Source of the DNA: Syntrophomonadaceae bacterium
GTDB lineage: Bacteria > Bacillota > Syntrophomonadia > Syntrophomonadales > Syntrophomonadaceae
NCBI GenBank assembly: GCA_028692415.1
Contig: JAQUXM010000003.1
Coordinates: 1 to 62,061 of the forward strand
Length of the DNA stretch: 62,061 nt
Reading direction: 5' to 3'
Shown: in pieces, positions 1 through 62,061 of the stretch
Numbering within the stretch: the first letter of the stretch is position 1
How the letters are laid out: each line of letters starts with the position of its first letter
Notes under the pieces: model-generated
Databases searched by the model: none
What the model was told of the DNA's origin: nothing
What the model saw: only the letters and a program-made list of their open reading frames with translations
Position numbers and translations under genes: made by a program

Positions 1-115
1 GTAACTAACAAGTTTTTTCTTTTATCAATAGGACATATTTTCTTAGAAAAAAGTCCCACATTATATGTGCGTAGCATATCCTGGAATAAAAGATCATTTC
101 GGAAAGGAAACCGGT

Positions 116-886
116 ATGAACTATCAGGCCAGTTTTGCTGCCCACCTGCGCCGCCGGGGGAAGAGCCCGGCCACCATAAAAAATTACACCCGTGCGTTAG
201 CCGGTTTTAAAGATTACTGCACCCGCAGCGGAAAACGGGGAAGCGTTCGCAAGAACCTGCAGCCCCTGCAATTGGAGGGTTATCGGGATTACCTGTTAAA
301 GACCAGGGGCCTGCGCCCCTCCACCGTAAACGGTCGCTTGACCGCCCTGTCAGCCTTTGCCCGCTTACTCCTGGAGCAAAGGCTCTTGGCCTGCAACCCC
401 CTGGAACTGGTGGCCCGGGTGAGCAGAGATGGAAAATGCAAAACCCGGCATCGGGCCTCCTGGGAAGAAGTCCGGCAATTGCGCCGGGAAGTCAACCGCG
501 ATGTGATGGACTTGTCGGGCCGGATAATCGTTGAACTGCTTTACACCGGCCTGACCGTCGCTGAATTGCGCTCCCTGCGCTGGAACGGGCAACCGGTCGG
601 GGACAGCCTGCAAATAGGGAAACGTAAAATCTTGCTGCACCCCGAAGCCCGGTTGGCCCTGAAACATTACATGGTTTTGCGTCCTATTTTGATGGGCGAT
701 TATCTCATCGTCGGCGACGGTGAGGAATGGTCTCTCAAACCAGGCGCGGTTTACGCGCTGCTGCAGCGCCTCTCCAAAAAGATACATGCCTCTGTCTCCA
801 CCCGCGACCTGCGTCTGGCCCAGTTCGTGAAGCCTGCCGGTCATACTTCCCCGGCCTCCGACGCACAGCAGGAAATCGCCGCCTAA
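116..886 (+). CDS. Degenerate tyrosine recombinase (phage-integrase family), probably inactive
   Basis: A 256-residue protein with an N-terminal SAM-like core-binding domain (about residues 1-85) and a remnant of the tyrosine-recombinase catalytic domain. The usual TGLRxSEL box reads YTGLTVAELRSLRW, so the first catalytic Arg is Thr. The usual HxLRH box reads TRDLRLAQF, so the His is lost, and no nucleophilic Tyr follows. The protein is shorter than the 290-300 residues typical of XerC/D; compare the intact XerD at 58814-59704. The ATG at 116 is preceded by GGAAAGGA (101-108); an earlier in-frame ATG at 65 has no such site. It sits at the edge of an AT-rich accessory region, so a decayed island integrase is a reasonable inference. 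Confidence 0.8.
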   Translation: MNYQASFAAHLRRRGKSPATIKNYTRALAGFKDYCTRSGKRGSVRKNLQPLQLEGYRDYLLKTRGLRPSTVNGRLTALSAFARLLLEQRLLACNPLELVARVSRDGKCKTRHRASWEEVRQLRREVNRDVMDLSGRIIVELLYTGLTVAELRSLRWNGQPVGDSLQIGKRKILLHPEARLALKHYMVLRPILMGDYLIVGDGEEWSLKPGAVYALLQRLSKKIHASVSTRDLRLAQFVKPAGHTSPASDAQQEIAA

Positions 887-1110
887 GATTTATTTTGTTA
901 AACCTCAGTGTTAATACTTTCTTCATTATAGGTGCGATATTAGTTAATACTTAATCGCTCACTTGTTGGATAACTAATGACACAATAAAAGCGTTCCCCT
1001 GGGTCCCGTGGTTTTTCGCTTTTCCGGATAACACCACTGAGGGTTTAGCTGAGCGATTAAAGCCATAGTCGACAGGCACTCAAAGAACCCCAGATTATAG
1101 ACCTCATTTC
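887..1110. other. Intergenic, nothing recognised
   Basis: No gene, tRNA or clear attachment site was seen between the degenerate recombinase and the amidohydrolase fragment. Confidence 0.4.
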
Positions 1111-1521
1111 TTAATGAAGAACCCGCCCGATCTGCCATTTCTCCAGGGCAAACAAGCAATGGAAATCCCATAAGAACACATTATTAATAAAAAAATAGAC
1201 AATAGGATTATATTTATATCCCATTGCCCCGACAATCTTATCCCGGCTTTTGATTAATTGCGATGCCGGTTCCCTTTTTTTAAATAGATCTGCTTGCAAT
1301 TCCAATAAATAAGCATCAGCGAATTCATTCCCGGGGAGCAACCGCAACATCCCATACATGCTTTCATTAACTCCCATCCCTATACCCATAATAATATCGG
1401 ATTGTTCAAATTCCCTTTTCAAACCTTCTTTTGAATAATTTACAAGCGATATGCTTTTGGCCATATTAACAAATCTTGTTATGTTGGAGAAATGCATGTG
1501 GGCATCAATAATCTTCATCAT
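1111..1521 (-). pseudogene. N-terminal fragment of an amidohydrolase-2 family protein
   Basis: The translation begins MMKIIDAHMHF, the metal-binding HxH motif that opens the TIM-barrel of amidohydrolase-2 enzymes. A GGGAG site lies just upstream of the ATG pair. Only 136 residues remain, against roughly 270-300 for the family. The later metal-binding His and catalytic Asp strands are absent, and the last 30 or so residues look unrelated. I read it as a gene truncated at its 3' end by rearrangement. A product, if made, should not be a functional hydrolase. Confidence 0.65.
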
Positions 1522-1782
1522 AAGTTATCTCCCTGATTGCGATCTTTTTAAATTATGTCCATCCTTTTTAAAAACATTCAGCAATCAAGCATTCCGGTCG
1601 ATCAGGGGGACGCTTTTGGTGTGTCACTATTAAAACCGCTCCAATCCCCTTCGATGCATTGGATACATTAGTGATTTATTTCAGCTGCTTGACTTTTCCA
1701 CTTTGCTTCCCCTGGGTAAGACAACCTTGGATTGACTAAATAAGTCCCGCATACTATTATGTGTATTAGGAGGTGTATAAAC

Positions 1783-1986
1783 ATGCGCACCAATATTGTA
1801 ATAGACGATGCCCTCATGCAGAATGCAATGGAAGCTTCCGGTCTGAAAACCAAAAAAGAAGTGGTGGAAAAAGCCCTTGTAGAATTTGTGGAGCGCCGAA
1901 CCCGCAAGGACTTGAAGGAATTGCACGGCAAAATTCAGTTTGCCGACGACTATGATTACAAAGCCATACGCGAGGGACGCCAATGA
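1783..1986 (+). CDS. vapB: VapB-type antitoxin
   Basis: A 67-residue protein starting MRTNIVIDDALM, typical of short VapB antitoxins. The N-terminal strand and two helices should form a ribbon-helix-helix DNA-binding dimer, and the acidic/basic C-terminal tail should wrap the toxin. ATG 1783 follows AGGAGGT at 1769-1774; an in-frame ATG at 1759 is upstream of that site and is rejected. Its stop overlaps the vapC start (ATGA), the usual coupled arrangement. Autoregulation by the VapBC complex is expected from the family, but no operator was identified. Confidence 0.85.
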   Translation: MRTNIVIDDALMQNAMEASGLKTKKEVVEKALVEFVERRTRKDLKELHGKIQFADDYDYKAIREGRQ

Positions 1987-2390
1987 TACTTGTTGACACT
2001 TCGGTACTCATTGGCTTTTTCAAAGGTCACAAGGATAAAAAAACCCAGCTTTTTGATGAAATCTTGTCACGTGATATACCTTTTGGTCTTTCACCTTATA
2101 CCTTTCAGGAGGTTTTGCAAGGTGCTCGAAATGAAAAGGAATACAAACTGCTGAGAGACTATCTAGCAACGCAAATCATTTATTTTTTGCCGGAGGAAAC
2201 AGCCACCTATGAAAAGGCAGCGCGGCTGTATTTTGACCTGCGGCGTAAAGGCATAACACCCCGCAGCACAATAGATATTCTTATAGCACTTACAGCAATG
2301 ACAAACCAGCTCATGCTTCTGCACAACGATCGTGACTTTGATTTGATGGCCGAGCAGCTAGATACCCTGAAAATCCTAGAAATGATATAA
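1983..2390 (+). CDS. vapC: VapC-type PIN-domain ribonuclease toxin
   Basis: A 135-residue PIN-domain protein of normal length. The acidic catalytic set is visible: D5 (VDTSVLI), E43 (FQEVLQG), D98 (STIDILIA) and D116 (HNDRDFD). It should be an Mg2+-dependent endoribonuclease held inactive by the upstream VapB. Its TAA stop (2388-2390) lies in the ATAACGAGG end of a dispersed repeat, so the repeat abuts or supplies the stop codon. The catalytic residues are intact, so it may be active. Confidence 0.88.
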   Translation: MILVDTSVLIGFFKGHKDKKTQLFDEILSRDIPFGLSPYTFQEVLQGARNEKEYKLLRDYLATQIIYFLPEETATYEKAARLYFDLRRKGITPRSTIDILIALTAMTNQLMLLHNDRDFDLMAEQLDTLKILEMI

Positions 2391-2432
2391 CGAGGCGGAA
2401 GGATGTCCCCGCTTCTTTAAGCGGTCAGGTTC
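2385..2432 (-). repeat. Dispersed repeat R1, partial (right end only)
   Basis: The reverse complement carries the right half of the dispersed family: the CCGCTTAAAGAAGCGG hairpin, GGGGACATCC, then CGCCTCGTTAT at the outer end. The left end (TTAAGCATCGG) is missing. GGATGTCC at 2401 pairs with GGACATCC at 2433-2440, so this copy can still fold. It abuts the vapC stop codon. Confidence 0.75.
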
Positions 2433-3064
2433 GGACATCCCCACCATAAAGAAGTATCTTTAAGCGGGACATGCAGTTTGGTATTCCTGCAGGACTCGGG
2501 AACGTATCCGGTCCAGCCGATGCAGCATATGAAAGTAGTGCTTTCAACAGAGTTGCCATGCACATAAGCCGAAACCGGGGAAGCTTTTGCTGCAAAACCG
2601 CTGCCGTTAGTCCCCGCCATATACCGCCAGTTGGCTCAGGCGCCTTTCCGACCTCCCGGAAAGGTGCCTGAGCCAGAAGTTCCCTGTCAAGGAAACAGTT
2701 ATATCAATATGAAGAGAAACTTAATGATATTTGAGTAAAGCGATGTCTTATCAAGTCAGAACCTGTCTATTCAAGGGGGAATAAGTTGACAAGTTGGGGT
2801 TGTTCGAGAATTAATTAAAGCCTATCCTAAAAAAGGAAGATTTATGAGGGATTTTAGGAGTTTATACGATGGCTGCTCCAGGATGACTAAGCAGTTACCG
2901 GTGGGCTAATGTGAATTTGGATTAAAGTCCGTGGCGCCCCATTCGTGGTGGTACTAATGTCTATTAGGGGAAGGTGTAGTAATTAGGAGTTATCTCGAAA
3001 TACGTAAATATCTTTAGTTAAACAAAATGGGTTGTGAAGAATGGGGTTAATGGAGGCTGATAAA
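2433..3064. other. Gene-poor stretch upstream of the ATPase/HEPN pair
   Basis: About 630 bp without a convincing gene. It holds the strong hairpin at 2633-2674 and then AT-rich sequence leading to the ribosome-binding site of the ATPase gene. No transposase, tRNA or known RNA motif was recognised. Confidence 0.4.
2633..2674. terminator. Strong GC-rich hairpin
   Basis: GGCTCAGGCGCCTTTCCG pairs with CGGAAAGGTGCCTGAGCC across a short loop, 18 bp with a single mismatch. No U-run follows directly, so it may be a Rho-independent-like barrier or a palindromic repeat remnant rather than a classical terminator. Confidence 0.5.
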
Positions 3065-5635
3065 ATGATAGATTTGCTTAAAGATATAGAAATTTGGTTT
3101 AAAGGAAGACCCAAATGGCTACAAGATGCGGCTAGAAGAATTATCCAGAACAGCGAAATTACTATCGAAGATATTAAAGAACTGACTGAATTATGTAAAG
3201 CAGAAGCAGGTATAGTGGTTTCTACCATCAAACCACTAGGAATTCCTGCAGGTAGTTTAACTCTAAATGAAAATAATATAAGTTTACGACTTAACTCAAT
3301 CAGTAATATAACCGGAATTAATGCCCTTTCACCTCGAAAGCCATTAAATTTCAGCGCTGGTCCAATAACTATAGTATATGGGCAAAATGGTTCAGGTAAA
3401 TCTGGTTATGTCCGAATACTTAAGCACGCATGCGGTTCAAGAAAACCAGGGAAACTGCTATCTAACGTTTTTAATAATGCAAATATAAAACAAAGCTGCA
3501 CATTTAATGTCACTACTGAAATGAGCACAAAGGACATTGATTGGGTTCCTGAGTTAGGTGTACTAGATGAATTGAGGCCCATTGAACTTTTCGATTCAGA
3601 TTGTGCAAATGTATACATTAACGATGAAAATGAGGTAACGTATGAACCTTGGATATTGTCACTATTTAGTCAATTAACTGATGCCTGTGATAAAGTAGGA
3701 CAATCAATAAAAGAGGATGTTGCAAAACAAGTTTCAAAAAAACCTAAACTACCTGAAAGTTATGTTACAACTGTAGCTGGTATTTGGTATGAAGGGCTGA
3801 CATACAAAACTAAGGATATTAATATGAAGTGTATTTGGCCTGATGAACTAGAACATAAACTGATTGAACTAAGAAAACGTTTGTCAGAAGTTAATCCTGC
3901 TGATAAAGCAAAAAAGTTAAGAAAAACAAAAACCAGTGCAGAGACTTTTAATGCTCGTTTGAAAAGTCTAAAAGACAATTATTCAGATGAAAAATGTGCA
4001 AATCTCTTATCATCAAAAAATGATGCTTCAATAAAAAGAAAAGCTGCTGACGAGGATGTAAAAAAAGTTTTTGACGGAGTTCCTTTAGAAGGTGTTGGAA
4101 CTGAAACCTGGAAGTTGTTGTGGCAAAGTGCAAGAAATTATTCAGAGAATGTTGCATACCCGGGCAAAGCTTTTCCAAATACAGAGTTAAATGCAAAATG
4201 CGTATTATGTCTGCAACCACTTTGTGAAGAAGCAAAACAAAGATTAATATCATTTGAAGAGTTCGTCAAGGGAGAACTCCAAAAAAAAGCCAGAAATGCC
4301 GAGCAGAAATTAAAGACAATGACCGATGCTTTAGTAGATATACCTACAACAGAACAATTAAATCTACTTATGGATTCAGCAGGCTTATTAAATGACGCCG
4401 AACGATCACAAATAAAAGGATTTTGTGAAGGCTTCGAAAAACGAAAAAATACTTTAATTAATGCAAAGGATAAGAGGGAAATTAGTCCTTTACCTTCAGA
4501 AGAAAAAATAGATTTTATTACTATATGGATTACCACTATAGAACAACAGGCTTCATTACTTGAAGAAGATGCAAAGGGAGAAAATCGTGCTGACTTAATA
4601 AAAAGACTAAATGAACTAGAAGCCCAAAAATGGTTGTTTCAACAGAAACAAAGTATTGATGTAGAAGTACAACGGTTAATCCTCGTTCAGAATTTAAAGA
4701 AGGCTCAGGGTTTAACAAATACTACTCAGATATCAAGTAAAAAATCTTCTCTATCAGATGTTTTAATTTCTAACGAGTACTTAAAAAGATTTTCACAAGA
4801 ACTGAAAGCATTGGGGGCTTCTAAAATTAAAGTTGAAATGATAAAAACCAGAGCCTCAAAAGGCCGAATATATCATCAAATAGGATTAAAGAATTGCTCA
4901 AAAGGTGTCACTTCAGCAGAGGTTCTTAGTGAAGGGGAATTTAGAGTGGTGTCCCTTGCAGGTTTTTTGGCCGATGTACAAGGACGTTCATATAGTACAC
5001 CTTTTGTATTCGATGATCCTATTTCATCTCTAGACCAAGACTTTGAAGAAGCCACAGTTAACCGTATAGTAAAACTATGTGATATTAGGCAGGTAATTGT
5101 TTTTACACATAGACTTTCAATGGTAGCGTTATTAGAAGAAGCTATAAAAAAAGTAGGGCTGAAATATGAGGTTTTATGCTTAAGAAATGAAAACTGGGGT
5201 ATTGGGGAACCAGGAGACACACCCATTTTTGCTAAGAAACCTGATAAGGCGTTTAATTCTTTATTAAATGAAAGGCTTGCAAAAGCGAAGAAAGCATTTG
5301 ATGAAGAAGGAAGCGAAGCATATGAGATAATAGCTAAGGGAATATGTAGCGACTTTAGAATACTAATTGAGCGATTAATAGAAAACGATTTGCTAGCAGA
5401 TGTTGTTCAACGTTTTAGAAGGTCTATCAATACTATGGGTAAAATACATAAACTAGCTTTGATAAACAGAGAAGATTGCCAGTTATTTGATGATTTCATG
5501 ACAAAATACTCTAGATATGAACATTCTCAATCATACGAAACTCCGGTTGAGTTGCCTGAACCAGATGAATTAAAAGCTGATATCGAAAGAATTCAGACAT
5601 GGACCCAAGAGTTCAATAAAAGACATGCCAGTTAA
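3065..5635 (+). CDS. RloC/PrrC-like AAA_13 ATPase, candidate defence nuclease
   Basis: An 856-residue SMC/RecF-like ATPase. Walker A is GQNGSGKS at about residue 106. A CVLC pair at C379/C382 sits in the central coiled-coil, where Rad50 and RloC carry a zinc hook. The ABC signature LSEGE is at 621, and Walker B FVFDDPISSLD has its acidic pair at 650-651. This architecture is typical of the RloC/PrrC anticodon-nuclease group. The C-terminal part has an R-x3-E pair (R765, E769) and a His at 795, loosely recalling the PrrC Arg-Glu-His triad, but the spacing differs and the assignment is inference. ATG 3065 follows GGAGG at 3052-3056; an in-frame ATG at 3041 has no comparable site. Much more AT-rich than the housekeeping genes; a HEPN-motif gene follows. 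Confidence 0.75.
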   Translation: MIDLLKDIEIWFKGRPKWLQDAARRIIQNSEITIEDIKELTELCKAEAGIVVSTIKPLGIPAGSLTLNENNISLRLNSISNITGINALSPRKPLNFSAGPITIVYGQNGSGKSGYVRILKHACGSRKPGKLLSNVFNNANIKQSCTFNVTTEMSTKDIDWVPELGVLDELRPIELFDSDCANVYINDENEVTYEPWILSLFSQLTDACDKVGQSIKEDVAKQVSKKPKLPESYVTTVAGIWYEGLTYKTKDINMKCIWPDELEHKLIELRKRLSEVNPADKAKKLRKTKTSAETFNARLKSLKDNYSDEKCANLLSSKNDASIKRKAADEDVKKVFDGVPLEGVGTETWKLLWQSARNYSENVAYPGKAFPNTELNAKCVLCLQPLCEEAKQRLISFEEFVKGELQKKARNAEQKLKTMTDALVDIPTTEQLNLLMDSAGLLNDAERSQIKGFCEGFEKRKNTLINAKDKREISPLPSEEKIDFITIWITTIEQQASLLEEDAKGENRADLIKRLNELEAQKWLFQQKQSIDVEVQRLILVQNLKKAQGLTNTTQISSKKSSLSDVLISNEYLKRFSQELKALGASKIKVEMIKTRASKGRIYHQIGLKNCSKGVTSAEVLSEGEFRVVSLAGFLADVQGRSYSTPFVFDDPISSLDQDFEEATVNRIVKLCDIRQVIVFTHRLSMVALLEEAIKKVGLKYEVLCLRNENWGIGEPGDTPIFAKKPDKAFNSLLNERLAKAKKAFDEEGSEAYEIIAKGICSDFRILIERLIENDLLADVVQRFRRSINTMGKIHKLALINREDCQLFDDFMTKYSRYEHSQSYETPVELPEPDELKADIERIQTWTQEFNKRHAS

Positions 5636-5826
5636 TAAATTGCTATTTAGATCTCAAATTTACTCATGATCCTTTGGAGTGACAAGGGGCTATAAAGGGA
5701 CGGGGTTGTAGTCATCATCGAAGGACTTCCTATTATCCATTAAGATGATAAAGTTGAAGTTAGTGTACACATGGTGAAAAACAAAGGCATATAACGGATT
5801 CAACGTATTGTGTATAGGAGGAAAAA
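5636..5826. other. Spacer between ATPase and HEPN gene
   Basis: A 191-bp gap on the same strand with no hairpin terminator seen. It ends in GTATAGGAGG, a strong Shine-Dalgarno for the next gene. Co-transcription is possible, but a separate promoter cannot be excluded. Confidence 0.4.
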
Positions 5827-6963
5827 ATGGATTTAATAACAAATATTGAACAAGAACTGTGGGATGTAATAGAAAAAGATTACCAATCCGAAAATTACTC
5901 TGGTGCAATACTTGATGCAATGCACTTACTTACAGAAACTATAAGAAACAAAACAGGACTAGAGGGGGATGGTGCAAGTTTAGTAGGGCAAGCGTTTGGT
6001 GGTGACAATCCTAAGATTCAGATAAATAAACTACAAACAGAGTCTGAAAAAAACATTCAGAAGGGAATACAAGAAATATTAAAAGGATTATATATTGCGG
6101 TACGAAATCCAAGAAGCCACGATAAGTTAAATGATACAAAAGAAGATAGTAATTCAATAATATATTTTATTAATTATTTATTAAACCTTATCGATAAATC
6201 AAAATCGCATTTCGAACAATCGGTATTTTTACAAAGGATCTTTGATGAACATTATGTAAAAAGTAAAGTATACTCTGATCTATTAGTAAATGAAATTCCA
6301 AAACGGCAAAGAATAGATATAGCTATAGCTATAATTCTAAAAAGAAAAGATGGTAATATATATAATTTCAAATTTTTTATGGACTCGCTGTTCGAAAAAC
6401 TAGAAGAACATGAAATAATTCGTCTTTACAAAGTTATTAGTGATGAATTAACGCATACAAGTCAAGATGAAGATATACGTACAATATTACACATATGCCC
6501 CGCCACATACTGGAACAAAATCAATAAGGTAGTTAAGATTAGAATAGAAAATATAATTAAAAAAGATGTGAAGTCAGGTAAGTACAATTCCGAAAAAGGT
6601 ATGTGCAATGAGCATGGTTGTCTTGGAACTTGGGTTGAAGCCGAACACCTTAAAAAATTCGAAGATTTGAATGAGTGGACCAATTTGGTAATTGCGAAAA
6701 GTGAAAAGGTAGAAAAAGAAGATAGAGATTATATTGATAAGTATTTTTGGAAACATATGTGGAAAGCAAACCGCGATAACATATGTTTACGGCTAGAATA
6801 CTATATTAAAAATGGACTAAAGAATAAAAATGAGAAAATTGTTAATGAATTAAAAAATGAAATAATATTTGATGAAAATCACCCGTGGTGGATAGTTTTT
6901 GAAGAAGAACTGATTCAATATCCAGAAATTGTTCCAATTGATCTTGAAGATTTGGACTGGTAA
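5827..6963 (+). CDS. TIGR02391/Ymh-like protein with HEPN RNase motif
   Basis: A 378-residue AT-rich gene. The N-terminal ~110 residues match the Ymh/TIGR02391 pattern, with a LVGQAFG-type segment, KIQINKLQTESE, a G-rich helix, then AVRNPRSH. R93-x4-H98 is the Rx4-6H signature of HEPN ribonucleases, common in toxin, abortive-infection and CRISPR-associated proteins. The rest (about 110-378) is mostly helical and unrecognised, with one Cys/His cluster (MCNEHGC) near residue 260. It lies directly downstream of the RloC-like ATPase on the same strand. A role in phage defense is inferred from the motif and neighbourhood; RNase activity is not proven. Confidence 0.65.
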   Translation: MDLITNIEQELWDVIEKDYQSENYSGAILDAMHLLTETIRNKTGLEGDGASLVGQAFGGDNPKIQINKLQTESEKNIQKGIQEILKGLYIAVRNPRSHDKLNDTKEDSNSIIYFINYLLNLIDKSKSHFEQSVFLQRIFDEHYVKSKVYSDLLVNEIPKRQRIDIAIAIILKRKDGNIYNFKFFMDSLFEKLEEHEIIRLYKVISDELTHTSQDEDIRTILHICPATYWNKINKVVKIRIENIIKKDVKSGKYNSEKGMCNEHGCLGTWVEAEHLKKFEDLNEWTNLVIAKSEKVEKEDRDYIDKYFWKHMWKANRDNICLRLEYYIKNGLKNKNEKIVNELKNEIIFDENHPWWIVFEEELIQYPEIVPIDLEDLDW

Positions 6964-7393
6964 TTAGCCCCAAATACAGGAGCGACATATAGTGCTCCCA
7001 AGAGCTGAGACACCTTCCAGGGACACAAGCATTCCTGTAATAAAGTAGAGCTTATTTGAGGGAAAATTAAAATCCTGGTATAAAGAAAAGGGGTCCTAAA
7101 AGCAGTCGGAGCAGAGTGTGCGGTATTACCTTAATCTTAATAAAGGGACACAATGTAACGTTTTTGGTGTGTCTTTTAGTCAATAAAAGTGATGGGGTTG
7201 TTATTACAATAGATAGAAGAGCTTTCTATTACCAACTTCCACTAAGGCTAATAATCAGCAATTCAAACCAATTAAATGCTGCGGCATTATTGATATAATG
7301 CTTCATAATCTGTTTAGGATGTGAAACAATTATAGAAGTAAGTTATTCTTAACAATAGTAACACTATAATTCAATGAGGAATTGTGATGTAAA
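6964..7393. other. Intergenic, AT-rich
   Basis: About 430 bp without a convincing gene. It contains AGGGACACAAGCATTCC at 7019-7035, repeated exactly at 45553-45569, which may be a remnant of a mobile or REP-like element. A weak GAGGA site precedes the next gene. Confidence 0.4.
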
Positions 7394-8284
7394 ATGATTA
7401 ATAAAGTTACCAGCGTAAAAAAGGTAATTATAGTGAACACACTAGCAATAATACTTGCAGTATCCATTGCGATAATACTTCATGCTATAATGCCAGCTGA
7501 TGTAAATCCAGAGAATTTTGATGGCGTATTTGTTCGTTTATTAGGATTTCCTGTAGTTTCCGTTTGCTACTTTACCCTGCTTTTTACCTACTGTGTCGTT
7601 TTAATGCGATATTTTGGAAAGCAATCATATATCCCCAAACTGCAAATAGGAATTCGTTTTGGGTTAGCATTTGCACTTCTATATTTCTTTGGAATGCAGG
7701 AAGTATTTGTTGAGACCTCTCCTTTTAGAGAATGGGGGGTTGCATTCGTTACCTATCAATTCTTCATGGGCTTGGGCGATGCAATACCGGCACTACTACT
7801 ATGTGTGATAGTAGCTTATTTTACATTTGACGATCGGAACGCTCGTTTTACTGTACAAACTTTAAGCAGAATGGAAAAAATCAAAGTGATTGTCTTAATT
7901 ACGATTGTTTTTTTCACTGAGCGGGTCATTGGCTATGAAACAGGTATCATATCGAGCAATTGCAGTACAAATCCTATTCCGTGTTATATATGGACAGTAT
8001 TATTTGGCATTGTGCTGGGATGTTGCTATGTGATTTTATATCCGGTATTGGCCAGAGAACAGAACAGATTATTACTATCCATCAAACTTGCTGTATTAAC
8101 TATAGGTATAAACTGGATAATATTCAACAGCTTTATAGGGTTGATTTTTAGTGGTTTTATGTCACAGATGCTTTTTCGAAGCAGCATAGATGTGGCGCTC
8201 TTCTTTTTGTCCTGCACTGTAATTAGCAAGTACTTTATAAAACCTGATTTATGCACATGTGCTATAACGCAACATAATATTTAG
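7394..8284 (+). CDS. Integral membrane protein of unknown function
   Basis: A 296-residue hydrophobic protein with about eight predicted membrane segments, the first at residues 11-32 (VIIVNTLAIILAVSIAI...). I do not recognise the family, and no transporter, protease or enzyme motif is visible. It ends in a short tail with two Cys (DLCTCAITQHNI). GAGGA lies about 13 nt before the ATG, so the start is plausible but not strong. It stands alone in the AT-rich accessory region. Confidence 0.6.
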   Translation: MINKVTSVKKVIIVNTLAIILAVSIAIILHAIMPADVNPENFDGVFVRLLGFPVVSVCYFTLLFTYCVVLMRYFGKQSYIPKLQIGIRFGLAFALLYFFGMQEVFVETSPFREWGVAFVTYQFFMGLGDAIPALLLCVIVAYFTFDDRNARFTVQTLSRMEKIKVIVLITIVFFTERVIGYETGIISSNCSTNPIPCYIWTVLFGIVLGCCYVILYPVLAREQNRLLLSIKLAVLTIGINWIIFNSFIGLIFSGFMSQMLFRSSIDVALFFLSCTVISKYFIKPDLCTCAITQHNI

Positions 8285-8667
8285 CGACATACAGGCAAGG
8301 CAAGGGAACTACTCTGCCCACGGCACATTCTCAATGAAAAAGCATAGCAGAATTTATGAAATAGAGATCAAGGTTAGTCGCTACCGACTTCATATATCCA
8401 TATACGAATAAGGCAAATAACGGGAAGCAAGCGATAAAGGATTAATGAAGACAATCAGGAAACGTGGAAACCAGTGGACATCATTTGTGTATGATGGCAA
8501 TACCAAATAATGAGAGTTAATTATCTTGTTTGCGTTTTCTGATTAAGACCTTTTTTGAAAGGCTAAATTAAAATGCTTGATAGTATTTAGGAGCAATTAT
8601 CGAAAGTTATGCCATAATAAACTCCCTATAGATTTAAAAAATATAGTTGGATTGGGGGCAAAACAAT
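8285..8667. other. Intergenic, AT-rich
   Basis: About 380 bp between the membrane protein and the acetyltransferase gene. No gene, attenuator peptide or strong hairpin was identified. Confidence 0.35.
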
Positions 8668-9354
8668 TTGGAAATTATAAATTTGGATACATGGCAGCGA
8701 ACCATACATTACAAATTTTTCAAGAGAATGGATTATCCTCATTACAATATATGTGTGAATATTGATATAGCAAACTTCTTAGAAAAGACTAACGAAAAAA
8801 ATATTCCGTTTTATTACGCTATGATTTATGCGGCAACTTATGCTTTAAATCAAGTTGAGGAATTCCGTTACCGTATTAGAGGAGATCAAGTTGTTTTGCA
8901 TACTATGATACATCCTTCTTTTACTGATATGTCAGACGGTACTAATTTATTTAAAATGGTAACGGCTGATATGGAGGAATCCATTTTAGACTTTACTAGA
9001 AATGCCCAAGAAAAGTCTCGCAATCAAATGGACTATTTTGTTATTAAAGACGTGGAAGGACGAGATGATTTAGCTTATATTACTTGTATTCCCTGGGTGT
9101 CATTTACCCATCTATCACACACCATATCGTTTAATAAAGATGATTCTATCCCGAGATTGGCATGGGGAAAACACTATAAAGAGGGTAGCAAAGTATTATT
9201 GCCATTTTCGGTACAAGCTCACCATTCTTTTGTAGATGGTATTCACATGGGAAAGTACATTGATTATTTACAGAAATACCTTAATGAATATGGTGATACA
9301 GATAAATTAATCCATATAGATGCCCCTGACAGGATAGGGGGTAGCGATGGGTAA
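8668..9354 (+). CDS. Chloramphenicol acetyltransferase-like enzyme (CatA fold)
   Basis: A 228-residue protein, close to the 213-220 typical of CatA enzymes. It begins EIINLDTWQRTIHYKFF, the usual CAT opening. The catalytic motif HHSFVDG is at about residues 185-191, where the second His deprotonates the acceptor hydroxyl. The family acetylates chloramphenicol with acetyl-CoA, but environmental homologues often have unknown acceptors. I prefer the TTG start at 8668, preceded by GGGGG at 8654-8658; an in-frame TTG at 8647 would add seven residues. Base composition resembles the AT-rich accessory region, so acquisition by transfer is plausible. Confidence 0.8.
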   Translation: MEIINLDTWQRTIHYKFFKRMDYPHYNICVNIDIANFLEKTNEKNIPFYYAMIYAATYALNQVEEFRYRIRGDQVVLHTMIHPSFTDMSDGTNLFKMVTADMEESILDFTRNAQEKSRNQMDYFVIKDVEGRDDLAYITCIPWVSFTHLSHTISFNKDDSIPRLAWGKHYKEGSKVLLPFSVQAHHSFVDGIHMGKYIDYLQKYLNEYGDTDKLIHIDAPDRIGGSDG

Positions 9355-9396
9355 TTGAAAGGGTAATTTTGCGGTGGACAATAACGGAGGTGCGAA

Positions 9397-10311
9397 ATGA
9401 AATACCTGGTGATCGGAGCCGGTGGTACAGGCGGGAGCATCGGAGGATTTATGACCGAGGCGGGCAACGATGTGACCGTAATCGCCAGAGGAAGACATCT
9501 GGAGGCTATTCAACAAAATGGTTTAAAAATGGAGACTACCTGCAAGGGGAATTATACCGTATATCCTATAAAGGCTGCGGATATGGATCATTACAACGAG
9601 CAGCCCGATGTAATATTCAATTGCGTGAAAGAATATTCCCTGGTGGACACCATCCCTTTTATCAAGAGAATAGCTCATAAAGATACAGTGGTAATACCAA
9701 TACAAAATATCTATGGTACCGGGGGCAAACTGCAGGAACTGCTGCCTGATTTGCTGGTAACCGACGGATGCATTTACATAGCTGCGGAGATCAAAGAGCC
9801 CGGCGTCATCCTGCAAACAGGGGATATTTTCCGGGTGGTTTACGGGGTGAGAAAACCGGAGGAATACCGGCCGATTCTTGAACGGGTAGCCGCAGATCTG
9901 AGGGACAGCGGCATCACTGCTATTGTATCGGATAATATCAGGAGGGATGCGCTGCAAAAGTTCTCCTATGTATCTCCCATGGCTGCCTGCGGGGCATATT
10001 ACGATATTGATGCTGGAGCAGCCCAGCAGGAAGGTAAAGTGAGGGATACGTTTGTTGCGCTCATGCGTGAGATCAATGTGCTGGCAGCAGCTATGGGCAT
10101 ATGCTTTGCTGTAGATATCATTAAAACAAATTTGAAGATTCTGGACAGCCTTTCACCTTCAGCTTCAACTTCCATGCAGAGGGATATAAAACAGGGTAAA
10201 AACTCGGAGATGGACGGCCTCATATTTGAAGTTGTGCGTTTGGGGCGAAAGTTTGGTGTGCCTCTGTCCACCTATGAAATGATTGCGAAAAAACTTGGAT
10301 TTAAGGCCTGA
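9397..10311 (+). CDS. Ketopantoate reductase family (PanE/ApbA-like) oxidoreductase
   Basis: A 304-residue protein with an N-terminal Rossmann fold (GAGGTGGSIGG, about residues 7-17), the NADPH-binding signature of 2-dehydropantoate 2-reductases, and a helical C-terminal domain. The family reduces ketopantoate to pantoate for coenzyme A synthesis. Many paralogues act on other 2-keto acids, and no panB/panC neighbour is present, so the exact substrate is uncertain. The start is well supported by CGGAGG eight bases before the ATG. GC content is higher than in the preceding island genes, marking the end of the AT-rich block. Confidence 0.8.
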   Translation: MKYLVIGAGGTGGSIGGFMTEAGNDVTVIARGRHLEAIQQNGLKMETTCKGNYTVYPIKAADMDHYNEQPDVIFNCVKEYSLVDTIPFIKRIAHKDTVVIPIQNIYGTGGKLQELLPDLLVTDGCIYIAAEIKEPGVILQTGDIFRVVYGVRKPEEYRPILERVAADLRDSGITAIVSDNIRRDALQKFSYVSPMAACGAYYDIDAGAAQQEGKVRDTFVALMREINVLAAAMGICFAVDIIKTNLKILDSLSPSASTSMQRDIKQGKNSEMDGLIFEVVRLGRKFGVPLSTYEMIAKKLGFKA

Positions 10312-10574
10312 AGACGGAACCCTATTGCATAATCGAAAAGGTTATTAGGGGATTAAATATGTATAAAGGAGGAGGGGGCAGGATATCACACACTTAAATC
10401 ACTATAGACTTATCCGTTCCCAATATTCTTTGAGGAATAGAATCTGGACAATAAGCAAGTTGCATTCGCATGGGGGATGTCTCTCCCATACTTTGGACCA
10501 GGGGTAACCCACCAACATCAATAGCTCAAAAACTACCCGTCTCTATTACAGGCAAGTTGAGATGCTGAATGTAT
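10312..10574. other. Intergenic, nothing recognised
   Basis: No coding sequence, RNA or clear terminator was identified between the ketopantoate reductase-like gene and the alcohol dehydrogenase fragment. Confidence 0.35.
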
Positions 10575-10787
10575 TTTTAATCACAAAATGAGCCAGAGCG
10601 ACCGAATCACCATGGCTCTGAAATTATCTTCTTTGGCATCGCTTGATGATTTCCGGGAACTAATGGAACTTCTTTGCGGTAAAGCTCCGGCCTGTACTCT
10701 TGATGAACAGAATATATTTCTTAAACATGCTTTGAATACCAAAAACTAGCAACAATATAGTAATTCCCAGACCGCAAGATATTGCTG
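10575..10787 (+). pseudogene. Decayed duplicate of the 3' part of an iron alcohol dehydrogenase
   Basis: About 213 bp are nearly identical to 18512-18726, inside the intact Fe-alcohol dehydrogenase gene 8 kb downstream. Matching peptide runs include NHKMSQSDRITMALKLSSLASLDDFRELM and CGKAPACT. The copy lacks a start and the N-terminal two thirds, and AAAAACTAG introduces a stop where the parent reads AAAAACATT. Scattered substitutions show it is not a recent assembly artefact. It is a partial segmental duplication or a recombination scar. Confidence 0.9.
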
Positions 10788-10882
10788 CAAATGGGTAATA
10801 ATTTTCATGCTTACAAATTGCAGGTAAAAAGTGTAAGCAGGTCGAATTTATATGAAAATAACAGGAGGAGCGGGTAATCATT

Positions 10883-12778
10883 ATGGCTAAACACAGTCTA
10901 AAAACAAAATTCATAATTATTACCTGTTTAATTTGTTTAATCAGCCTGCTTATGGTTTCTGCGGTAAGCTATATAACATCATTAAAAATAGTAAAATCAG
11001 AATTAAATCAAAAAACCGCTGGAACAGTCTTAAATAATGCCAACATCATCGACAACTGGTTTAAAAATCAGAACACATTTATTGATAATATGGCCAAGGA
11101 TATTCAATTCAGTGGTAACTACAGAAATTATTATTTACAGAAATACCTGGAGTATAAGCTAAAACAACAAAACCAGGTTCTTGATTACTATATTGGCTTT
11201 ACCGATGACCGTTTTATTAGTGGAATAAATTGGCTGCCCCCGTCTGATTATGATTTTAAAACCAGAGAGTGGTATATTAATGCGATTAATAAAAAAGCAA
11301 TTATTTATACTATCCCGTACGTCGATGCTATGACGGGGAAGATGGTTATTACCATAGCCGAACCATTATATAATCAAGGGGAAATTATAGGAGTTCTGGC
11401 TGCTGATATTATGGTAGATAATCTGGTCGAACTTACCCATAAGGCAGGAAAAGACAGTCCCGGTTATGCTTTTCTATTAGATCAGCAGGGCCATTTTTTG
11501 GTGACACCGGCAGAAAAATGGCAGCCTGCTCAGGATAGTCTACATGATGCACACCAGGTCATGAACGGCAGGTATCTCCCGCTGTTTAACAGTAAAAATG
11601 CCAATAATATTAATATGGTATTATTACAGGATTATGATGGTGGCTATAAATATTTCTTTACCACCAGGGTAAATTCCAGCAATTGGATTTTTGGTGAAGC
11701 TATTCCTAAATCTGTATATGTTGAGCCGTTAAATAAATTATTATTTAGTTTTATTATCATATTGCTTATTTCCCTGCTTATTGGAAGTTTGATAATATTA
11801 TCAGCAATTAATGGACTAATTAATCCGCTTAACCAGCTCAGACAGGCAGTGCTCCGTTTTTCACAGAAAGATTTCACGGCCCGTTCCCAGGTAAATTCTG
11901 AAGATGAAATAGGCGATTTGAGTAAAAGTTTTAATGAGATGGCAGCTATCATCCAGGAATATAACCGCAGCCTGGAATCTATGGTAGAGGCACGCACACA
12001 GGAATTGCAGGATAAGAACCAGAATATTATGGAGAGTATAAATTATTCCAAGCGCATTCAAGAATCTATTCTTCCAGATCTGGTTAATTATCATGGTATT
12101 GCTTATGATGACCATTTTGTAGTATGGAAACCGCGAGATACTGTAGGTGGTGATTTCTACTGGTCTAAACAGAAAGACGATACGGTTTTTATCGCTATTG
12201 CTGACTGTACCGGTCATGGAGTACCTGGTGCATTGATGACTATGACCGTTAATGCTATACTGGATCGCATTATCGACGAGGACCGGGCGCAGATGCCGGC
12301 AGCTATTCTAAAACGGCTTAACCGAATTCTCAAAGAAACTTTACGTCAGGATACTCCCGATGCACTGACCAATGACGGAGCAGATGTCGGCTTATGTATG
12401 ATCAGGCCTGACCGGAAAGAAATGGTCTATGCTGGCTCCAAAATATCGCTATTTGCCTATCAGGAAAATGAGATTATACAAATAAAAGGTGATAGGCAAA
12501 GTCTGGGGTACAAACGCTCACGTTTGGATTATGAATATACTGACCACCCGCTGTCTCTGGATAATCAAATGTTTTATCTGACTACTGATGGCTTGCTTGA
12601 CCAAAATGGAGAAGAAATTAACAAGTCTTTCGGCATAACTCGTTTTAAACAGACTTTGCTGGATATGAAAGACTTAAGCATGGATCAGCAAAAGGAATTA
12701 TTGCTGGAGGTATTGAACAAATATATGGGATGTGAAAGTCAAAGGGACGATATTACGATTATTGGTTTTAAGATTTAA
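10883..12778 (+). CDS. Cache-HAMP-PP2C (RsbU/SpoIIE-type) signalling phosphatase
   Basis: A 631-residue membrane sensor. A first TM helix is at about residues 10-32, followed by an extracellular dCache-type sensing domain (motifs such as REWYINAI and YVDAMTGKMVITIAEP). A second TM helix (about 285-310) leads to HAMP, a short coiled-coil (SLESMVEARTQELQDK) and a C-terminal PPM/PP2C serine phosphatase domain with GGDFYW (near 422) and ADCTGHGVPGALM (D441). Family members dephosphorylate anti-anti-sigma factors in response to ligands. No cognate STAS protein is adjacent, though SpoIIAA lies elsewhere in the window. AGGAGG precedes the ATG. Confidence 0.88.
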   Translation: MAKHSLKTKFIIITCLICLISLLMVSAVSYITSLKIVKSELNQKTAGTVLNNANIIDNWFKNQNTFIDNMAKDIQFSGNYRNYYLQKYLEYKLKQQNQVLDYYIGFTDDRFISGINWLPPSDYDFKTREWYINAINKKAIIYTIPYVDAMTGKMVITIAEPLYNQGEIIGVLAADIMVDNLVELTHKAGKDSPGYAFLLDQQGHFLVTPAEKWQPAQDSLHDAHQVMNGRYLPLFNSKNANNINMVLLQDYDGGYKYFFTTRVNSSNWIFGEAIPKSVYVEPLNKLLFSFIIILLISLLIGSLIILSAINGLINPLNQLRQAVLRFSQKDFTARSQVNSEDEIGDLSKSFNEMAAIIQEYNRSLESMVEARTQELQDKNQNIMESINYSKRIQESILPDLVNYHGIAYDDHFVVWKPRDTVGGDFYWSKQKDDTVFIAIADCTGHGVPGALMTMTVNAILDRIIDEDRAQMPAAILKRLNRILKETLRQDTPDALTNDGADVGLCMIRPDRKEMVYAGSKISLFAYQENEIIQIKGDRQSLGYKRSRLDYEYTDHPLSLDNQMFYLTTDGLLDQNGEEINKSFGITRFKQTLLDMKDLSMDQQKELLLEVLNKYMGCESQRDDITIIGFKI

Positions 12779-12835
12779 CAATATGCAACGAACGATAAAA
12801 AGTGTTATTAATGAAGTGAAAGGAGCGGTATTTTA

Positions 12836-14497
12836 ATGGGTTACTTAAAGAGAGTCTTGGTTTGGGCGATGTTATTGGCTTTTATCAATCTTGTAATACC
12901 TGCCGGGACTATGGCACAGTCAGTGAAAACGGGCAATCTTGAAACCGGCACGTATGTTCAGTTAGGTTCCTATAAAGGGAAACCTATTTTATGGCAGGTC
13001 ATTAATAACGACCAGCAGGGCACGGTGTTGTTTGCCCAGAAAATATTAGCTTTCAAATCCTTTGATGCCAAGGGAGATGCCGCCGAGGGAAGAGACAGCA
13101 AATATAACACCAGGGTAAATGAGGGCAGCAACTATTGGGCTAAATCCAATCTGCGGGAATGGTTAAACAGTGCCGATGCCAAAGTGGCTTATTCGCATCA
13201 GAAGCCGGATTCTCAAAACACACTTGATTTTGGAACAGAAGATCTTAGTTATGATAGTGAGCCTGGTTTTTTAAGCAATTTTACAGATGCAGAACGGTCG
13301 GCAATCCAAGCGGTAAAACATAAAACCATGCTGAGTTCCTTTGATTTGCAGGTTAAAGATGGCGGCAGTCATTTGTGGGGGCCTGAAATCAATAATGATA
13401 ATGCCTATTACCAGTGGGTAAGCGATAAGGTATTCCTGCTTTCGCATAATGAATTGATGGAATGGGTTAAAAACCATGGTTTATCAGTTAAAGCACCATG
13501 GTATACCTTTAAGGACAAGTCAGTTCTGGATTCATATTGGCTAAGATGCCCTGACGGTAATTATGCAGCGGCCGTATTTAATGTATCCGGGGAACGAATT
13601 GGCAGCAATACCAACGCATACAGGACGCTGGGGGTGAGACCGGCCTTATATGTAGAACCCGATTTAACCGTGAGCGGAAACGGCACCAAGGATTCACCTT
13701 ATATTATCGCTGCCGGTAACACAGCAATTGCTGATACCGTTCAAGTCAAACCAGCTGCCGCCATTAGCCAGGCCATAACCATCAGTATTAATGGCAAGAA
13801 TTTGCCCAGCGATGTTTCACCTCAGATTATCAACAGCAGAACCATGGTTCCTTTAAGGGCAATATTTGAGGCTTTGGATATCGATGTTGAATGGATTCCC
13901 GCCAGCAAAACGGTTATTGGCACCAAGGATAATACCAGAATTCAGCTGACCATTGACAAAACTACGGCTCTGGTCAACAACCAAGAAGTAATACTTGATG
14001 TCCCTGCTGCTATTGTAGATTCCAGAACTTTGGTTCCGGTCAGATTTATCGGTGAAAGTACCGGCCAGGAAGTCGGCTGGGATGATAAAACCAGAACCGT
14101 TGCGATTACACCTAAAGCAGCTGCCCCGTCTCAAATCGGGTCACAAGGTGATAGTGGAGTTAAAGAATTCTATATTAATCAAACCGGACCCATTTATCTG
14201 ACTGTGGGCCAGTCCAAGCAAATCAGTGCTACAGTTGTTGGAAAGAACCTTAGCTTTGAACAGGAATATCCGCGCTGGGGAACAAGCAACATAAGTATTG
14301 CCAATATTTCAGGTGATGTTGTTTCCGGTTATACAAATACATGGGGCTCCGAAACCCGAAGATTTATTGTCACTGCAGATAAATCCGTTTATGTAAAAGC
14401 GTTAAGCCCGGGCCAGATTACGTTAAGTGCCTCAATAGGCCCCTACACCGCCAATCAATCCCAGACAAGAGATATAATTGTTATTGTTAAGGAATAA
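12836..14497 (+). CDS. Secreted DUF6273 and copper-amine-oxidase-N stalk-domain protein
   Basis: A 553-residue protein with an N-terminal signal peptide (hydrophobic core about residues 8-24, cleavage near TMAQS). Residues ~30-275 resemble DUF6273, with the YVQLGSYKGKPILWQVINND opening and DSYWLRCPDG. Residues ~310-425 contain two copies of the MVPLRAIFEALDIDVEW / LVPVRFIGESTGQEVGW pattern of the copper amine oxidase N-terminal (stalk) domain. An Ig-like C-terminal part follows. These are common cell-surface modules in Firmicutes; no catalytic role is apparent. AAGGAG precedes the start, 57 bp after the phosphatase gene, so the two are likely co-transcribed. Confidence 0.75.
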   Translation: MGYLKRVLVWAMLLAFINLVIPAGTMAQSVKTGNLETGTYVQLGSYKGKPILWQVINNDQQGTVLFAQKILAFKSFDAKGDAAEGRDSKYNTRVNEGSNYWAKSNLREWLNSADAKVAYSHQKPDSQNTLDFGTEDLSYDSEPGFLSNFTDAERSAIQAVKHKTMLSSFDLQVKDGGSHLWGPEINNDNAYYQWVSDKVFLLSHNELMEWVKNHGLSVKAPWYTFKDKSVLDSYWLRCPDGNYAAAVFNVSGERIGSNTNAYRTLGVRPALYVEPDLTVSGNGTKDSPYIIAAGNTAIADTVQVKPAAAISQAITISINGKNLPSDVSPQIINSRTMVPLRAIFEALDIDVEWIPASKTVIGTKDNTRIQLTIDKTTALVNNQEVILDVPAAIVDSRTLVPVRFIGESTGQEVGWDDKTRTVAITPKAAAPSQIGSQGDSGVKEFYINQTGPIYLTVGQSKQISATVVGKNLSFEQEYPRWGTSNISIANISGDVVSGYTNTWGSETRRFIVTADKSVYVKALSPGQITLSASIGPYTANQSQTRDIIVIVKE

Positions 14498-14643
14498 CTC
14501 CTCACCAAAAGACGGTTGGAGAGTCTGCCTGTTTAGTCCTCTTCGAAGGGTATTGTTACACAGTGTTACACAAAGAACGTCCCAGTGTAACAGAGAGGCC
14601 GCGAGCCCTCCCCCGGCCCCTCCGTTAACACAATATAACAATA

Positions 14644-14672
14644 TTTACATAAATAAATAGTTATGGTAATCT
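14644..14672 (+). promoter_or_regulatory. Candidate sigma-A promoter of the RiPP pair
   Basis: TTTACA (14644-14649), 17-bp spacer, TAATCT (14667-14672). It lies about 40 bp upstream of the precursor start and is the only reasonable promoter seen in this gap. Confidence 0.4.
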
Positions 14673-14714
14673 GAATTTATCTCCCGACTTTAATAAATGA
14701 TAGGAGGTGAAAAG

Positions 14715-14846
14715 ATGATTAGCAAGCAAGAACAGCCTGTGAAAACAGTCGGTAAGCAAGAAATTAAAAACAATGTCACCCTTATTCGCCCCAGCACTGC
14801 CAATACTGTCCAAACTAATCAATGGCCCTGCAGATGGTTCCTGTAA
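14715..14846 (+). CDS. Candidate RiPP precursor peptide (43 aa)
   Basis: A 43-codon reading frame with an excellent ribosome-binding site (TAGGAGGTG at 14701-14709). The peptide has a Lys/Gln/Glu-rich, leader-like N-terminal half (MISKQEQPVKTVGKQ) and ends in WPCRWFL, a compact core with two Trp, one Cys and Phe. It lies immediately upstream of, and slightly overlaps, a radical SAM/SPASM gene, the standard layout of a ribosomally made, post-translationally modified peptide. It could be a sactipeptide-like (Cys thioether) or aromatic-crosslink product. I recognise no described family with this core. Translational coupling to the enzyme is likely. Confidence 0.6.
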   Translation: MISKQEQPVKTVGKQEIKNNVTLIRPSTANTVQTNQWPCRWFL

Positions 14847-16198
14847 AGAAATTCGGCGCATTAATTAAAAATTGTCTAACTCCTTTGATGCGGGCCAATA
14901 GTCTGGCAACGGAGGAGTTTGTTTTTGAGCAACTAACTGAGCAGGTGATAATAGTGAAGCTTTCCCGATATATTTTTACCTTTCCTTATGGGAATTCCGA
15001 GATGCTGCTTTTTAATTCCATTAACGGATGTTTAATAAAGATGGATAGTGCTTGTTTTCATAAGGGAAACGTGCTAGAGAGCAATTTAACACCCGCAGAT
15101 ATAAAGGTATTGCACGAAGGTGATTATTTAGCCGATGATGAAATAATCATAAGTCAGCTTGACAGCCTGTACCTCTCCCCACCTGATACTCTGATGTTAA
15201 ACATTGAGGTAACCGGACACTGCAATCTCTCTTGTTCCTATTGTTATCAGCAGGGCTGGCCCCAACGCGGGAGTATCCAAAACGATACTGTCGAAAAAAT
15301 TCTGACCTATATTGAAAAGTGTACGGAGTACTTGGATTACAAGACAATTAAATTAGATTTTATTGGCGGCGAACCCTTTATGGCAGTTGATAAAATGGCC
15401 TGCATTTTTAGTGAAGTGAAAAGCATTTGCCAGTGTAAGGATATCAAATTGGAGGCTCAGGCCGAAAGCAATGGTACGCTTCTGAACCTGCATAACCTTA
15501 AGTGGTTCGAAAACCTCGACCTTTCTGTAACTCTATCCCCTCCGGAAGATCATAATAAATATCGTTCCTATAATAATGGGCAAGGCAGCTATCAGCAGAT
15601 AGTATCCAATTTAACAGACTGCCGGGAGCTATTTGCAAAAAAATCTATTAAGCTCAACTTGAGATACAATGTTCATGCCGCCAACTATCTGCTGTTCCCA
15701 TCTTTCCTTGCTGAAATCAGAAGGCTCGGACTGCCTGTCGCTGCGGTTAAAACTGCCTATACCGCCGAATATGAGTATAATGCTTTCCACAATGGTTTAA
15801 GCCTGGAGCAATTCATGGCCTGGAATTCCTCTGCCGCTATTGACGCACTGCGGGAATATGATTTCCCGGTCCCCTTCTTCCCGTATGCCAGTACCCAACG
15901 CTGCGCAGCATATCAACCCTTCAGCTGCAAAGTCTTTTATGACGGCTCCATCGGCTTGTGCAATGCTTCCCCTTATGGTAGGAGCGAGCTGCACATCGAG
16001 CAGATTGCCACAAATCCAGAGCTTTTAAATGAATATTATAGAGAGGTAAAAAGCTGGACTCCCCTTCAGGACCCGGCTTGCTCCAGTTGTAAAGAATTAT
16101 TGCTATGCGGTGGTAAGACCTTCTGCATGCCAAAGCCTTGCAATTATGCTCTGTATGATTTGGAGCTATTTCTAAAAAATTACATGACGAGTGCATGA
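14822..16198 (+). CDS. Radical SAM/SPASM peptide-maturation enzyme
   Basis: Up to 458 residues. The radical SAM motif CNLSCSYCY (CxxxCxxC, about residue 135) binds the SAM-ligating 4Fe-4S cluster. The C-terminal SPASM region has a full Cys set (FSCKVFYDGSIGLCNA ... CSSCKELLLCGGKTFC ... CNY), which should bind auxiliary clusters. Such proteins install thioether or C-C crosslinks on ribosomal peptides. The ATG at 14822 has no Shine-Dalgarno; a GTG at 14945, just before KLSRYIFTF, may be the true start. No protease or exporter gene adjoins it. The stop at 16198 abuts GACAAGGGGACGG, also found in the palindrome after sigF. Confidence 0.8.
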   Translation: MALQMVPVKKFGALIKNCLTPLMRANSLATEEFVFEQLTEQVIIVKLSRYIFTFPYGNSEMLLFNSINGCLIKMDSACFHKGNVLESNLTPADIKVLHEGDYLADDEIIISQLDSLYLSPPDTLMLNIEVTGHCNLSCSYCYQQGWPQRGSIQNDTVEKILTYIEKCTEYLDYKTIKLDFIGGEPFMAVDKMACIFSEVKSICQCKDIKLEAQAESNGTLLNLHNLKWFENLDLSVTLSPPEDHNKYRSYNNGQGSYQQIVSNLTDCRELFAKKSIKLNLRYNVHAANYLLFPSFLAEIRRLGLPVAAVKTAYTAEYEYNAFHNGLSLEQFMAWNSSAAIDALREYDFPVPFFPYASTQRCAAYQPFSCKVFYDGSIGLCNASPYGRSELHIEQIATNPELLNEYYREVKSWTPLQDPACSSCKELLLCGGKTFCMPKPCNYALYDLELFLKNYMTSA

Positions 16199-16352
16199 CA
16201 AGGGGACGGCAGACTGCCCTGAAAAGCTAACAAAAAAGGTTGCCCCTCTCGTCCGTTCGACTCTTGGGACAGCCTCATTCTGTATTTTGGAGCCGACAGT
16301 CGGATTCAAAGTGTCGGCCTGCTGATTGCCAGTCAACTGCTCCAACCCTAAC

Positions 16353-16877
16353 TTAAGGCATATTCGGACTCCCGGTTTCTTTTGCCTGTTTTCGTGCCAA
16401 CAGATAGAGCAGAAATCTAACCCAAACATTCCAGCTCGTTGTTTTTGAAGAACCGGTTAGGCTATTCTCTGCCATGTCCAGCCCATCTTCCAGTAATGCA
16501 TCATGCAATGGCCCTATCAATAGGTGCCAAACCAGCCAGTTTTTAAGGTCACAATCCCCTTCAACCACATGGCGTAGAATTGTATGATTACGCCTTGGTA
16601 CTACTTCAAAATAGTGCCGCCCATCGAAAGCCGCTAAGGCCCCCGCCTGGTCGAACTGAAACACCGCCCTTTTTCCCGGTACATATTCCCCCACCGTATA
16701 TCTAATAAATCCGTGTCCTCCACTGGAACCGACTTTCAACCCTTGATCAAGCTCCATCGGTATCCATTTGGCAACCGGCCACAGTATATTGGCAGGACCC
16801 GCTAGGCTGTCAATAGCTTGGCCAACCTTATCCACAGGCAGTTTAAATAGTCTTTCGTGCTCGTTATAAATCCTCAT
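16353..16877 (-). CDS. SRPBCC (START-like) family protein
   Basis: A 174-residue protein beginning MRIYNEHERLFKLPVDKVGQAIDSL, typical of SRPBCC / polyketide-cyclase-like proteins whose helix-grip fold makes a hydrophobic ligand pocket. A conserved GHGFIRYTVGEYVPGKRAVFQF stretch and RHYFEVVP follow. The ligand is unknown. A GGAGG site precedes the start. It is divergent from the HxlR-family regulator at 17134, sharing a 256-bp intergenic region with two palindromes. Regulation of this gene by that HxlR protein is therefore plausible. Confidence 0.7.
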   Translation of the reverse strand: MRIYNEHERLFKLPVDKVGQAIDSLAGPANILWPVAKWIPMELDQGLKVGSSGGHGFIRYTVGEYVPGKRAVFQFDQAGALAAFDGRHYFEVVPRRNHTILRHVVEGDCDLKNWLVWHLLIGPLHDALLEDGLDMAENSLTGSSKTTSWNVWVRFLLYLLARKQAKETGSPNMP

Positions 16878-17060
16878 TATCTGTTCCTCCTTTCATTAGA
16901 TCCAAGGCTGGCACTTGCCCGGTTAAACCAAACCAGCCCAATCTGTAGGTGCATCCCAACGTCATTGCGGGACGCCGGGAAAAATGTAGTTTCCGTTCTG
17001 ACCCGTATTTCCTTCTTATATGGATTAATATTGAAATTATTAATATAATGATAATTGCAG

Positions 17061-17103
17061 TACGTGTACACGTAAATTACGCACTTTTTTATGACATAGT
17101 CAT
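17061..17103. promoter_or_regulatory. Palindromes in a divergent promoter region
   Basis: TACGTGTACACGTA (17061-17074) is a perfect 14-bp palindrome, and ATGACATAGTCAT (17091-17103) is a second dyad. Both lie between the divergent SRPBCC and HxlR genes. They are candidate operators for the HxlR regulator (inference). Confidence 0.45.
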
Positions 17104-17133
17104 GTTTAAGTGACCTTGGGGAGGATACATTTG

Positions 17134-17550
17134 ATGATTGATGGCGACGCCAGGGAATACATATGCCCCGTATCAGCAACCCAAAGCATACTGACAGGGA
17201 AATGGAAACTATCCATTCTCTGGATTTTAAGCAAGAAAACGATAAGATTTTCAGAACTGCAAAGGTTGATGCCGGATGTCTCAAGGGGTGTTTTGACTCA
17301 ACAATTAAGAGAGCTTGAACATTATAAAATGGTACACCGGGAGGTATATAAAGAAGTACCGCCCAAGGTTGAATACTCCTTAACCGAAATAGGCAGAAGC
17401 TTCATTCCTGTAATGACCAGCATTATGGAGTGGGGCGTTGGCTATGTTAAAGAGCTGTCTAATACAGACATGTCCATTTGTATTACCAATCGGTTTAATT
17501 GTCAAAAATGCTATGACATAATGTTATCGGCCGATCTTAAGCAAAATTGA
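17134..17550 (+). CDS. HxlR-family winged-helix transcriptional regulator
   Basis: A 138-residue protein with the HxlR pattern: CPVSATQSILTGKWKLSILWIL, the recognition region RFSELQRLMPDVSRGVLTQQLRELE, and a wing (VEYSLTEIGRSF). HxlR proteins are dimeric regulators, often of the adjacent divergent gene and often sensing electrophiles or redox state through a conserved N-terminal Cys, which is present here (YICPVS). GGGGAGG at 17118-17124 supports ATG 17134 or the TTG at 17131; an in-frame GTG at 17110 lies upstream of that site. Confidence 0.88.
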   Translation: MIDGDAREYICPVSATQSILTGKWKLSILWILSKKTIRFSELQRLMPDVSRGVLTQQLRELEHYKMVHREVYKEVPPKVEYSLTEIGRSFIPVMTSIMEWGVGYVKELSNTDMSICITNRFNCQKCYDIMLSADLKQN

Positions 17551-17645
17551 TCCTATTTCGCTTGGTTTTAGGGCAGCCGGTATCTAAAATATGGAGATAG
17601 GATAAGCTAGCAAGGAACATTAACGATTAATCGGAGTTGATATAA

Positions 17646-18752
17646 TTGACGTGGCAGGCACATTTTCCTACCAGAGTCTTTTTTGGACGGGGAGTAATAA
17701 ATGAGCAAGCAGACTTGCTGCATACACTTGGTTCCCGAGCCCTTATCGTAACTGGAAAGGGTGGTTCGGCTATTCGAAATGGAGCCCTGGAGGATGTTTG
17801 CAGGACCTTGGAGAAGACATCGCTTGGCTGGGAACTCTTTAATGAAGTTGAACCCAACCCAACGATTGAAACTGTTCGCAGGGGGGCTGCTTTGGCCCGA
17901 GAGATGAGGGCTGATTTTGTGATTGGAATTGGTGGCGGTTCTCCGATGGATGCTGCCAAAGCAATCGCTATTACTAATCTGGCGGAAGTCTCCGATGAAG
18001 AGTTGTTTAATCTGCAATACGGTGATGTTCTCCCGATTGTTTTAATACCTACTACGGCCGGTACAGGTTCGGAAGTAACCCCGGCATCCATATTGACAAG
18101 CCATAAAGACCAGACCAAAAGAAATATTGGCAGCGCAAAACTCATCCCCAACATTGCTTTTCTCGATTCATCCTATACCAGTGGTCTGCCCTGGCAAATA
18201 ACTGCAGATACCGCAGTAGATGCCTATTCTCATGCAATTGAAAGCTATTTGTCAGCGAAAAACAATGCTATAAGTTCTCTTTTCTCTGAGCAGGCGATGA
18301 CCATTCTGAGCCAAGAGCTTCGAGTAATTGCTCGAAAAAACGATCTTGGTCCTGATAACCGGGATTCTTTACTATATGCCTCCTACCTGGCGGGTGTTGC
18401 CATCAGCTTGACTGGCACCTCAATACCCCATGCACTCGGATATTCTTTAACCTATTACAAAGGGATGCCTCACGGGAGAGCAAACGGAGTTATTATGCCA
18501 TCATGGATGGATTTTAATCACAAAATGAGCCAGAGCGACCGAATCACCATGGCTCTGAAGTTATCTTCTTTGGCATCGCTTGATGATTTTCGGGAACTAA
18601 TGGAACTTCTCTGCGGTAAAGCTCCGGCCTGTACCGTTGATGAACAAAATATATTTTTAAAACATGCTTTAAATACCAAAAACATTAATAACAATATAGT
18701 CATTCCCAGACCGGAAGATATTGCTGAGATCCTTGCCAATTGTTTGAGTTGA
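17646..18752 (+). CDS. Iron-containing (group III) alcohol dehydrogenase
   Basis: A 368-residue protein of the Fe-ADH family. The NAD(P)-binding motif is GIGGGSPMDAAKAIA (about residues 95-109), then PTTAGTGSEVT and metal-ligand segments DAYSHAIESYLS and GTSIPHALGYSLTYYKGMPHG. These enzymes interconvert alcohols and aldehydes with a metal ion. The substrate cannot be read from sequence. Start is a TTG (17646) preceded by CGGAG. Its 3' part (18512-18726) has a decayed copy at 10575-10787. It is followed by a small membrane protein and an EFR1-type ferredoxin gene. Confidence 0.88.
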   Translation: MTWQAHFPTRVFFGRGVINEQADLLHTLGSRALIVTGKGGSAIRNGALEDVCRTLEKTSLGWELFNEVEPNPTIETVRRGAALAREMRADFVIGIGGGSPMDAAKAIAITNLAEVSDEELFNLQYGDVLPIVLIPTTAGTGSEVTPASILTSHKDQTKRNIGSAKLIPNIAFLDSSYTSGLPWQITADTAVDAYSHAIESYLSAKNNAISSLFSEQAMTILSQELRVIARKNDLGPDNRDSLLYASYLAGVAISLTGTSIPHALGYSLTYYKGMPHGRANGVIMPSWMDFNHKMSQSDRITMALKLSSLASLDDFRELMELLCGKAPACTVDEQNIFLKHALNTKNINNNIVIPRPEDIAEILANCLS

Positions 18753-18881
18753 GAAGTCGAAGAGAGAAATATTCTGACAGCAGAACCTTCCCTGTCATAT
18801 GTTGTTTTTCTGGCAGCCTGTTTTCCACAAGGAGGATAATGTTATTCAGGTATTGAATAATTCTTGCAGGAGGAATTGATT

Positions 18882-19145
18882 ATGCGCAGTGCAATATTTG
18901 AAATCAGCATATTATTAGGTGCCGTCATCCTGGGATGGCAGAAAACCGGATGGAACTCCTTGTTTTATATCGCTCTTGCTCTTATTGTGTTTTATGTCAT
19001 TGTTATGGTTATTTATATTGTGACCAAGGGGTCAGCGATGTCATGGTTGGACAAACTACTCGGAGTAATAGCATTAGCCGCGTGGCTGGCAATAGCCTGG
19101 TTATTAATCCAAGAGAAGGGATTACATCTGCCTGGGCTATTATAA
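18882..19145 (+). CDS. Small membrane protein, unknown function
   Basis: An 87-residue hydrophobic protein with three apparent membrane helices (about residues 4-22, 27-47 and 57-75). I do not recognise the family. ATG 18882 follows AGGAGGA (18868-18874); an in-frame ATG at 18864 precedes that site and is rejected. It lies between the Fe-ADH and EFR1-type genes and ends 50 bp before the latter, so it is probably co-transcribed with it. A role alongside the membrane-associated ferredoxin is only a guess. Confidence 0.6.
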   Translation: MRSAIFEISILLGAVILGWQKTGWNSLFYIALALIVFYVIVMVIYIVTKGSAMSWLDKLLGVIALAAWLAIAWLLIQEKGLHLPGLL

Positions 19146-19194
19146 TAAGACTGGCATATGAAGGTCTTAAAACCGGAAAGGAGTCCAGTCTCGA

Positions 19195-20286
19195 ATGACT
19201 ACTCAAGTACTTACCTACTATTTTACCGGTACGGGAAACTCATTATGCGCCAGCCGTTGGATTGCCGAAAATGCCAGCAAGGCCGGAGTCGCAGCCGGGG
19301 TAAGGCCAATAGATCGTTTTGACCGCCATTCCATCCCCCAACCAGCCCCGGACACTCTGCTGGGCTTTGCCTATCCCACCCATGGGTTTAATCTTCCATG
19401 GTACATGCTCAAATTCTTGCTCTATTTTCCCCGCGGCCATAATCCAGTCTTTCTGCTAAACACCCGCGCTGGGATGAAACTAGGCCGCTGGTATACCCCT
19501 GGCGTGTCAGGAATAGCCATCCTGCTGCCCATGTTGATCCTGGCTCTCAAGGGATATAGTATTCGAGGTGTTTTGCCCCTGGATATGCCGTCGAACTGGA
19601 TTTCCATACATCCCGGCTTGTTCCCGCATACGGTTGCTGACATCGTCAAACATTGCCGCCGCATAGTCGACCGCTTCAGCTATGCGCTGCTGGCCAAGAA
19701 ACGTAGCTTCCCGCTTATTTTCTTCTTGTTCCTTCCCCTGGATTTAGTACTTCTCCCCATAAGTCTGGCGTATTTGGTAATAGGACGTTTCTTTTTAGCC
19801 AAGACTTTCTTTGCCTCCAAGCGCTGCAACGGCTGCAGAATCTGTGCCGAGCACTGCCCGGTCGGTGCTATCCAAATCATTGATGAAAGGCCCTACTGGA
19901 GCTTCCATTGCGAAAGCTGTATGCGCTGTATGAATATCTGCCCTCTGCAGGCTATCGAGACCTCGCACTCCATGGCGGCCATCATGATCACGCTAACGAC
20001 CTCGATACCGGCAAGTATATATTTACAGCACTTTTTGTCCGCCACTGGTCTGAATATTACTGGGGCAGCATTAGATTCCGCAGAAAAAATCATCTCTTGG
20101 CTTCTTTCTCTGGTCATCATCTATGTATTATATATACTGGCTTTCGCTCTACTGCGCAATCCATGGGTCAACCGCTTTTTCGTTTATACCTCCTTGACCT
20201 ATTACTGGGCGCGTTATAAAGCTCCTGGGATCGGATTAAAGGATTTCAGCCAGGCTAAGATAATTAATAAGCGAAGAACAAAATAG
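19195..20286 (+). CDS. EFR1-family flavodoxin/ferredoxin membrane protein
   Basis: A 363-residue protein. The N-terminus (TYYFTGTGNSLCASRWIAE) is the flavodoxin-like phosphate-binding loop of EFR1 proteins. Membrane-associated hydrophobic segments lie at about 170-200. Two 4Fe-4S motifs follow: CNGCRICAEHCPVGAI and CESCMRCMNICPLQAI. A C-terminal hydrophobic helix pair is at about 300-325. The family is thought to carry electrons between flavin and ferredoxin-type centres, often in anaerobes; the partner is unknown. GGAG lies before the ATG. Confidence 0.85.
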   Translation: MTTQVLTYYFTGTGNSLCASRWIAENASKAGVAAGVRPIDRFDRHSIPQPAPDTLLGFAYPTHGFNLPWYMLKFLLYFPRGHNPVFLLNTRAGMKLGRWYTPGVSGIAILLPMLILALKGYSIRGVLPLDMPSNWISIHPGLFPHTVADIVKHCRRIVDRFSYALLAKKRSFPLIFFLFLPLDLVLLPISLAYLVIGRFFLAKTFFASKRCNGCRICAEHCPVGAIQIIDERPYWSFHCESCMRCMNICPLQAIETSHSMAAIMITLTTSIPASIYLQHFLSATGLNITGAALDSAEKIISWLLSLVIIYVLYILAFALLRNPWVNRFFVYTSLTYYWARYKAPGIGLKDFSQAKIINKRRTK

Positions 20287-20498
20287 CTGCAATGACTTGT
20301 GGGTGATAAATCTCTCTTTGATTACTAGAGTTCTTGTTTTTCTGTCACACATGCAGGAAAATTCCCTTGTGCGCCCGGCATCGGCGACAGCAATGACAAT
20401 TACCACTACCATACAACTTAAGCATAGCCAGCAAACGTCTTGTGACTTTGTACATAATTATGTTATTATAATGTCAAATAAACTCGAGGTGATGATAT

Positions 20499-20771
20499 AT
20501 GCCACAAATTAAACCAATAACCGAGTTGAGAAACACTAATGAAATTTCCGAAATATGCCATAAAAAAGGCGAGCCTATTTTTATTACTAAAAATGGATAT
20601 GGCGATTTAGTTATAATGAGTATAGAAACATATGAGCGTCAACTCGGTCTCGTTGATGTGTACAAAAAGCTAGCTGAAGCTGAAACACAAATTGCACAGG
20701 GTGTTCCTTTGTTGGAAGGTACAGAAGTATTTAAAAAACTGAGGGATAAATATGTCCGGGAAAAGATATAA
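20499..20771 (+). CDS. Phd/YefM-type antitoxin of a RelBE-like module
   Basis: A 90-residue protein with the Phd/YefM pattern: PITELRNTNEISEICHKKGEPIFITKNGYGDLVIMSIETYE. This fold binds DNA through its N-terminal half and neutralises a RelE/YoeB/ParE-type toxin with its C-terminal tail. CGAGGTGATGAT precedes the ATG. It overlaps the toxin start by 20 bp, the standard co-translated arrangement. Autoregulation is expected, but I found no operator. Confidence 0.85.
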   Translation: MPQIKPITELRNTNEISEICHKKGEPIFITKNGYGDLVIMSIETYERQLGLVDVYKKLAEAETQIAQGVPLLEGTEVFKKLRDKYVREKI

Positions 20772-21147
20772 ATTGAAGTTTACTCCCAAAGCAAGTGAGG
20801 ATTTAGAACAAATTTTTAGCTATATAACAGGATCGCTTATGGCTGAAATTGCTGCGGACAATTTGCTGGAAAAAATCGAAATTAGCATAATGCGACTAGA
20901 AAGTTTTCCTTATTCAGGTAGTTTTATTGTAGATGAGCCTCTAAAAAACAGGGGGTATCGCAAGTTAATAATTGGTAACTTAAGCATCGGAAGAAACTGC
21001 GAAGCAGTTTCAACACACCGCTGCAACGAGGCGGGGGACGTTTTTTCGCCTCGTTATATTGCTTTTTATTTAGTTAATGAGCAGGAAAAGCAGGTTGTAA
21101 TTATGCGTATTCTGTATGGTGCCCAAAACTATCAAGATATACTTTGA
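20752..21147 (+). CDS. RelE/ParE-type toxin carrying an in-frame 25-residue repeat insertion
   Basis: A 131-residue protein. Residues 1-76 (KRYKLKFTPKASEDLEQIFSYI ... GYRKLIIGN) and the C-terminal YIAFYLVNEQEKQVVIMRILYGAQNYQDIL are a normal RelE/ParE toxin, expected to be about 100-106 residues. Between the two halves sit 75 bp (20980-21054) of the dispersed repeat, encoding LSIGRNCEAVSTHRC and following residues. The insertion keeps frame and has no stop, so the gene remains open. It interrupts the junction before a conserved C-terminal beta strand, so toxin activity may be lost or altered. See the repeat entry at 20980. Confidence 0.85.
   Translation: MSGKRYKLKFTPKASEDLEQIFSYITGSLMAEIAADNLLEKIEISIMRLESFPYSGSFIVDEPLKNRGYRKLIIGNLSIGRNCEAVSTHRCNEAGDVFSPRYIAFYLVNEQEKQVVIMRILYGAQNYQDIL
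20980..21057 (+). repeat. Dispersed repeat R2, short form, inside the toxin gene
   Basis: It starts TTAAGCATCGGAAGAAACTG, has the GAAACTGC..GCAGTTTC hairpin, ACACCGCTGCAACGAGGCGG and ends TTCGCCTCGTTAT. The middle of the long form (GAACCCGCC ... CTTAAAGAAGC) is missing. About 75 bp, in frame within the relE-like gene. Confidence 0.9.
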
Positions 21148-21206
21148 TTCATCTGACAATAAGGGTTGTCACGGAGACGGGGTTATTAACAACATCCTTA
21201 AATTGT

Positions 21207-21245
21207 TGAGGATTTTGCATAATTTTGAATTATGCAAAATCCTCA
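21207..21245. terminator. Bidirectional hairpin between convergent genes
   Basis: TGAGGATTTTGCATAAT pairs perfectly with ATTATGCAAAATCCTCA over a 5-nt loop (17-bp stem). It lies between the toxin gene (+) and the histidine kinase gene (-), whose 3' ends face each other. Confidence 0.7.
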
Positions 21246-21267
21246 GTTACCCTCGAAGTGTACAACC

Positions 21268-23265
21268 CTATTCTTCGGCCCACAAGGGTATGGCGACTGT
21301 TGCTTTGAATAAATCGCCGTCAATTTCCAACTGGAATGTTCCTCCCTGCAGATCGCTTAAACTCTGAGCAATGGAAAGTCCCAGTCCTGAGCCTTCCGTG
21401 CTTCGGGATTCATCCCCCCGGACAAAGCGCTCGGTAAGCTGTTCCGGCATGATATTAAGAGGAAAAGCGGATATGTTTTTAACCGTAAAGGAGCCATAAG
21501 CATTGTCGGAGGCAATATCAACATAAACCCGGGAATGGGGCATGGAGTATTTTATCACATTGGACAGCAAATTTTCAGCTATCCGCCACATATGTTTGCC
21601 ATCTGCCCGTACGACGACCGCTGCATCAGCAGCTTGAATATGAAGTTCCAGCTGCGCCTTTTGGATCTTTTCTTCATACTCTCCACAGGCCTGCATCATT
21701 AACTCCTGCAAATCAACCTTTTCGCCGGCCACTGCCAAATTGCCGCTGGAGGCCTTGCTGGCTTCCATAAGATCTTCGATCAGCTGCTTAAGGCGGGAAG
21801 ATTTTTCTTCCAATACATTAATATATTCAGCCGCCGCTTCATTTTCCAGGTTTTCCTTCTTGAGCAGGTCAACATAATTGATGATGGAAGTCAAAGGTGT
21901 TTTCAAATCATGAGAGACATTGGTGATAAGATCGGTTTTCATCCGCTCCCCTTTTACCGCGGCAGCGACCGCTTTTTTCAATCCTCCCTGCAGGCTGCGG
22001 ATATCCTCGGCAAAAGCTGCCAAGCTTGCGGGAATAAGGGTGCTGTTCAAGGGATAATCCAGATTCCCGGCTGATATTTCTTTAACCGCTTCCATGATTT
22101 GCGGTAAAGCTACCAGCGACCGGGCGGCAAAATAGATTGCTCCGGCATTAAAGCCAAGTAAAAGCAGGAGCATAAAGAGGAAACCGCCGAAAGAATCGAA
22201 GTAGGCTTCCGCGCAAAGGATAAATAACAACCCGTTTATGAAGCCATAACCCAAAAGCAGCAGCAAAATCCATGCTTTAAAAACCTTGCCCTGGAAAGCC
22301 TGGCGGAGGAAAGCATTTAAAGCAGAGCCGAGCTTGTATAGCAGAGTGTTGGTAAAAATCTGTCCCGTCTTAATCTGTTCGACCATGGACAAAACATAGA
22401 ATAAACCAATGAATATATCCAGGCTGAGAACAACGGCAATAGCTATTATACTCAATACATTCGGCACATCTATGGAAGTGCCGGGGGCAATAAACAACGA
22501 AAGTATAGCTGCTATCAAGACCAAAACCGTATGTACATCGCTATACATCCGGTCTGTCCGAGCCGGTACAACTTCTCCTTCCGGTTCCCGGCGGCCGGTT
22601 ATATAAATCAGATAAATAAAAGCAATAGCCATGAGGATAAAGGATATGATTGATATATCGGTGGCCGCGTTACTGCGGGCTTTTGTTTGGGTGTAATCCA
22701 TATAGTCATCGTAGAATAAATCCCCGGCTTGCAGCGGTTTTGCGACTGCCGCATATACTTCGTAGGGGCTGCCGGACATCATATCTTCAACATTTTCTGC
22801 CATCGAAATACTGGCATTGGATGTCCAGCCGTTAAAGAAGGCATTGGCCGGCTGTTTTTGAATATAGCTTACCGGATCACCCTTCTCCGGCCCCAAATTG
22901 CTCCATGTTTCCCCGGTTTCGGTGTTGCGGACATAATAGACGAAATTAACCATGTCCGCAAGCCGGTTTTCAATGAGCTGGAAACGTTGTAAATTCTCGG
23001 CTTGGGTTGGTAAATCTTCGCCGGAATTCTTGATATTATCTTCGCTTTTCAGTATGACATGATACTCCACCGTATTATGCAGCAGCCGGGCAAAGCTGTT
23101 TTGGAACGAATAGGTATCGGTATAGCTTGATGAATTGGCGATTTCGCGATTCTCAAAATAATAAAAGCAACCGCCCATAGTCCCCAAAAACCCCAGCCAT
23201 ACTATGATTATGGCCAACAGTTTAGTCCATTTGAAATGGCTAATATTTTTCGATTTTGTATCCAA
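21268..23265 (-). CDS. Membrane sensor histidine kinase
   Basis: A 665-residue sensor kinase. An N-terminal TM helix (about 14-34) is followed by an extracytoplasmic domain to ~210, then several TM helices (~210-380) and a linker. HisKA contains NVSHDLKTPLTSIINYVDLL with the phospho-accepting His, and the ATPase domain ends in the G box EGSGLGLSIAQSLSDLQGG. The start is a TTG (23265) overlapping the response regulator gene by 26 bp, so the pair is translationally coupled. The stimulus cannot be read from the sequence. Confidence 0.9.
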   Translation of the reverse strand: MDTKSKNISHFKWTKLLAIIIVWLGFLGTMGGCFYYFENREIANSSSYTDTYSFQNSFARLLHNTVEYHVILKSEDNIKNSGEDLPTQAENLQRFQLIENRLADMVNFVYYVRNTETGETWSNLGPEKGDPVSYIQKQPANAFFNGWTSNASISMAENVEDMMSGSPYEVYAAVAKPLQAGDLFYDDYMDYTQTKARSNAATDISIISFILMAIAFIYLIYITGRREPEGEVVPARTDRMYSDVHTVLVLIAAILSLFIAPGTSIDVPNVLSIIAIAVVLSLDIFIGLFYVLSMVEQIKTGQIFTNTLLYKLGSALNAFLRQAFQGKVFKAWILLLLLGYGFINGLLFILCAEAYFDSFGGFLFMLLLLLGFNAGAIYFAARSLVALPQIMEAVKEISAGNLDYPLNSTLIPASLAAFAEDIRSLQGGLKKAVAAAVKGERMKTDLITNVSHDLKTPLTSIINYVDLLKKENLENEAAAEYINVLEEKSSRLKQLIEDLMEASKASSGNLAVAGEKVDLQELMMQACGEYEEKIQKAQLELHIQAADAAVVVRADGKHMWRIAENLLSNVIKYSMPHSRVYVDIASDNAYGSFTVKNISAFPLNIMPEQLTERFVRGDESRSTEGSGLGLSIAQSLSDLQGGTFQLEIDGDLFKATVAIPLWAEE

Positions 23266-23935
23266 TGCCCCATACCACCTTTAAGTATTTTGGTTCTTTC
23301 GGGTTGATTTCAATTTTCTCCCGAATCCTCCTTATGTGCACGGCTACCGTATTTTCCGCTGAATAGGAAGGCTCATTCCATACCTGTTCATATATCTGGG
23401 CTATAGAGAACACATGCCCCATGTTCTCCATTAAGAACTCCACTATTCCGTATTCGGTAGGAGTCAACCGGATGATTTCCCCATCTACCCGCAGCTCTTT
23501 GCCTTCCCGGTCCAGTTCCAGACCGCCGGTTTTCAATATACCGTTTTTGAGGGCTATACTCCCTAGTGCAGTGTAGCGGCGCATCTGTGATTTGACCCGG
23601 GCCATTAATTCCAGAGGGTTAAAGGGTTTGGTCACATAATCATCCGCCCCGAAATTGAGCCCGGTAATCTTATCCGTGTCCTCGGATTTGGCGGAAATTA
23701 TAATAATGGGAATATTGCGTTCCTCCCGAATCCTTATGGTGGCCGACAGCCCATCTAATTCCGGCATCATAATATCCAATAAAATCAAATGAATTTCATG
23801 TTCGCTCAGAGCTTGCAAGGCTTGAGTCCCGGTATAGGCTTTTATCACTCCATAGTTTTCGTGTTTTAAATAGATTTCCAGCGCATCTACGATGGCCGGG
23901 TCATCATCACACACCATCACATTTAACTTTTCCAT
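23240..23935 (-). CDS. OmpR-family response regulator
   Basis: A 231-residue response regulator. The receiver domain has the acidic pocket (CDDD near residue 10), the phospho-accepting D54 in LLDIMMPELDG and K in YVTKPFNP. The C-terminal winged helix is of OmpR/PhoB type (RLTPTEYGIVEFLMEN, ENTVAVHIRRIREKIE). ATG 23935 follows GGAGGCG; an in-frame ATG at 23953 precedes that site. It is first in a two-gene operon with the kinase. Targets are unknown. Confidence 0.92.
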   Translation of the reverse strand: MEKLNVMVCDDDPAIVDALEIYLKHENYGVIKAYTGTQALQALSEHEIHLILLDIMMPELDGLSATIRIREERNIPIIIISAKSEDTDKITGLNFGADDYVTKPFNPLELMARVKSQMRRYTALGSIALKNGILKTGGLELDREGKELRVDGEIIRLTPTEYGIVEFLMENMGHVFSIAQIYEQVWNEPSYSAENTVAVHIRRIREKIEINPKEPKYLKVVWGIGYKIEKY

Positions 23936-24222
23936 AAAACGCCTCCATTGCATCCTAATCAGATCATTCGTTCACTCAAATATAACCACCTGCCTTTCAC
24001 TCCATATTCTGGCAGGTAAATATTACAAAGCACTTCATGAAAATCTTAAATCTTTCTTAAGAATCAGGCAAATCCCGAAAAAAACAGGGGGACAAAATGT
24101 CTCCCTGTCGTTGTCGCTTGTAACGCTTAATATATCCACTTTACTTTTATGTTGCGAATACTAATTGCAAATAAGAAAATAGTAAATCCGGCCAGCACTG
24201 GGATACTCAACAGCGGAGCTTA
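23936..24222. other. Intergenic region upstream of the two-component system
   Basis: It contains the DUF2325 terminator (24084-24108) and presumably the promoter of the two-component operon. No operator could be assigned with confidence. Confidence 0.35.
24084..24108 (-). terminator. Rho-independent terminator of the DUF2325 gene
   Basis: Read on the minus strand, ACAGGGAGACATTTTGTCCCCCTGT forms a hairpin followed directly by a run of T. It lies about 115 bp beyond the DUF2325 stop. Confidence 0.75.
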
Positions 24223-25413
24223 TTACATCAGCTCAGGCCCGGTTTCTTGATACGTATGAGTAACCCCTTGCAGAGTGCGGGAGATAGAGCTCAGGCTGGT
24301 ATTGTTAAGGAAGCAGCAGTCCTTGTTCAGGTTCTTGCATAACTTTTTAACACTGTTACAGGCCCCATGGCTGTTGGCATCGGTGGAGCAAAGCACGAGA
24401 TCCACCTTTTGGATGAGGTTCTTAAGCCCTTTTTCTCCGGCATTCATATACCCGTCGTGATAATCAAAATCAAAGCCCATTTCTTCGGCCAATTCCCGAT
24501 AAAGCGAGCTTAAACGGGTCAGTCCCCCTACCAGTAAAACCCTGCGCCGGCACTGGCTCATTTCTTCTCCTGATTTTGGGCAGACCCCCGGTACCGCCGC
24601 CATGTCTTTCAATATGCGTTGGAATTCCTCGTACAACTGTTGGTTTATCTTTTGCTGGGATGATAGTTCTCTGGACAATGCGCTTTTGTCCCGGTCAAGC
24701 TCTTCGATTATGCGCAAGGCTCTTGACAATTCAGTCTGCAAGCTATCCATTTCTACATTTGTCTCCGAGCCAACGCTTGCTTGCCCGGCACCTATTTCCG
24801 CTGGATGCTCAAGCTTCAATTTCTCCAGTTTTATGTATTTATTATTTAATTCCTTATTTCTTTTTTCACTATCCGCCAGTTTACTCTCCATTTCCTTGCG
24901 CAGTTTTCGCTCGCGCCTGATTTTTTCCTGTAATTGTTTATTGTGTTTTTCCAGCCGCTGGCATTCTGCTTTTTCCCTGCGATTGCTCCCGCCATTGAGA
25001 TGGGACAGCATGTGAATATCGCAAAAGAGTCTATGTACGAATTTTAGCGACAAGTCCCGCCGCGTTAAAGCCACCCAGTAAAGACCGCAGATATCCCCCT
25101 GGGCATATTTCTCTTTCCATAATTCATCAAATTCTTCTTCACCCAGGCAACCGTATTGGGCTATATCATAATGGTACTTCTGGTTTAGCAATTTATTTAT
25201 ATGATAGGATAGACGATTGGCAAAAGCGGAGTTCTGCACCATCAAGGAATGTATTTCATAATCCAAATAGCTGGCTTCCTCCATATCCAGTTTGCGCAGG
25301 AGCTGCCGCTGTTCCTCCATCGACAAGCAGGTACCGCAGATTGAACAAAGCCAGTGTTCATTAACCTCCCATAGCTGTTTCCGGATCATTGAACCGGTTA
25401 TTAATTGTGGCAT
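24223..25413 (-). CDS. DUF2325-domain protein, likely iron-responsive
   Basis: A 396-residue protein. The N-terminal part contains LCSICGTC, a possible metal-binding CxxC pair. A long coiled-coil at about residues 150-270 (QRLEKHNKQLQEKIRRERKLRKEMESK ...) follows. The C-terminal DUF2325 domain (RRRVLLVGGLTRLSSLYRELAEEMGF, DLVLCSTDANSHGACNSVKKLC) is a Rossmann-like fold of unknown function. A perfect Fur-like palindrome lies 75-107 bp upstream (25488-25520), so iron control is plausible. A strong terminator ends the gene. Confidence 0.75.
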   Translation of the reverse strand: MPQLITGSMIRKQLWEVNEHWLCSICGTCLSMEEQRQLLRKLDMEEASYLDYEIHSLMVQNSAFANRLSYHINKLLNQKYHYDIAQYGCLGEEEFDELWKEKYAQGDICGLYWVALTRRDLSLKFVHRLFCDIHMLSHLNGGSNRREKAECQRLEKHNKQLQEKIRRERKLRKEMESKLADSEKRNKELNNKYIKLEKLKLEHPAEIGAGQASVGSETNVEMDSLQTELSRALRIIEELDRDKSALSRELSSQQKINQQLYEEFQRILKDMAAVPGVCPKSGEEMSQCRRRVLLVGGLTRLSSLYRELAEEMGFDFDYHDGYMNAGEKGLKNLIQKVDLVLCSTDANSHGACNSVKKLCKNLNKDCCFLNNTSLSSISRTLQGVTHTYQETGPELM

Positions 25414-25487
25414 ATTTATTTCCCTCCTAAGATATCTAACGTTTAAAGCATGACCAGCCTATGCTTTGCTATAATAAGATCCCAATA

Positions 25488-25520
25488 AGTTAATATTGAT
25501 TATCATTATCAATATTAACT
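25488..25520. promoter_or_regulatory. Fur-box-like palindrome upstream of the DUF2325 gene
   Basis: AGTTAATATTGAT pairs with ATCAATATTAACT around TATCATT, a perfect 13-bp dyad. The core TTGATTATCATTATCAATA resembles the Fur consensus GATAATGATAATCATTATC in both orientations. Compare the similar box at 28743-28760 upstream of feoA. Confidence 0.7.
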
Positions 25521-25692
25521 TAAAAAAATTAGCACCTCTTAAGTAATTGCTCCAAGTAGTCTGTTTAGCTATGCTTGCCAAAGCTGCTTTTAAACAATCC
25601 CCATTACACTACCCAACCGAATAGCCTGGCTGTTTAAAATCCCTTCTCCCCTTTAACTTTGACCGCCTTTTTGTAATCTTCATGTTCATTTC

Positions 25693-25823
25693 TTAAGTAT
25701 CGGAAGAAACTGCGAAGCAGTATCAACACACCGCTGCAACGAGGCGGGGTTTTAAACCTCGCCTGTTTTGTTATTAGGACCCCGACCGTTTAAAGAAGCG
25801 GGGGCATCTTTTCACCTCGTTAT
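25693..25823 (+). repeat. Dispersed repeat R3, long form
   Basis: It starts TTAAGTATCGGAAGAAACTG, keeps the ACACCGCTGCAACGAGGCGG block, the middle CGCCTGTTTTGTTATTAGGA, CCGTTTAAAGAAGCGG and ends CACCTCGTTAT. About 131 bp. Its right part is read on the opposite strand as the tail of a small protein gene. Confidence 0.9.
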
Positions 25824-25920
25824 CGCCAGTTTGATAAAGCTCTCTCATAAATCGCTTTATACGATGGAAAAGAATGAAAACAGCAATTACAAAAAGCAGA
25901 CCGATGACCAGATACTCCAA
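25774..25920 (-). CDS. Small single-TM protein downstream of feoB, repeat-derived tail
   Basis: A 48-residue candidate: EYLVIGLLFVIAVFILFHRI is a clear membrane helix followed by basic residues (KRFMREL). TTG start at 25920 has GGGAGG a few bases upstream. Its last ~15 residues (NEVKRCPRFFKRSGS) are encoded by the reversed right half of dispersed repeat R3. It resembles small FeoB-associated membrane proteins, which usually end in a Cys-rich tail; here the tail may have been replaced. No codon evidence beyond this, so it may be a fossil. Confidence 0.5.
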   Translation of the reverse strand: MEYLVIGLLFVIAVFILFHRIKRFMRELYQTGDNEVKRCPRFFKRSGS

Positions 25921-26064
25921 TGCTGCTCCCTCCCACGATTAGTTAGTTTAGTCTAACTTTATTGCTAAGGCTAGGCATTTCTTCTAACAAGAAAGCTTTG
26001 CTCAAATAGCCCAAATGATTTCCATATCATTGCTTGCAAAAACCGATAATCTTGGTGTCATTTT

Positions 26065-26110
26065 GGCCGGGTTTTATGGTTTTCCCAGCGAAGAACCATA
26101 AAACCCGGCC
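26065..26110. terminator. Hairpin downstream of feoB
   Basis: GGCCGGGTTTTATGGTT pairs with AACCATAAAACCCGGCC around a short loop. It lies 23 bp beyond the feoB stop, so it likely ends the feo transcript before the small gene. Confidence 0.7.
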
Positions 26111-26132
26111 TTATTACTTAAGATAAAAGGTC

Positions 26133-28259
26133 CTAGACCCCTATTCCCATCCAGAGTCCAGCCCGGTATACTACAAAGGATACCAGCCAGGCCAGGATCA
26201 CGGTATAAGCCATGGTAAAAGCCGGCCATTTCCAGCCGTTGGTTTCCCGCTTCATAACCGCCAAAACTGCCAGGCACGGCACATAGATCAGCGTAAAGAG
26301 CATTAAAACATAAGCCGTCAGGGGGGTAAATCCCGACTGTTGTTTGGCTTTCTCAGCAAAACTATTGATGCTTTCTTCTTCTTCCTCGGCCAAGGCGTCA
26401 TTATCTTCTATACTATATAAAGTTCCCATAGTGCTGACTACTACTTCTTTGGCTCCCAAACCACTTACCAGGGCTACCCCGGCTTTCCAATCAAAACCCA
26501 GCGGAGCAATAATTGGTTCAACGGCCTTGCCAACTTTCCCGGCATAACTGTTTTCCAATTGAGCCGCGGATGTTGCATAAGGCTGGCCTTGGTTATCGAC
26601 ATTGGGGAAAGTGAACAGTCCCCACATCAGAATGGACATGGCAAGTATGATCGTACCGGCCTTTTGCAGGTAGAGCCAGGTTCTTTCCCACATATGAATA
26701 ATGATGTTTTTCAGAGTTGGCCAGCGATAAATAGGCAGTTCCATGACAAAGGGTTCGGTTTCTCCCGGCAGCAGGAAGGTACGAAATACTCTAGCCATGA
26801 TTATAGCCAGGGTTATGCCGATAAGATAAAGCGAGAACAAAATATTCCCTCCAACCTGGGGTGAAAAGAAAGCAGCTATAAGCAAGGTATAAACCGGCAA
26901 GCGGGCTCCGCAGCTCATCAAAGGCGTAACCAGCATGGTAACCAGACGGTCCCGGGGATTTTCCAGGGTCCGCGTTGCCATCAAGGCCGGAACCGTACAG
27001 CCGAAGCCAATCAGCATGGGTACAAAGGATTTGCCATGCAGGCCCGCGCGGTGCATTACATTATCCATTACAAAAGCTGCCCGGGCCATATAGCCGCTGC
27101 CTTCCAGCAAGGCGATGCCCAGAAAAAGCAGTAGGATATTAGGCAAAAAGACCAGCACGCCGCCTACCCCGCCGATAATACCGTCAACCAGCAGAGAACT
27201 CAGCAAGCCTTCAGCCATATGAGCCCCCACCCACTCGCCCAGAGCCGATACCCCGGCATCAATCCACTCCATCGGCGGCCCCCCCAGCGTAAACGTAAGC
27301 TGGAACAACAGCCACATTATTCCCAGGAAAAGGGGTATGCCCAGTGCCCGGTTTAAGAGTATATTATCAATTTTCTCAGTGAGTGATACACGATCCAAGC
27401 CGCTTCTATGGCAAGCTTCGCGGCAAACCCCGCGGGCAAAGGCATAGCGATCCTCAACCAGCAGGGTTTCCGGGTCATCACCAATCACGTTTTTAATCCG
27501 CTGCCGGCTCTTGACAAGTTCATCCGCCAAGAAGCTGCCATTGTTAATAGTTGCGAGACGCCCCATCAGTTCCCGGTCATTTTCCAAAAGTTTAATGGCC
27601 ACCCAACGGGCTGGGTAGGTTAGATCATGGCTCCCGGCTTGATCGGAAGCAACTTCCAAAAAGGCTTGATTTTTAGTGGAAAGCAGCTCCTGTATCTTTT
27701 GCAGTTCATCTTCAATCTCATGGCGATAGCGAATCTGCCTTTCAGCCAAACCTGAAGTGCCGGAAATAAACTGCGCCACCGCCTCCAGTATCTCTTCAGT
27801 ACCTTCATTTTTACTGCCCACTGCCCTTACAACCGGAGCTCCCAGCAACTTTGCCAGCAAGGTGTAGTCAATTCGGTTCCCGTTCTTCTCGGATACATCT
27901 GCCATATTCAAAACCAACAGCAATGGAACTTCAAGTTCTTTGAGCTGAGTAGTCAGATACAGATTGCGCTCCAGATTGGAGGCATCCAGTATGTTCACCA
28001 GTAAATCCGGTTTTTCTTTGATTATCACATCTCTGGCTACCACTTCATCCGGCGAATAGGCAGATAATCCATAGGTTCCAGGCAAATCTACTACGGTTAT
28101 GTCAAAATCTTTGTATTTGGCCCGGCCTTCTTTTTTTTCAACCGTGACTCCTGAATAATTGCCCACATGCTGGCGGCTGCCAGTTAGGTTGTTAAAAATG
28201 GTGGTTTTCCCGGAATTGGGATTGCCCGCCAGAGCTATAACTACTTGTTTTTTCTTCAC
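26133..28259 (-). CDS. feoB: Ferrous iron transport protein B
   Basis: A 708-residue FeoB. The N-terminal G domain has GNPNSGKTT (12-20), DLPGTYGLS, and NMAD. A helical GDI region follows, then about eight to ten membrane helices forming the permease domain, with gate-type motifs GFGCTVPA and CGARLPVY. It moves Fe2+ across the cytoplasmic membrane and its GTPase domain is essential. The length matches the Clostridia form. It follows feoA by 16 bp in an operon led by a Fur box (28743-28760). A hairpin lies beyond the stop. Confidence 0.96.
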   Translation of the reverse strand: MKKKQVVIALAGNPNSGKTTIFNNLTGSRQHVGNYSGVTVEKKEGRAKYKDFDITVVDLPGTYGLSAYSPDEVVARDVIIKEKPDLLVNILDASNLERNLYLTTQLKELEVPLLLVLNMADVSEKNGNRIDYTLLAKLLGAPVVRAVGSKNEGTEEILEAVAQFISGTSGLAERQIRYRHEIEDELQKIQELLSTKNQAFLEVASDQAGSHDLTYPARWVAIKLLENDRELMGRLATINNGSFLADELVKSRQRIKNVIGDDPETLLVEDRYAFARGVCREACHRSGLDRVSLTEKIDNILLNRALGIPLFLGIMWLLFQLTFTLGGPPMEWIDAGVSALGEWVGAHMAEGLLSSLLVDGIIGGVGGVLVFLPNILLLFLGIALLEGSGYMARAAFVMDNVMHRAGLHGKSFVPMLIGFGCTVPALMATRTLENPRDRLVTMLVTPLMSCGARLPVYTLLIAAFFSPQVGGNILFSLYLIGITLAIIMARVFRTFLLPGETEPFVMELPIYRWPTLKNIIIHMWERTWLYLQKAGTIILAMSILMWGLFTFPNVDNQGQPYATSAAQLENSYAGKVGKAVEPIIAPLGFDWKAGVALVSGLGAKEVVVSTMGTLYSIEDNDALAEEEEESINSFAEKAKQQSGFTPLTAYVLMLFTLIYVPCLAVLAVMKRETNGWKWPAFTMAYTVILAWLVSFVVYRAGLWMGIGV

Positions 28260-28275
28260 AATATCCCTCCTCCGT

Positions 28276-28500
28276 TTATTCCAAAATTATAGTATCCGCT
28301 TCTTCTTTGCGCAGCGACAAATGAAAGCCCTGGTTTTTTACCTCTACCGGGTCACCCAACGGCGCATAACGTTCCATAACAAGCTCGGTTCCCGGCACCA
28401 GGCCCATATCCATAATTCGCCGGCGAATGGAACCATTGCCCGTGATCGCCTTGATCTTCCCGCTCTCTCCCGGGTTTAAATCTTTTAAGGTTCGGATCAT
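28276..28500 (-). CDS. feoA: Ferrous iron transport protein A
   Basis: A 74-residue SH3-like FeoA protein (MIRTLKDLNPGESGKIKAITGNGSIRRRIMDMGLVPGTELV...). It is cytoplasmic and required for full FeoB function. The start codon directly follows the TAA of the Cys-rich small gene, so the GGGAGGTG Shine-Dalgarno sits inside that gene's end. Translation of the two is therefore likely coupled. Confidence 0.95.
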   Translation of the reverse strand: MIRTLKDLNPGESGKIKAITGNGSIRRRIMDMGLVPGTELVMERYAPLGDPVEVKNQGFHLSLRKEEADTIILE

Positions 28501-28674
28501 TTATTTCACCTCCCCATTTACTTCCTTAATATTGCTGCATGATCTGGAACAACCCAGGCAGCTGCAGCATTTACTGTCATCAGTGCTTGAAAGCCCCTTC
28601 ACAGCTCGCCTGGTTTGCAATATAACAATAGCCAGGGCTAACACTCCAGCAACGGCTAAAAGCATTGTTTCCAT
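28501..28674 (-). CDS. FeoB-associated Cys-rich membrane protein
   Basis: A 57-residue protein: METMLLAVAGVLALAIVILQTRRAV is an N-terminal membrane helix, followed by a Cys cluster (KCCSCLGCSRSCS). This matches the small FeoB-associated family seen next to feoAB in Firmicutes. The function is unknown, though the Cys tail could bind iron or sense it. ATG 28674 has a GGTGGAG site upstream. It is the first gene of the Fur-controlled operon and its stop adjoins the feoA start. Confidence 0.85.
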   Translation of the reverse strand: METMLLAVAGVLALAIVILQTRRAVKGLSSTDDSKCCSCLGCSRSCSNIKEVNGEVK

Positions 28675-28742
28675 CTCTCCACCCCCCTGTTAGTAACAGC
28701 TAACATTTATTTTGGAAAAAAGAGCCTGTTTCTCAAGCCCCT

Positions 28743-28760
28743 AATGATAATGATTATCAA
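28743..28760. promoter_or_regulatory. Fur box of the feo operon
   Basis: AATGATAATGATTATCAA matches the 7-1-7 Fur core TGATAATNATTATCA. It lies just downstream of the -10 element of the feo promoter, so bound Fur-Fe2+ would block transcription. Confidence 0.85.
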
Positions 28761-28770
28761 GTTCATTAAT

Positions 28771-28799
28771 ATAATAATCCCTCTTCATCCTACTGTCAA
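28771..28799 (-). promoter_or_regulatory. Sigma-A promoter of the feo operon
   Basis: On the minus strand TTGACA (28799-28794), 17-bp spacer, TATTAT (28776-28771). Followed by the Fur box near the expected transcription start. Confidence 0.75.
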
Positions 28800-28994
28800 G
28801 ATTATTTTTCGGGGCAAGCGGGGACGCGGTCTTGGAGGCAAGCGGAAGTTTTGCCCCTGCAATATTAATAAGATTGTGTAATAAGGAAAGTAATAATTAT
28901 TTGATTTTTCAATGCAAAATTTTTGATTGCCGGAGAACATGAAAGTCGAATCGTTTTTGTTAAATTCCTTCGACACTCACAGTAAGATTTCCTT

Positions 28995-29029
28995 GTTCTT
29001 GCCTTGCGCGCTAGCGCGCAGGCAAGAAC
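28995..29029. other. GC-rich hairpin
   Basis: GTTCTTGCCTtGCGCGC pairs with GCGCGCAGGCAAGAAC with one mismatch. No U-run, function unknown. Confidence 0.5.
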
Positions 29030-29208
29030 CGCCCCCGCTTGCCTCTTCCTATAATTATAACAATTACTTATTAGACTAATGATCCGAATTAATCTATAAT
29101 GTCATTTGGAATAATATGTCCAATAAGTATCGGTAATCAAAGATATAAGCATTTATTAAGTGCCTATGAAGGATTGACTCGCAAATTGACTATTTGGGGG
29201 TGATGTAT

Positions 29209-29418
29209 TTAAGCACCGGAAGAAACTGCGCAGCAGTTTCAACACACTGCTGCAACGAGGCGGAAGACATCCTTATAACCATTACTTTCGCTTAACTCAA
29301 GGCACAAACGTAATGAAAAATTTTCTTCCAGACTTCGCCTCGTTAGAACCCGCCGCCTGTTTGGTTAATAAAAACCCGACTGTTTAGAGAAGCGGGGGAC
29401 ATCCTTTTGCCTCGTTAT
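29209..29418 (+). repeat. Dispersed repeat R4, nested long form
   Basis: It has the full left end and hairpin, then CGAGGCGGAAGACATCC, about 60 bp of unrelated AT-rich sequence, a right-end-like TTCGCCTCGTTA, then the normal middle (GAACCCGCCGCCTGTTTGG) and a second right end. About 210 bp. Looks like a copy interrupted or tandemly recombined. Confidence 0.85.
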
Positions 29419-29454
29419 AGCAACAACAAATAAGCTTTAAGGGAGAGTGAAGAA

Positions 29455-30618
29455 ATGAGAAAAACTGTTTCCATTTTATTGGTGGTTTTTATGCTGGCAG
29501 CTGTATTGTCAGGCTGTGCCAAGCAAACCACACCAACTGCCAAAACCGAGAATAAGGACGCCCAGCAAGTGACTGATTACAAAATCGGGGTCGTAACCCC
29601 AACCCTTTCCACCAGTGAGGATGAGTTCCGGGCTGCCGACAAGATGGCCAAACAGTACCCCGATATCGTCAAGCACATCACCCTGCCGGAAAACTTCGCC
29701 ACCGAGATTGAAACTGGCTTGAGCCAGATTACGTCTCTGGCCGATGATCCAAAAATGAAGGCCATTATCGTAATCTCTGGGCAGGCCGGATTGCTGCCGG
29801 CCCTGCAAAAAGTGGAGGAAAAGCGGCCTGACATTATTACCATGACCGCTCCGATTTGGGATGACCCGGTATTGATGTCCAAGTATGTGGATGTAAACCT
29901 CGACACCGATTGGGTAAAAAGAGGAGAGGCAATTGCCAAAAAAGCTCATGAGATGGGTGCCAAAACCCTGATTCACTATTCATTCCCCACCCACCTGGCC
30001 AAGGATGTTATCTCGCAAAGAAAGGCCGCGATGGAAAAAACCGCTAAAGGGCTGGGCATGGAATGGGTAGAGGTAATTACACCCGATCCCCAAACCGGCA
30101 ACGGGACCGGGCCGATGCTGCAATTCCTCCGGGAAGACATCCCCCGGCAGATTAAAAAGTATGGTGCTGATACCAACATATTTGGCACCAATTGCCCGAT
30201 GTACGATGTCATTATCGACGAAGCCCTGAAACAGAAGTTTATGGTTGCGGAACAATGCTGCCCCACCCCGCTTCAGGCTTATCCCACTGTAATGAACCTG
30301 GAAATCTCGGAAGAAGATGCCTGGAACTTTGACAAGGTCAACAAGATGATCAGTGAAAAAGCCGCCGCTGCTAAAATGACCGGAAGACTGGGCGGCTGGC
30401 CGATGCCGGCTACCGTATTCATGCCCCAGTTTGCGGTTGAACTGGCCAAGAAGATGATTGAGGAGCCCGGCTTCGAATACCAGGACCTTAAAAAGCTGGA
30501 CCAGCTGGCCAAGGATGTTACCGGACATGATGTAAACTTCAGCAAATTCAAGCCCAAGGCAGACGGAGCCGAGTTAGACAACTATTATGTCATGATTATG
30601 GATTCCATCCTTTACTAA
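29455..30618 (+). CDS. DUF3798 substrate-binding lipoprotein
   Basis: A 387-residue lipoprotein with signal peptide and lipobox LSGC (Cys ~ residue 22). The rest has a periplasmic-binding-like fold of the DUF3798 family (YKIGVVTPTLSTSEDEFRAADKMAKQYPD, GNGTGPMLQFLREDIPRQI). Such proteins sit beside RbsABC-type transporters. It is separated from the ABC genes by a terminator and one repeat copy. The ligand is unknown. GGGAGAG precedes the ATG. Confidence 0.85.
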   Translation: MRKTVSILLVVFMLAAVLSGCAKQTTPTAKTENKDAQQVTDYKIGVVTPTLSTSEDEFRAADKMAKQYPDIVKHITLPENFATEIETGLSQITSLADDPKMKAIIVISGQAGLLPALQKVEEKRPDIITMTAPIWDDPVLMSKYVDVNLDTDWVKRGEAIAKKAHEMGAKTLIHYSFPTHLAKDVISQRKAAMEKTAKGLGMEWVEVITPDPQTGNGTGPMLQFLREDIPRQIKKYGADTNIFGTNCPMYDVIIDEALKQKFMVAEQCCPTPLQAYPTVMNLEISEEDAWNFDKVNKMISEKAAAAKMTGRLGGWPMPATVFMPQFAVELAKKMIEEPGFEYQDLKKLDQLAKDVTGHDVNFSKFKPKADGAELDNYYVMIMDSILY

Positions 30619-30635
30619 GTACTTTAATATTGTTG

Positions 30636-30660
30636 GTTGGGACAGGTTAACTGTCCCAAC
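30636..30660 (+). terminator. Rho-independent terminator after the DUF3798 gene
   Basis: GTTGGGACAG GTTAA CTGTCCCAAC forms a 10-bp hairpin followed by TTTCTTT. It would separate the binding-protein message from the ABC genes, or reduce read-through so the lipoprotein is made in excess. Confidence 0.85.
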
Positions 30661-30665
30661 TTTCT

Positions 30666-30790
30666 TTAAACATCGGAAGAAACTGCGGTTTAACACACCG
30701 CTGCACCGAGGCAGGGGATTAGAACCCACCGCCTGCTAGATTAATCGTAACCCTGCCGCTTACAGTACGGGGACATCTTTGCCTCGTTAT
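30666..30790 (+). repeat. Dispersed repeat R5, long form
   Basis: It starts TTAAACATCGGAAGAAACTG, but the first hairpin is shortened (GCGGTTTAACAC). It has AACCCACCGCCTGCTAGATTA, a degenerate middle and ends GCCTCGTTAT. About 125 bp. Confidence 0.85.
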
Positions 30791-30859
30791 ATTCCAATAT
30801 AGCCGGGATGAAAATAAGATGGGACAGCGGACCTGTCCCCTGGTCCCACAGGAGAAGTA

Positions 30860-32446
30860 ATGACAAAGCTGTTGGAGATTAAAAACCTGAATAAAAGCTA
30901 TGATGGCATCCCCGCTTTAAACGATGTCAATCTCTCCATAGCTCCCGGTCAGATCCACGGTCTGGTTGGAGCCAACGGCTCCGGCAAAAGCACCTTGATG
31001 AATATCCTGTTTGGCAGCCCGGTCATCCATGAAACGGGCGGCTATCAGGGGGATATTTTTTTTCAGGGTCAAAGAATAAGCCTGCTGAACTGTGCAGAGG
31101 CCATAGCCAAGGGAATCGGTATGGTCCACCAGGAGTTTGCCCTGATACCGGATATGACGATCGGAGAGAATATCAAACTGGGCCGGGAGAATACCTACCA
31201 TCTTACCGACCGGCTGTTTGGCCGGAAATATTCATTAATAAACCGCAGCCAGGATTACCAGAGTGCAGCACCCGTACTGCAGAGGATGGGAATCAATCTC
31301 GAGCTCGGTATTAAAATTCTAAACCTGTCGACCAACATCAAGCAGTTTGTCGAGATCGCCCGGGAGATTGCCCGCAGCGATTTGCAGCTCTTGTTATTGG
31401 ACGAGCCGACTGCAGTCTTAAACCAAAGCGATGCCCATAAACTGATGGAAATTTTGACTGAAATGGCGGCAGCCGGCATCGGGATCTTGTTTGTCTCCCA
31501 CCGGCTGGAGGAGATACAGCATATCTGCGATACAGTAACGGTTCTGCGCGACGGCAAAAAAGTCTCTCAATATGAAAAAGCTGATATAACAATCAATAGC
31601 CTGGCCCGGGATATGATCGGCCATCTGGTAAGCAAAGCCAATGCTAAAAAACGGGAGCCCATGCTTCAGCCGGTCATCACTTTCCATAATTTTTCGGTTA
31701 AAATGCCGGGAGAAGAGATCAAGGACCTGAACCTGAATATTTTTGAAGGTGAAATACTGGGCTTAACGAGTCTTTCCGGACATGGCAAGCTGGCCCTGGG
31801 CTATGGGATGATGGGCCTGTATCCGGCAGCGGGCATGGTAACTTATGAAAATGCAGGCCTAAGCAAGATGGAGGCCAGGAGCAATATCCTGAAAGGCATG
31901 TATGTCTTGCCGGATGACCGTCAGGATCTAGGCATCCTGCCGGAGCATTCCCTGGAAGACAATATAATTTTTACGGGTAATCAGATCAAAAATATGTTTG
32001 CCCGCAATCCTGCTTGGGGTTTTCTGGGTTTTATAGACCGTAAAAAAGCCAAGCAGCACGTCAGCCAAATGATTGATGATTTCGATATAAAATGCAGCTC
32101 CAGCAAACAAAGGGTAAGGGAATTAAGCGGAGGAAACCAGCAAAAAGTCTGCCTCGCCAGGGCCTTGACGGTCAATCCTCGGCTGCTGTTTGTTGCCGAG
32201 CCTACCCGCGGGATTGATATCTCGGCCAAGGAGAAAATACTGCAGATGCTGATCGATATCAACCGCAGCGTAAAAACCACCATTGTTATTGCCTCCAGTG
32301 AACTGGATGAGTTGAAAAGGGTTTGCGATCGCATAGCCATCATCGTGGAAGGCAAGCTTTTCAAAGTCCTGTCCCCTGATTCCTCCGACCTGGAGTTTGG
32401 CCTGGCCTTATCAGGTGAAGAAGGAGCTGCCTGTGCCGAGCTTTAG
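30860..32446 (+). CDS. ABC transporter ATP-binding protein, two NBDs (RbsA-like)
   Basis: A 528-residue tandem ATPase. NBD1 has Walker A GANGSGKST (about 37-45) and Walker B LLLLDEPTAVL. NBD2 has signature LSGGNQQKVCLARAL and LFVAEPTRGID; its Walker A is degenerate (GLTSLSGHGKLALG), as in RbsA/MglA-type proteins. It should power the two permeases that follow. The preceding gene is the DUF3798 lipoprotein, the probable binding protein. Start ATG has GGAGAAG upstream. Confidence 0.92.
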   Translation: MTKLLEIKNLNKSYDGIPALNDVNLSIAPGQIHGLVGANGSGKSTLMNILFGSPVIHETGGYQGDIFFQGQRISLLNCAEAIAKGIGMVHQEFALIPDMTIGENIKLGRENTYHLTDRLFGRKYSLINRSQDYQSAAPVLQRMGINLELGIKILNLSTNIKQFVEIAREIARSDLQLLLLDEPTAVLNQSDAHKLMEILTEMAAAGIGILFVSHRLEEIQHICDTVTVLRDGKKVSQYEKADITINSLARDMIGHLVSKANAKKREPMLQPVITFHNFSVKMPGEEIKDLNLNIFEGEILGLTSLSGHGKLALGYGMMGLYPAAGMVTYENAGLSKMEARSNILKGMYVLPDDRQDLGILPEHSLEDNIIFTGNQIKNMFARNPAWGFLGFIDRKKAKQHVSQMIDDFDIKCSSSKQRVRELSGGNQQKVCLARALTVNPRLLFVAEPTRGIDISAKEKILQMLIDINRSVKTTIVIASSELDELKRVCDRIAIIVEGKLFKVLSPDSSDLEFGLALSGEEGAACAEL

Positions 32447-33464
32447 CATGAAACTGCCGCAAATCATTATCAGTACATTTTTAATACTATTAATTCTGCT
32501 GGCCTATTTGCTGCAGATGGATTTGCTGGTTCTGTTCAACGAATCCCTGGTCAAGCTGGTTATGAACGGGGTCTTGGTGCTTTCCCTCATCCCGATGCTG
32601 AACGCCGGGGCCGGCATGAATTTCGGGCTCCCGGTAGGCATTGTCGGTGGTCTGATCGGCATGTGCATCGCAGTTAATTATCGCATGACCGGATTTTACG
32701 GCTTTTTTATGTCATTGTTCTTCAGCCTGCTCATTTGCATTTTTCTAGGCTGGATTTATGGACTCATCCTCAACCTGGTCAAAGGCCGGGAAGAAATCGC
32801 CGGTACCTTTATCGGTTTTTCCTTTATCCCTTTGATGAACTATTTCTGGACCCTGGTCCCCTTTACCAACCGGCAGATGTTATATCCCATCGGCGGGCAG
32901 GGCCTGAGACCTAAAATCAACCTAGAGCTATATTTTTATAATATCCTGGACCATCTCTGGCTGGTAAAAATAGGCGGCATTGAAATCCCGCTGGGACTGC
33001 TGGCTTTTTTCGGGCTGCTCTGCCTTTTCCTTTATCTGTTTTTCCGCACCAAGCTGGGCCGGGCCACCGCTGCCGTAGGTGAAAACGAGGCCTTTGCCAG
33101 GCTGTCCGGGCTTAATGTTGCCAATATCCGCCTGCTGGCCATTATACTCTCCACCATTATTGCAGGGGTTGGCATCTGCGTTTATACCCAGAGCTACGGT
33201 TTTATCCAGCTTTATGATGAACCTCTGTCCATGGCTTATCCAGCCATATCCGCCATCTTGATCGGAGGCAGTACCGGTAAAAGAACCTTTATCTTCGAGG
33301 CCGTATTAGGAACGTATTTGCTGCAGACCATGTATCTTCTGACTGTACCCATCGCCAATGAGATACTGGTGCCTGAGCTGACTGAAATCCTGCGCACCTT
33401 TATAACCTACAGCATCATTCTGTATGCCCTGTTGATCAGAGACAAACGAAGGAGCAGCCGTTAA
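32433..33464 (+). CDS. ABC transporter permease 1 (RbsC/BmpC-like)
   Basis: A 343-residue membrane protein with about nine to ten helices of the branched-chain/sugar/nucleoside (BPD_transp_2) permease type. GTG at 32433 follows AAGGAG and overlaps the ATPase gene by 14 bp; an in-frame ATG at 32448 is an alternative. Partner of the second permease at 33467 and the ATPase upstream. Confidence 0.88.
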   Translation: MPSFSMKLPQIIISTFLILLILLAYLLQMDLLVLFNESLVKLVMNGVLVLSLIPMLNAGAGMNFGLPVGIVGGLIGMCIAVNYRMTGFYGFFMSLFFSLLICIFLGWIYGLILNLVKGREEIAGTFIGFSFIPLMNYFWTLVPFTNRQMLYPIGGQGLRPKINLELYFYNILDHLWLVKIGGIEIPLGLLAFFGLLCLFLYLFFRTKLGRATAAVGENEAFARLSGLNVANIRLLAIILSTIIAGVGICVYTQSYGFIQLYDEPLSMAYPAISAILIGGSTGKRTFIFEAVLGTYLLQTMYLLTVPIANEILVPELTEILRTFITYSIILYALLIRDKRRSSR

Positions 33465-33466
33465 AG

Positions 33467-34531
33467 ATGAAAGCAAATAAACTATTGCATAGTGAATATA
33501 TCGTTCCTGCCCTTTTCTTGCTCCTGGCTTATATCGCCTGGCAGTTTTCCGGGTTTACCGGCAGCTTTGTGGGCAATCAGGTGCTGACCCGCTTTATCCG
33601 CGACGGGATACTGGTCCTATCCCTGATTATTCCAGTAGTGGCCGGCCTGGGCCTGAACTTCGCCATTACGGTCGGGGCCATGGCCATGCAAACCTCCCTG
33701 CTGCTGGTAATCAACTATCAGGCGGAAGGAATCCGCGGGATACTGCTGGTTATTGTTATCGGCGTGCTTTTGTCAGTTCTACTGGGATTTGCCATCGGTC
33801 ACGCTCTGAACCGGGTTAAAGGGAAGGAAATGATCACTACCATCATCATCGGCTTCCTCGGCAACAGTATCTACCAGTTGATTTTTCTGGTCGGTTTCGG
33901 TACTTTTATTCCGGTCATAAACCAGGAAATAATTCTGTCCCGGGGCATAGGGGTAAGAAATACCGTTGATCTGGGTATGTACCGCAACACCATCGACAAG
34001 CTCTGGCTGCTGAACCTGGGCGGGCTGGAAATCCCCCTGTTCATGATCTTGTTGGTGCTCTTGTTTGCCGGGTTTGTCTATTATCTTCTGCACACCCGCT
34101 TGGGGCAGGAGATCAAGGCGGTAGGGCTGGATAGCGGGCGCAGTGCCCTGGTTGGCATAAATGTGGATGCACTCAGGGTCAAGGTCATGATCATCTCGAC
34201 CGTGCTGGCGGCTTTGGGACAGTTGATCTATTTGCAGAATATCGGCATGTTCGATGTCTATACCGCCCACATGAACACGGGCATTATCTCCTGTGCAGCT
34301 CTGCTGGCGGGCGGCGCCAGCATCAAAAGCGCCCGGATCCGGCACGCCATCATCGGGGTATTCCTGTTCCATACCCTTTTTATCGTCTCTCCCCAGGCCG
34401 GACAAAACCTGTTCAACAACGCCGCCCTGGGCGAATACTTCCGGAGTTTCATCGCCTACGGAACCATTGCTTTCGCTTTGATTATAAATATCAAGAACGA
34501 AAACAAGCAGGCAAAACAAGGTATTAGCTGA
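33467..34531 (+). CDS. ABC transporter permease 2 (RbsC/BmpC-like)
   Basis: A 354-residue permease paralogous to its upstream neighbour (shared patterns such as DKLWLLNLGGLEIPL versus DHLWLVKIGGIEIPL, and a terminal segment of the form EYFRSFIAYGTI). Two different permeases with one tandem ATPase is the usual layout of nucleoside- or purine-type uptake systems. GAAGGAG precedes the ATG, 2 bp after the previous stop. Substrate unknown. Confidence 0.88.
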   Translation: MKANKLLHSEYIVPALFLLLAYIAWQFSGFTGSFVGNQVLTRFIRDGILVLSLIIPVVAGLGLNFAITVGAMAMQTSLLLVINYQAEGIRGILLVIVIGVLLSVLLGFAIGHALNRVKGKEMITTIIIGFLGNSIYQLIFLVGFGTFIPVINQEIILSRGIGVRNTVDLGMYRNTIDKLWLLNLGGLEIPLFMILLVLLFAGFVYYLLHTRLGQEIKAVGLDSGRSALVGINVDALRVKVMIISTVLAALGQLIYLQNIGMFDVYTAHMNTGIISCAALLAGGASIKSARIRHAIIGVFLFHTLFIVSPQAGQNLFNNAALGEYFRSFIAYGTIAFALIINIKNENKQAKQGIS

Positions 34532-34570
34532 TTATTCTTATATTTTCTTCAAACAGCACTTCTGGGGCGG

Positions 34571-34927
34571 CTAATCCAATCCCAAATACAACTTCATTAT
34601 GTCCTCGATTTGATTTTGCAGTTGCGGTTTAATTATTTTTCCACATATAGAACCTAAACGCTCCTTGGATATTGAACGAATTTGATGGGCCATGGCAATT
34701 GAATCCTTTTCCAGACCGGTTTCCAGAGCCGGCAGAAGGAGTTCAGTAGGATAAATCTTCCGACCAGGTTTCATCGAAGTTATTGATATCACCGTTACCA
34801 CAGGCAAAACCCGGTTAACCGCTTCAGTTGATATTACCAGTACCGGACGCGTACCTGACTGTTCAGAGCCTTTAGCCGGATCAAGGTTGACCCAGAATAT
34901 ATGCCAGCGATATTCCTCAGCTACCAT
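34571..34927 (-). CDS. MazF/PemK-type mRNA interferase
   Basis: A 118-residue protein with the MazF opening WHIFWVNLDPAKGSEQSGTRPVLVIS, the Arg-Pro motif, and VTVISITSMKPGRKIYPTEL. Such toxins are SH3-fold endoribonucleases. The start overlaps the antitoxin stop by 7 bp (ATGGTAG), the usual antitoxin-first arrangement. It converges with the ABC permease gene at 34531. Confidence 0.88.
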   Translation of the reverse strand: MVAEEYRWHIFWVNLDPAKGSEQSGTRPVLVISTEAVNRVLPVVTVISITSMKPGRKIYPTELLLPALETGLEKDSIAMAHQIRSISKERLGSICGKIIKPQLQNQIEDIMKLYLGLD

Positions 34928-35181
34928 ATTAAATCGCCTTCCTGGTCGATAGGCTCAAAATCTTTCATGCTTTCAGCCAGGTCACTCATAAACATGGTAT
35001 CGGCAGCTGCTTCTTCCATGGCCTTCTGCAGAGCATCCTGTTTGAGTTTCTCTAAATAGAGTTCCAGGGCTTTGCGCACCAGGGCATTTTTGGAAGGTGC
35101 TGCATCTGCTTGCACGAACCAGGCAATTTTCTCAACTATATGCTCAGGAAGATTAAAAGTAACCTGTTTACTCTCTCCCAT
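34921..35181 (-). CDS. RHH-type antitoxin of the MazF-like toxin
   Basis: An 86-residue protein. The N-terminal strand-helix-helix (KQVTFNLPEHIVEKIAWFVQADAAPSKNALVRKALELYLEKL) is a ribbon-helix-helix DNA-binding domain, and the acidic tail (FEPIDQEGDLIW) should bind the toxin. Directly upstream, 25 bp from the ATG, is a repeat copy (35206-35282) that may disturb the promoter or leader of this operon. Confidence 0.8.
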   Translation of the reverse strand: MGESKQVTFNLPEHIVEKIAWFVQADAAPSKNALVRKALELYLEKLKQDALQKAMEEAAADTMFMSDLAESMKDFEPIDQEGDLIW

Positions 35182-35205
35182 AAAAACACCACTTTCAAAT
35201 ACTGT

Positions 35206-35282
35206 TTAAACATCGGAAGAAACTGCGGAGAGTTTCAACACACCGTTGCAACGAGACAGGGAACATTTTTTCGCCTCTTTAT
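35206..35282 (+). repeat. Dispersed repeat R6, short form
   Basis: It starts TTAAACATCGGAAGAAACTG, with GGAGAGTTTC, CACCGTTGCAACGAGACAGG, and ends TCGCCTCTTTAT. About 77 bp, 25 bp upstream of the mazE-like start codon. Confidence 0.85.
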
Positions 35283-35372
35283 ATTCAATATATTCTATAC
35301 ATTATAATTTTACAATATGTTTTTGCAAGCTATTTTTGCATTGGTATCAGTATTATTTAAGTCAAAAAGTAT

Positions 35373-35660
35373 TTAGCTGATTTTGCAAAAATAAAACACC
35401 AGGCATAGCTGCAGAAGGATTATCAGCGGGAAGCCCCAGCGGAATTTGAGGTGCCGGGTTTTGTGGTGAAAGACCCGCATGCCCAGCCAACCTCCTAATG
35501 ACCCGCCCAGTAGGGCCAGCAGGAAGAAACTGCTCTCCCTGCTTCTCCACTCCCCCCTGCGGGCCCGCTGTTTGTCCCAGCCAAAGAGCATAAAATTGCT
35601 GATATTAAGCAGCAGCAGATAGATCAATAATATCTTGCAATATATCCCTTCCATCAGCAT
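35373..35660 (-). CDS. DUF1294 small membrane protein
   Basis: A 95-residue protein of the DUF1294 type: NFMLFGWDKQRARRGEWRSRESSFFLLALLGGSLGGWLGMRVFHHKTRHLKF, with two to three membrane helices. Function unknown; it is widespread in bacteria. An in-frame ATG two codons downstream is an equally possible start. Confidence 0.85.
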   Translation of the reverse strand: MLMEGIYCKILLIYLLLLNISNFMLFGWDKQRARRGEWRSRESSFFLLALLGGSLGGWLGMRVFHHKTRHLKFRWGFPLIILLQLCLVFYFCKIS

Positions 35661-35723
35661 ATCTTTCCCTTCTTTTGGCCTTAAGCATGGATTAAAACCG
35701 AATATTTGCCTGGCTGATGCATT

Positions 35724-36356
35724 CTAATCCTCGGGAATTAGTTCAAGCATCACATAACTTGCCTCATCACGGCGCAAGCTGAGATGATAGCCCTTGAGCA
35801 GCACTTCCAGGGGTCCATCCAGGGGTGCTAATCTTTCAACCTCCACTACTGCTCCAGGAACAAGTCCCATCTCCAGCAAACGTTTTTTTACTCGCGGCTC
35901 TTTGCCGCCAAGCCTTACTATTTTTGCTTTTTGGCCGGTAATGAGATCAGATAATAGAAGCTGCACGGGTTGCTTGCCAGCCACTGCTTGAGGCAGGCGC
36001 AAGGCCATTTTGGAGAGGGTTTCCGGGCTGATGATATGCTCTATCATACAGGCATCCTGTTCTGCTACCACTGGCGATACCTGTAGTACCTTCTGCAGGT
36101 AACTACTGATTATCTGGTGCCGCTGCCATACTTCCTGGGCCTTGCTCCGTCCCTTTTCCGTAAGATAGACGGGACCATAACGTTCCTGAAGAACCATTCC
36201 TTCACGACGCAAGTTATTAATGGCCTGGTTGGCACTGGGTTTGGCTATTTTTAATTTCCGGGCTATTTCACTTATTTTGGCACTTCCGGTTTCTTCGGAC
36301 AACTGGAGAATGGTTTCCAGATAATCCTCCAGGGCCGGGCTCAAACTTGCATCCAT
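35724..36356 (-). CDS. MntR/DtxR-family metal-dependent regulator with FeoA-like domain
   Basis: A 210-residue protein. The N-terminal winged helix (ALEDYLETILQLSEETGSAKISEIARKLKIAKPSANQAINNL) is of DtxR/MntR type, and a dimerisation domain carries metal-ligand residues (EQDACMIEHIISPETLSKM). The C-terminal ~70 residues are a FeoA/SH3-like domain (KIVRLGGKEPRVKKRLLEMGLVPGAVVEVERLAPLDGPLEV). Such proteins repress metal uptake or sense Mn2+/Fe2+. Neighbouring feo and znu loci make iron or manganese plausible. Confidence 0.9.
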   Translation of the reverse strand: MDASLSPALEDYLETILQLSEETGSAKISEIARKLKIAKPSANQAINNLRREGMVLQERYGPVYLTEKGRSKAQEVWQRHQIISSYLQKVLQVSPVVAEQDACMIEHIISPETLSKMALRLPQAVAGKQPVQLLLSDLITGQKAKIVRLGGKEPRVKKRLLEMGLVPGAVVEVERLAPLDGPLEVLLKGYHLSLRRDEASYVMLELIPED

Positions 36357-36531
36357 CTTCCTTTCACTTCCTCAACCAACTATGATTCTTTGCTTATTGA
36401 AGAATTATTGCCCTTCTTCAGCAACTGTCATACCATCAGGGGGTATTTAAAGCAAATCAATAAAAGAAGAACCTGCTCAATGTTTCCTGATTTACTCCAC
36501 CATGAGCCTTCGCTAAGATACGGTCTCAGGC

Positions 36532-36756
36532 CTATTCCAAACGGTTTATAAGCCGTTCAAATTTTGCTTCCAATTCATCCACCATAAGTTGGTATTTTTG
36601 AAGCTGTAGTTTTAGCTGATCAATAAAATACTGATCTGCTCCGGCCTGTTCACATTCATCAATGATTTCAAGGATTATAGGAATATTGAAACCTCTTAAA
36701 TCACTTATCTTCTTGCCGGTAGCTTTTAAGGTTATTAAAACATTTTCGTTGCTCAA
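36532..36756 (-). CDS. Hypothetical small coiled-coil protein
   Basis: A 74-residue protein of unknown family, with MSNENVLITLKATGKKISDLRGFNIPIILEIIDECEQAGADQYF and a C-terminal helix (QLKLQLQKYQLMVDELEAKFERLINRLE) that should form a coiled-coil. No recognisable motif. A short spacer separates it from the MntR-like gene on the same strand. Confidence 0.5.
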   Translation of the reverse strand: MSNENVLITLKATGKKISDLRGFNIPIILEIIDECEQAGADQYFIDQLKLQLQKYQLMVDELEAKFERLINRLE

Positions 36757-36962
36757 TTAACAATCACCCTTACTAATAATAACATGCAATACTTTTAGTG
36801 TACTTCGTTTTTTTTATTTATTATGAGCATATGTTCATTATTTGTAAAAATATTATCAATTTCCTGCCACTCTGTCAATGGTGAATCTTGCCTGACTATA
36901 TACAACAATTATTAACATGATTTGCGAGTAAAGCGATCTTTACTCACCTTACACGACTTTTC

Positions 36963-36991
36963 TTGACATAAGTATAGAAGTGTCATAAACT
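36963..36991 (+). promoter_or_regulatory. Sigma-A promoter of the MinD/Mrp cluster
   Basis: TTGACA (36963-36968), 17-bp spacer, TAAACT (36986-36991). It drives the region that begins with the broken MinD gene and continues to Mrp and the NifX-type genes. Confidence 0.7.
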
Positions 36992-37002
36992 CGATTTACA
37001 TA

Positions 37003-37018
37003 ATGGTCATATGACCAT
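37003..37018. promoter_or_regulatory. 16-bp operator palindrome
   Basis: ATGGTCATATGACCAT is a perfect palindrome directly after the promoter's expected transcription start, so a repressor bound here would block it. The regulator is unknown; the downstream DUF134 protein is one candidate. Confidence 0.65.
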
Positions 37019-37062
37019 AATTCTCGTTTTATTATCATTTGTTTTCTTTGGAGGTGATACTA

Positions 37063-37513
37063 ATGCGTATAGCTGTGGCGGGAGGTAAAGGGGGAACCGG
37101 TAAAACTCTGGTAGCCGTATGTTTAACCGAATACCTGGCTGGGAAAAGTTCTTTTTTGCTGGATGCCGATATAGAGGAACCAGATGCCGCTCTTTTTTCC
37201 CATTCGACCCCCGAGCAGCTGAATGAGGTTTATGGTCAGGTCCCAGAAATAGATCTTTCGTAAATGTACTCTTTATGGACAATGCGCCCAAGTATGCCAG
37301 TTCAATGGTCTAGTAGTTATGCCGGGAAAGGTGCTTTTCTTTCCCGAACTTTGTCACTCCTGTTTGGCCAGCCTCTTGGTATTAATTAATAAATATGACT
37401 TAAACCTCGAGGATACACTAAAACTAGAGGGTATAATAAGAGTAGAGAATTGGGCAAAGCAGCAAGACATTTTTTTTGCTGGGCAGAATACCTTGCCAAC
37501 CCGAAGTGTTTAA
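37063..37513 (+). pseudogene. Broken MinD-superfamily ATPase with inserted ferredoxin domain
   Basis: ATG 37063 follows GGAGGTG. The frame reads RIAVAGGKGGTGKTLVAVCLTEYL ... LLDADIEEPDAALF ... VYGQVPEIDLS, the start of the P-loop/ferredoxin MinD-like family, then meets a TAA at 37261. In a shifted frame from about 37263 the ferredoxin-like part continues as KCTLYGQCAQVCQFNGLVVMPGKVLFFPELCHSCL, with Cys ligands, one replaced by Tyr. It ends at the TAA at 37511-37513. The full family is about 280-300 residues, so a frameshift plus a C-terminal deletion has occurred. Confidence 0.8.
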
Positions 37514-37627
37514 AGCGATCAGCCAGGGGTTTTGCCCGGTACTGCGGCCCGGGATTGGGAAAGTACTGAAGCCAATCTGGCAAACTTTAAAGAAATTTTC
37601 ATTACAATAAGAAAAGAGGCTAGTATA

Positions 37628-38440
37628 ATGGAAAATAATAAAGGCATGGAAATAAAAATGCCGGGAGACGATTCGTTAAAGAATTTGCTGGGATCTCTAA
37701 ATAATATTAATCGTGTAATCGCGGTAATGAGCGGCAAAGGCGGAGTGGGGAAATCTACGGTAACTGCCTTGATTGCCAGCACCCTGGCTAAATCCGGCTT
37801 TAAGGTGGGAATTCTGGATGCTGATATAACCGGCCCCAGCCAGCCACGCGCTTTCGGATTGAAGAATGTAAACCTGACCGGTACGGATTTTGGGATTACC
37901 CCGGTTTTAACCCGCAGCGGGATTAAAATGATGTCAACCAACTTTATGCTTAAGGAAGAAGACGATCCGGTAATCTGGCGGGGTCCCCTGCTGGCCGGAG
38001 CGGTCAAGCAGTTCTGGGAAGAGGTGGACTGGCAGGAGCTGGATTATTTGGTGGTCGATCTTCCCCCCGGTACCGGCGATGTTCCCCTGACGGTCCTGCA
38101 AACCCTGCCGGTCAGCGGCTTGGTAATTGTTTCTTCACCTCAGGATCTGGCTTATATGGTGGTGAAAAAGGCCGTGAAAATGGCCAATAAAATCCAGACC
38201 CCGATTCTGGGTTTAATTGAAAACATGAGCGAGCTAATCTGCCCGCACTGCAATGAACACCTAAAGATATTTGGGGAAAGTCAGGGTGAAGCCCTGGCTG
38301 CCAAAATGAATATCGAACTGCTGGGCGGACTGCCCTGGGATGTTCGCCTGAATAAGCTGGTTGACCAGGGGCAGGTGGAAGAATATTATTCAGCTCAAAT
38401 GGCTGCTATCGTGGAAAAGATTATAGCTAAAACCGAGTAA
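37628..38440 (+). CDS. Mrp/NBP35-type Fe-S cluster carrier ATPase
   Basis: A 270-residue P-loop protein: VIAVMSGKGGVGKSTVTALIA (P-loop at residues 36-43), GILDADITGPSQPRAFG, then LVVDLPPGTGDVPLTVLQ. A C-terminal CPHC pair may bind a bridging 4Fe-4S cluster. These proteins deliver Fe-S clusters. ATG 37628 is preceded by AGAGG; the longer in-frame start at 37532 overlaps the pseudogene region and lacks support. Followed by DUF134/NifX-type genes, which often accompany it. Confidence 0.88.
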   Translation: MENNKGMEIKMPGDDSLKNLLGSLNNINRVIAVMSGKGGVGKSTVTALIASTLAKSGFKVGILDADITGPSQPRAFGLKNVNLTGTDFGITPVLTRSGIKMMSTNFMLKEEDDPVIWRGPLLAGAVKQFWEEVDWQELDYLVVDLPPGTGDVPLTVLQTLPVSGLVIVSSPQDLAYMVVKKAVKMANKIQTPILGLIENMSELICPHCNEHLKIFGESQGEALAAKMNIELLGGLPWDVRLNKLVDQGQVEEYYSAQMAAIVEKIIAKTE

Positions 38441-38493
38441 TCAATAGAAGGTAAGAAAATCCCAAATAACTTACCGGGAATGGGAGGGTGAAT

Positions 38494-39249
38494 ATGGCCA
38501 GAGAGCCAAAATGCCGGAGGGTGGAATCTGTCCCTAAAGTCAGTGTTTTCAAACCTGCAGAAATACCACGTTCCCGTCTGGAGGAAGTTGTGGTCAAACT
38601 TGAGGAATTGGAAGCCATCCGGCTTAAGGACCTCCTGGGCCTGGAGCAGGAAGAAGGCGCTGAGCGCATGGGCGTATCCCGTCCCACCTTTCAGCGCATC
38701 TTGATCGAAGGCCGGGAAAAAATCGCCCGGGCTTTAATCGAAGGACACGCTCTTCGCATTGAAGGCGGCAATTATTGCCTGGGCCAGGCCCAATGCCGCA
38801 AAACTGAGCGTTTTAAAATGCGCCGTGAGGATTGTCTTTATAGCGAGAAAAATACCCGGGAAAAGAACCAGCAAAAAGATGGAACCCATATGGCTGGTAC
38901 CAGAATTGCGATCTGTGCCAATACTGACTCAGCATCAGCTTTAGTTGATGGCCGCTTCGGACGCTGCGCCTATTTTATGCTCTGGGATGAAGAACAGCAA
39001 AGTTTTGGCGCAATCCGCAATAGCGGACTGGATTCAAACCAGGGCGCGGGAACCGGAGCATCGCAAGAGTTGTTGCAGCGCGGGGTTGGACATCTGATCT
39101 GCAACCGCATCGGTCCCAAAGCCTTCACGGTTATGCAAAAAGCCGGCGTGAAAATATATGCTGCAAGCGAGGGACTGACTTTGGAAATAGCTCTCAAGCA
39201 GTATAAAAATGGGGAATTACCCCTTATTGAAGACGCCAATAATGAATAA
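38494..39249 (+). CDS. DUF134-NifX fusion protein
   Basis: A 251-residue protein. Residues ~1-90 are DUF134 (REPKCRRVESVPKVSVFKPAEIP, then a helix-turn-helix, LEQEEGAERMGVSRPTFQRILIEGREKIARAL), a putative DNA-binding domain. A short linker leads to a NifX/NifB-like dinitrogenase iron-molybdenum cofactor domain (ICANTDSASALVDGRFGRCAYFMLWDEE...) at about 133-245. The combination suggests a regulator or carrier linked to Fe-S or metal clusters. ATG 38494 follows GGGAGG; an in-frame GTG at 38488 lies inside that site. Confidence 0.85.
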   Translation: MAREPKCRRVESVPKVSVFKPAEIPRSRLEEVVVKLEELEAIRLKDLLGLEQEEGAERMGVSRPTFQRILIEGREKIARALIEGHALRIEGGNYCLGQAQCRKTERFKMRREDCLYSEKNTREKNQQKDGTHMAGTRIAICANTDSASALVDGRFGRCAYFMLWDEEQQSFGAIRNSGLDSNQGAGTGASQELLQRGVGHLICNRIGPKAFTVMQKAGVKIYAASEGLTLEIALKQYKNGELPLIEDANNE

Positions 39250-39268
39250 TATATGAGGAGGAATAAAT

Positions 39269-39616
39269 ATGTTAGTAGCAGTAGCCCAGGAAAATGAGAT
39301 GGTATGCCAGCATTTTGGTCATTGCGAGTGTTTTGCCTTATACGATACTGATAACCATAACCTGAGCCAGGTGAACAATCCTGGACACGAACCTGGTTTT
39401 CTGCCGGGATTTCTTGGTCAAATGGGAGTAAAGTTGATTATTGCCGGGGGTATGGGTGGCCGCGCCCAGGACCTGTTCGCGGGACAAGGTATAGAGGTGA
39501 TCGTAGGCGTAAATGGATCTGTAAAGAATGCTCTGGACCGCTATCTTAAAGGTGAGCTAAAGAGCAGCGGTTCGGTCTGTTCGGAACACCAACATGCCGG
39601 GGATTGCCATTCTTAG
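39269..39616 (+). CDS. NifX/NafY-like cofactor-binding domain protein
   Basis: A 115-residue single-domain protein of the dinitrogenase iron-molybdenum cofactor family (LVAVAQENEMVCQHFGHCECFALYDTDNH, GVKLIIAGGMGGRAQDLFAGQGIEVIVGV). The His/Cys-rich ends (VCQHFGHCECF, EHQHAGDCHS) could ligate metal. No nitrogenase genes are in the window, so a role in another Fe-S or Mo enzyme is more likely. AGGAGG precedes the start. Confidence 0.88.
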   Translation: MLVAVAQENEMVCQHFGHCECFALYDTDNHNLSQVNNPGHEPGFLPGFLGQMGVKLIIAGGMGGRAQDLFAGQGIEVIVGVNGSVKNALDRYLKGELKSSGSVCSEHQHAGDCHS

Positions 39617-39638
39617 ATTAGGTCCGGGAAAGCACAAT

Positions 39639-39776
39639 TTATGCATCGGAAGAAACGGTGGAGCAGTTTCTTCCGTACCGCTGCGACCCGGCAGGGGATT
39701 GGAACCCGCCACCTGTTTGCCTATAATAGTAACCTGACCGCTTAAAGAAGCGGGGGAGATCTTTTCGTCTCGTTAT
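39639..39776 (+). repeat. Dispersed repeat R7, long form
   Basis: It starts TTATGCATCGGAAGAAACGG, with CCGCTGCGACCCGGCAGGGG, AACCCGCCACCTGTTTGCC, CCGCTTAAAGAAGCGG, and ends TCGTCTCGTTAT. About 138 bp, downstream of the NifX-like gene. Confidence 0.9.
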
Positions 39777-39804
39777 TAATCCATTCACTTGTAAGCAAAT
39801 TGCC

Positions 39805-39858
39805 AAGGGGGAGACCATATATAACCTTTTTTTGAAGGCTATATATGGTCTCCCCCTT
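39805..39858. terminator. Perfect 19-bp hairpin terminator
   Basis: AAGGGGGAGACCATATATA pairs perfectly with TATATATGGTCTCCCCCTT around a 16-nt loop, followed by TTATCTTTTTATTTT. It should terminate the Mrp/NifX message before the zinc operon. Confidence 0.85.
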
Positions 39859-39879
39859 TTATCTTTTTATTTTGATATA

Positions 39880-39908
39880 TTGACATTTATTTATAATACG
39901 GCTAATAA
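39880..39908 (+). promoter_or_regulatory. Sigma-A promoter of the zinc-type ABC operon
   Basis: TTGACA (39880-39885), 17-bp spacer, TAATAA (39903-39908). The expected start overlaps the palindrome at 39915. Confidence 0.7.
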
Positions 39909-39914
39909 TTATAA

Positions 39915-39930
39915 ATGCAAGTACTTGCAT
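39915..39930. promoter_or_regulatory. 16-bp operator palindrome for the Fur-family regulator
   Basis: ATGCAAGTACTTGCAT is perfectly symmetric and lies at the transcription start of the ABC operon. It differs from the Fur box, so it may be the target of the Fur-family regulator encoded at 42586 (inference). Confidence 0.65.
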
Positions 39931-39959
39931 CTTGTGTAATTAGCAAAGGAGGTTGTTTT

Positions 39960-40877
39960 ATGTTAATAGGAAGTAAGAAAGGTAAAAACATTATCCTCTT
40001 ATCCCTGCTTATCCTGGCCCTGCTGGCCATAGCTGCTTGCAGCAGCAGTGAGAAGGCCATCAGCCCGGCTCCCGTCGCCAGTGATTCCGCCAAACTGCGG
40101 GTGGCCGTATCCATAGTGCCGCAGGCCACCTTTGTCAAAGCGGTGGGCGGGGATATGGTTGAAGTAGTAACCATGATTCCACCCGGAGCCAACCCCGAAA
40201 ATCATGCTCCTTCACCCCAGCTTATGGAACAGCTAAGTGATGCCAAAGTATATTTTGCCATTGCAGTGCCCGCTGAAAAGAACGGTATCCTGCCCCGGCT
40301 TCAGGAGATTAACCCCGAGATGATGGTGGTGGATCTGGCCGCCAAAGTGGATCAGGTCTATCCCGCCCGCGAAATGGCCCCGGGAGCAAGTGACCCCCAT
40401 CGCTGGCTGTCCCCCAAACGGGTAAAAGAGATGATAAAAATTATCGCCGCAGAGTTGACTGCCCTCGATCCTCAAAATGCTGCCAGCTACCAAAAGAATG
40501 CCCTGGCCTATCAAAACGAACTGGATAAATTGGATAAGGATATTTCCTCTTCGCTGGGCAAGGTGGCAGGACAGAGCTTTATTGTTTATCATCCCGCCAT
40601 GGGGTACTTTGCTGATGATTATGGCCTTAAAATGATTGCCCTGGAAGAGGAGGGCAAGGAAGCCACAGTCCAGGACTTCCAAGCTGTAATAGACCAGGCT
40701 AAAAAAGACAAGATAAAGGTTGTTTTCTACCAGGCGGAGATGGACAGCAAACAGGCCCAGACGCTGGCCCAGGAATTGGGCGGCGAGGCCCAGTTGATCG
40801 CCCCCCTGGCTCCGGATTACATTGACAACCTGCGCAAAACCGCCTCTACTTTTGCCCAGGTTTTGCAGAAGCAATAA
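39960..40877 (+). CDS. znuA: Zinc/manganese ABC transporter substrate-binding lipoprotein (ZnuA-like)
   Basis: A 305-residue lipoprotein with signal peptide and lipobox AIAAC. It is a cluster A-I metal-binding protein: NPENHAPSPQLMEQL, DPHRWLSPKRV and YHPAMGYFADDYGL supply His ligands, with a Glu or Asp from QAEMDSKQAQ. Fits zinc or manganese binding; the acidic, His-rich loop seen in some ZnuA is absent. ATG 39960 follows AAAGGAGG; an earlier in-frame ATG at 39915 lies inside the operator. Confidence 0.88.
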   Translation: MLIGSKKGKNIILLSLLILALLAIAACSSSEKAISPAPVASDSAKLRVAVSIVPQATFVKAVGGDMVEVVTMIPPGANPENHAPSPQLMEQLSDAKVYFAIAVPAEKNGILPRLQEINPEMMVVDLAAKVDQVYPAREMAPGASDPHRWLSPKRVKEMIKIIAAELTALDPQNAASYQKNALAYQNELDKLDKDISSSLGKVAGQSFIVYHPAMGYFADDYGLKMIALEEEGKEATVQDFQAVIDQAKKDKIKVVFYQAEMDSKQAQTLAQELGGEAQLIAPLAPDYIDNLRKTASTFAQVLQKQ

Positions 40878-40921
40878 AACTTTACTATACTTTAATATAT
40901 ACGAATTAAGGTGGTATTTAT

Positions 40922-41695
40922 TTGAAGGAAACGGCCCCAGCGGTATGCCTGCAGAATGTAAGTGCCGGCTATAGCAAAATCACCGCTCTGGAAAACATCA
41001 ATCTCAATATTGAAGCAGGCAGCTTTACCGGAATTATCGGTCCTAACGGAGGAGGCAAAACTACCCTTTTGAAGGTTATGCTGGGACTGCTTGAACCTTG
41101 GACCGGGCAGGTGCGCATATTTGGACAGGACCCGCAAGAAAATCGCCGATTGGTCGGTTACGTGCCCCAGGCTACCAATATTAATCGCCAGTTTCCCATT
41201 TCGGTACGCGAGGTAGTCTCGATGGGCCGGTTGGCCGGTAAATCGCTGTTTTTTCATCGCTATAGTACAATCGACAACGATATGATAAACCATTGCCTGA
41301 CCCGACTGGATGTTTTGGACCTGGCGGAACGTCAGATCGGCCAATTGTCCAGCGGGCAGTGGCAGCGGGTTTTAATCGCACGGGCTTTGGCGGTTGAACC
41401 AGTATTGCTGCTTTTGGATGAACCCACCAGCGGCCTGGATGCCAATGCCAGCAGCATGGTCTACGAATTGCTGCAGGAACTGAATAGAGAGATAACGATT
41501 ATTATGGTTACTCACGATACGCTGGCCATCAGTGCCTATGTAAGGGATATTGCCTGCATCAACCACCACTTGCATTACCACGGAGAACCTGATATCAGCA
41601 GCGAGCTGATTATGCAGCTTTATGGTTGCCCGGTGGATCTAATTGCTCATGGCGTACCTCACCGGGTACTGGAACAGCACGGAGGCCAACCATGA
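40922..41695 (+). CDS. znuC: Zinc/manganese ABC transporter ATP-binding protein (ZnuC-like)
   Basis: A 257-residue ATPase. Walker A is GPNGGGKTT, signature LSSGQWQRVLIARAL, Walker B LLLLDEPTSGLD, and H-loop THDT. Start is a TTG (40922) preceded by AAGGTGG. Its stop overlaps the permease start (ATGA), so the two are coupled. Confidence 0.9.
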   Translation: MKETAPAVCLQNVSAGYSKITALENINLNIEAGSFTGIIGPNGGGKTTLLKVMLGLLEPWTGQVRIFGQDPQENRRLVGYVPQATNINRQFPISVREVVSMGRLAGKSLFFHRYSTIDNDMINHCLTRLDVLDLAERQIGQLSSGQWQRVLIARALAVEPVLLLLDEPTSGLDANASSMVYELLQELNREITIIMVTHDTLAISAYVRDIACINHHLHYHGEPDISSELIMQLYGCPVDLIAHGVPHRVLEQHGGQP

Positions 41696-42504
41696 TTTCA
41701 GCTTTATTGCACTATAATTTCTTGCAAAATGCCCTAATGGGAGCCTTGCTGGCCAGCTTGGCCTGCGGTATTATTGGGCCGGTTATTGTAGAAAAGAGAC
41801 TGGTAATGATGAGCGGGGGGATTGCCCATACCGCTTTCGGGGGCATCGGCCTAGGCTACTATCTGCAGGTGGAGCCAATGTATACGGCCCTGGGCTTTTC
41901 CCTTTTTTCCGCCTTATCTATTGCTCAAATTCAGCGGCGCTCCAGTGTCATGCCCGATGTGCTTATTGGTATGTTCTGGCCTTTGGGTATGGCTCTGGGC
42001 ATCCTTTTTATCTCTTTCACCCCCGGTTACCCGCCAAGCATGAGCACATACCTGTTCGGAGATATCCTGACCGTGTCCAGTAGCGATTTATGGGTGATGG
42101 CTATTCTCGATGCGGTGCTGATTTTTATCACTTTTTCATTTTTCCATCTTTTACAGGCCTATTTGTTCGACGAAGAATTCAGCAACACGCTGGGCTTGCC
42201 CATGGTACTGGCCGAAGCTCTAACCTACGCTATGATTGCCCTGACCGTAGTTGTGCTTATTCGCGTGGTCGGGATTATACTTATCCTGGCCCTGCTCTGT
42301 GTCCCCCCGGCCCTGGCTCGTCTTTTTCGCAACGACCTGCCCGCTATTATGGGTCTGTCGGTAATACTGGGGGCAGTACTTTGTCTGGCCGGGCTGGCAC
42401 TTTCCTATCGCTTCAACCTGGCTTCCGGAGCAGCGATCGTAATTCTGTCTGTCACCGTATACAGTATAGTCCAGTTGGTTTTGCGGCTCTGCAAAGTATA
42501 CTAG
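41692..42504 (+). CDS. znuB: Zinc/manganese ABC transporter permease (ZnuB-like)
   Basis: A 270-residue ABC-3 family membrane protein with about eight or nine helices (GPVIVEKRLVMMSGGIAHTAFGGIGLGYYL, ALTYAMIALTVVVLIRVVGIILILALLCVPPALARL). ATG 41692 follows GGAGG and overlaps the ATPase stop. Completes the uptake system. Confidence 0.9.
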   Translation: MISALLHYNFLQNALMGALLASLACGIIGPVIVEKRLVMMSGGIAHTAFGGIGLGYYLQVEPMYTALGFSLFSALSIAQIQRRSSVMPDVLIGMFWPLGMALGILFISFTPGYPPSMSTYLFGDILTVSSSDLWVMAILDAVLIFITFSFFHLLQAYLFDEEFSNTLGLPMVLAEALTYAMIALTVVVLIRVVGIILILALLCVPPALARLFRNDLPAIMGLSVILGAVLCLAGLALSYRFNLASGAAIVILSVTVYSIVQLVLRLCKVY

Positions 42505-42585
42505 TGCGATTTGTGGAAGGCTTGGGAATTCTCCAGTAGCATAATGTATAATATTATGAGACCAGTCGAAAGGAATATTTTTGCG

Positions 42586-43014
42586 ATGGAACTTGATCAA
42601 ATTCGCCAGCAGCTATCTAAAAAGGGTCTCAAAATAACCAGGCCCCGCCAGACTATTCTGGAGGCTTTGGCTCACAAATCAAACTGGACAACTGCCAAAT
42701 CCTTGTTCGAAGAATTGTCCGCCCAGGAAGCTAATATCGATTTTTCCACCATCTGCCGCAATCTGGAGCTGTTAAGCAGCACCGGTATACTGTGCCGGGT
42801 GGACCGTGACTCCAACGGGATTTTTGCTTATAGCCTGCGCGAAATGGAAGAACATCACCATCATTTAATTTGCCGTTCCTGTGGCAAGATAAGCCCGATG
42901 GACTTCTGTCCGCTGCAGCAATTAAGCTCCTCCCAGACAGCGGGCTACACTGATTTGGAATGTCGTTTCGAGGTATATGGCTGCTGCCGGGAATGCCAGG
43001 GCAAGAAATTGTAA
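42586..43014 (+). CDS. Fur-family transcriptional regulator
   Basis: A 142-residue Fur-family protein. The winged helix covers about residues 1-80 (LKITRPRQTILEALAHKSNWTTAKSLFEELS). A regulatory metal site lies around EEHHHHLICRSCGK, and the structural zinc site is formed by CRSC and CCREC. Placed between the ABC transporter and the YcgR/YcgQ-like permeases, it is best read as the zinc-responsive (Zur) or a PerR-type member. ATG 42586 has AAGG about 12 nt upstream; in-frame ATGs at 42556 and 42544 are alternatives. Confidence 0.85.
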   Translation: MELDQIRQQLSKKGLKITRPRQTILEALAHKSNWTTAKSLFEELSAQEANIDFSTICRNLELLSSTGILCRVDRDSNGIFAYSLREMEEHHHHLICRSCGKISPMDFCPLQQLSSSQTAGYTDLECRFEVYGCCRECQGKKL

Positions 43015-43138
43015 AATGCGTTTCCAATAATGGGTGAGGATTTTCCATAAACTCAACAAATTAGTTGAAATTATTTTCTCAAAGTTGATTATGCATATTC
43101 TCGATAGATAAGCTCTATTAGCAGGAGGATTAATACTG

Positions 43139-44167
43139 ATGCGGTCTTCCATAGAAATCTCCCGGCCGAATCACTCCCGGCCTTACCTGAAAATCTTTGC
43201 TCTTATTTTAATTTTAAGCTTGATAGCCGTTAGTTTTAAGCCGGCTGCCCAGTTCATCGACTCCCAGGCCGTAAATAGCCTGCGCACCTTATTTCTAAGC
43301 ATAATTCTGGAGTCTCTGCCCTTTTTGCTGCTGGGTGCCATGATCTCTGCCATCCTGGAAGTTCTGGTTTCCGAAGACACCATAGCTCGCCTGCTGCCCC
43401 GGCAAACCCTGCCGGGATTAATGGTTGCCGCTTGTTTGGGTTTGCTATTTCCGCTTTGCGAATGCGGCATAGTAATAATTGCCAGCCGTTTGGCCAGGAA
43501 AAAAGTTCCTCTCCACCTGCTGACGACTTTTATGCTGGCGGTTCCGCTGGTCAATCCCATCGTTATTTTATCAACCAGAATGGCTTTCCCCGACAGCCCC
43601 ATGACCTTTTATCGCATTGCCGGTTCATTATTGCTGGCAATCCTGGTGGGTTATTCGGTGAAAGTGGTTTTAGGACGACAGAATGTGCTTAAGCCATCCA
43701 TCGAATCGGTTCATTCCTGTTCCTGTTGTGAACACCAGCCTGGCGAAGGTATGCTGCATAAACTGGAAGCAATGCTTGTTCACTGTAGTGATGAGTTTTT
43801 CACCATGGGCAGCTTTTTTGTAGCCGGGGCTTTCCTGTCTTCGCTATTCCAAGTAGCAGTTCCCCGGAATCTAATTACGGAAATTGGCAGTGGTTCTTGC
43901 TCGTCCATCGCGGTCATGATGGCGCTGGCTTTTGGCCTTTCACTCTGTTCCAATGCCGATGCTTTTGTGGCCAATGCTTTTAGTTCTTCATTCTCCATGG
44001 GGGCATTAACAACATTTCTTATCTACGGAGCCATGCTTGATTTAAAAAACAGCTTTATGCTGTTCGCTAATTTCAAAGCCCGTTATGTAATAATCTTGTT
44101 TATTCTGGTAACCAGCCTGGTCTTCCTTTACGGCCTGGCTATAAACCATATAGGAGTGATAACTTGA
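43139..44167 (+). CDS. YraQ/DUF318-type permease (YcgR-like)
   Basis: A 342-residue membrane protein with about eight helices. Conserved motifs LGLLFPLCECGIVIIASRLARKKVP and FMLAVPLVNPIVILSTRMAF match the DUF318/ArsP-type permease family. A cytoplasmic loop carries SCSCCEHQPGEG, likely metal-binding. The following gene is its TIGR03943 partner, and the pair resembles Bacillus YcgR-YcgQ. Substrate not established; the zinc-operon context suggests a divalent metal or related ion. Confidence 0.8.
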   Translation: MRSSIEISRPNHSRPYLKIFALILILSLIAVSFKPAAQFIDSQAVNSLRTLFLSIILESLPFLLLGAMISAILEVLVSEDTIARLLPRQTLPGLMVAACLGLLFPLCECGIVIIASRLARKKVPLHLLTTFMLAVPLVNPIVILSTRMAFPDSPMTFYRIAGSLLLAILVGYSVKVVLGRQNVLKPSIESVHSCSCCEHQPGEGMLHKLEAMLVHCSDEFFTMGSFFVAGAFLSSLFQVAVPRNLITEIGSGSCSSIAVMMALAFGLSLCSNADAFVANAFSSSFSMGALTTFLIYGAMLDLKNSFMLFANFKARYVIILFILVTSLVFLYGLAINHIGVIT

Positions 44168-44883
44168 AAAGCATCCAAATAATCCGCGCCGCCATTCTGT
44201 TTGTTTTCGGATATTATATTATCCAGTTGTTGAGCAGCGGAGATATCAGCAAATATATTCACCCCCGCTTTTTACTGGGTTTGCAACTGTCCTGCGGGCT
44301 ATTCTTAATACTCGGTCTGGTTCAACTATGGCAAGTCTATAGGACCGGGCACCACCATCACCCAAATCTTAAACGGGAAGCACTGGCCTGTGCTATTTTG
44401 GCGTTTCCCCTTATCTGTGGCATTTTTAACCCCACAGCCGTTCTGGGTTCCTATATGATTGATAAGAAAGACAGCAATCCAGCCCGCACCATTCCTGTAT
44501 CATCATCCCCCGCTAGCCCAGACGGTTCTTGGGAACCGGTTATCAATGATAATCAATTTTTGGCCGCTATGATGATATTGTACGGCAACCCCGCTGATTA
44601 TCTTAACCGGGATATTGAGTTCACTGCTTTCATTTACCACCAGGACAATTTTCCCAGTGATTGCTTTTTGGCAGCGCGTTTTGGCATTACCTGCTGTGCA
44701 GCCGATGCCCAGGTGACAGGCCTGCTCTGCCATTTTCAGGAGCAGGCAAAACTCCCCCAGGATCAATGGGTAAGGGTTAAAGGCGTGCTTCAGGTTCAAT
44801 CATTTATGTCCTCGGAGGTCCCGATAGTTGAGGTTTCCTCCCTACAGCTTATTGAGCCTCCCAAGAATCCTTATGTCTATTGA
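44164..44883 (+). CDS. TIGR03943-type permease partner (YcgQ-like)
   Basis: A 239-residue protein with N-terminal membrane helices (about 5-25, 35-55, 75-95) and a soluble C-terminal domain (EFTAFIYHQDNFPSDCFLAARFGITCCAADAQVTGLLC). This family accompanies YcgR-type permeases. The TTG start overlaps the permease stop by 4 bp (TTGA), so they are coupled. Confidence 0.82.
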   Translation: MKSIQIIRAAILFVFGYYIIQLLSSGDISKYIHPRFLLGLQLSCGLFLILGLVQLWQVYRTGHHHHPNLKREALACAILAFPLICGIFNPTAVLGSYMIDKKDSNPARTIPVSSSPASPDGSWEPVINDNQFLAAMMILYGNPADYLNRDIEFTAFIYHQDNFPSDCFLAARFGITCCAADAQVTGLLCHFQEQAKLPQDQWVRVKGVLQVQSFMSSEVPIVEVSSLQLIEPPKNPYVY

Positions 44884-45057
44884 AAATTGATTCACGTCCC
44901 CTATCTTTAAACCTGCTCGCATAAATGATAAACAATACCTTAAACCTTTACATTTCAATTGCTAATATTTTACTTAATATTACTTCCGCTTAAGGATAAT
45001 TTAATGTTTCTTTGTTAATATGGCTTTAACAGTAAAATTTAGGAGGTTTTGTTTCAC

Positions 45058-45219
45058 GTGAAACTTTCCAAGCAAGACCTTTCTCTCCTCGTTATGGCGA
45101 TATTTATGCTTATCCTTTTCCTATTGTCCAGCATCTGCACTAAGAGCAGTAACGACAGCCTGCTAGGATTCGAAGAAATAAAAGCACCCTGTGTTCACCA
45201 GCTTTTGATGCTTGCGTGA
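45058..45219 (+). CDS. Small hypothetical single-TM protein
   Basis: A 53-residue frame starting GTG, with AGGAGG at 45041-45046 (11-nt spacing). It reads KLSKQDLSLLVMAIFMLILFLLSSICT, a clear membrane helix, then a soluble tail. It ends inside the terminator hairpin at 45183-45231. No family recognised, so it may be fortuitous. Confidence 0.5.
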   Translation: MKLSKQDLSLLVMAIFMLILFLLSSICTKSSNDSLLGFEEIKAPCVHQLLMLA

Positions 45220-45231
45220 ATACAGGGTGCT
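45183..45231. terminator. Bidirectional terminator hairpin
   Basis: AGCACCCTGT pairs with ACAGGGTGCT, and TTCAC with GTGAA within the loop. It separates the permease cluster (+) from dodecin (-). Confidence 0.8.
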
Positions 45232-45248
45232 CAAATAAAATTTCAAGC

Positions 45249-45443
45249 TTAACCCAGATAAGCTATTTTAATATTAGCCTTGTACTCGACAATCTTGTTG
45301 TCGGCACAATCAGCCGTCCAGTTGTATACCTCAACACCGGTAATATTAGTCAAGTCCCGGGAAGCTTCGCTGACCGCGTTTTCAATCGCATCCTGCCAGC
45401 TTCTTCTTGATTCCCCTACGAATTCTGCAACTTTTACCTGCAA
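45249..45443 (-). CDS. Dodecin-family protein
   Basis: A 64-residue protein matching dodecin (KVAEFVGESRRSWQDAIENAVSEASRDLTNITGVEVYNWTADCADNKIVEYKANIKIAYLG), a dodecameric flavin-storage or small-ligand-binding protein. Start TTG 45443 follows GGGGG at 45451-45455. A longer in-frame reading to 45566 has no ribosome-binding site. It faces the terminator shared with the permease cluster. Confidence 0.9.
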   Translation of the reverse strand: MQVKVAEFVGESRRSWQDAIENAVSEASRDLTNITGVEVYNWTADCADNKIVEYKANIKIAYLG

Positions 45444-45566
45444 ACTAAAACCCCCTTTTTTATTAATAATATTATTCTGGATTGCAAGGGGATCTTTTAT
45501 ACAAACAAAATAACGGATACTTGAATTTATTGAATCTCCAAAAATAGAGGTTAGGGACACAAGCAT

Positions 45567-45725
45567 TCCATTAAAACGTGAAATGAACTTTGAAAACTAA
45601 AACCCCCGATATGATTTAAGGGTGTCAGCAAAAACGCACAAAAATAAACGAGCCCAGGGAGCTTTCCGCAGTGCTATATAGACATATGGTCTTCGCCCTT
45701 CTGCGCATTGTCATATTCCTTTCAT
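45567..45725. other. Intergenic
   Basis: A short gap between dodecin and ResC genes, with no gene seen. Confidence 0.35.
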
Positions 45726-46508
45726 TTATGCATAACTATGCAGACCCAATATCAGATAATTGACCCCGAAGAAAGTAAAAAGCACCAGGATAAAGCCAGC
45801 CAACACCATAATATTGGCTCTCTTCCCCTGCCATTTCCGACTTTTATGCAAGTGAAAGTATAACGCATAGATTATCCAGGTAACCCCAGCCCAGGTTTCC
45901 TTGGGGTCCCAACTCCAGTACCTGCCCCAAGCTTGTTCGGCCCAAATTGCTCCAAGCACAATGGTCAGCGTTAACATAGCAAAACTAAACGAATTAATTT
46001 TATATATCCAAGAGTTACCTTTCGTTTCTTTGTTTTTTAATAATTCAATAGCAGCTAATCCTGCAGCCACGGCAAAACCAGCATATGCAAAAACAGCTGT
46101 TAGTACGTGGCTGGTAAGCCAGGGACTCTTTAATGCAGGCATAAGTGGGTGTGTTTCGAGCAATTGGTTTGGCATCAGGATGATAATCGAAGCAATGAGA
46201 ATGACGGCTATTCCCATTACTACGCCACCGGCGCTATTGACTTTACTTTTCACTTCGTACCAAAGATAAATTAGTACAGTGAAACCGGCGAAAGACAATA
46301 TAAATTCAGATCCATTTACTAGAGGTAATCGTCCAGTGTATAGTATTCGCATTATTAGTGCCAATAAATTAACGACAAACCCAATAGCAGAAATTTTAAA
46401 AGCAGCGTTGGAAAATATCACATTTTGTTGCCCAACAAAATAACTAATAGCGGCTAAAGTGTATAACAACAATGACAAGTAAAGAAATAATTGAATGAAT
46501 AAAATCAT
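45726..46508 (-). CDS. Cytochrome c biogenesis protein (ResC/CcsA-type)
   Basis: A 260-residue membrane protein with about eight helices and the heme-handling WWD-type motif (WGRYWSWDPKETWAGVTWIIYALYFH). Acts with ResB to attach heme to CXXCH motifs of exported cytochromes. The start overlaps the ResB stop by 4 bp. Last gene of the apparent reductase operon. Confidence 0.93.
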   Translation of the reverse strand: MILFIQLFLYLSLLLYTLAAISYFVGQQNVIFSNAAFKISAIGFVVNLLALIMRILYTGRLPLVNGSEFILSFAGFTVLIYLWYEVKSKVNSAGGVVMGIAVILIASIIILMPNQLLETHPLMPALKSPWLTSHVLTAVFAYAGFAVAAGLAAIELLKNKETKGNSWIYKINSFSFAMLTLTIVLGAIWAEQAWGRYWSWDPKETWAGVTWIIYALYFHLHKSRKWQGKRANIMVLAGFILVLFTFFGVNYLILGLHSYA

Positions 46509-47467
46509 TTACTTTTCCTCCTCATAAGCAGGGGGCAACACGAACCAACCATCAGCAAAATACCGCCCGCAGCTGCTATAGGCAGCCCGGGGTCTTGTTT
46601 TAACCCCAAACCCGTATAATACTCTATTCCACTTAGGGTAACGAAGCTTACAGTATCAATTTCAATCTTATCCGCAATAGATCCAATCCCGGCTTTGATT
46701 AATGAATTGTTTTGATAAATTGCATATATTACCTTCGGGTTATCGGGCCTGGTAGTACGTGATATCATCCCATAGCGAGGATCGTAATTGGGGATGTACC
46801 TGACAAACTTGAGACTCTTATCTGAACCCTCAAATTGGAGGACATCGCCTTCTCTTAATGTCTTCTTGGTAACTGCCCGCGAATCGGATTCAGTTTGAAC
46901 CTTCAGCAAATAGCCAAATGTCTGTTGATAAACTTTTACTCCGTTATAAGCCAAAGGATTGTTTACACTAATCGTGAACTCTTGTGAATCCCCTAATTCT
47001 TTGATCAGACTGACCTTAGAGAAATATTGACAAGGAGAGCCATCCGGATTAAATTCAATATAAAACTCATTAAGCTTAATCTTCAACGGATCATTATCGG
47101 ACAATACATCAGATAGATTAATAACTTCACCATTAGTCATGCTAATGTCTGCTTTTTGGCCGATTAAAGAATTAACCGTCCCACCAATAAGAATGAGCAC
47201 AATACCTGCATGAAGGATGATAACGCCTATTCGTTTAACACCCCCCTTTTCTTTCCCAAGTGAAACAGTCTGCCAAAATGTCTTGGCTTGACGGATAGTG
47301 CATAAAGACATATTCAGGAGTAAGAGAAGCAAACCGGCTTGAAATATATATGATTGAAAAAAAGTATCAGGGAAAAAAGTAGATCCCATGGCTGAAGTAA
47401 CACCAATAATGATTAATATATATAAACCCATTTTCATCGAGGAAATATAAGCATAAATCTTTCGCAT
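46505..47467 (-). CDS. Cytochrome c biogenesis protein (ResB-type)
   Basis: A 320-residue protein with about four membrane helices and an extracytoplasmic region; matches the ResB/Ccs1 family (MRKIYAYISSMKMGLYILIIIGVTSAMGSTFFP). ATG 47467 is preceded by GAGGGG. A longer in-frame start at 47542 lies inside repeat R8 and is rejected. Confidence 0.9.
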   Translation of the reverse strand: MRKIYAYISSMKMGLYILIIIGVTSAMGSTFFPDTFFQSYIFQAGLLLLLLNMSLCTIRQAKTFWQTVSLGKEKGGVKRIGVIILHAGIVLILIGGTVNSLIGQKADISMTNGEVINLSDVLSDNDPLKIKLNEFYIEFNPDGSPCQYFSKVSLIKELGDSQEFTISVNNPLAYNGVKVYQQTFGYLLKVQTESDSRAVTKKTLREGDVLQFEGSDKSLKFVRYIPNYDPRYGMISRTTRPDNPKVIYAIYQNNSLIKAGIGSIADKIEIDTVSFVTLSGIEYYTGLGLKQDPGLPIAAAGGILLMVGSCCPLLMRRKSK

Positions 47468-47502
47468 AGGCCTGATTCCCCTCAATTCTATAGAAAGTCT
47501 TT

Positions 47503-47638
47503 TTAAGCATCGGCAGAAGCTGCAGAGCAGTATCTTCCGCACCGCTGCAGTGAGGCGGGAGCTTAGAACCCGCGCCTGTTTTATTAATAGGAACCCGACC
47601 GCTTAAAGAAGCGGAGGACATCTTTTCGCCTCGTTATA
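47503..47638 (+). repeat. Dispersed repeat R8, long form, between resB and nrfD
   Basis: It starts TTAAGCATCGGCAGAAGCTG, with AACCCGCGCCTGTTTTATTAA, CCGCTTAAAGAAGCGG, and ends TCGCCTCGTTATAA. It is transcribed inside the operon on the reverse strand and supplies the nrfD stop codon. Confidence 0.92.
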
Positions 47639-48578
47639 AAATGCTTACCCCGTCCCACAACGGGAGTGCAGAGAAGAGTATTAACGCTCTAAGGGCCAAC
47701 CCAGCGATTAGGACAGCCACATCGGTAAATTTATTGAGATAAGAATGATGTCCATTTTCTGAAGCCGCAGCTTGTTCAGTATTGGAAAAATCTATTTGAG
47801 TCAAATGCAATTTGCTTTCTTTTCTGGCTTTAATGAACTGTAGCAGATACACAATTAATGGAATGATCAGTCCTAAACCAACAAAGTATCCCCAGAAAAC
47901 GATAGCATAGCGACCGATTAAAACTATTTTGGCTGATTCTACTCCAATAGGCCCGTTTATTCCCATCAGCATGGTGCCAAAGAAGATGGTGGCAATAATA
48001 AGTTCCAAGCCAACAACGCCTAAATGAACTTGCCCTTCCCGGCCTTCATTAATACTTCCCTTTTCAACCAGAGGAGCGAGCAAGCAGGTAGCAGATAATC
48101 CAGTCGATAATCCTGAAACAACAAATAAAAAGGGCATAACCGGGCTATTCCAGAAAGGAACCGCATCTACCACGGATAGCAAAAGTCCGGAGTAAGTTCC
48201 TGTAGCCAGAGCTAACACTGTACCTGCCCAGGTCAAAGCTGCCGGTATTTTAATATGTTTAAAAACTGCGTACCCTTTAATCACTCCAACTATGATAAAG
48301 GCTGAAAGGATATATACACCCCAGGTCATAACCGACTGCACATTTAAAATAAGTCTGATGAGAAGCCAGGGCTGGTGAAAACCTTGCCCGAGGTCAAGCA
48401 CCAAAAGTGATGTACCAATTGCTACGAGGGGACCGGAAAGATAATAACCGGCGCGGGCAAGACTTGAATTCTTACCGAGCCAACCTTTTTCTGCTGCAAA
48501 GGAAGTCAAATATGCCCCCGATCCGAGTCCGCCTAAAAACAAATATATAACTATGAGCCAATGCCAATGTATTTCCAT
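47634..48578 (-). CDS. NrfD-type membrane quinol oxidoreductase subunit
   Basis: A 314-residue protein with about eight to ten helices of the NrfD/PsrC family (WHWLIVIYLFLGGLGSGAYLTSF). It should pass electrons from quinol to the adjacent ferredoxin subunit. Its stop codon (47634-47636) lies in the repeat's TATAACGA end. Part of the reductase operon. Confidence 0.9.
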   Translation of the reverse strand: MEIHWHWLIVIYLFLGGLGSGAYLTSFAAEKGWLGKNSSLARAGYYLSGPLVAIGTSLLVLDLGQGFHQPWLLIRLILNVQSVMTWGVYILSAFIIVGVIKGYAVFKHIKIPAALTWAGTVLALATGTYSGLLLSVVDAVPFWNSPVMPFLFVVSGLSTGLSATCLLAPLVEKGSINEGREGQVHLGVVGLELIIATIFFGTMLMGINGPIGVESAKIVLIGRYAIVFWGYFVGLGLIIPLIVYLLQFIKARKESKLHLTQIDFSNTEQAAASENGHHSYLNKFTDVAVLIAGLALRALILFSALPLWDGVSIL

Positions 48579-48608
48579 ATTGAATAAACCTCCTCTTTGG
48601 CATAATAA

Positions 48609-49268
48609 CTAGGCTTTGGGTATGATAACCCATGAAGGTTTTGTTATCTTGGGATCGGGTAACCCCTTGGGTTGTTCAGTGTAAGCAGCGGCTGTCCTCA
48701 ATTCGATAAGTTTTCCATAGGATAGAGCACCGGTCGGACATGCTGATATACAGGCCGGCTGTTCTCCATTCTCCAGTCTTTCATAGCAAAAACTGCATTT
48801 TGAGATTCTGCCTGTATGCTCACTGAATTGGGGAGCGTGATAGGGACATACGTATAGGCAATACTTGCATCCTACACATTTATCCGGGTCGTGAATAACT
48901 ATTCCATCTTTTTCACGCTTCGTATACGCTTTTACAGGACAGGCTGTTACGCAAGCCGGTTCCTCACAATGATTACAGCTGATAGAAAGATGTATTCGGT
49001 CTTTCTCAAATTGCAGCACCCGGCGCCACATCGTGCCTTCTTCCCAATTGTTGGTTTTCTTGCATGCAGCCATACAAGAACGACAGCCAATACACAATTC
49101 TTGATTGAACACAAAGCCTATTTGGTTTGGGTTTTGAGGAATATCCTGTCCGTTATCTGCTCCTGCCATTAGGATGGGGTGTAGTCCAGTGGCTATCGTA
49201 GCCGTTGCCAAAGCTCCAATTTTTAACAGCTTACGACGGCTGATGCTTTTACGCTCTGGGCTATCCAT
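48609..49268 (-). CDS. NrfC/DmsB-type 4Fe-4S ferredoxin subunit
   Basis: A 219-residue protein with four 4Fe-4S motif sets (CIGCRSCMAACKKTNNW; CNHCEEPACVTACPVKA; CVGCKYCLYVCPYHAP; CSFCYERLENGEQPACISACPTGA). A twin-arginine-like signal (SRRKLLKIG) and hydrophobic segment indicate export. It should link the NrfD subunit to the flavoprotein or cytochrome. Confidence 0.92.
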   Translation of the reverse strand: MDSPERKSISRRKLLKIGALATATIATGLHPILMAGADNGQDIPQNPNQIGFVFNQELCIGCRSCMAACKKTNNWEEGTMWRRVLQFEKDRIHLSISCNHCEEPACVTACPVKAYTKREKDGIVIHDPDKCVGCKYCLYVCPYHAPQFSEHTGRISKCSFCYERLENGEQPACISACPTGALSYGKLIELRTAAAYTEQPKGLPDPKITKPSWVIIPKA

Positions 49269-49305
49269 ATCAATACAACTCCTTTCCGGTTTAGTAACGT
49301 AATAT

Positions 49306-49373
49306 TATAACGAGGCAAAAAGATGTCCCCCGCCTCGTTGCAGCGGTGTTTTGCTTGTTTCCGATGCTATAAA
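49306..49373 (-). repeat. Dispersed repeat R9, short form
   Basis: Read on the minus strand: TATAGCATCGGAAACAAGCA, ACACCGCTGCAACGAGGCGG, then GGGACATCTTTTTGCCTCGTTAT. About 68 bp, upstream of the NrfC-like gene. Confidence 0.85.
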
Positions 49374-49419
49374 CTAACCGTCTAGTTGTTTATCTCCAGA
49401 TGGTTTAACTACTTAAGTT

Positions 49420-49450
49420 AAATGCCCCTCTCTGCATGAGAGGGGCATTT
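49420..49450 (-). terminator. Hairpin terminator of the flavoprotein gene
   Basis: AAATGCCCCTCTC TGCAT GAGAGGGGCATTT, a perfect 13-bp hairpin 17 bp beyond the flavoprotein stop. It likely attenuates read-through to the ferredoxin subunit. Confidence 0.8.
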
Positions 49451-49466
49451 ACAGAAAGGGGTACGC

Positions 49467-50981
49467 TTATGCTTGTTCTTTAGCCGCTTCTTGCCCGGCA
49501 ATTCGTCCGAAAACGATACAATCTGTAATTGCACAACTACCTAAACGAACAGCCCCATGAGTTCCGCCGGTAACTTCACCGGCAGCATAAAAACCTTTAA
49601 TGGGTTCATAGTCCTGGTTGGTTACCTGGCTCTTTAAGTTAGTTACTAAACCACCCATAGTGTGATGAACTTTTGGCCATAGCCTTGCGACGTAGAATGG
49701 AGCTTTTTGTGTGGGGCCGGCGCCTTTCTGAATGAGGCAGTCAAAATCTTCATCCTTCCCATTAGTTACGAAGGAGTTCCAGCGCTTAATCTCAGCAAGG
49801 AAAGGCTCGACAGGAATCTCATAGGCTGTCGCAATTTCTTCAAGAGTATTATATTCTTTAATAACACCGCTCTTCAGCCCGCCATTCAATGTTTTAGGCA
49901 CAATCTGACGTGCTACCGCATCTGCATCACCGATAACAATTGTAACCCGGTTTAGAGCCAGCATAGAATCAGCTCTTACCTTACGGTTTCCGGTCTCATT
50001 GACAAAACGCTTTCCAGTCTTGGGGTCGATCATTAGGCCATGTCCAACCAGACGTTCACAGAATTGCGGTGTATAACCAAAGCCCTTTTCGTCAGGGCTG
50101 GTCCACGGGCCTAGTTGGATCCAATCCATATGGACATCCATTGCGTCTAGTTTAAGGGCTTCACGCAGTGCTTCACCGGTTGCTCCTTGATGGTTTGTAC
50201 TGGTCAATTCATCCGTCAGGCGAGGTTCGTGAATGGTTCTCATTTTTACATCATTGGAAAAACCACCCGATGCCAGGACAACGGCTTTATTGGCCTTCAA
50301 GAATACCGCCGTTCCGCTGGCTTCATCACCAATTTTATATCCATCCCGCGCTTCAATACCGGTTACTCTGCCTGCTTCGTTTTCAATAAATTCTACCAGT
50401 TTTACGCCGGTCTTGATTTCTACACCGAGTTCTTTGAGCTTGGCAACCTGAGCCTTAATAATATCTGCCCCTGTGGCATTAGCTGTAGTATTAGTTCTTG
50501 GCACCGAATGACCACCATGGAAGTTTAATTTTGTAAACTGGACTCCGAGACCAGTACACCATTCTACGGCTTCTAATGATTTTTCAGCAAGCATTTTGAC
50601 CTTATCGACATGATTGTAATTTAACCCGGCCTTCAACATATCCGCTACCATAAGATCGACACTATCCTCAACCCCGGCTTCTTTTTGAAGCTTGGTGCCA
50701 ACCGCAGCCATGTCTCCGCCATTGATCGCGGAATTGCCGCCAGTTGTTGGCATTTTATCAACAACCAAAACTTTTGCGCCGGCAGCTTTTGCCTCAATCG
50801 CTGCCGCCAGACCTGCAAAACCTGTACCAATCACTAATACGTCGGTTTCTTCGGTCCATTTGATATTACCGTTTTCAGAAGTTTCTGTTGAGCAGCCTGC
50901 AAGTACACTTCCACCTGCTATAGCAACACCGGCAATACCAACTGTTTTAATAAAGTCTCTTCTTCCAACAATTTTGTACAT
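49467..50981 (-). CDS. Exported FAD-dependent fumarate-reductase-like flavoprotein
   Basis: A 504-residue protein. N-terminal RRDFIKTVGIAGVAIAGGSVLAGC is a twin-arginine and lipobox signal, so it is anchored outside the membrane. FAD-binding motif is DVLVIGTGFAGLAAAIEAKAAGAKVLVVDK; substrate-site motifs are GGHSVPRTNT, HHTMGG and HGAVRLGSCAITD, which retain the His and Arg of fumarate-type reductases. No heme domain is fused; electrons probably come from the tetraheme cytochrome encoded next. The electron acceptor is unknown (fumarate, urocanate, methacrylate or another enoate are candidates). Confidence 0.85.
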   Translation of the reverse strand: MYKIVGRRDFIKTVGIAGVAIAGGSVLAGCSTETSENGNIKWTEETDVLVIGTGFAGLAAAIEAKAAGAKVLVVDKMPTTGGNSAINGGDMAAVGTKLQKEAGVEDSVDLMVADMLKAGLNYNHVDKVKMLAEKSLEAVEWCTGLGVQFTKLNFHGGHSVPRTNTTANATGADIIKAQVAKLKELGVEIKTGVKLVEFIENEAGRVTGIEARDGYKIGDEASGTAVFLKANKAVVLASGGFSNDVKMRTIHEPRLTDELTSTNHQGATGEALREALKLDAMDVHMDWIQLGPWTSPDEKGFGYTPQFCERLVGHGLMIDPKTGKRFVNETGNRKVRADSMLALNRVTIVIGDADAVARQIVPKTLNGGLKSGVIKEYNTLEEIATAYEIPVEPFLAEIKRWNSFVTNGKDEDFDCLIQKGAGPTQKAPFYVARLWPKVHHTMGGLVTNLKSQVTNQDYEPIKGFYAAGEVTGGTHGAVRLGSCAITDCIVFGRIAGQEAAKEQA

Positions 50982-51031
50982 ATTCTGACCCTCCCTTTTT
51001 AATATAAGATTTTTTGAAACCTTGAATTACC

Positions 51032-51481
51032 TTATTTAAGCCAACTTGGACCTAAATCTTCCATCCAATCAAAAGTGTGACACTCAGCACACATAAGTTT
51101 CGATTCTTGATGAACCTGATGACACATTGTGCAGTCCATATCTTCATAGTGAGGAGATTCATGAGGATTTGGTTCCAGATTCTGAGTTAAAGTTGCGAGA
51201 CCTTCATAATTTTGAGAATGGCAAGCCAAACACTGATCAGTAGCTACTTCCTTTTGGGGCTCGTTTGAACCAATACTGATATGACATTGAAAGCATTCCA
51301 ATCCATTGTCTGAACCATTATGGTTTAATAAAGTATCTTCCTGCTGTATCAACTCTTGATATGTATTTTTAGCTTCCTCCTGGCTGTTTAATGATGCATA
51401 TAATCCTGAAGATGCCAATAAAACAAATAAAACGATCAAAAGATTTAAGAAAAGCACCTTCTTTGAGTCCAATTTCTTCAT
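51032..51481 (-). CDS. Small tetraheme c-type cytochrome
   Basis: A 149-residue protein with an N-terminal membrane anchor (about residues 8-28) and four CXXCH motifs (CFQCH, CLACH, CTMCH, CAECH). It should sit on the outer face and shuttle electrons from the NrfD/ferredoxin pair to the flavoprotein. First gene of the apparent operon, preceded by a MerR-type promoter. Confidence 0.92.
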   Translation of the reverse strand: MKKLDSKKVLFLNLLIVLFVLLASSGLYASLNSQEEAKNTYQELIQQEDTLLNHNGSDNGLECFQCHISIGSNEPQKEVATDQCLACHSQNYEGLATLTQNLEPNPHESPHYEDMDCTMCHQVHQESKLMCAECHTFDWMEDLGPSWLK

Positions 51482-51518
51482 TGCTTTCCCTCCCTGAAGT
51501 GTGAAATATAGACAATTA

Positions 51519-51538
51519 ATGGTTTCTTCCGATGTTTA
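51519..51538 (-). repeat. Dispersed repeat remnant, left end only
   Basis: The reverse complement reads TTTAAACATCGGAAGAAAC, identical to the left end of R5/R6. The rest of the element is absent. Confidence 0.5.
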
Positions 51539-51564
51539 AAACTGTTTTTACATTATCTATACTG

Positions 51565-51595
51565 ATGTTAATTGCCATAGTTACTATCGAGTCAA
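51565..51595 (-). promoter_or_regulatory. MerR-type promoter of the reductase operon
   Basis: On the minus strand TTGACT, a 19-bp spacer and TAACAT. The spacer contains ATAGTAACTAT, a dyad characteristic of MerR-regulated promoters, which have an unusually long spacer. The same dyad occurs upstream of the merR gene (52512-52524). Confidence 0.75.
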
Positions 51596-51625
51596 CATCT
51601 ATTGCTATAAAAACTGCAAAAAAAA

Positions 51626-51662
51626 GCACCTTCCTGGTTCCGCACTCGAAACAGGAAAGTGC
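51626..51662 (-). terminator. Rho-independent terminator of the merR gene
   Basis: On the minus strand GCACTTTCCTG pairs with CAGGAAGGTGC, followed by eight T. It lies just beyond the MerR stop. Confidence 0.85.
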
Positions 51663-51679
51663 CCTCGTTTTATATAGCA

Positions 51680-52492
51680 TTATCGTATTGGAAACCATAA
51701 TTCTACAACCGGGTTGATTATAGACTCATGCACATCTACCAGCAGGATAGTCCCCCAAGGCGGTCCAGTAGGAATGAGATGGCGATCATGTATATAATTC
51801 AGCGTTTCCTTGAAAATTCGACCCGGAGAATACGTGAAATCTGGATTTGCAACAGCAACGGTATGAAGGCACGATACTGAGGGGAGTTTAATTATTTCTC
51901 CCGCATCCTGCGGCAGGCAGAGTTTAGTCATTAATTCCACCTTCAGTGAATACCCGAATGACGCTGTCATTTCACCATTCTGCTTTTCCCAGCCCGAGCA
52001 CAGAACAGAAAGGCGTGTCGCAGGCATGGCTTCGACCCATTTATGAATCTTACCTTGAACTTCTTTATCTGGAGATATCCAGCCATCCTGCCCAAAACGC
52101 ATAAATAACGCTTCCGGGCTTTGGGCAAATTCATAATTGCCCACAAGCTCCGATATCTTCTCACACCCTTTAATATGCTCATCAATCTGGTTGATCAATT
52201 GTTGATATTCAGTGATTTTCTCAATATATTTATCCTTGATTTGGCGGACGCGATCTATAACCTTGTTTCGATCCTTTTCCATTCCGCTGAAATGTTTGCC
52301 GATTTCCTTAACCGGTATACCCATTGAATGATATTTATAATAAGAAAGCATCCTAAAAACATCATCCTCGTCGTAATAACGATATCCGTTCTCATCTTTT
52401 TTAGTTTTAATAATGTTCTCACGTTCAAAAAAATGCAGCGCTCCAGGTGTCATTCCCATAATGCTTGCCATATCACCGATACGGTATTTCAT
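51680..52492 (-). CDS. MerR-family regulator with GyrI-like ligand-binding domain
   Basis: A 270-residue protein. N-terminal MerR helix-turn-helix (YRIGDMASIMGMTPGALHFFERENIIKTKKDENGYRYYDEDD), a dimerisation coiled-coil (KYIEKITEYQQLINQIDEHI), and a C-terminal GyrI/BmrR-like effector domain. It is adjacent to the reductase operon on the same strand and both promoters share one dyad, so it probably controls the operon and itself. No ligand is identified. Confidence 0.88.
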   Translation of the reverse strand: MKYRIGDMASIMGMTPGALHFFERENIIKTKKDENGYRYYDEDDVFRMLSYYKYHSMGIPVKEIGKHFSGMEKDRNKVIDRVRQIKDKYIEKITEYQQLINQIDEHIKGCEKISELVGNYEFAQSPEALFMRFGQDGWISPDKEVQGKIHKWVEAMPATRLSVLCSGWEKQNGEMTASFGYSLKVELMTKLCLPQDAGEIIKLPSVSCLHTVAVANPDFTYSPGRIFKETLNYIHDRHLIPTGPPWGTILLVDVHESIINPVVELWFPIR

Positions 52493-52511
52493 CGAAATAC
52501 ACCTCCAAACT

Positions 52512-52524
52512 TATAGTTACTATA
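52512..52524. promoter_or_regulatory. MerR-type dyad upstream of merR
   Basis: TATAGT-T-ACTATA, sharing ATAGTTACTAT with the dyad at 51577-51587. Probable autoregulatory operator. Confidence 0.65.
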
Positions 52525-52674
52525 GGCTTGACATATATTATAGCAACAATTTTACACGGCATGTAACCATTCCCTGTCAAGTAGATAGTGGGTAAAAAAA
52601 AATATATTCCCAAAACAAAAGCCGGTCAGAACGATTCCACTCATCCTAATCGGCTATCTTAAACACAAGGGGAC

Positions 52675-52744
52675 GAGCTGACAAGGGGACGGTTCTTCTG
52701 TCAGGAAATATTTCCTGACAGAAGAACCATCCCCTTGTCAGCTC
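52675..52744. repeat. 70-bp near-perfect palindrome (REP-like) after sigF
   Basis: Two 35-nt arms with a single mismatch, centred between 52709 and 52710. The arm contains GACAAGGGGACGGTTCTTC, a motif associated with Y1/IS200-type (RAYT) transposition in Clostridia; a 13-nt fragment of it also occurs at 16197-16209. It lies 14 bp after the sigF stop and may act as a terminator. Confidence 0.8.
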
Positions 52745-52757
52745 CCCTCACTTCAAT

Positions 52758-53492
52758 TTAGTACTCCAGCATATCCTTGAGTTTGTTGATCGCGCTCTTC
52801 TCGATCCGCGAGACTTGAACCTGGGAAACGCCAAGATCAACTGCTATATTGGTCTGGGTTTCATCCTTAAAGAATCTCCTTATGATCACCTCCCGTTCCC
52901 GGCTGTCCAGCTTAGCCAGAGCTTCCCGCAAAGCGAGTTTTTCCAGCATCACCACATTACCGTCATCGTTGACCAGTCTATCAATAAGCGATAAATGTTC
53001 TCTCTCTTCACCGGGCATTACATCATCAATATAAGCTGGAAGCTGGCAGGCTTCCATAGCTAAAACGATATCCTCCCGTTCAATCTCTAAAAGACTGGCG
53101 ATTTCATTTACGCCGGGTTCCCGCCCCAGGTCCCCCCGGAGCTTGTCTTGAGCCCAGCGAATCCGTGAATATTTTTCCTTAATCCCCCGTTGAACTTTTA
53201 CCATGCCATCATCGCGTAAAAATTTTTTTATCTCCCCGATAATCATGGGAACTGCATAAGTTGAAAAACGGACATTATAGGCAAAATCAAATCGTTCAAT
53301 CGCTTTTAAAAGCCCTATGGCTCCAACTTGAAAAAGATCATCATAATCATAGACAGTGTTTTTAAACCTTTCCAAAACCATATGAATCAAGCCGATGTTG
53401 ACCTCATAAATGCGTGATTTGGCTTCACTATCGCCTTCCCTTGCTTTGAGCAGTAAATTTTCATTATCTTGATAAATATCTGAAGAGGACAT
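52758..53492 (-). CDS. sigF: Sporulation sigma factor F
   Basis: A 244-residue sigma-70 family protein of the forespore type: FQVGAIGLLKAIERFDFAYNVRFSTYAVPMIIGEIKKFLRDDGMVKV (region 2) and a C-terminal region 4 (ETQTNIAVDLGVSQVQVSRIEKSAI). Directs forespore transcription after release by SpoIIAB/SpoIIAA. ATG 53492 follows GAAGGGGG; a longer in-frame start at 53534 lies inside spoIIAB. Confidence 0.94.
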   Translation of the reverse strand: MSSSDIYQDNENLLLKAREGDSEAKSRIYEVNIGLIHMVLERFKNTVYDYDDLFQVGAIGLLKAIERFDFAYNVRFSTYAVPMIIGEIKKFLRDDGMVKVQRGIKEKYSRIRWAQDKLRGDLGREPGVNEIASLLEIEREDIVLAMEACQLPAYIDDVMPGEEREHLSLIDRLVNDDGNVVMLEKLALREALAKLDSREREVIIRRFFKDETQTNIAVDLGVSQVQVSRIEKSAINKLKDMLEY

Positions 53493-53505
53493 TATTTTAC
53501 CCCCT

Positions 53506-53952
53506 TCAAGCATATGCTTCCTGATCCCGAACAAGAAAGCTTCTTCTCATCTGTACGCTTGTCCCCTCGCCGGGCTTGCTAATAACCTCCATTTCATCCA
53601 TAAAAGATTTCATAAAAGTAAAACCCATGCCCATCCGGGAACCATCGGTTGAGTAGGCCGGTTCCAGTGCTTTTTCTATATCCACTATCCCTTTGCCGTA
53701 ATCCTTTATTATCAAATCCAGAGTCCGGTCATCCTGAATGGAGACCATAATTTCAACCTTTTGATTGGCGCGATTGTCATAAGCATGAATGATGCAGTTG
53801 GATACCGCTTCCGAGACAACCAGCTTAATTTCCTCAATCTCATCCAGGGTGCAATCCAGTTGGCTGGCAAAAGCTGCTACACAGGACCTGGCCAGTCCAA
53901 CATTTTCGGCTATGCTTGAGAACTCAAAGCGCACATAGTTTTTTATATTCAT
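53506..53952 (-). CDS. spoIIAB: Anti-sigma F factor and kinase SpoIIAB
   Basis: A 148-residue GHKL-type kinase (VVSEAVSNCIIHAYDN, IKDYGKGIVDIEKA, MGMGFTFMKSFMDEMEV). Binds and inhibits sigma F and phosphorylates SpoIIAA. Start is ATG 53952; the upstream GGGAGG lies 25 nt away, but a stable hairpin (AGTCCCAGCC/GGCTGGACT) between the two would bring it near the start. An in-frame TTG at 53967 is an alternative. Confidence 0.92.
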   Translation of the reverse strand: MNIKNYVRFEFSSIAENVGLARSCVAAFASQLDCTLDEIEEIKLVVSEAVSNCIIHAYDNRANQKVEIMVSIQDDRTLDLIIKDYGKGIVDIEKALEPAYSTDGSRMGMGFTFMKSFMDEMEVISKPGEGTSVQMRRSFLVRDQEAYA

Positions 53953-53986
53953 AATAGTCCAGCCCAAGGCTGGGACTCACCTCCCT

Positions 53987-54319
53987 TTAAATATTGATTA
54001 TATCCTGTTCAGTCCGGTAGATGGGAACCAGTTTGTTGATTCCTGAAAAAAACAAGATTTTTTCTACAGTGGGACGCGCCCCCACTATATACATCTTGCC
54101 GTTAAGAGAATTTATTTTCTTGTAGCGCCCGATAATTAATCCCAAACCCGAGCTGTCTATAAACGTAACCTTCTCCAGGTTTAAGATCAGGTTCTTGATC
54201 TGATTTTCTGTGATTCGATTATCAATCTCATCCCTTACTCTTTCCGCTATTACCATGTCCAATTCACCTTTTACTTTAACTACCAGTGTATTTCTCACCA
54301 GTTTATAATCCAGATTCAC
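53987..54319 (-). CDS. spoIIAA: Anti-sigma F antagonist SpoIIAA
   Basis: A 110-residue STAS-domain protein (LILNLEKVTFIDSSGLGLIIGRYK), with the phospho-accepting Ser in DSSGLG. Dephosphorylated form releases sigma F. GTG 54319 follows GGGAGGAG. Sits between dacF and spoIIAB, as in Bacillus subtilis. Confidence 0.94.
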   Translation of the reverse strand: MNLDYKLVRNTLVVKVKGELDMVIAERVRDEIDNRITENQIKNLILNLEKVTFIDSSGLGLIIGRYKKINSLNGKMYIVGARPTVEKILFFSGINKLVPIYRTEQDIINI

Positions 54320-54396
54320 GTAATTATCTCCTCCCTGCACTTCCGAATATTATCTACTTCAACAGGGAGGAGTAAATACCTTCCACAAAATTCCAT

Positions 54397-55542
54397 CTAT
54401 AATAGATAGGTTTCGGCAAATATCTTTTTTATTTCCTTCCACAATCCGCCCCTGGCCACTTCGGCAGATGCCACCAGATTGACTTGTTTGATCAGCTCTC
54501 CATCCTTGTATATCTGGACTTCTCCAAGTTTCTGTCCCTTCACAACCGGAGCATTGACATAAGCCAGCATTTCCTTTTTATTGCTTACTTTCTTTTCCTC
54601 TCCCTTTATCGATATAACTCCCACGTCATCTTCAGCAATTACCGGTACGTTTTCGCTGATTCCTTTTCCTACCCTGACGGCTCCACAAGTACTGCCCTTG
54701 CTAAAAAATGATTTGAAGCTATAGCGGGCAAACCCGTAATTTAATAATTGCATGGAATCCCGAAAATGTCCCTGTTTTTCCGGCGTTGCCATAACCACTG
54801 ACACCAGCCGCAGCCCGTCTCTTTTGGCGGAAGCGGTCAGACAGTATTTAGCCTCTTCGGTCCACCCGGTTTTGAAGCCGTCGGCCCCCTGGTACCACCA
54901 GAGTAATTTATTGGTATTATACAGCTTAAACTCTCCCTGGCGAAGATTGTATTCCTTGATGGAAACATACTCCAATATCTTAGGGTATGCTAAAGCATTT
55001 CGCGCAATTACCGCCATATCATAAGCAGTGGTAAGGTGCCCGGCAGCGGGCAGACCATAAGCGTTAACAAAATGCGTATCTTTCAGGCCCATAAGCTTGG
55101 CTTCCTGGTTCATCCGGTCCACAAAGTTTTGATGCGTACCGTCCAGATGTTCGGCTACCGCCACACAAGCATCATTTGCGGAACCTACCGCTATGGCAAT
55201 GAGCATATCCTCAAAGCTCATTTTTTCGCCGGGCTCCAGATATACCTGGGAGCCTCCCATTTTCCAGGCGTTCTCACTTGTAATCACCTGATCCTTAAGC
55301 TGCACTTTTCCTGCCTGCAAGTCCTTGACCGCAAGGATAAGGGTCATTAATTTGGTCATACTGGCCGGAGCCAGTTTCTTGTGTTCATTTTTCGCCAGCA
55401 ACACTTTTCCAGAGTCCGAATCCATCAATACATATGCTTCCGCCTTGGCATCCACCATATCCGCTCCCGCTTGAGCCGTAACCAGCAAAGCCACCGCCAG
55501 GGCCAAAACCAGCACCCAGGTAATACGCTTCTTTTCCATCAT
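54397..55542 (-). CDS. dacF: D-alanyl-D-alanine carboxypeptidase (DacF-type)
   Basis: A 381-residue exported penicillin-binding protein of peptidase family S11. Signal peptide ~1-25, then SMTK (S61, K64), SAN (121-123) and KTG (224-226). It trims peptidoglycan stem peptides during sporulation. It heads the dacF-spoIIAA-spoIIAB-sigF operon, an order conserved in endospore formers. Confidence 0.94.
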   Translation of the reverse strand: MMEKKRITWVLVLALAVALLVTAQAGADMVDAKAEAYVLMDSDSGKVLLAKNEHKKLAPASMTKLMTLILAVKDLQAGKVQLKDQVITSENAWKMGGSQVYLEPGEKMSFEDMLIAIAVGSANDACVAVAEHLDGTHQNFVDRMNQEAKLMGLKDTHFVNAYGLPAAGHLTTAYDMAVIARNALAYPKILEYVSIKEYNLRQGEFKLYNTNKLLWWYQGADGFKTGWTEEAKYCLTASAKRDGLRLVSVVMATPEKQGHFRDSMQLLNYGFARYSFKSFFSKGSTCGAVRVGKGISENVPVIAEDDVGVISIKGEEKKVSNKKEMLAYVNAPVVKGQKLGEVQIYKDGELIKQVNLVASAEVARGGLWKEIKKIFAETYLL

Positions 55543-55960
55543 AATTCTATGTACCTCCCCCTTAAATCAAATCGTTTCTAGATTATATTTTCTTATACAG
55601 GCTATTATGCCAGCACATTGGCAGCAAAATAAAAGAAAGCAGGATAAAAACCCATGGAGTTTCATCCTGCTTATAAAACTTGGATAGGCATATAGCTTAA
55701 AAATCAATAAGTAAACGAGTCTCGTAATCCCAGTTCATGCCAAACTCAGACCCTTGCTAAAGAAATCGGCGGGAAGCATCCGGCCCGTCCAGATACACTT
55801 TTGCTCGATATTCCTTTCTTACCCCGCTGTACTTTTATCTACTTTGCATAAGGAATAATTTAGCTTTTTAATCGCTCTCAATTATGGTAATATATTAGCA
55901 TAGTCTGACATAAAATTCCCATAATTGAATCTTGAAAGTTAGTGATAGGGAGGAGTAAAC
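55543..55960. other. Intergenic region with divergent promoters
   Basis: 418 bp between dacF (-) and the small protein gene (+). AAGCAGGAT (55637) pairs with ATCCTGCTT (55664) as a hairpin. No gene identified. Confidence 0.4.
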
Positions 55961-56200
55961 ATGGGAGTTAGCCTCGCTAATCTCATGCCCAGTTCCGGTT
56001 CAACCGGGGCCGGCTTGGTAATGTTGATCAAGGCCCAGCAGCAGGCCAGCCAGGCGGTATCTTTCATTGGTCAACGCCAGAATAATGCGGTCAAGGTTTT
56101 TGGCAATGATGCCGCCAATTTATTTAAGATCAAGGATGTAGCAGCTTTGAGCAAATCCTTTAACCCTAATGTCGGGCAAATAGTAGATCTGGTCGCTTAA
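55961..56200 (+). CDS. Hypothetical small protein
   Basis: A 79-residue protein of unknown family (MGVSLANLMPSSGSTGAGLVMLIKAQQQASQAVSFIG ...). Good GGGAGGAG Shine-Dalgarno and a following terminator support a real gene. Monocistronic; lies between the sporulation operon and the pdp-deoB genes. Confidence 0.65.
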   Translation: MGVSLANLMPSSGSTGAGLVMLIKAQQQASQAVSFIGQRQNNAVKVFGNDAANLFKIKDVAALSKSFNPNVGQIVDLVA

Positions 56201-56221
56201 AGCAAGGCTCTTTTATCCATC

Positions 56222-56275
56222 AGCTAACCAATCTTATTAGCTGGAGAATTTGCTAAAAAGATAGGTTGGTTTTTT
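56222..56275 (+). terminator. Terminator after the small protein gene
   Basis: AACCAATCTT pairs imperfectly with AAGATAGGTTGG, followed by TTTTTTGTTGT. Confidence 0.7.
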
Positions 56276-56308
56276 GTTGTCTTTTATGCTTGTATTGGAA
56301 TCCGCTTT

Positions 56309-57610
56309 TCACAGGACTTCTATAATGAGTTCTCCGCACTTAACCGGCTCGTCAGTAATTTTAAAAGCGTTTTTCAACAATTTGTACCCATTTAGCAGGG
56401 ACTTTTTACCATTGGCATAGATGACTGCCAGGCAATCTCCCGCCTCTACCCGATCTCCTATTTTTTTCAGCAGTTTTATCCCTACTGTATAATCAATAAG
56501 ATCCCCGATTTTACCTCTTCCGGCCCCCAAAGCCATAGCTGCTCGACCTACCTCCAGGGCATCCAGTTGGCTTATATAACCGGTTTTTTCGGCTATAATC
56601 TTCTCCCGCCAGTTGGCTTGCGGGAGTCCGTAATCAGCCCGGCTATAATCGAGCCTTCCTCCCTGTTCCTGCACCAGTTCCTGGAATTTAGCTAAGCCCT
56701 GGCCTGATAACAATAGCTCGCGGGCCTTTTCCAGAGCTATGGCAAATGAAGTGCAGTTCTTTCCCAGCACCAGCATATGGGCTGCCAGATGCAAGGAAAG
56801 CTCTTCCAAATCCGCAGGGCCCTTACCTTTAAGGGTATCTATCGCCTCTTTCACCTCCAGCGCATTACCCACCATTTTCCCCAGCGGCTGGTTCATATCG
56901 GTCAATACGACGATTATTTCCCGTCCGGCACTGCGGCCAATGGTCAACATAGCCCGGGCTAATTTTCCTGCTTCCATCCGGTCCTTCATGAAAGCTCCAC
57001 TGCCTACCTTTACATCCAGAACTATCCCCTGAGCCCCCGAGGCAATCTTTTTGCTCATAATACTGGAAGCGATCAAGGGTATGCTTTCCACCGTAGCAGT
57101 CACATCACGAATAGCATAAAGCCTTTTATCTGCGGGCACCAGATGCCCGCTTTGGGCAATTACTGCTGCTTTTACCCGGTTAACCTGGGCCATGAATTCC
57201 TGGTAAGTTCTTTCCACCTGAAAACCGGGTATGGCTTCGAATTTATCTATGGTTCCCCCGGTATGGCTCAACCCCCGGCCTGACATTTTGGCTACCGGCA
57301 CCCCGGCGGCTGCTACCAGTGGAATAACCACCATAGTAGTTTTGTCACCTACTCCTCCGGTACTGTGTTTATCAACTTTTATTCCAGCAATCGGCGAAAG
57401 GTCCATGACTTCCCCGGAATAGGCCATAGCCAAAGCCAATTCCGCAGTTTCCCGCTCATTCATGCCCTGGAAATAGACCGCCATCGCCCAGGCGGCAATT
57501 TGATAATCAGGAATACTGCCGTCGCTGATTCCTTTGACTAAATATTCTATTTCGGCCCGGCTCATTTCCAGACCGTCGCGTTTTTTTTCGATAATACGCT
57601 GAATGTTCAT
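56309..57610 (-). CDS. pdp: Pyrimidine-nucleoside phosphorylase
   Basis: A 433-residue protein of the thymidine/pyrimidine nucleoside phosphorylase family. The signature DKHSTGGVGDKTTMVVIPLVAAAGVPVAKMSGRGLSHTGGT is intact. It splits pyrimidine nucleosides with phosphate to base and (deoxy)ribose-1-phosphate, the substrate of the upstream deoB product. Its start overlaps the deoB stop by 4 bp, so coupled translation is likely. Confidence 0.95.
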   Translation of the reverse strand: MNIQRIIEKKRDGLEMSRAEIEYLVKGISDGSIPDYQIAAWAMAVYFQGMNERETAELALAMAYSGEVMDLSPIAGIKVDKHSTGGVGDKTTMVVIPLVAAAGVPVAKMSGRGLSHTGGTIDKFEAIPGFQVERTYQEFMAQVNRVKAAVIAQSGHLVPADKRLYAIRDVTATVESIPLIASSIMSKKIASGAQGIVLDVKVGSGAFMKDRMEAGKLARAMLTIGRSAGREIIVVLTDMNQPLGKMVGNALEVKEAIDTLKGKGPADLEELSLHLAAHMLVLGKNCTSFAIALEKARELLLSGQGLAKFQELVQEQGGRLDYSRADYGLPQANWREKIIAEKTGYISQLDALEVGRAAMALGAGRGKIGDLIDYTVGIKLLKKIGDRVEAGDCLAVIYANGKKSLLNGYKLLKNAFKITDEPVKCGELIIEVL

Positions 57611-58794
57611 CTGCCTTCTCTCCTTAACAGCGGGTAAAAACTTGCGCCGGCCAGTCCATCAGTTTTAACATCCAGATATTCGGCAATGGTCTGTCCCAAA
57701 TCAGCAAAACAGCTTCTAACTCCCAGGTTAATACCAGGTCTGATGTTTTGTCCATATACCAGCACCGGTACATATTCCCGGGAATGATCGGTGCTGGGGG
57801 TAGTCGGATCACAGCCATGATCGGCACTGATAAACAATAAATCCTCCGGCCCCATAGCTACCATTATGGCCGCCAATTCCCGGTCAAAATCCTCCAGGGC
57901 TTGGGCATAACCTTTTATATCATTACGGTGCCCATAAACCTGGTCGAAATCCAGGAGATTGGCAAATATCAGTCCTCCTGATCCCTGCCCAATGAGTTCA
58001 ATTATTTCGTTTATCCCTTCTTCATTGCTTTTCGTAGGGTGGCTCTCGCTTATCCCCCGGGCGGCAAATAAATCATTTATTTTCCCAACTCCCACCACCT
58101 TATGTCCTGATTCGATGATGAAGTTCAGGACATTTTTTGGCGGTTCCAGCGAGTAATCATGGCGGTTGGCCGTACGGCGAAAATTACCGGCGGCTCCGGT
58201 AAAAGGACGGGCGATGACCCGCCCTACTCCATGTTCTCCGGCCAGCATTTCCCTGGCTATGGTGCAGATTCTATAAAGCTCCTCCAGGGGGATGACTTCC
58301 TCGTGGGCAGCTATCTGAAATACGCTGTCCGCTGAAGTGTAGACTATCGGACAGCCGCTCACCATGTGTTCCTGGCCCATTTCTTCAATGATCTCGGTCC
58401 CGGAAGCTACTATATTGCCTATCGTTTTGCGGCCAATCCGCTTTTCAAATCCCTCGATAAGTTGTGCTGGAAAGCCCTGTGGGTAGGTAGGAAAAGCCTC
58501 CTCCAGCATCAGCCCCATCATCTCCCAATGTCCGGTAGTACTGTCCTTGCCTTTGGAGCGCTCCCTCATCTTGCCAAAAGCCCCACCGGCCTCCTCGATT
58601 TTTGCCACCCCTTCGATTTCATGAATATTCCCCAGACCCAGTGCCTGCAAATTGGGCAGTTTAAGACCGCCCACTGCTTTGGCCAAATTTTTTAATGTAT
58701 TGCTGCCTTTATCACCATAAAGATAGCTGTCCTCCATCTCTCCAATGCCTACGCTGTCCAGTATTATTAAGATCGCCCTTTTGGCCAAAATCAT
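57607..58794 (-). CDS. deoB: Phosphopentomutase
   Basis: A 395-residue DeoB of usual length. Alkaline-phosphatase-superfamily metal motif LDSVGIGEMEDSYLYGDKGSNTL and C-terminal SADHGCDPTTPSTDHSREYVPVLVYG give the Mn2+ ligands. Interconverts (deoxy)ribose-1- and -5-phosphate, completing nucleoside salvage with Pdp. Preceded by GGAGG; lies downstream of xerD on the same strand. Confidence 0.95.
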   Translation of the reverse strand: MILAKRAILIILDSVGIGEMEDSYLYGDKGSNTLKNLAKAVGGLKLPNLQALGLGNIHEIEGVAKIEEAGGAFGKMRERSKGKDSTTGHWEMMGLMLEEAFPTYPQGFPAQLIEGFEKRIGRKTIGNIVASGTEIIEEMGQEHMVSGCPIVYTSADSVFQIAAHEEVIPLEELYRICTIAREMLAGEHGVGRVIARPFTGAAGNFRRTANRHDYSLEPPKNVLNFIIESGHKVVGVGKINDLFAARGISESHPTKSNEEGINEIIELIGQGSGGLIFANLLDFDQVYGHRNDIKGYAQALEDFDRELAAIMVAMGPEDLLFISADHGCDPTTPSTDHSREYVPVLVYGQNIRPGINLGVRSCFADLGQTIAEYLDVKTDGLAGASFYPLLRREGR

Positions 58795-58813
58795 TCCTCC
58801 TTAATTTCTACAC

Positions 58814-59704
58814 TTAAGCCCGCGGGTGGTATTGCTGGAATACTTCGCGCAAGCGGCTTTTGGTTAGATGAGTATAAATTTGCGTGGTTGATATATCAGC
58901 ATGTCCCAGCATTTCCTGCACCGCTCGCAAATCCGCCCCATTTTCCAGCAAATGAGTGGCAAATGAGTGACGCAGGGTATGCGGAGTCACTTCCTTCTTG
59001 AGTTCGGCCTTGGCTACATACTGACCCAGGATCTTAAAAAAGCCCTGGCGGCTAAGCCGCCTGCCATTATTATTAACAAAAAGCACCCGCTCTAAATGCG
59101 TTTTTACCAGGTGATTGCGCCCTCGAGCCAGATATCTCTGGATCCAATCTATGGATGTCTGGTTTACCGGAATGATCCGTTCTTTGCGACCTTTTCCCAT
59201 ACAACGCATAAAGCCGGCAGTTATATTTATATCTTCAATCTGCAGATCAAGCATTTCCGACACCCGTATCCCGGTGCCATACATCAACTCCAGCATAGCA
59301 CGATCCCTAATGCCTAAAGGCAAGACCACATTGGGTTGTTCCATTAACTTGTCCACTTCTTCCAGCGACAGGACCTGCGGGAGCTTGCGCTTGATTTTGG
59401 GAGTTTCCAAATCACTGCTGGGATTATTTTCCATATATCCTTCCAGGATGAGAAACTTGTACAGCGTCTTGATGCTGGAAAGACTTCTGGCTATCGTGGA
59501 ATAGGCAGCACCTTCCTCCAATTGCCAGGATAAAAAAGCCATTATGTCTTGCTTCTTTATATCTTGGGGATGCCCACTGGCTGATTTCTGATGCAGGTAG
59601 TTAGAAAACTTTATTAAATCCTGCCGGTAGGCACCCTGAGTATTGGCAGATAGACCTTTTTCAAAATTGAGGTAGTCTATAAACGCTGTTATATAGGTTT
59701 CCAC
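58814..59704 (-). CDS. xerD: Site-specific tyrosine recombinase XerD
   Basis: A 296-residue recombinase with the full RHRY set: R147 (TGIRVSE), H242 and R245 (HTLRHSFAT), H268 (LGHAD), Y277 (IYTHL). The core-binding domain covers residues ~1-100. Acts with XerC at dif to resolve chromosome dimers. It is followed by deoB and preceded by DUF4227, a conserved Firmicute arrangement. Confidence 0.94.
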   Translation of the reverse strand: METYITAFIDYLNFEKGLSANTQGAYRQDLIKFSNYLHQKSASGHPQDIKKQDIMAFLSWQLEEGAAYSTIARSLSSIKTLYKFLILEGYMENNPSSDLETPKIKRKLPQVLSLEEVDKLMEQPNVVLPLGIRDRAMLELMYGTGIRVSEMLDLQIEDINITAGFMRCMGKGRKERIIPVNQTSIDWIQRYLARGRNHLVKTHLERVLFVNNNGRRLSRQGFFKILGQYVAKAELKKEVTPHTLRHSFATHLLENGADLRAVQEMLGHADISTTQIYTHLTKSRLREVFQQYHPRA

Positions 59705-59758
59705 TGCTTTCCTCCCACATTTTCTTAGACTTTAGACAAGTTTAAGCCATTCTCCTGC

Positions 59759-60031
59759 CTAATTCTTTTCTTCAAAATAAAAATTTTGCAGCTTAATTAC
59801 AAACTGGTCCAAGACTTGCTCGAATTTACTGCCATCATTGGTTTTTTCCACCCGCAATGGATTACCACTGGGATGCTCCTCCTTTAACCAACCGCTCATG
59901 GCCGGCACCTGCTGGTAGAATAAACCGGTTAAAATAGGAACCGCCAAGGCAAATGCCAGTATTAGGGTACATACCGTCAGTAACTTGAGAAGCTTCTTCT
60001 TCCAATTATTGATTACCACAATCATTTTCAT
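59759..60031 (-). CDS. DUF4227 (YqzK-like) small membrane protein
   Basis: A 90-residue protein with one N-terminal membrane helix (about residues 14-36: LLKLLTVCTLILAFALAVPILTGLF) and a soluble tail. It resembles DUF4227/YqzK, which in Bacillus lies beside xerD. Function unknown. AGGAGG precedes the ATG. Confidence 0.75.
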   Translation of the reverse strand: MKMIVVINNWKKKLLKLLTVCTLILAFALAVPILTGLFYQQVPAMSGWLKEEHPSGNPLRVEKTNDGSKFEQVLDQFVIKLQNFYFEEKN

Positions 60032-60047
60032 TTACACCTCCTAAATT

Positions 60048-60180
60048 TTAGGTATCAGAAGAAACTGCGGAGCAGCTTCTTTCGCACCGCTGCACGAGTG
60101 GGGAATTAGAACCCGCAATGCCTCTTTTGTTAATAAGGAATCGCCATTTAAAAAAGCTGGGGACATCTTTTCTCGTTATA
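60048..60180 (+). repeat. Dispersed repeat R10, long form
   Basis: It starts TTAGGTATCAGAAGAAACTG, with GGAGCAGCTTC, a degenerate middle and ends TCTCGTTATA. It is transcribed between spoIIM and DUF4227 and supplies the spoIIM stop codon. Confidence 0.88.
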
Positions 60181-60793
60181 TGAATAAGGTTAAAAGCCAG
60201 GGTGACAGGTAAGCCTCAATAAATGCTCCCAATAGGAATAGCAGTAAAAAGACCAGCATCAATATGCTGTAGCTCATGAGACCAGTTCCAAGCAGCATTA
60301 CATTTGTATTTCTCCCCTTCACTATAAAGATTGAGAAGTTCAGAGCAATAACCGCCCACATTATTAGAAAAGGTATGTAAACCAGATTTTGCGGCAATAC
60401 AGATATTAGACTGATAAGGATACCGGTCATTGCCTTTTCCTGATAAAGAAACCCCACGGTAAAACCCAGGGAAAAACCACGCAGAAAGACTACGGCCAGA
60501 ATCAGAGGCAATCCTATAACGGTCAGGCCTAAAAACCATATAGCCGCAACAATCCTGGCCTGGTTAAAAAAGGCACCCAGTAAAATACTATTGCCATCAA
60601 GATTCCCCGCAACTCCTCCTTGCAAATAATTATCTATCAAGCTTAAGAGATAGTTCGTTACCTCTCCTTCCAGACCCGTAACCTTATAATTGCCGATGAC
60701 AACTCCCAGCAGAAATATAATGCTAATCAGGAAATATTGACCCCGATTTTCGTGAATGTGTTGTCTGATACGCAGTTTAGGGTTCATATGCAT
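60176..60793 (-). CDS. spoIIM: Stage II sporulation protein M
   Basis: A 205-residue membrane protein of the SpoIIM/DUF95 family, with about five helices (HIHENRGQYFLISIIFLLGVVIGNYKV, GLPLILAVVFLRGFSLGFTVGFLYQEKA). Required for septal peptidoglycan dissolution during engulfment. Its TAA (60176-60178) falls inside repeat R10. Two adjacent in-frame start choices (MHMNP). Confidence 0.92.
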   Translation of the reverse strand: MHMNPKLRIRQHIHENRGQYFLISIIFLLGVVIGNYKVTGLEGEVTNYLLSLIDNYLQGGVAGNLDGNSILLGAFFNQARIVAAIWFLGLTVIGLPLILAVVFLRGFSLGFTVGFLYQEKAMTGILISLISVLPQNLVYIPFLIMWAVIALNFSIFIVKGRNTNVMLLGTGLMSYSILMLVFLLLFLLGAFIEAYLSPWLLTLFI

Positions 60794-61062
60794 TCTCCTT
60801 ATCGGGAAATATCTGATCTTGGTTATGAATTTTAAAAAGTATTTTCATCTGCCTTAAGAATAGATATTTGTTTATGCTTAACTTTATGCAGAAAATAGAA
60901 ATAGCCCTGAAAAAATTTCCAGAGCAACTTAACAGGTATATATAATTTTTATAAAATCAACAATGGAAACGCCAAAAGCACTTAAATAAATCTAATTCTA
61001 TAAAGCGCTACAAAAAGCCAGTATTGCAGCGCTTTATATATATTAGCATCTCAGTTTAAAAC
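60794..61062. other. Intergenic with terminator
   Basis: Contains the hairpin at 61001-61036. No gene. Confidence 0.4.
61001..61036 (-). terminator. Terminator of the HtrA-like gene
   Basis: TAAAGCGCT pairs with AGCGCTTTA, with CAA/TTG inside. 27 bp downstream of the protease stop on the minus strand. Confidence 0.75.
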
Positions 61063-62004
61063 CTACTCCAATGTAGACATTTTGCCCTGCGCAATCAGAT
61101 CTTGCAGGACTGACTTGGCCGTGTTAATAGGAATGGCAAAGCCCAACCCCTGCCCTTCAGAATTAACTGCGGTATTTATGCCGATTACTTCACCATTTAT
61201 GTTTAGCAAAGGGCCGCCGCTGTTGCCTGGATTGATGGATGCATCGGTCTGCAAAAGGCTTTCAAAATTATGGTCTTCTATGGTCATGGGTCGGCCCTTG
61301 GCACTTATGACCCCTAACGTAACAGTATGTTCCAAGCCATAGGGATTACCGATGGCTATGGCCCAATCTCCAGTTGAAGTGCTGTCGGAATTGCCTAAAT
61401 TTACTACCGGCAGCTCCTGTCCTGCGTCAATTTTAAGCACCGCCAGGTCCTGTTCGGCATCTGCTCCAACCAATTCCGCAGTATAGCCTTCTTCCATCCC
61501 CAGCAGTTTAACTTTTATAGAATCGGCATCCTCCACCACATGATAATTGGTCAAAAGATAGCCGTTGGCAGTAATAATAAATCCTGAACCCAAACCCTGT
61601 ACAGTTTGTTGCCGGGGATTGGTGGTTCCAAATAACCTCCCGTAAACTTCATTTCTACCTGGCCAAATCGCCTGCTGTGATTCTGTTTCAATAGTAACTA
61701 CCGCAGATCCCGTTTTTTCCACAATTCCAGTCACCGAATTTTGTTTATTTAGCTGTGCAACTGTAGTCGAATCTGAAACCAGGTTTACTTTTTGCTCGAA
61801 TAAATTTGCGGTGTTTGTATTGCTCATCAAGCCATCTGTATTATTTAACCCTAGTTGGAATCCAGTCACCAAAACTGCAAACATTAAAAACGCTATAACA
61901 GTAATGGTTTTAGTCTTGGATTTGCCGTTCTTGCTTTTTACATAATCCCCAGTATGGGATTTGTTCTCGTTTTCATCCATCGGAATGATATCAATATCTT
62001 CCAT
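61063..62004 (-). CDS. HtrA/DegP-type S1C serine protease lacking a PDZ domain
   Basis: A 313-residue protease. A cytoplasmic N-terminus of about 30 residues precedes a TM helix (34-52). The catalytic triad is H155 (TNYHVVEDAD), D186 (QDLAVLKID) and S262 (GNSGGPLLN). It ends at IPINTAKSVLQDLIAQGKMSTLE, where HtrA proteins normally continue into a PDZ domain. The missing PDZ is therefore a truncation or a naturally short form. AGAGGTG precedes the ATG. Confidence 0.92.
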   Translation of the reverse strand: MEDIDIIPMDENENKSHTGDYVKSKNGKSKTKTITVIAFLMFAVLVTGFQLGLNNTDGLMSNTNTANLFEQKVNLVSDSTTVAQLNKQNSVTGIVEKTGSAVVTIETESQQAIWPGRNEVYGRLFGTTNPRQQTVQGLGSGFIITANGYLLTNYHVVEDADSIKVKLLGMEEGYTAELVGADAEQDLAVLKIDAGQELPVVNLGNSDSTSTGDWAIAIGNPYGLEHTVTLGVISAKGRPMTIEDHNFESLLQTDASINPGNSGGPLLNINGEVIGINTAVNSEGQGLGFAIPINTAKSVLQDLIAQGKMSTLE

Positions 62005-62061
62005 ATTTTCACCTCTAACTTAATTTATCCATAATTTCAATGTCTTAATCTCGAGCTTTGC

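Follow-up and report, generated by a model that had tools for sequence, protein, structure and literature searches.

Some of the bonds that are hardest to predict in peptide chemistry are formed by radical SAM maturases. In sactipeptides the cysteine thioether goes to an alpha-carbon, and in ranthipeptides it goes to a beta- or gamma-carbon. In the streptococcal NxxC ranthipeptide NxxcA, Cys23 is joined to Asn20 via the beta-carbon (PMC8326336, PMC13361665). The freyrasin maturase PapB makes Cys thioethers in CX3D motifs; a transposed motif, whose acceptor precedes the cysteine, was no substrate for it (PMC9413430).

Here we analyzed 62,061 nt of a Syntrophomonadaceae bacterium (GCA_028692415.1, contig JAQUXM010000003.1, positions 1 to 62,061, forward strand), which we call the window; its genome is 92% complete. 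The window contains a peptide ORF followed, after a gap of 107 bases, by a radical SAM/SPASM gene on the same strand (Table 1). The peptide, MISKQEQPVKTVGKQEIKNNVTLIRPSTANTVQTNQWPCRWFL, is encoded by a single gene in this genome, the other two frames of the ORF contain stop codons, and a strong ribosome-binding site stands directly before its ATG. The ORF, this site and the enzyme domains bear out the original prediction of a 43-residue peptide ending in WPCRWFL ahead of a radical SAM/SPASM gene. Together, our results indicate that the pair is a radical SAM RiPP-type module of very narrow distribution that falls into no curated maturase family tested, and that its peptides most likely represent a new family, few in number and modified by an enzyme.

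Table 1 Features of the two-gene unit in the window
Feature	Position	Strand	Basis
Putative promoter, TTTACA, 17-nt spacer, TAATCT (weak -10)	14644..14672	+	Same spacing kept in L002
Ribosome-binding site AGGAGGTGAAAAG of peptide gene	14702..14714	+	Sequence; GGAGGTGAAAAGATG identical in L002
Precursor-like peptide, 43 aa	14715..14846	+	Translation; ortholog L002:5764-5898; dN/dS 0.29
Conserved C-terminal TNQxPCRWFL	14814..14843	+	Codon table; peptide alignment, two species
Hairpin AACTCCTTTG...GGAGGAGTT with T-run, attenuator or terminator-like	14878..14926	+	Folding; conservation between window and L002
Shine-Dalgarno AGGTG for GTG 14954	14943..14947	+	Sequence; conserved in L002
Radical SAM/SPASM-type maturase, 414 aa	14954..16198	+	Pfam Radical_SAM 2.5e-10; NCBIfam; alignment; fold match
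N-terminal RRE-like domain, residues 1-80, with three strands ahead of two helices	14954..15193	+	AlphaFold2 pLDDT 85.6; Foldseek PDB

The pair recurs in the same order in a second species of the genus, on contig JAQUBU010000042 (L002) of a Syntrophomonadaceae MAG (G001, 84% complete), which makes the arrangement more than chance. The search for homologous peptides ahead of similar radical SAM genes, suggested with the original prediction, thus found the small ORF at the only other locus, the single one in the species-level genome collection to encode a close relative of the enzyme. This ORF in front of the L002 enzyme gene encodes MLNTKKEQLEKTAVKQETKNSVTLIRPNSANTVQTNQDPCRWFL, 70% identical to the window peptide, with 20 of the last 23 residues kept. 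The peptide is under purifying selection: about 11 of 27 synonymous sites have changed against about 15 of 102 non-synonymous sites (Fisher p = 0.006), and dN/dS is 0.22 over the C-terminal half (residues 21-43). The 21 bases that close the ORF, made up of the codons for PCRWFL and the stop, are identical in the two species, silent sites included.

Cys39, the only cysteine, is invariant, as are Asn35, Gln36 and W41-F42-L43. A core with one Cys and two Trp had been predicted; the cysteine is conserved as expected, but the relative has Asp in place of Trp37. The conserved core therefore holds one Cys (C39) and one Trp (W41), and the invariant end reads TNQxPCRWFL. We propose residues 1-33 as the leader and TNQWPCRWFL (34-43) as the core region, with a boundary placed by inference. 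Since the family is known from two sequences only, the constrained residues are only roughly defined. Across 399 genomes of the phylum, the only match to PCRWFL followed by a stop was the window's own copy; two further matches of that search read PCSWFL and were rejected, one as unrelated in context and the other on its codons. The pattern NQxPCRWF had 15 matches in viral contigs, about the estimated chance number, and none resembled the window precursor. A literature search for PCRW together with RiPP gave no relevant match.

The candidate promoter lies at the start of the block of homology (14635), and the 14635-14714 segment is 76% identical between the window and L002. Our reading of it as a promoter comes from this conservation, and it was not among the sites listed by a consensus promoter scan.

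For the enzyme, GTG 14954 is the preferred start, with 14945 also possible. An earlier start at ATG 14822 was rejected: in L002 the frame is interrupted by an indel, so this upstream extension is non-coding. Between the two species, the enzyme is 75% identical with a dN/dS of 0.16. It contains the radical SAM motif CX3CX2C (C90-NLS-C94-SY-C97) and SPASM-type cysteines at C317, C336, C376, C379, C385, C391 and C396, of which the C317-x13-G331-x4-C336 and C376-x2-C379-x5-C385 segments and C396 are invariant in 14 aligned sequences. Measured against the SPASM pattern CX9-15GX4C...CX2CX5CX3C...C, the CX3C cysteine is displaced to C391 (CX5C), and CGGKTFC replaces the usual CxGGC in both species. 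The full-length AlphaFold2 model has a pLDDT of 80.5, which drops below 50 at residues 389-399, around the displaced SPASM cysteine. Its best fold match is CteB (5WHY, E 8.8e-16, TM about 0.64), followed by ChlB, anSME, SuiB and TigE.

When residues 1-80, modeled alone, were compared with 350,000 PDB chains using Foldseek, the leader-binding protein TbiB1 came first, followed by TigE, CteB, one unrelated chain and the heterocyclase TruD; TigE was also matched to this domain by profile (E 0.02). The fold matches agree, though each is weak (best E 0.013, probability 0.97, none at E <= 0.001), and on this agreement we read the N-terminus of the modeled maturase as a probable RRE-type leader-binding domain. 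The enzyme carries RRE-like, radical SAM and SPASM-like regions, the make-up expected of a RiPP maturase. Together with the conserved pairing and the selection on the peptide, this supports the original prediction of a candidate RiPP precursor and its maturase.

All the top NCBIfam models are RiPP maturases, led by families with Cys-rich or thioether substrates. The maturase meets no NCBIfam maturase cut-off; its best scores were 100.7 bits against a cut-off of 400 for TIGR04280, 89.5 against 525 for TIGR04463, 87.9 against 600 for CefB and 85.2 against 340 for PapB. For comparison, five diverged maturase relatives from other Bacillota reach 190-344 bits with their best model. Relatives beyond the genus are about equally distant, and short Cys-rich ORFs adjoin several of the diverged Bacillota relatives (~25% identical). 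Upstream of the maturase genes at L011 (498-1066) and L009 there are tandem sets of at least three similar Cys-rich precursor-like ORFs, such as DAGCPWLCYTCSDC... The short ORFs upstream of the L016 and L023 maturases encode peptides that begin much like a signal peptide and carry a YEW motif at the C-terminus (DYEWFSYTSNL, DIYEWHMYDEFI); they may represent another type of precursor.

To analyze the distribution of the enzyme, we searched with a two-sequence profile. At E <= 1e-22, the window's genome and G001 alone matched among 63 genomes from the class, and at E <= 1e-30 the window's own genome was the sole match among 399 sampled evenly across the phylum. A single-protein search of 101 relatives at 1e-20 again found the window's genome and G001 only. 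No copy was found in viral contigs, and the best full-length matches in plasmids were only 21-25% identical. Both sampled species of the genus have the enzyme and the peptide, and on present sampling the family appears confined to this genus.

The DNA shared by the two species is the module itself. Window positions 14635-16182 align with L002 5686-7229 at 80% identity; the shared block starts 80 bases 5' of the peptide, stops where the enzyme gene does and contains no third gene, and beyond it identity is 35% and 25%. The small ORF is therefore conserved between flanks that are unrelated, and neither result named beforehand as speaking against the original prediction, a homologous locus lacking the ORF or a peptide no better conserved than the DNA around it, was obtained. 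In G001 the module is preceded by a gene of MocR type and a fragment of one of DUF218 type, and the operon downstream of it encodes a tungstate-type ABC transporter (family assignments by eye). On contig C192 of the window's own genome, the same sigma-54-type regulator is followed after about 70 bases by the transporter, and this homologous region lacks the 4.6 kb that carries the module in G001. The unrelated flanks and the absence of the module from the relative's locus in the window's genome demonstrate that the module moves as a unit. The peptide and the radical SAM gene thus make up a two-gene unit that is both conserved and portable.

Outside the module, the window between 10.3 and 18.66 kb for the most part has no match in the G001 assembly. 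An 8-kb span containing the module is bracketed by a direct repeat of 172 bases (95%; 10575-10746 and 18512-18683), which duplicates the 3' end of the gene for an iron-containing alcohol dehydrogenase (17646-18752). At the right-hand boundary in G001, an ORF like the window's DUF6273 protein is joined to the same dehydrogenase end. Together with the insert missing from C192, these observations mark both loci as variable spots. No transposase was seen among the genes examined at the loci. The DUF6273-type protein of the window (12836-14497) has a copper amine oxidase N-terminal-type domain, and the one of G001 (L054:1870-3156, family judged by eye) lies beside the dehydrogenase gene end.

Between the two genes, a hairpin is followed by the T-run TTTGTTTTT. 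It has a 10-bp stem in the window, and L002 folds likewise (z -1.5 and -2.7 in the two species). The stretch 14877-14920 is the best conserved of all, above either gene: 40 of 44 bases (91%) are kept between the window and L002, in contrast to about 0.87 substitutions per silent site in the enzyme gene. One of the four changes, A-to-G in the 3' arm, turns a U-A pair into U-G and keeps the pairing. Rfam gave nothing above chance in 14480-15000, leaving the hairpin without a family. Its sequence was absent elsewhere in the relatives searched, bar one 21-base match, which lies inside a long, argS-like coding ORF and was taken as chance. The obvious reading is that the hairpin would be an attenuating terminator that keeps the maturase below its precursor. 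Since the loop is conserved as well as the stem, it may also do more than attenuate.

We consider it likely that the locus is a minimal, self-contained RiPP module with a precursor, a leader-binding radical SAM maturase, a thioether at Cys39 and attenuation by the hairpin. In this model, the small gene would encode the precursor, and the hairpin and T-run after its stop codon would probably thin transcription into the maturase gene, so that the substrate outnumbers the enzyme. The RRE-like domain would bind the leader, perhaps at the conserved VTLIRP strand. A 5'-deoxyadenosyl radical made by the radical SAM domain would then take a hydrogen from one residue of the core, to which Cys39 would be joined in a thioether with the help of the SPASM clusters and a loss of 2 Da. 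In line with the original prediction, no adjoining protease or transporter was found by Pfam among the neighboring genes tested, and a search of the window's genome for a C39 peptidase was negative. Leader removal and export would be carried out by proteins encoded elsewhere, and the product may have a signaling or competitive role.

The invariance of Cys39 and the ranking of the maturase families point to this residue as the bond partner, and it is probably thioether-linked to a residue nearby. The likeliest acceptors would be Gln36, three residues before the cysteine like the Asn in NxxC, or Asn35, since both are invariant, lie near the cysteine and resemble Asn20 of NxxcA in their chemistry. 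Residue 37 would then lie inside the ring, which fits its variability. If the bond does run from Cys39 to an upstream residue, its direction should be NxxcB-like, given that PapB refuses this order. An invariant cysteine with Asn35 and Gln36 upstream is compatible with a ranthipeptide, and a single cysteine is compatible with a sactipeptide too. It is tempting to speculate further that an undescribed crosslink, for example between Cys39 and the Gln36 side chain or Cys39 and Arg40 or Trp41, is made by a SPASM domain with a displaced ligand (CGGKTFC), and that the mobile two-gene module yields a genus-specific signal or competition product under a maturase level set by the hairpin; taken jointly, this combination is rather unlikely.

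A carbon-carbon bond would be a different outcome for the same pair. Triceptide motifs begin with an aromatic residue and have two more residues after it, a pattern shared by the invariant W41-F42-L43, and a three-residue cyclophane could form there with Cys39 left unmodified or used later. The maturase does score with cyclophane-type models (YhhB 58.5 bits against a cut-off of 445, FxsB 45.7 against 370, GrrM 39.7 against 310 and DynA 54.4; YhhB, FxsB, GrrM, XyeB and AmcB together span 35-59 bits). However, it lies below the GrrM, FxsB and YhhB cut-offs for triceptide-type membership, the models for Cys-containing substrates score clearly higher, and the single cysteine is invariant. A C-terminal Leu as the linked third residue of a cyclophane would also be unusual, and we regard this outcome as improbable.

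More remote still are two explanations in which the peptide is no substrate. The layout of a short ORF, a terminator-like hairpin and a gene also suits a regulatory leader peptide, on which ribosome pausing near the 3' end governs the hairpin and, through it, how strongly the radical SAM gene is expressed; the identity of the last 21 bases, down to silent sites, and the conservation of the hairpin would agree. Yet the N-terminal half of the peptide is constrained as well (dN/dS 0.30), and folding of the region in both species revealed no clear alternative antiterminator pairing. The nearest families of the enzyme modify adjacently encoded peptides, and its RRE-like domain argues the same way; a precursor followed by an attenuating hairpin accounts for the same layout, which makes the leader peptide a very improbable explanation. 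We give just as little credence to an enzyme that modifies another protein or peptide, next to an unrelated ORF or an accessory small protein. SPASM proteins do modify larger proteins, the structural matches include anSME, and modification of this peptide is so far predicted from sequence. Against this stand the RRE-like domain, the confinement of both genes to one conserved block without a third gene, and a small Cys-containing C-terminus typical of precursors.

Since the maturase lies outside every curated NCBIfam maturase family scored and its substrate is a very small peptide with a single cysteine, one co-expression experiment could reveal the bond. In addition, the locus neatly illustrates how a peptide module of two genes can occupy different genomic positions in related anaerobes. 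Its interest rests on the chemistry that such an experiment could reveal, the displaced SPASM ligand and the conserved hairpin.

Among known systems, CteB, the SCIFF maturase (5WHY/5WGG), is the best overall match in fold, and the N-terminal domain alone also finds CteB and TigE (8VPO), but sequence identity to these two is only 15-18%. SCIFF precursors carry six cysteines. The similarity to PapB (NF047865) extends over the radical SAM core and remains below the family cut-off; the acceptor in PapA comes after the cysteine, whereas no Asp or Glu follows Cys39 here. A literature search for geopeptide with radical SAM gave no match. The Geopeptide, TIGR04463, Clo7bot and CefB maturases (TIGR04280, TIGR04463, TIGR04334, NF038107) share with the window enzyme an N-terminal SxY...LxYNSxTxxL domain and a radical SAM core and SPASM cysteines in the same order, and their relatives are often adjoined by short precursor-like ORFs. 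The window enzyme nevertheless scores 65-101 bits where the cut-offs are 400-600, is ~25% identical to the relatives, has CGGKTFC for CxGGC and is paired with a substrate of one cysteine instead of many. From the NxxC ranthipeptides (NxxcA/NxxcB) the window peptide differs in its motif, QxPC/NQxPC instead of NxxC, and no Rgg-type regulator was seen adjoining. By precursor description it is nonetheless like them, a short peptide with a single cysteine near the C-terminus and an amide residue, Gln36, three positions before it.

What the first reader, a model, noticed from the sequence alone, without database searches (positions are those of the whole stretch)
20752..21147. Repeat inserted in frame inside a RelE-type toxin gene
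The 75-bp short form (divisible by three, no stop) sits between the GYRKLIIGN and YIAFYLV segments, adding 25 residues and leaving the reading frame open. This resembles Rickettsia palindromic elements, which insert in frame in proteins. It may be tolerated, may inactivate the toxin, or may give the repeat a protein-coding life.
Basis: partly seen in the sequence, partly recalled or inferred. Interest (0 to 1): 0.9.

Follow-up and report, generated by a model that had tools for sequence, protein, structure and literature searches.

The report
Mobile repeat inside a bacterial toxin gene
A 75-base copy of a repeat that occurs more than 200 times in this genome has landed, without breaking the reading frame, in the middle of a small toxin gene; it is a real and clean insertion, but the only one of about 205 copies that sits inside a gene, so it looks like a tolerated accident rather than a way of building proteins.

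Summary
Confirmed. Window 20980-21054 (75 bp) is a short copy of a repeat with at least 210 left ends in a 3.0-Mb genome of the family Syntrophomonadaceae. It lies in frame in a ParE/RelE-superfamily toxin gene (20752-21147) downstream of its Phd/YefM antitoxin gene. The closest homologue (genome G033, 78-87% identical) is contiguous across the site. All 13 aligned homologues lack the 25 residues. The repeat inserts at T^TATA without a target-site duplication: the toxin site and independent empty sites already hold TATA(A). The 133-bp full form has stops in all six frames. The 75-bp form, an internal deletion between GCGGGGGA repeats, is open in three or four frames and divisible by three. AlphaFold2 keeps the ParE fold and puts the insert in a low-confidence loop in the turn between two beta strands. 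Substitution counts do not suggest decay: 6 derived changes in the carrier against 13 in the insert-free homologue, dN/dS 0.23. The Rickettsia palindromic element analogy holds only for this locus: of 205 copies, 184 are intergenic, 20 touch gene ends, and only this one is spanned by a gene. Most likely it is a tolerated insertion in a dispensable toxin that still folds. Whether it is still toxic is untested.

The parts
20499..20771 (+). Antitoxin gene of the module, Phd/YefM family, 90 aa, overlapping the toxin start
   Evidence: PF02604 E 6e-9 over cut-off; TIGR01552 over cut-off
20752..21147 (+). ParE/RelE-superfamily toxin gene, 131 aa including the 25-residue insert
   Evidence: PF05016 E 2e-12; homologues of 106 aa
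20980..21054 (+). Inserted short-form repeat, 75 bp, read in frame as LSIGRNCEAVSTHRCNEAGDVFSPR; 72 of 75 bases equal the short-form consensus
20993..21011 (+). Hairpin 1 of the repeat (GAAACTGC GAA GCAGTTTC)
   Evidence: fold z -5.0; compensatory changes in full-length copies
21026..21054 (+). Hairpin 2 of the repeat (ACGAGGCG ... CGCCTCGT), reaching the right end of the element
21055..21058 (+). TATA target abutting the right end; already present in the empty site of the homologue
   Evidence: TATA after 125 of 161 right ends; G033 empty site GGTAATTATATTG
35206..35279 (+). Another short-form copy (74 bp), not within a predicted gene, followed by TATA
47503..47634 (+). Full-length copy for comparison, followed by TATA
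25692..25823 (+). Further full-length copy, not within a predicted gene

Best explanation
A 75-bp internally deleted copy of a high-copy, non-autonomous repeat inserted at a T^TATA target lying on the codon pair AAT|TAT of a ParE-type toxin gene. Insertion made no target-site duplication and added exactly 25 codons. The frame stayed open because the short form lost the stop-containing middle of the 133-bp element and has a length divisible by three. The added residues form a floppy loop in the turn between two beta strands. The toxin core should still fold. The insertion persisted because the toxin is dispensable or held by its antitoxin, or because the altered toxin is still active or only weakened. 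Shown: insertion, empty site, frame, uniqueness, absence of a decay signal. Inferred: fold and tolerance. Not known: toxicity, expression, and the enzyme that moves the repeat.
For: Empty homologous site on contiguous DNA at 87-93% identity on both sides. The 13 aligned homologues of about 106 aa, and the further full-length matches in other genomes, lack the residues. TATA follows 125 of 161 right ends and T precedes 153 of 172 left ends. Independent empty sites hold an intact TATA with no duplication (G015 filled, G024 empty: ACAGTGT^TATAAGCC; G037 filled, G036 empty). Tandem copies joined CTCGT|TTAAGC re-use the same TATA. The short form is open in frame; the full form has stops in all six frames. 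AlphaFold2: strands 69-74 and 102-109 retained, blocks 101-120 at pLDDT 92-94, insert residues 78-96 mostly below 50; the insert-free homologue has the same order of helices and strands; Foldseek finds ParE2 and other toxins of the superfamily. No acceleration in the carrier: 6 against 13 derived residues, dN/dS 0.23, no stop or frameshift.
Against: The insert sits close to the strand pair that carries the active site in RelE (own knowledge), so folding does not prove activity. The predicted mRNA hairpins (about -33 kcal/mol over 86 nt) could cut translation. The insertion may be too young for decay to show (3 of 75 bases differ from the consensus). Only one genome with the filled site is held, and it is a draft with 245 contigs.
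Confidence: 0.85

Rival explanations
1. The insertion inactivates or strongly weakens the toxin; the open frame is a coincidence of length and the gene is an early pseudogene kept beside its antitoxin.
For: Insert in the turn between two core strands; stable hairpins in the mRNA; NCBIfam score falls from 35.5 bits in the insert-free homologue to 27.1, below the cut-off; the copy is young, so decay would not show yet.
Against: No stop, no frameshift, fewer derived residues than the insert-free homologue; fold predicted intact.
Confidence: 0.4
2. The repeat is a Rickettsia-palindromic-element-like family that regularly inserts in frame into proteins and gives them new segments.
For: In-frame insertion here; the short form is open in several frames; some copies give C-terminal tails such as NEAKRCPPLL.
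Against: 1 of 205 classifiable copies spanned by a predicted gene, although about 67% of TTATA sites in the window lie in genes; the full form has stops in every frame; other spanning frames have no Pfam match.
Confidence: 0.04
3. The insert was selected: it tunes toxin strength, or its hairpins lower toxin translation relative to antitoxin.
For: Strong hairpins; no decay signal.
Against: No second lineage keeps it; no expression data; tolerance explains the same facts.
Confidence: 0.08
4. Assembly artefact: the short-read assembler joined flanks through a repeat copy.
For: Draft genome with over 200 repeat copies and 245 contigs.
Against: Both flanks match one contiguous gene in G033, in frame; the right junction has the expected TATA; the same short form occurs at about nine other places and in G024; copies differ by about 10%.
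Confidence: 0.03

Closest known systems
Rickettsia palindromic elements (RPE)
   Same: Small repeat with palindromic parts, inserted in frame in a gene and adding a peptide
   Different: RPEs sit in genes often: nearly half of 44 in R. conorii, as summarised in PMC10969869. Here it is 1 of 205. The full form here is closed in all frames and no sequence relation was found or tested.
Bacterial MITEs (review PMC10969869), which can make in-frame fusions
   Same: Non-coding, high copy, dispersed, presumably moved by an enzyme encoded elsewhere
   Different: Ends are not terminal inverted repeats (TTAAGC... / ...CTCGT) and there is no target-site duplication
IS200/IS605-type non-autonomous elements
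   Same: No target-site duplication, fixed tetranucleotide abutting one end, hairpins near both ends (analogy from own knowledge)
   Different: No Y1 transposase found in the host genome; hairpin 2 reaches the very end of the element
REP elements with RAYT transposases
   Same: Intergenic hairpin repeats; RAYTs are common in this bacterial family
   Different: Longer (133 bp); the repeats beside the RAYTs of relatives are a different sequence, GGGGACGTTCTTTTTGTT
ParE/RelE-superfamily toxins with Phd/YefM antitoxins
   Same: Fold, gene order, overlapping frames
   Different: 25 extra repeat-encoded residues in the turn between two core strands

Membership tests
ParE/RelE-superfamily type II toxin | Matches the family profile over its full length | tested here: met
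   PF05016, 47.8 bits against a cut-off of 23; RelE_StbE 27.1 against 27.9, just below
ParE/RelE-superfamily type II toxin | Adjacent cognate antitoxin gene | tested here: met
   PF02604 immediately upstream, overlapping
ParE/RelE-superfamily type II toxin | Toxic when expressed, neutralised by antitoxin | not testable with these tools
   needs an expression assay
Rickettsia palindromic elements | Many copies in frame inside genes | tested here: not met
   1 of 205
Rickettsia palindromic elements | Sequence relation to an RPE family | not tested
   no RPE sequence compared
MITE | Target-site duplication | tested here: not met
   toxin site and further empty sites; a 1-bp duplication cannot be excluded
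MITE | Terminal inverted repeats | tested here: not met
   consensus ends TTAAGCATCGG / CGCCTCGT are not complementary
IS200/IS605-derived element | No duplication and a fixed short target abutting one end | tested here: met
   TATA 125/161; empty sites
IS200/IS605-derived element | Y1 transposase available in the genome | tested here: not met
   no PF01797 match in G000, 92% complete
Rfam RNA family or tRNA-like | Match to a covariance model or tRNA finder | tested here: not met
   no Rfam family at gathering threshold; no tRNA

The most novel reading that the evidence does not exclude
The repeat-derived loop has been kept by selection because it changes the toxin (weaker, or differently matched to its antitoxin): a mobile repeat turned into a functional protein segment in a toxin-antitoxin pair.
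Probability: 0.08. Interest if true: 0.65.

Novelty: new member of a known kind. Interest (0 to 1): 0.38.

Why it matters
It is a clean natural example, with an empty homologous site, of a mobile repeat adding a peptide to a folded protein. It shows what makes that possible: an internally deleted, stop-free copy with a length divisible by three, at a TATA target in a turn, in a gene that can bear change. The census also shows how rare the outcome is. The repeat family itself (TATA-targeted, no duplication, over 200 copies, shared by several genera of Syntrophomonadaceae) was not found described in the literature searched, and its mobilising enzyme is unknown.

Tried and rejected
tRNA-like origin, because the antisense strand holds GGTTCTAATCC: ARAGORN and Rfam negative. 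Integron attC site: end boxes not complementary, judged by eye. RAYT/REP origin: no Y1 transposase in the genome, and the repeats beside RAYTs of relatives differ. A TTA target duplication: contradicted by the toxin site and by the tandem copies, which would each need an extra base. Other in-frame genes: ten spanning open frames had no Pfam match. Autonomous parent between distant ends in L140: the interior holds ordinary genes, no transposase recognised by eye. RNAalifold consensus on the alignment was poor, so a structure of my own was counted. Literature on Syntrophomonas repeats: nothing relevant.

Full report
Observation. The ORF at 20752-21147 encodes 131 residues and matches ParE_toxin PF05016 from end to end (E 2e-12). 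An overlapping upstream gene encodes a Phd/YefM antitoxin. Residues 77-101 are encoded by 75 bp (20980-21054) that match a dispersed repeat. The whole-genome search returned 44 DNA matches. Pattern searches with up to 3 mismatches gave 210 left ends and 123 right ends, and none for reversed control patterns. The genome is a 3.0-Mb draft, 245 contigs, 92% complete.

Empty site. In G033 the homologous toxin is 78% identical over residues 1-76 and 87% over 102-131, and the two parts abut. On the DNA, GGTAATTATATTG in G033 corresponds to GGTAAC-[75 bp]-TATATTG here. The T/C difference is synonymous (Asn). All 13 homologues in the alignment lack the residues, and about 25 further homologues from other Firmicutes match as one 106-residue stretch.

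The repeat. A profile built from 78 copies has a consensus of 133 bp. In the fetched stretches there are 218 distinct matches. TATA follows 125 of 161 right ends (TATT 18), and T precedes 153 of 172 left ends. Empty sites in relatives confirm insertion at T^TATA without duplication: G015 filled against G024 empty (ACAGTGT^TATAAGCC), and G037 filled against G036 empty. Two tandem pairs joined as CTCGT/TTAAGC fit re-use of the same TATA. Copies lie at a median of 89.5% identity to the consensus and no pair of full copies exceeds 95%, so amplification is not recent. The family is abundant in two genera (G000, G022; G035-G037) and sparse in at least five others. Hairpin 1 shows compensatory changes in six of its 13 pairs; this is modest support for a maintained hairpin, as the shuffles do not correct for relatedness.

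Short form. Ten copies are 73-76 bp. They fit a 57-bp deletion between two GCGGGGGA repeats inside the full form; the 75-bp copies also have a one-base-shorter hairpin arm (AACAC for TTCCGC). One 76-bp copy (L108) retains the TTCCG arm, which suggests that the deletion has happened more than once. Whether the toxin received the short form directly, or a full form that later shrank, cannot be told. The full form has stops in all six frames; the short form has none in four, one of which (antisense, third phase) would still meet a TAA made at the TATA junction. The copy in the toxin differs from the short consensus at 3 of 75 bases.

Uniqueness. With a simple codon-usage gene caller trained on 188 long ORFs, 205 copies could be classified: 184 intergenic, 20 overlapping a gene end, and one spanned by a gene, which is this toxin. 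In the window 67% of TTATA sites lie in genes, so gene insertions have been removed by selection. Ten other open frames that read through copies had no Pfam match. The family therefore does not behave like Rickettsia palindromic elements, of which nearly half in R. conorii lie in genes (as summarised in PMC10969869).

Effect on the protein. AlphaFold2 with 14 sequences gives mean pLDDT 78. Strands 69-74 and 102-109 flank the insert, whose residues 78-96 are mostly below 50. The insert-free homologue has the same order of helices and strands. Foldseek matches PaaA2-ParE2 and related complexes. So the core is predicted to fold with a disordered loop in a turn. In RelE this region is near the active site (own knowledge), so loss of activity is possible. 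Outside the insert, dN/dS to G033 is 0.23 and the carrier has fewer derived residues (6) than the insert-free homologue (13). There is no sign of decay, but the insertion may be young.

Conclusion. The best reading is a tolerated in-frame insertion in a dispensable toxin; loss of function is a live alternative (about 0.4 in my estimate, not exclusive of the insertion account). Expression and toxicity are open. The enzyme that moves the repeat is unknown: no Y1 transposase was found in this genome.

Noticed in passing
L178, L179, L177, L180, L190 (genomes G037, G035, G036, G033, G015), end of the 2-oxoacid:acceptor oxidoreductase gamma-type subunit gene (named by eye): A repeat copy lies at the same site at the C-terminus of this gene in five genomes of three genera; in the four whose frame was read it replaces the last residues with an element-encoded tail (NEVKICPPLL and variants). 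G024 has the site empty.
   Followed up: partly
L019:544-1425, L060:1-1533, L162:481-1440, L112:1736-2242 (own genome): Predicted genes that end inside an antisense copy: three with a tail of the type NEAKRCPPLL, one with TMRKNAPASLSGQSTINKTGSF.
   Followed up: partly
L158, L125, L034, L124, L132, L119, L114, L046, L009, L163 and others (own genome): At least 13 genes end exactly at a copy, the stop TAA being formed by TA of the target and the first A of the element, so insertion at a stop codon rebuilds it.
   Followed up: partly
L010:1494-1681, L024:1494-1682, L026:1494-1690, L050:1343-1525: Longer copies (182-197 bp) with an extra module of about 55 bp holding two small palindromes (TTCCCGAAGGGAA, GTCCCCGTAGGGG).
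   Followed up: no
window 10575-10746 and 18512-18683: Unrelated 172-bp direct repeat, 95% identical.
   Followed up: no
L090-L098: RAYT-type Y1 transposase genes in relatives flanked by GGGGACGTTCTTTTTGTT-like repeats, distinct from this family.
   Followed up: no
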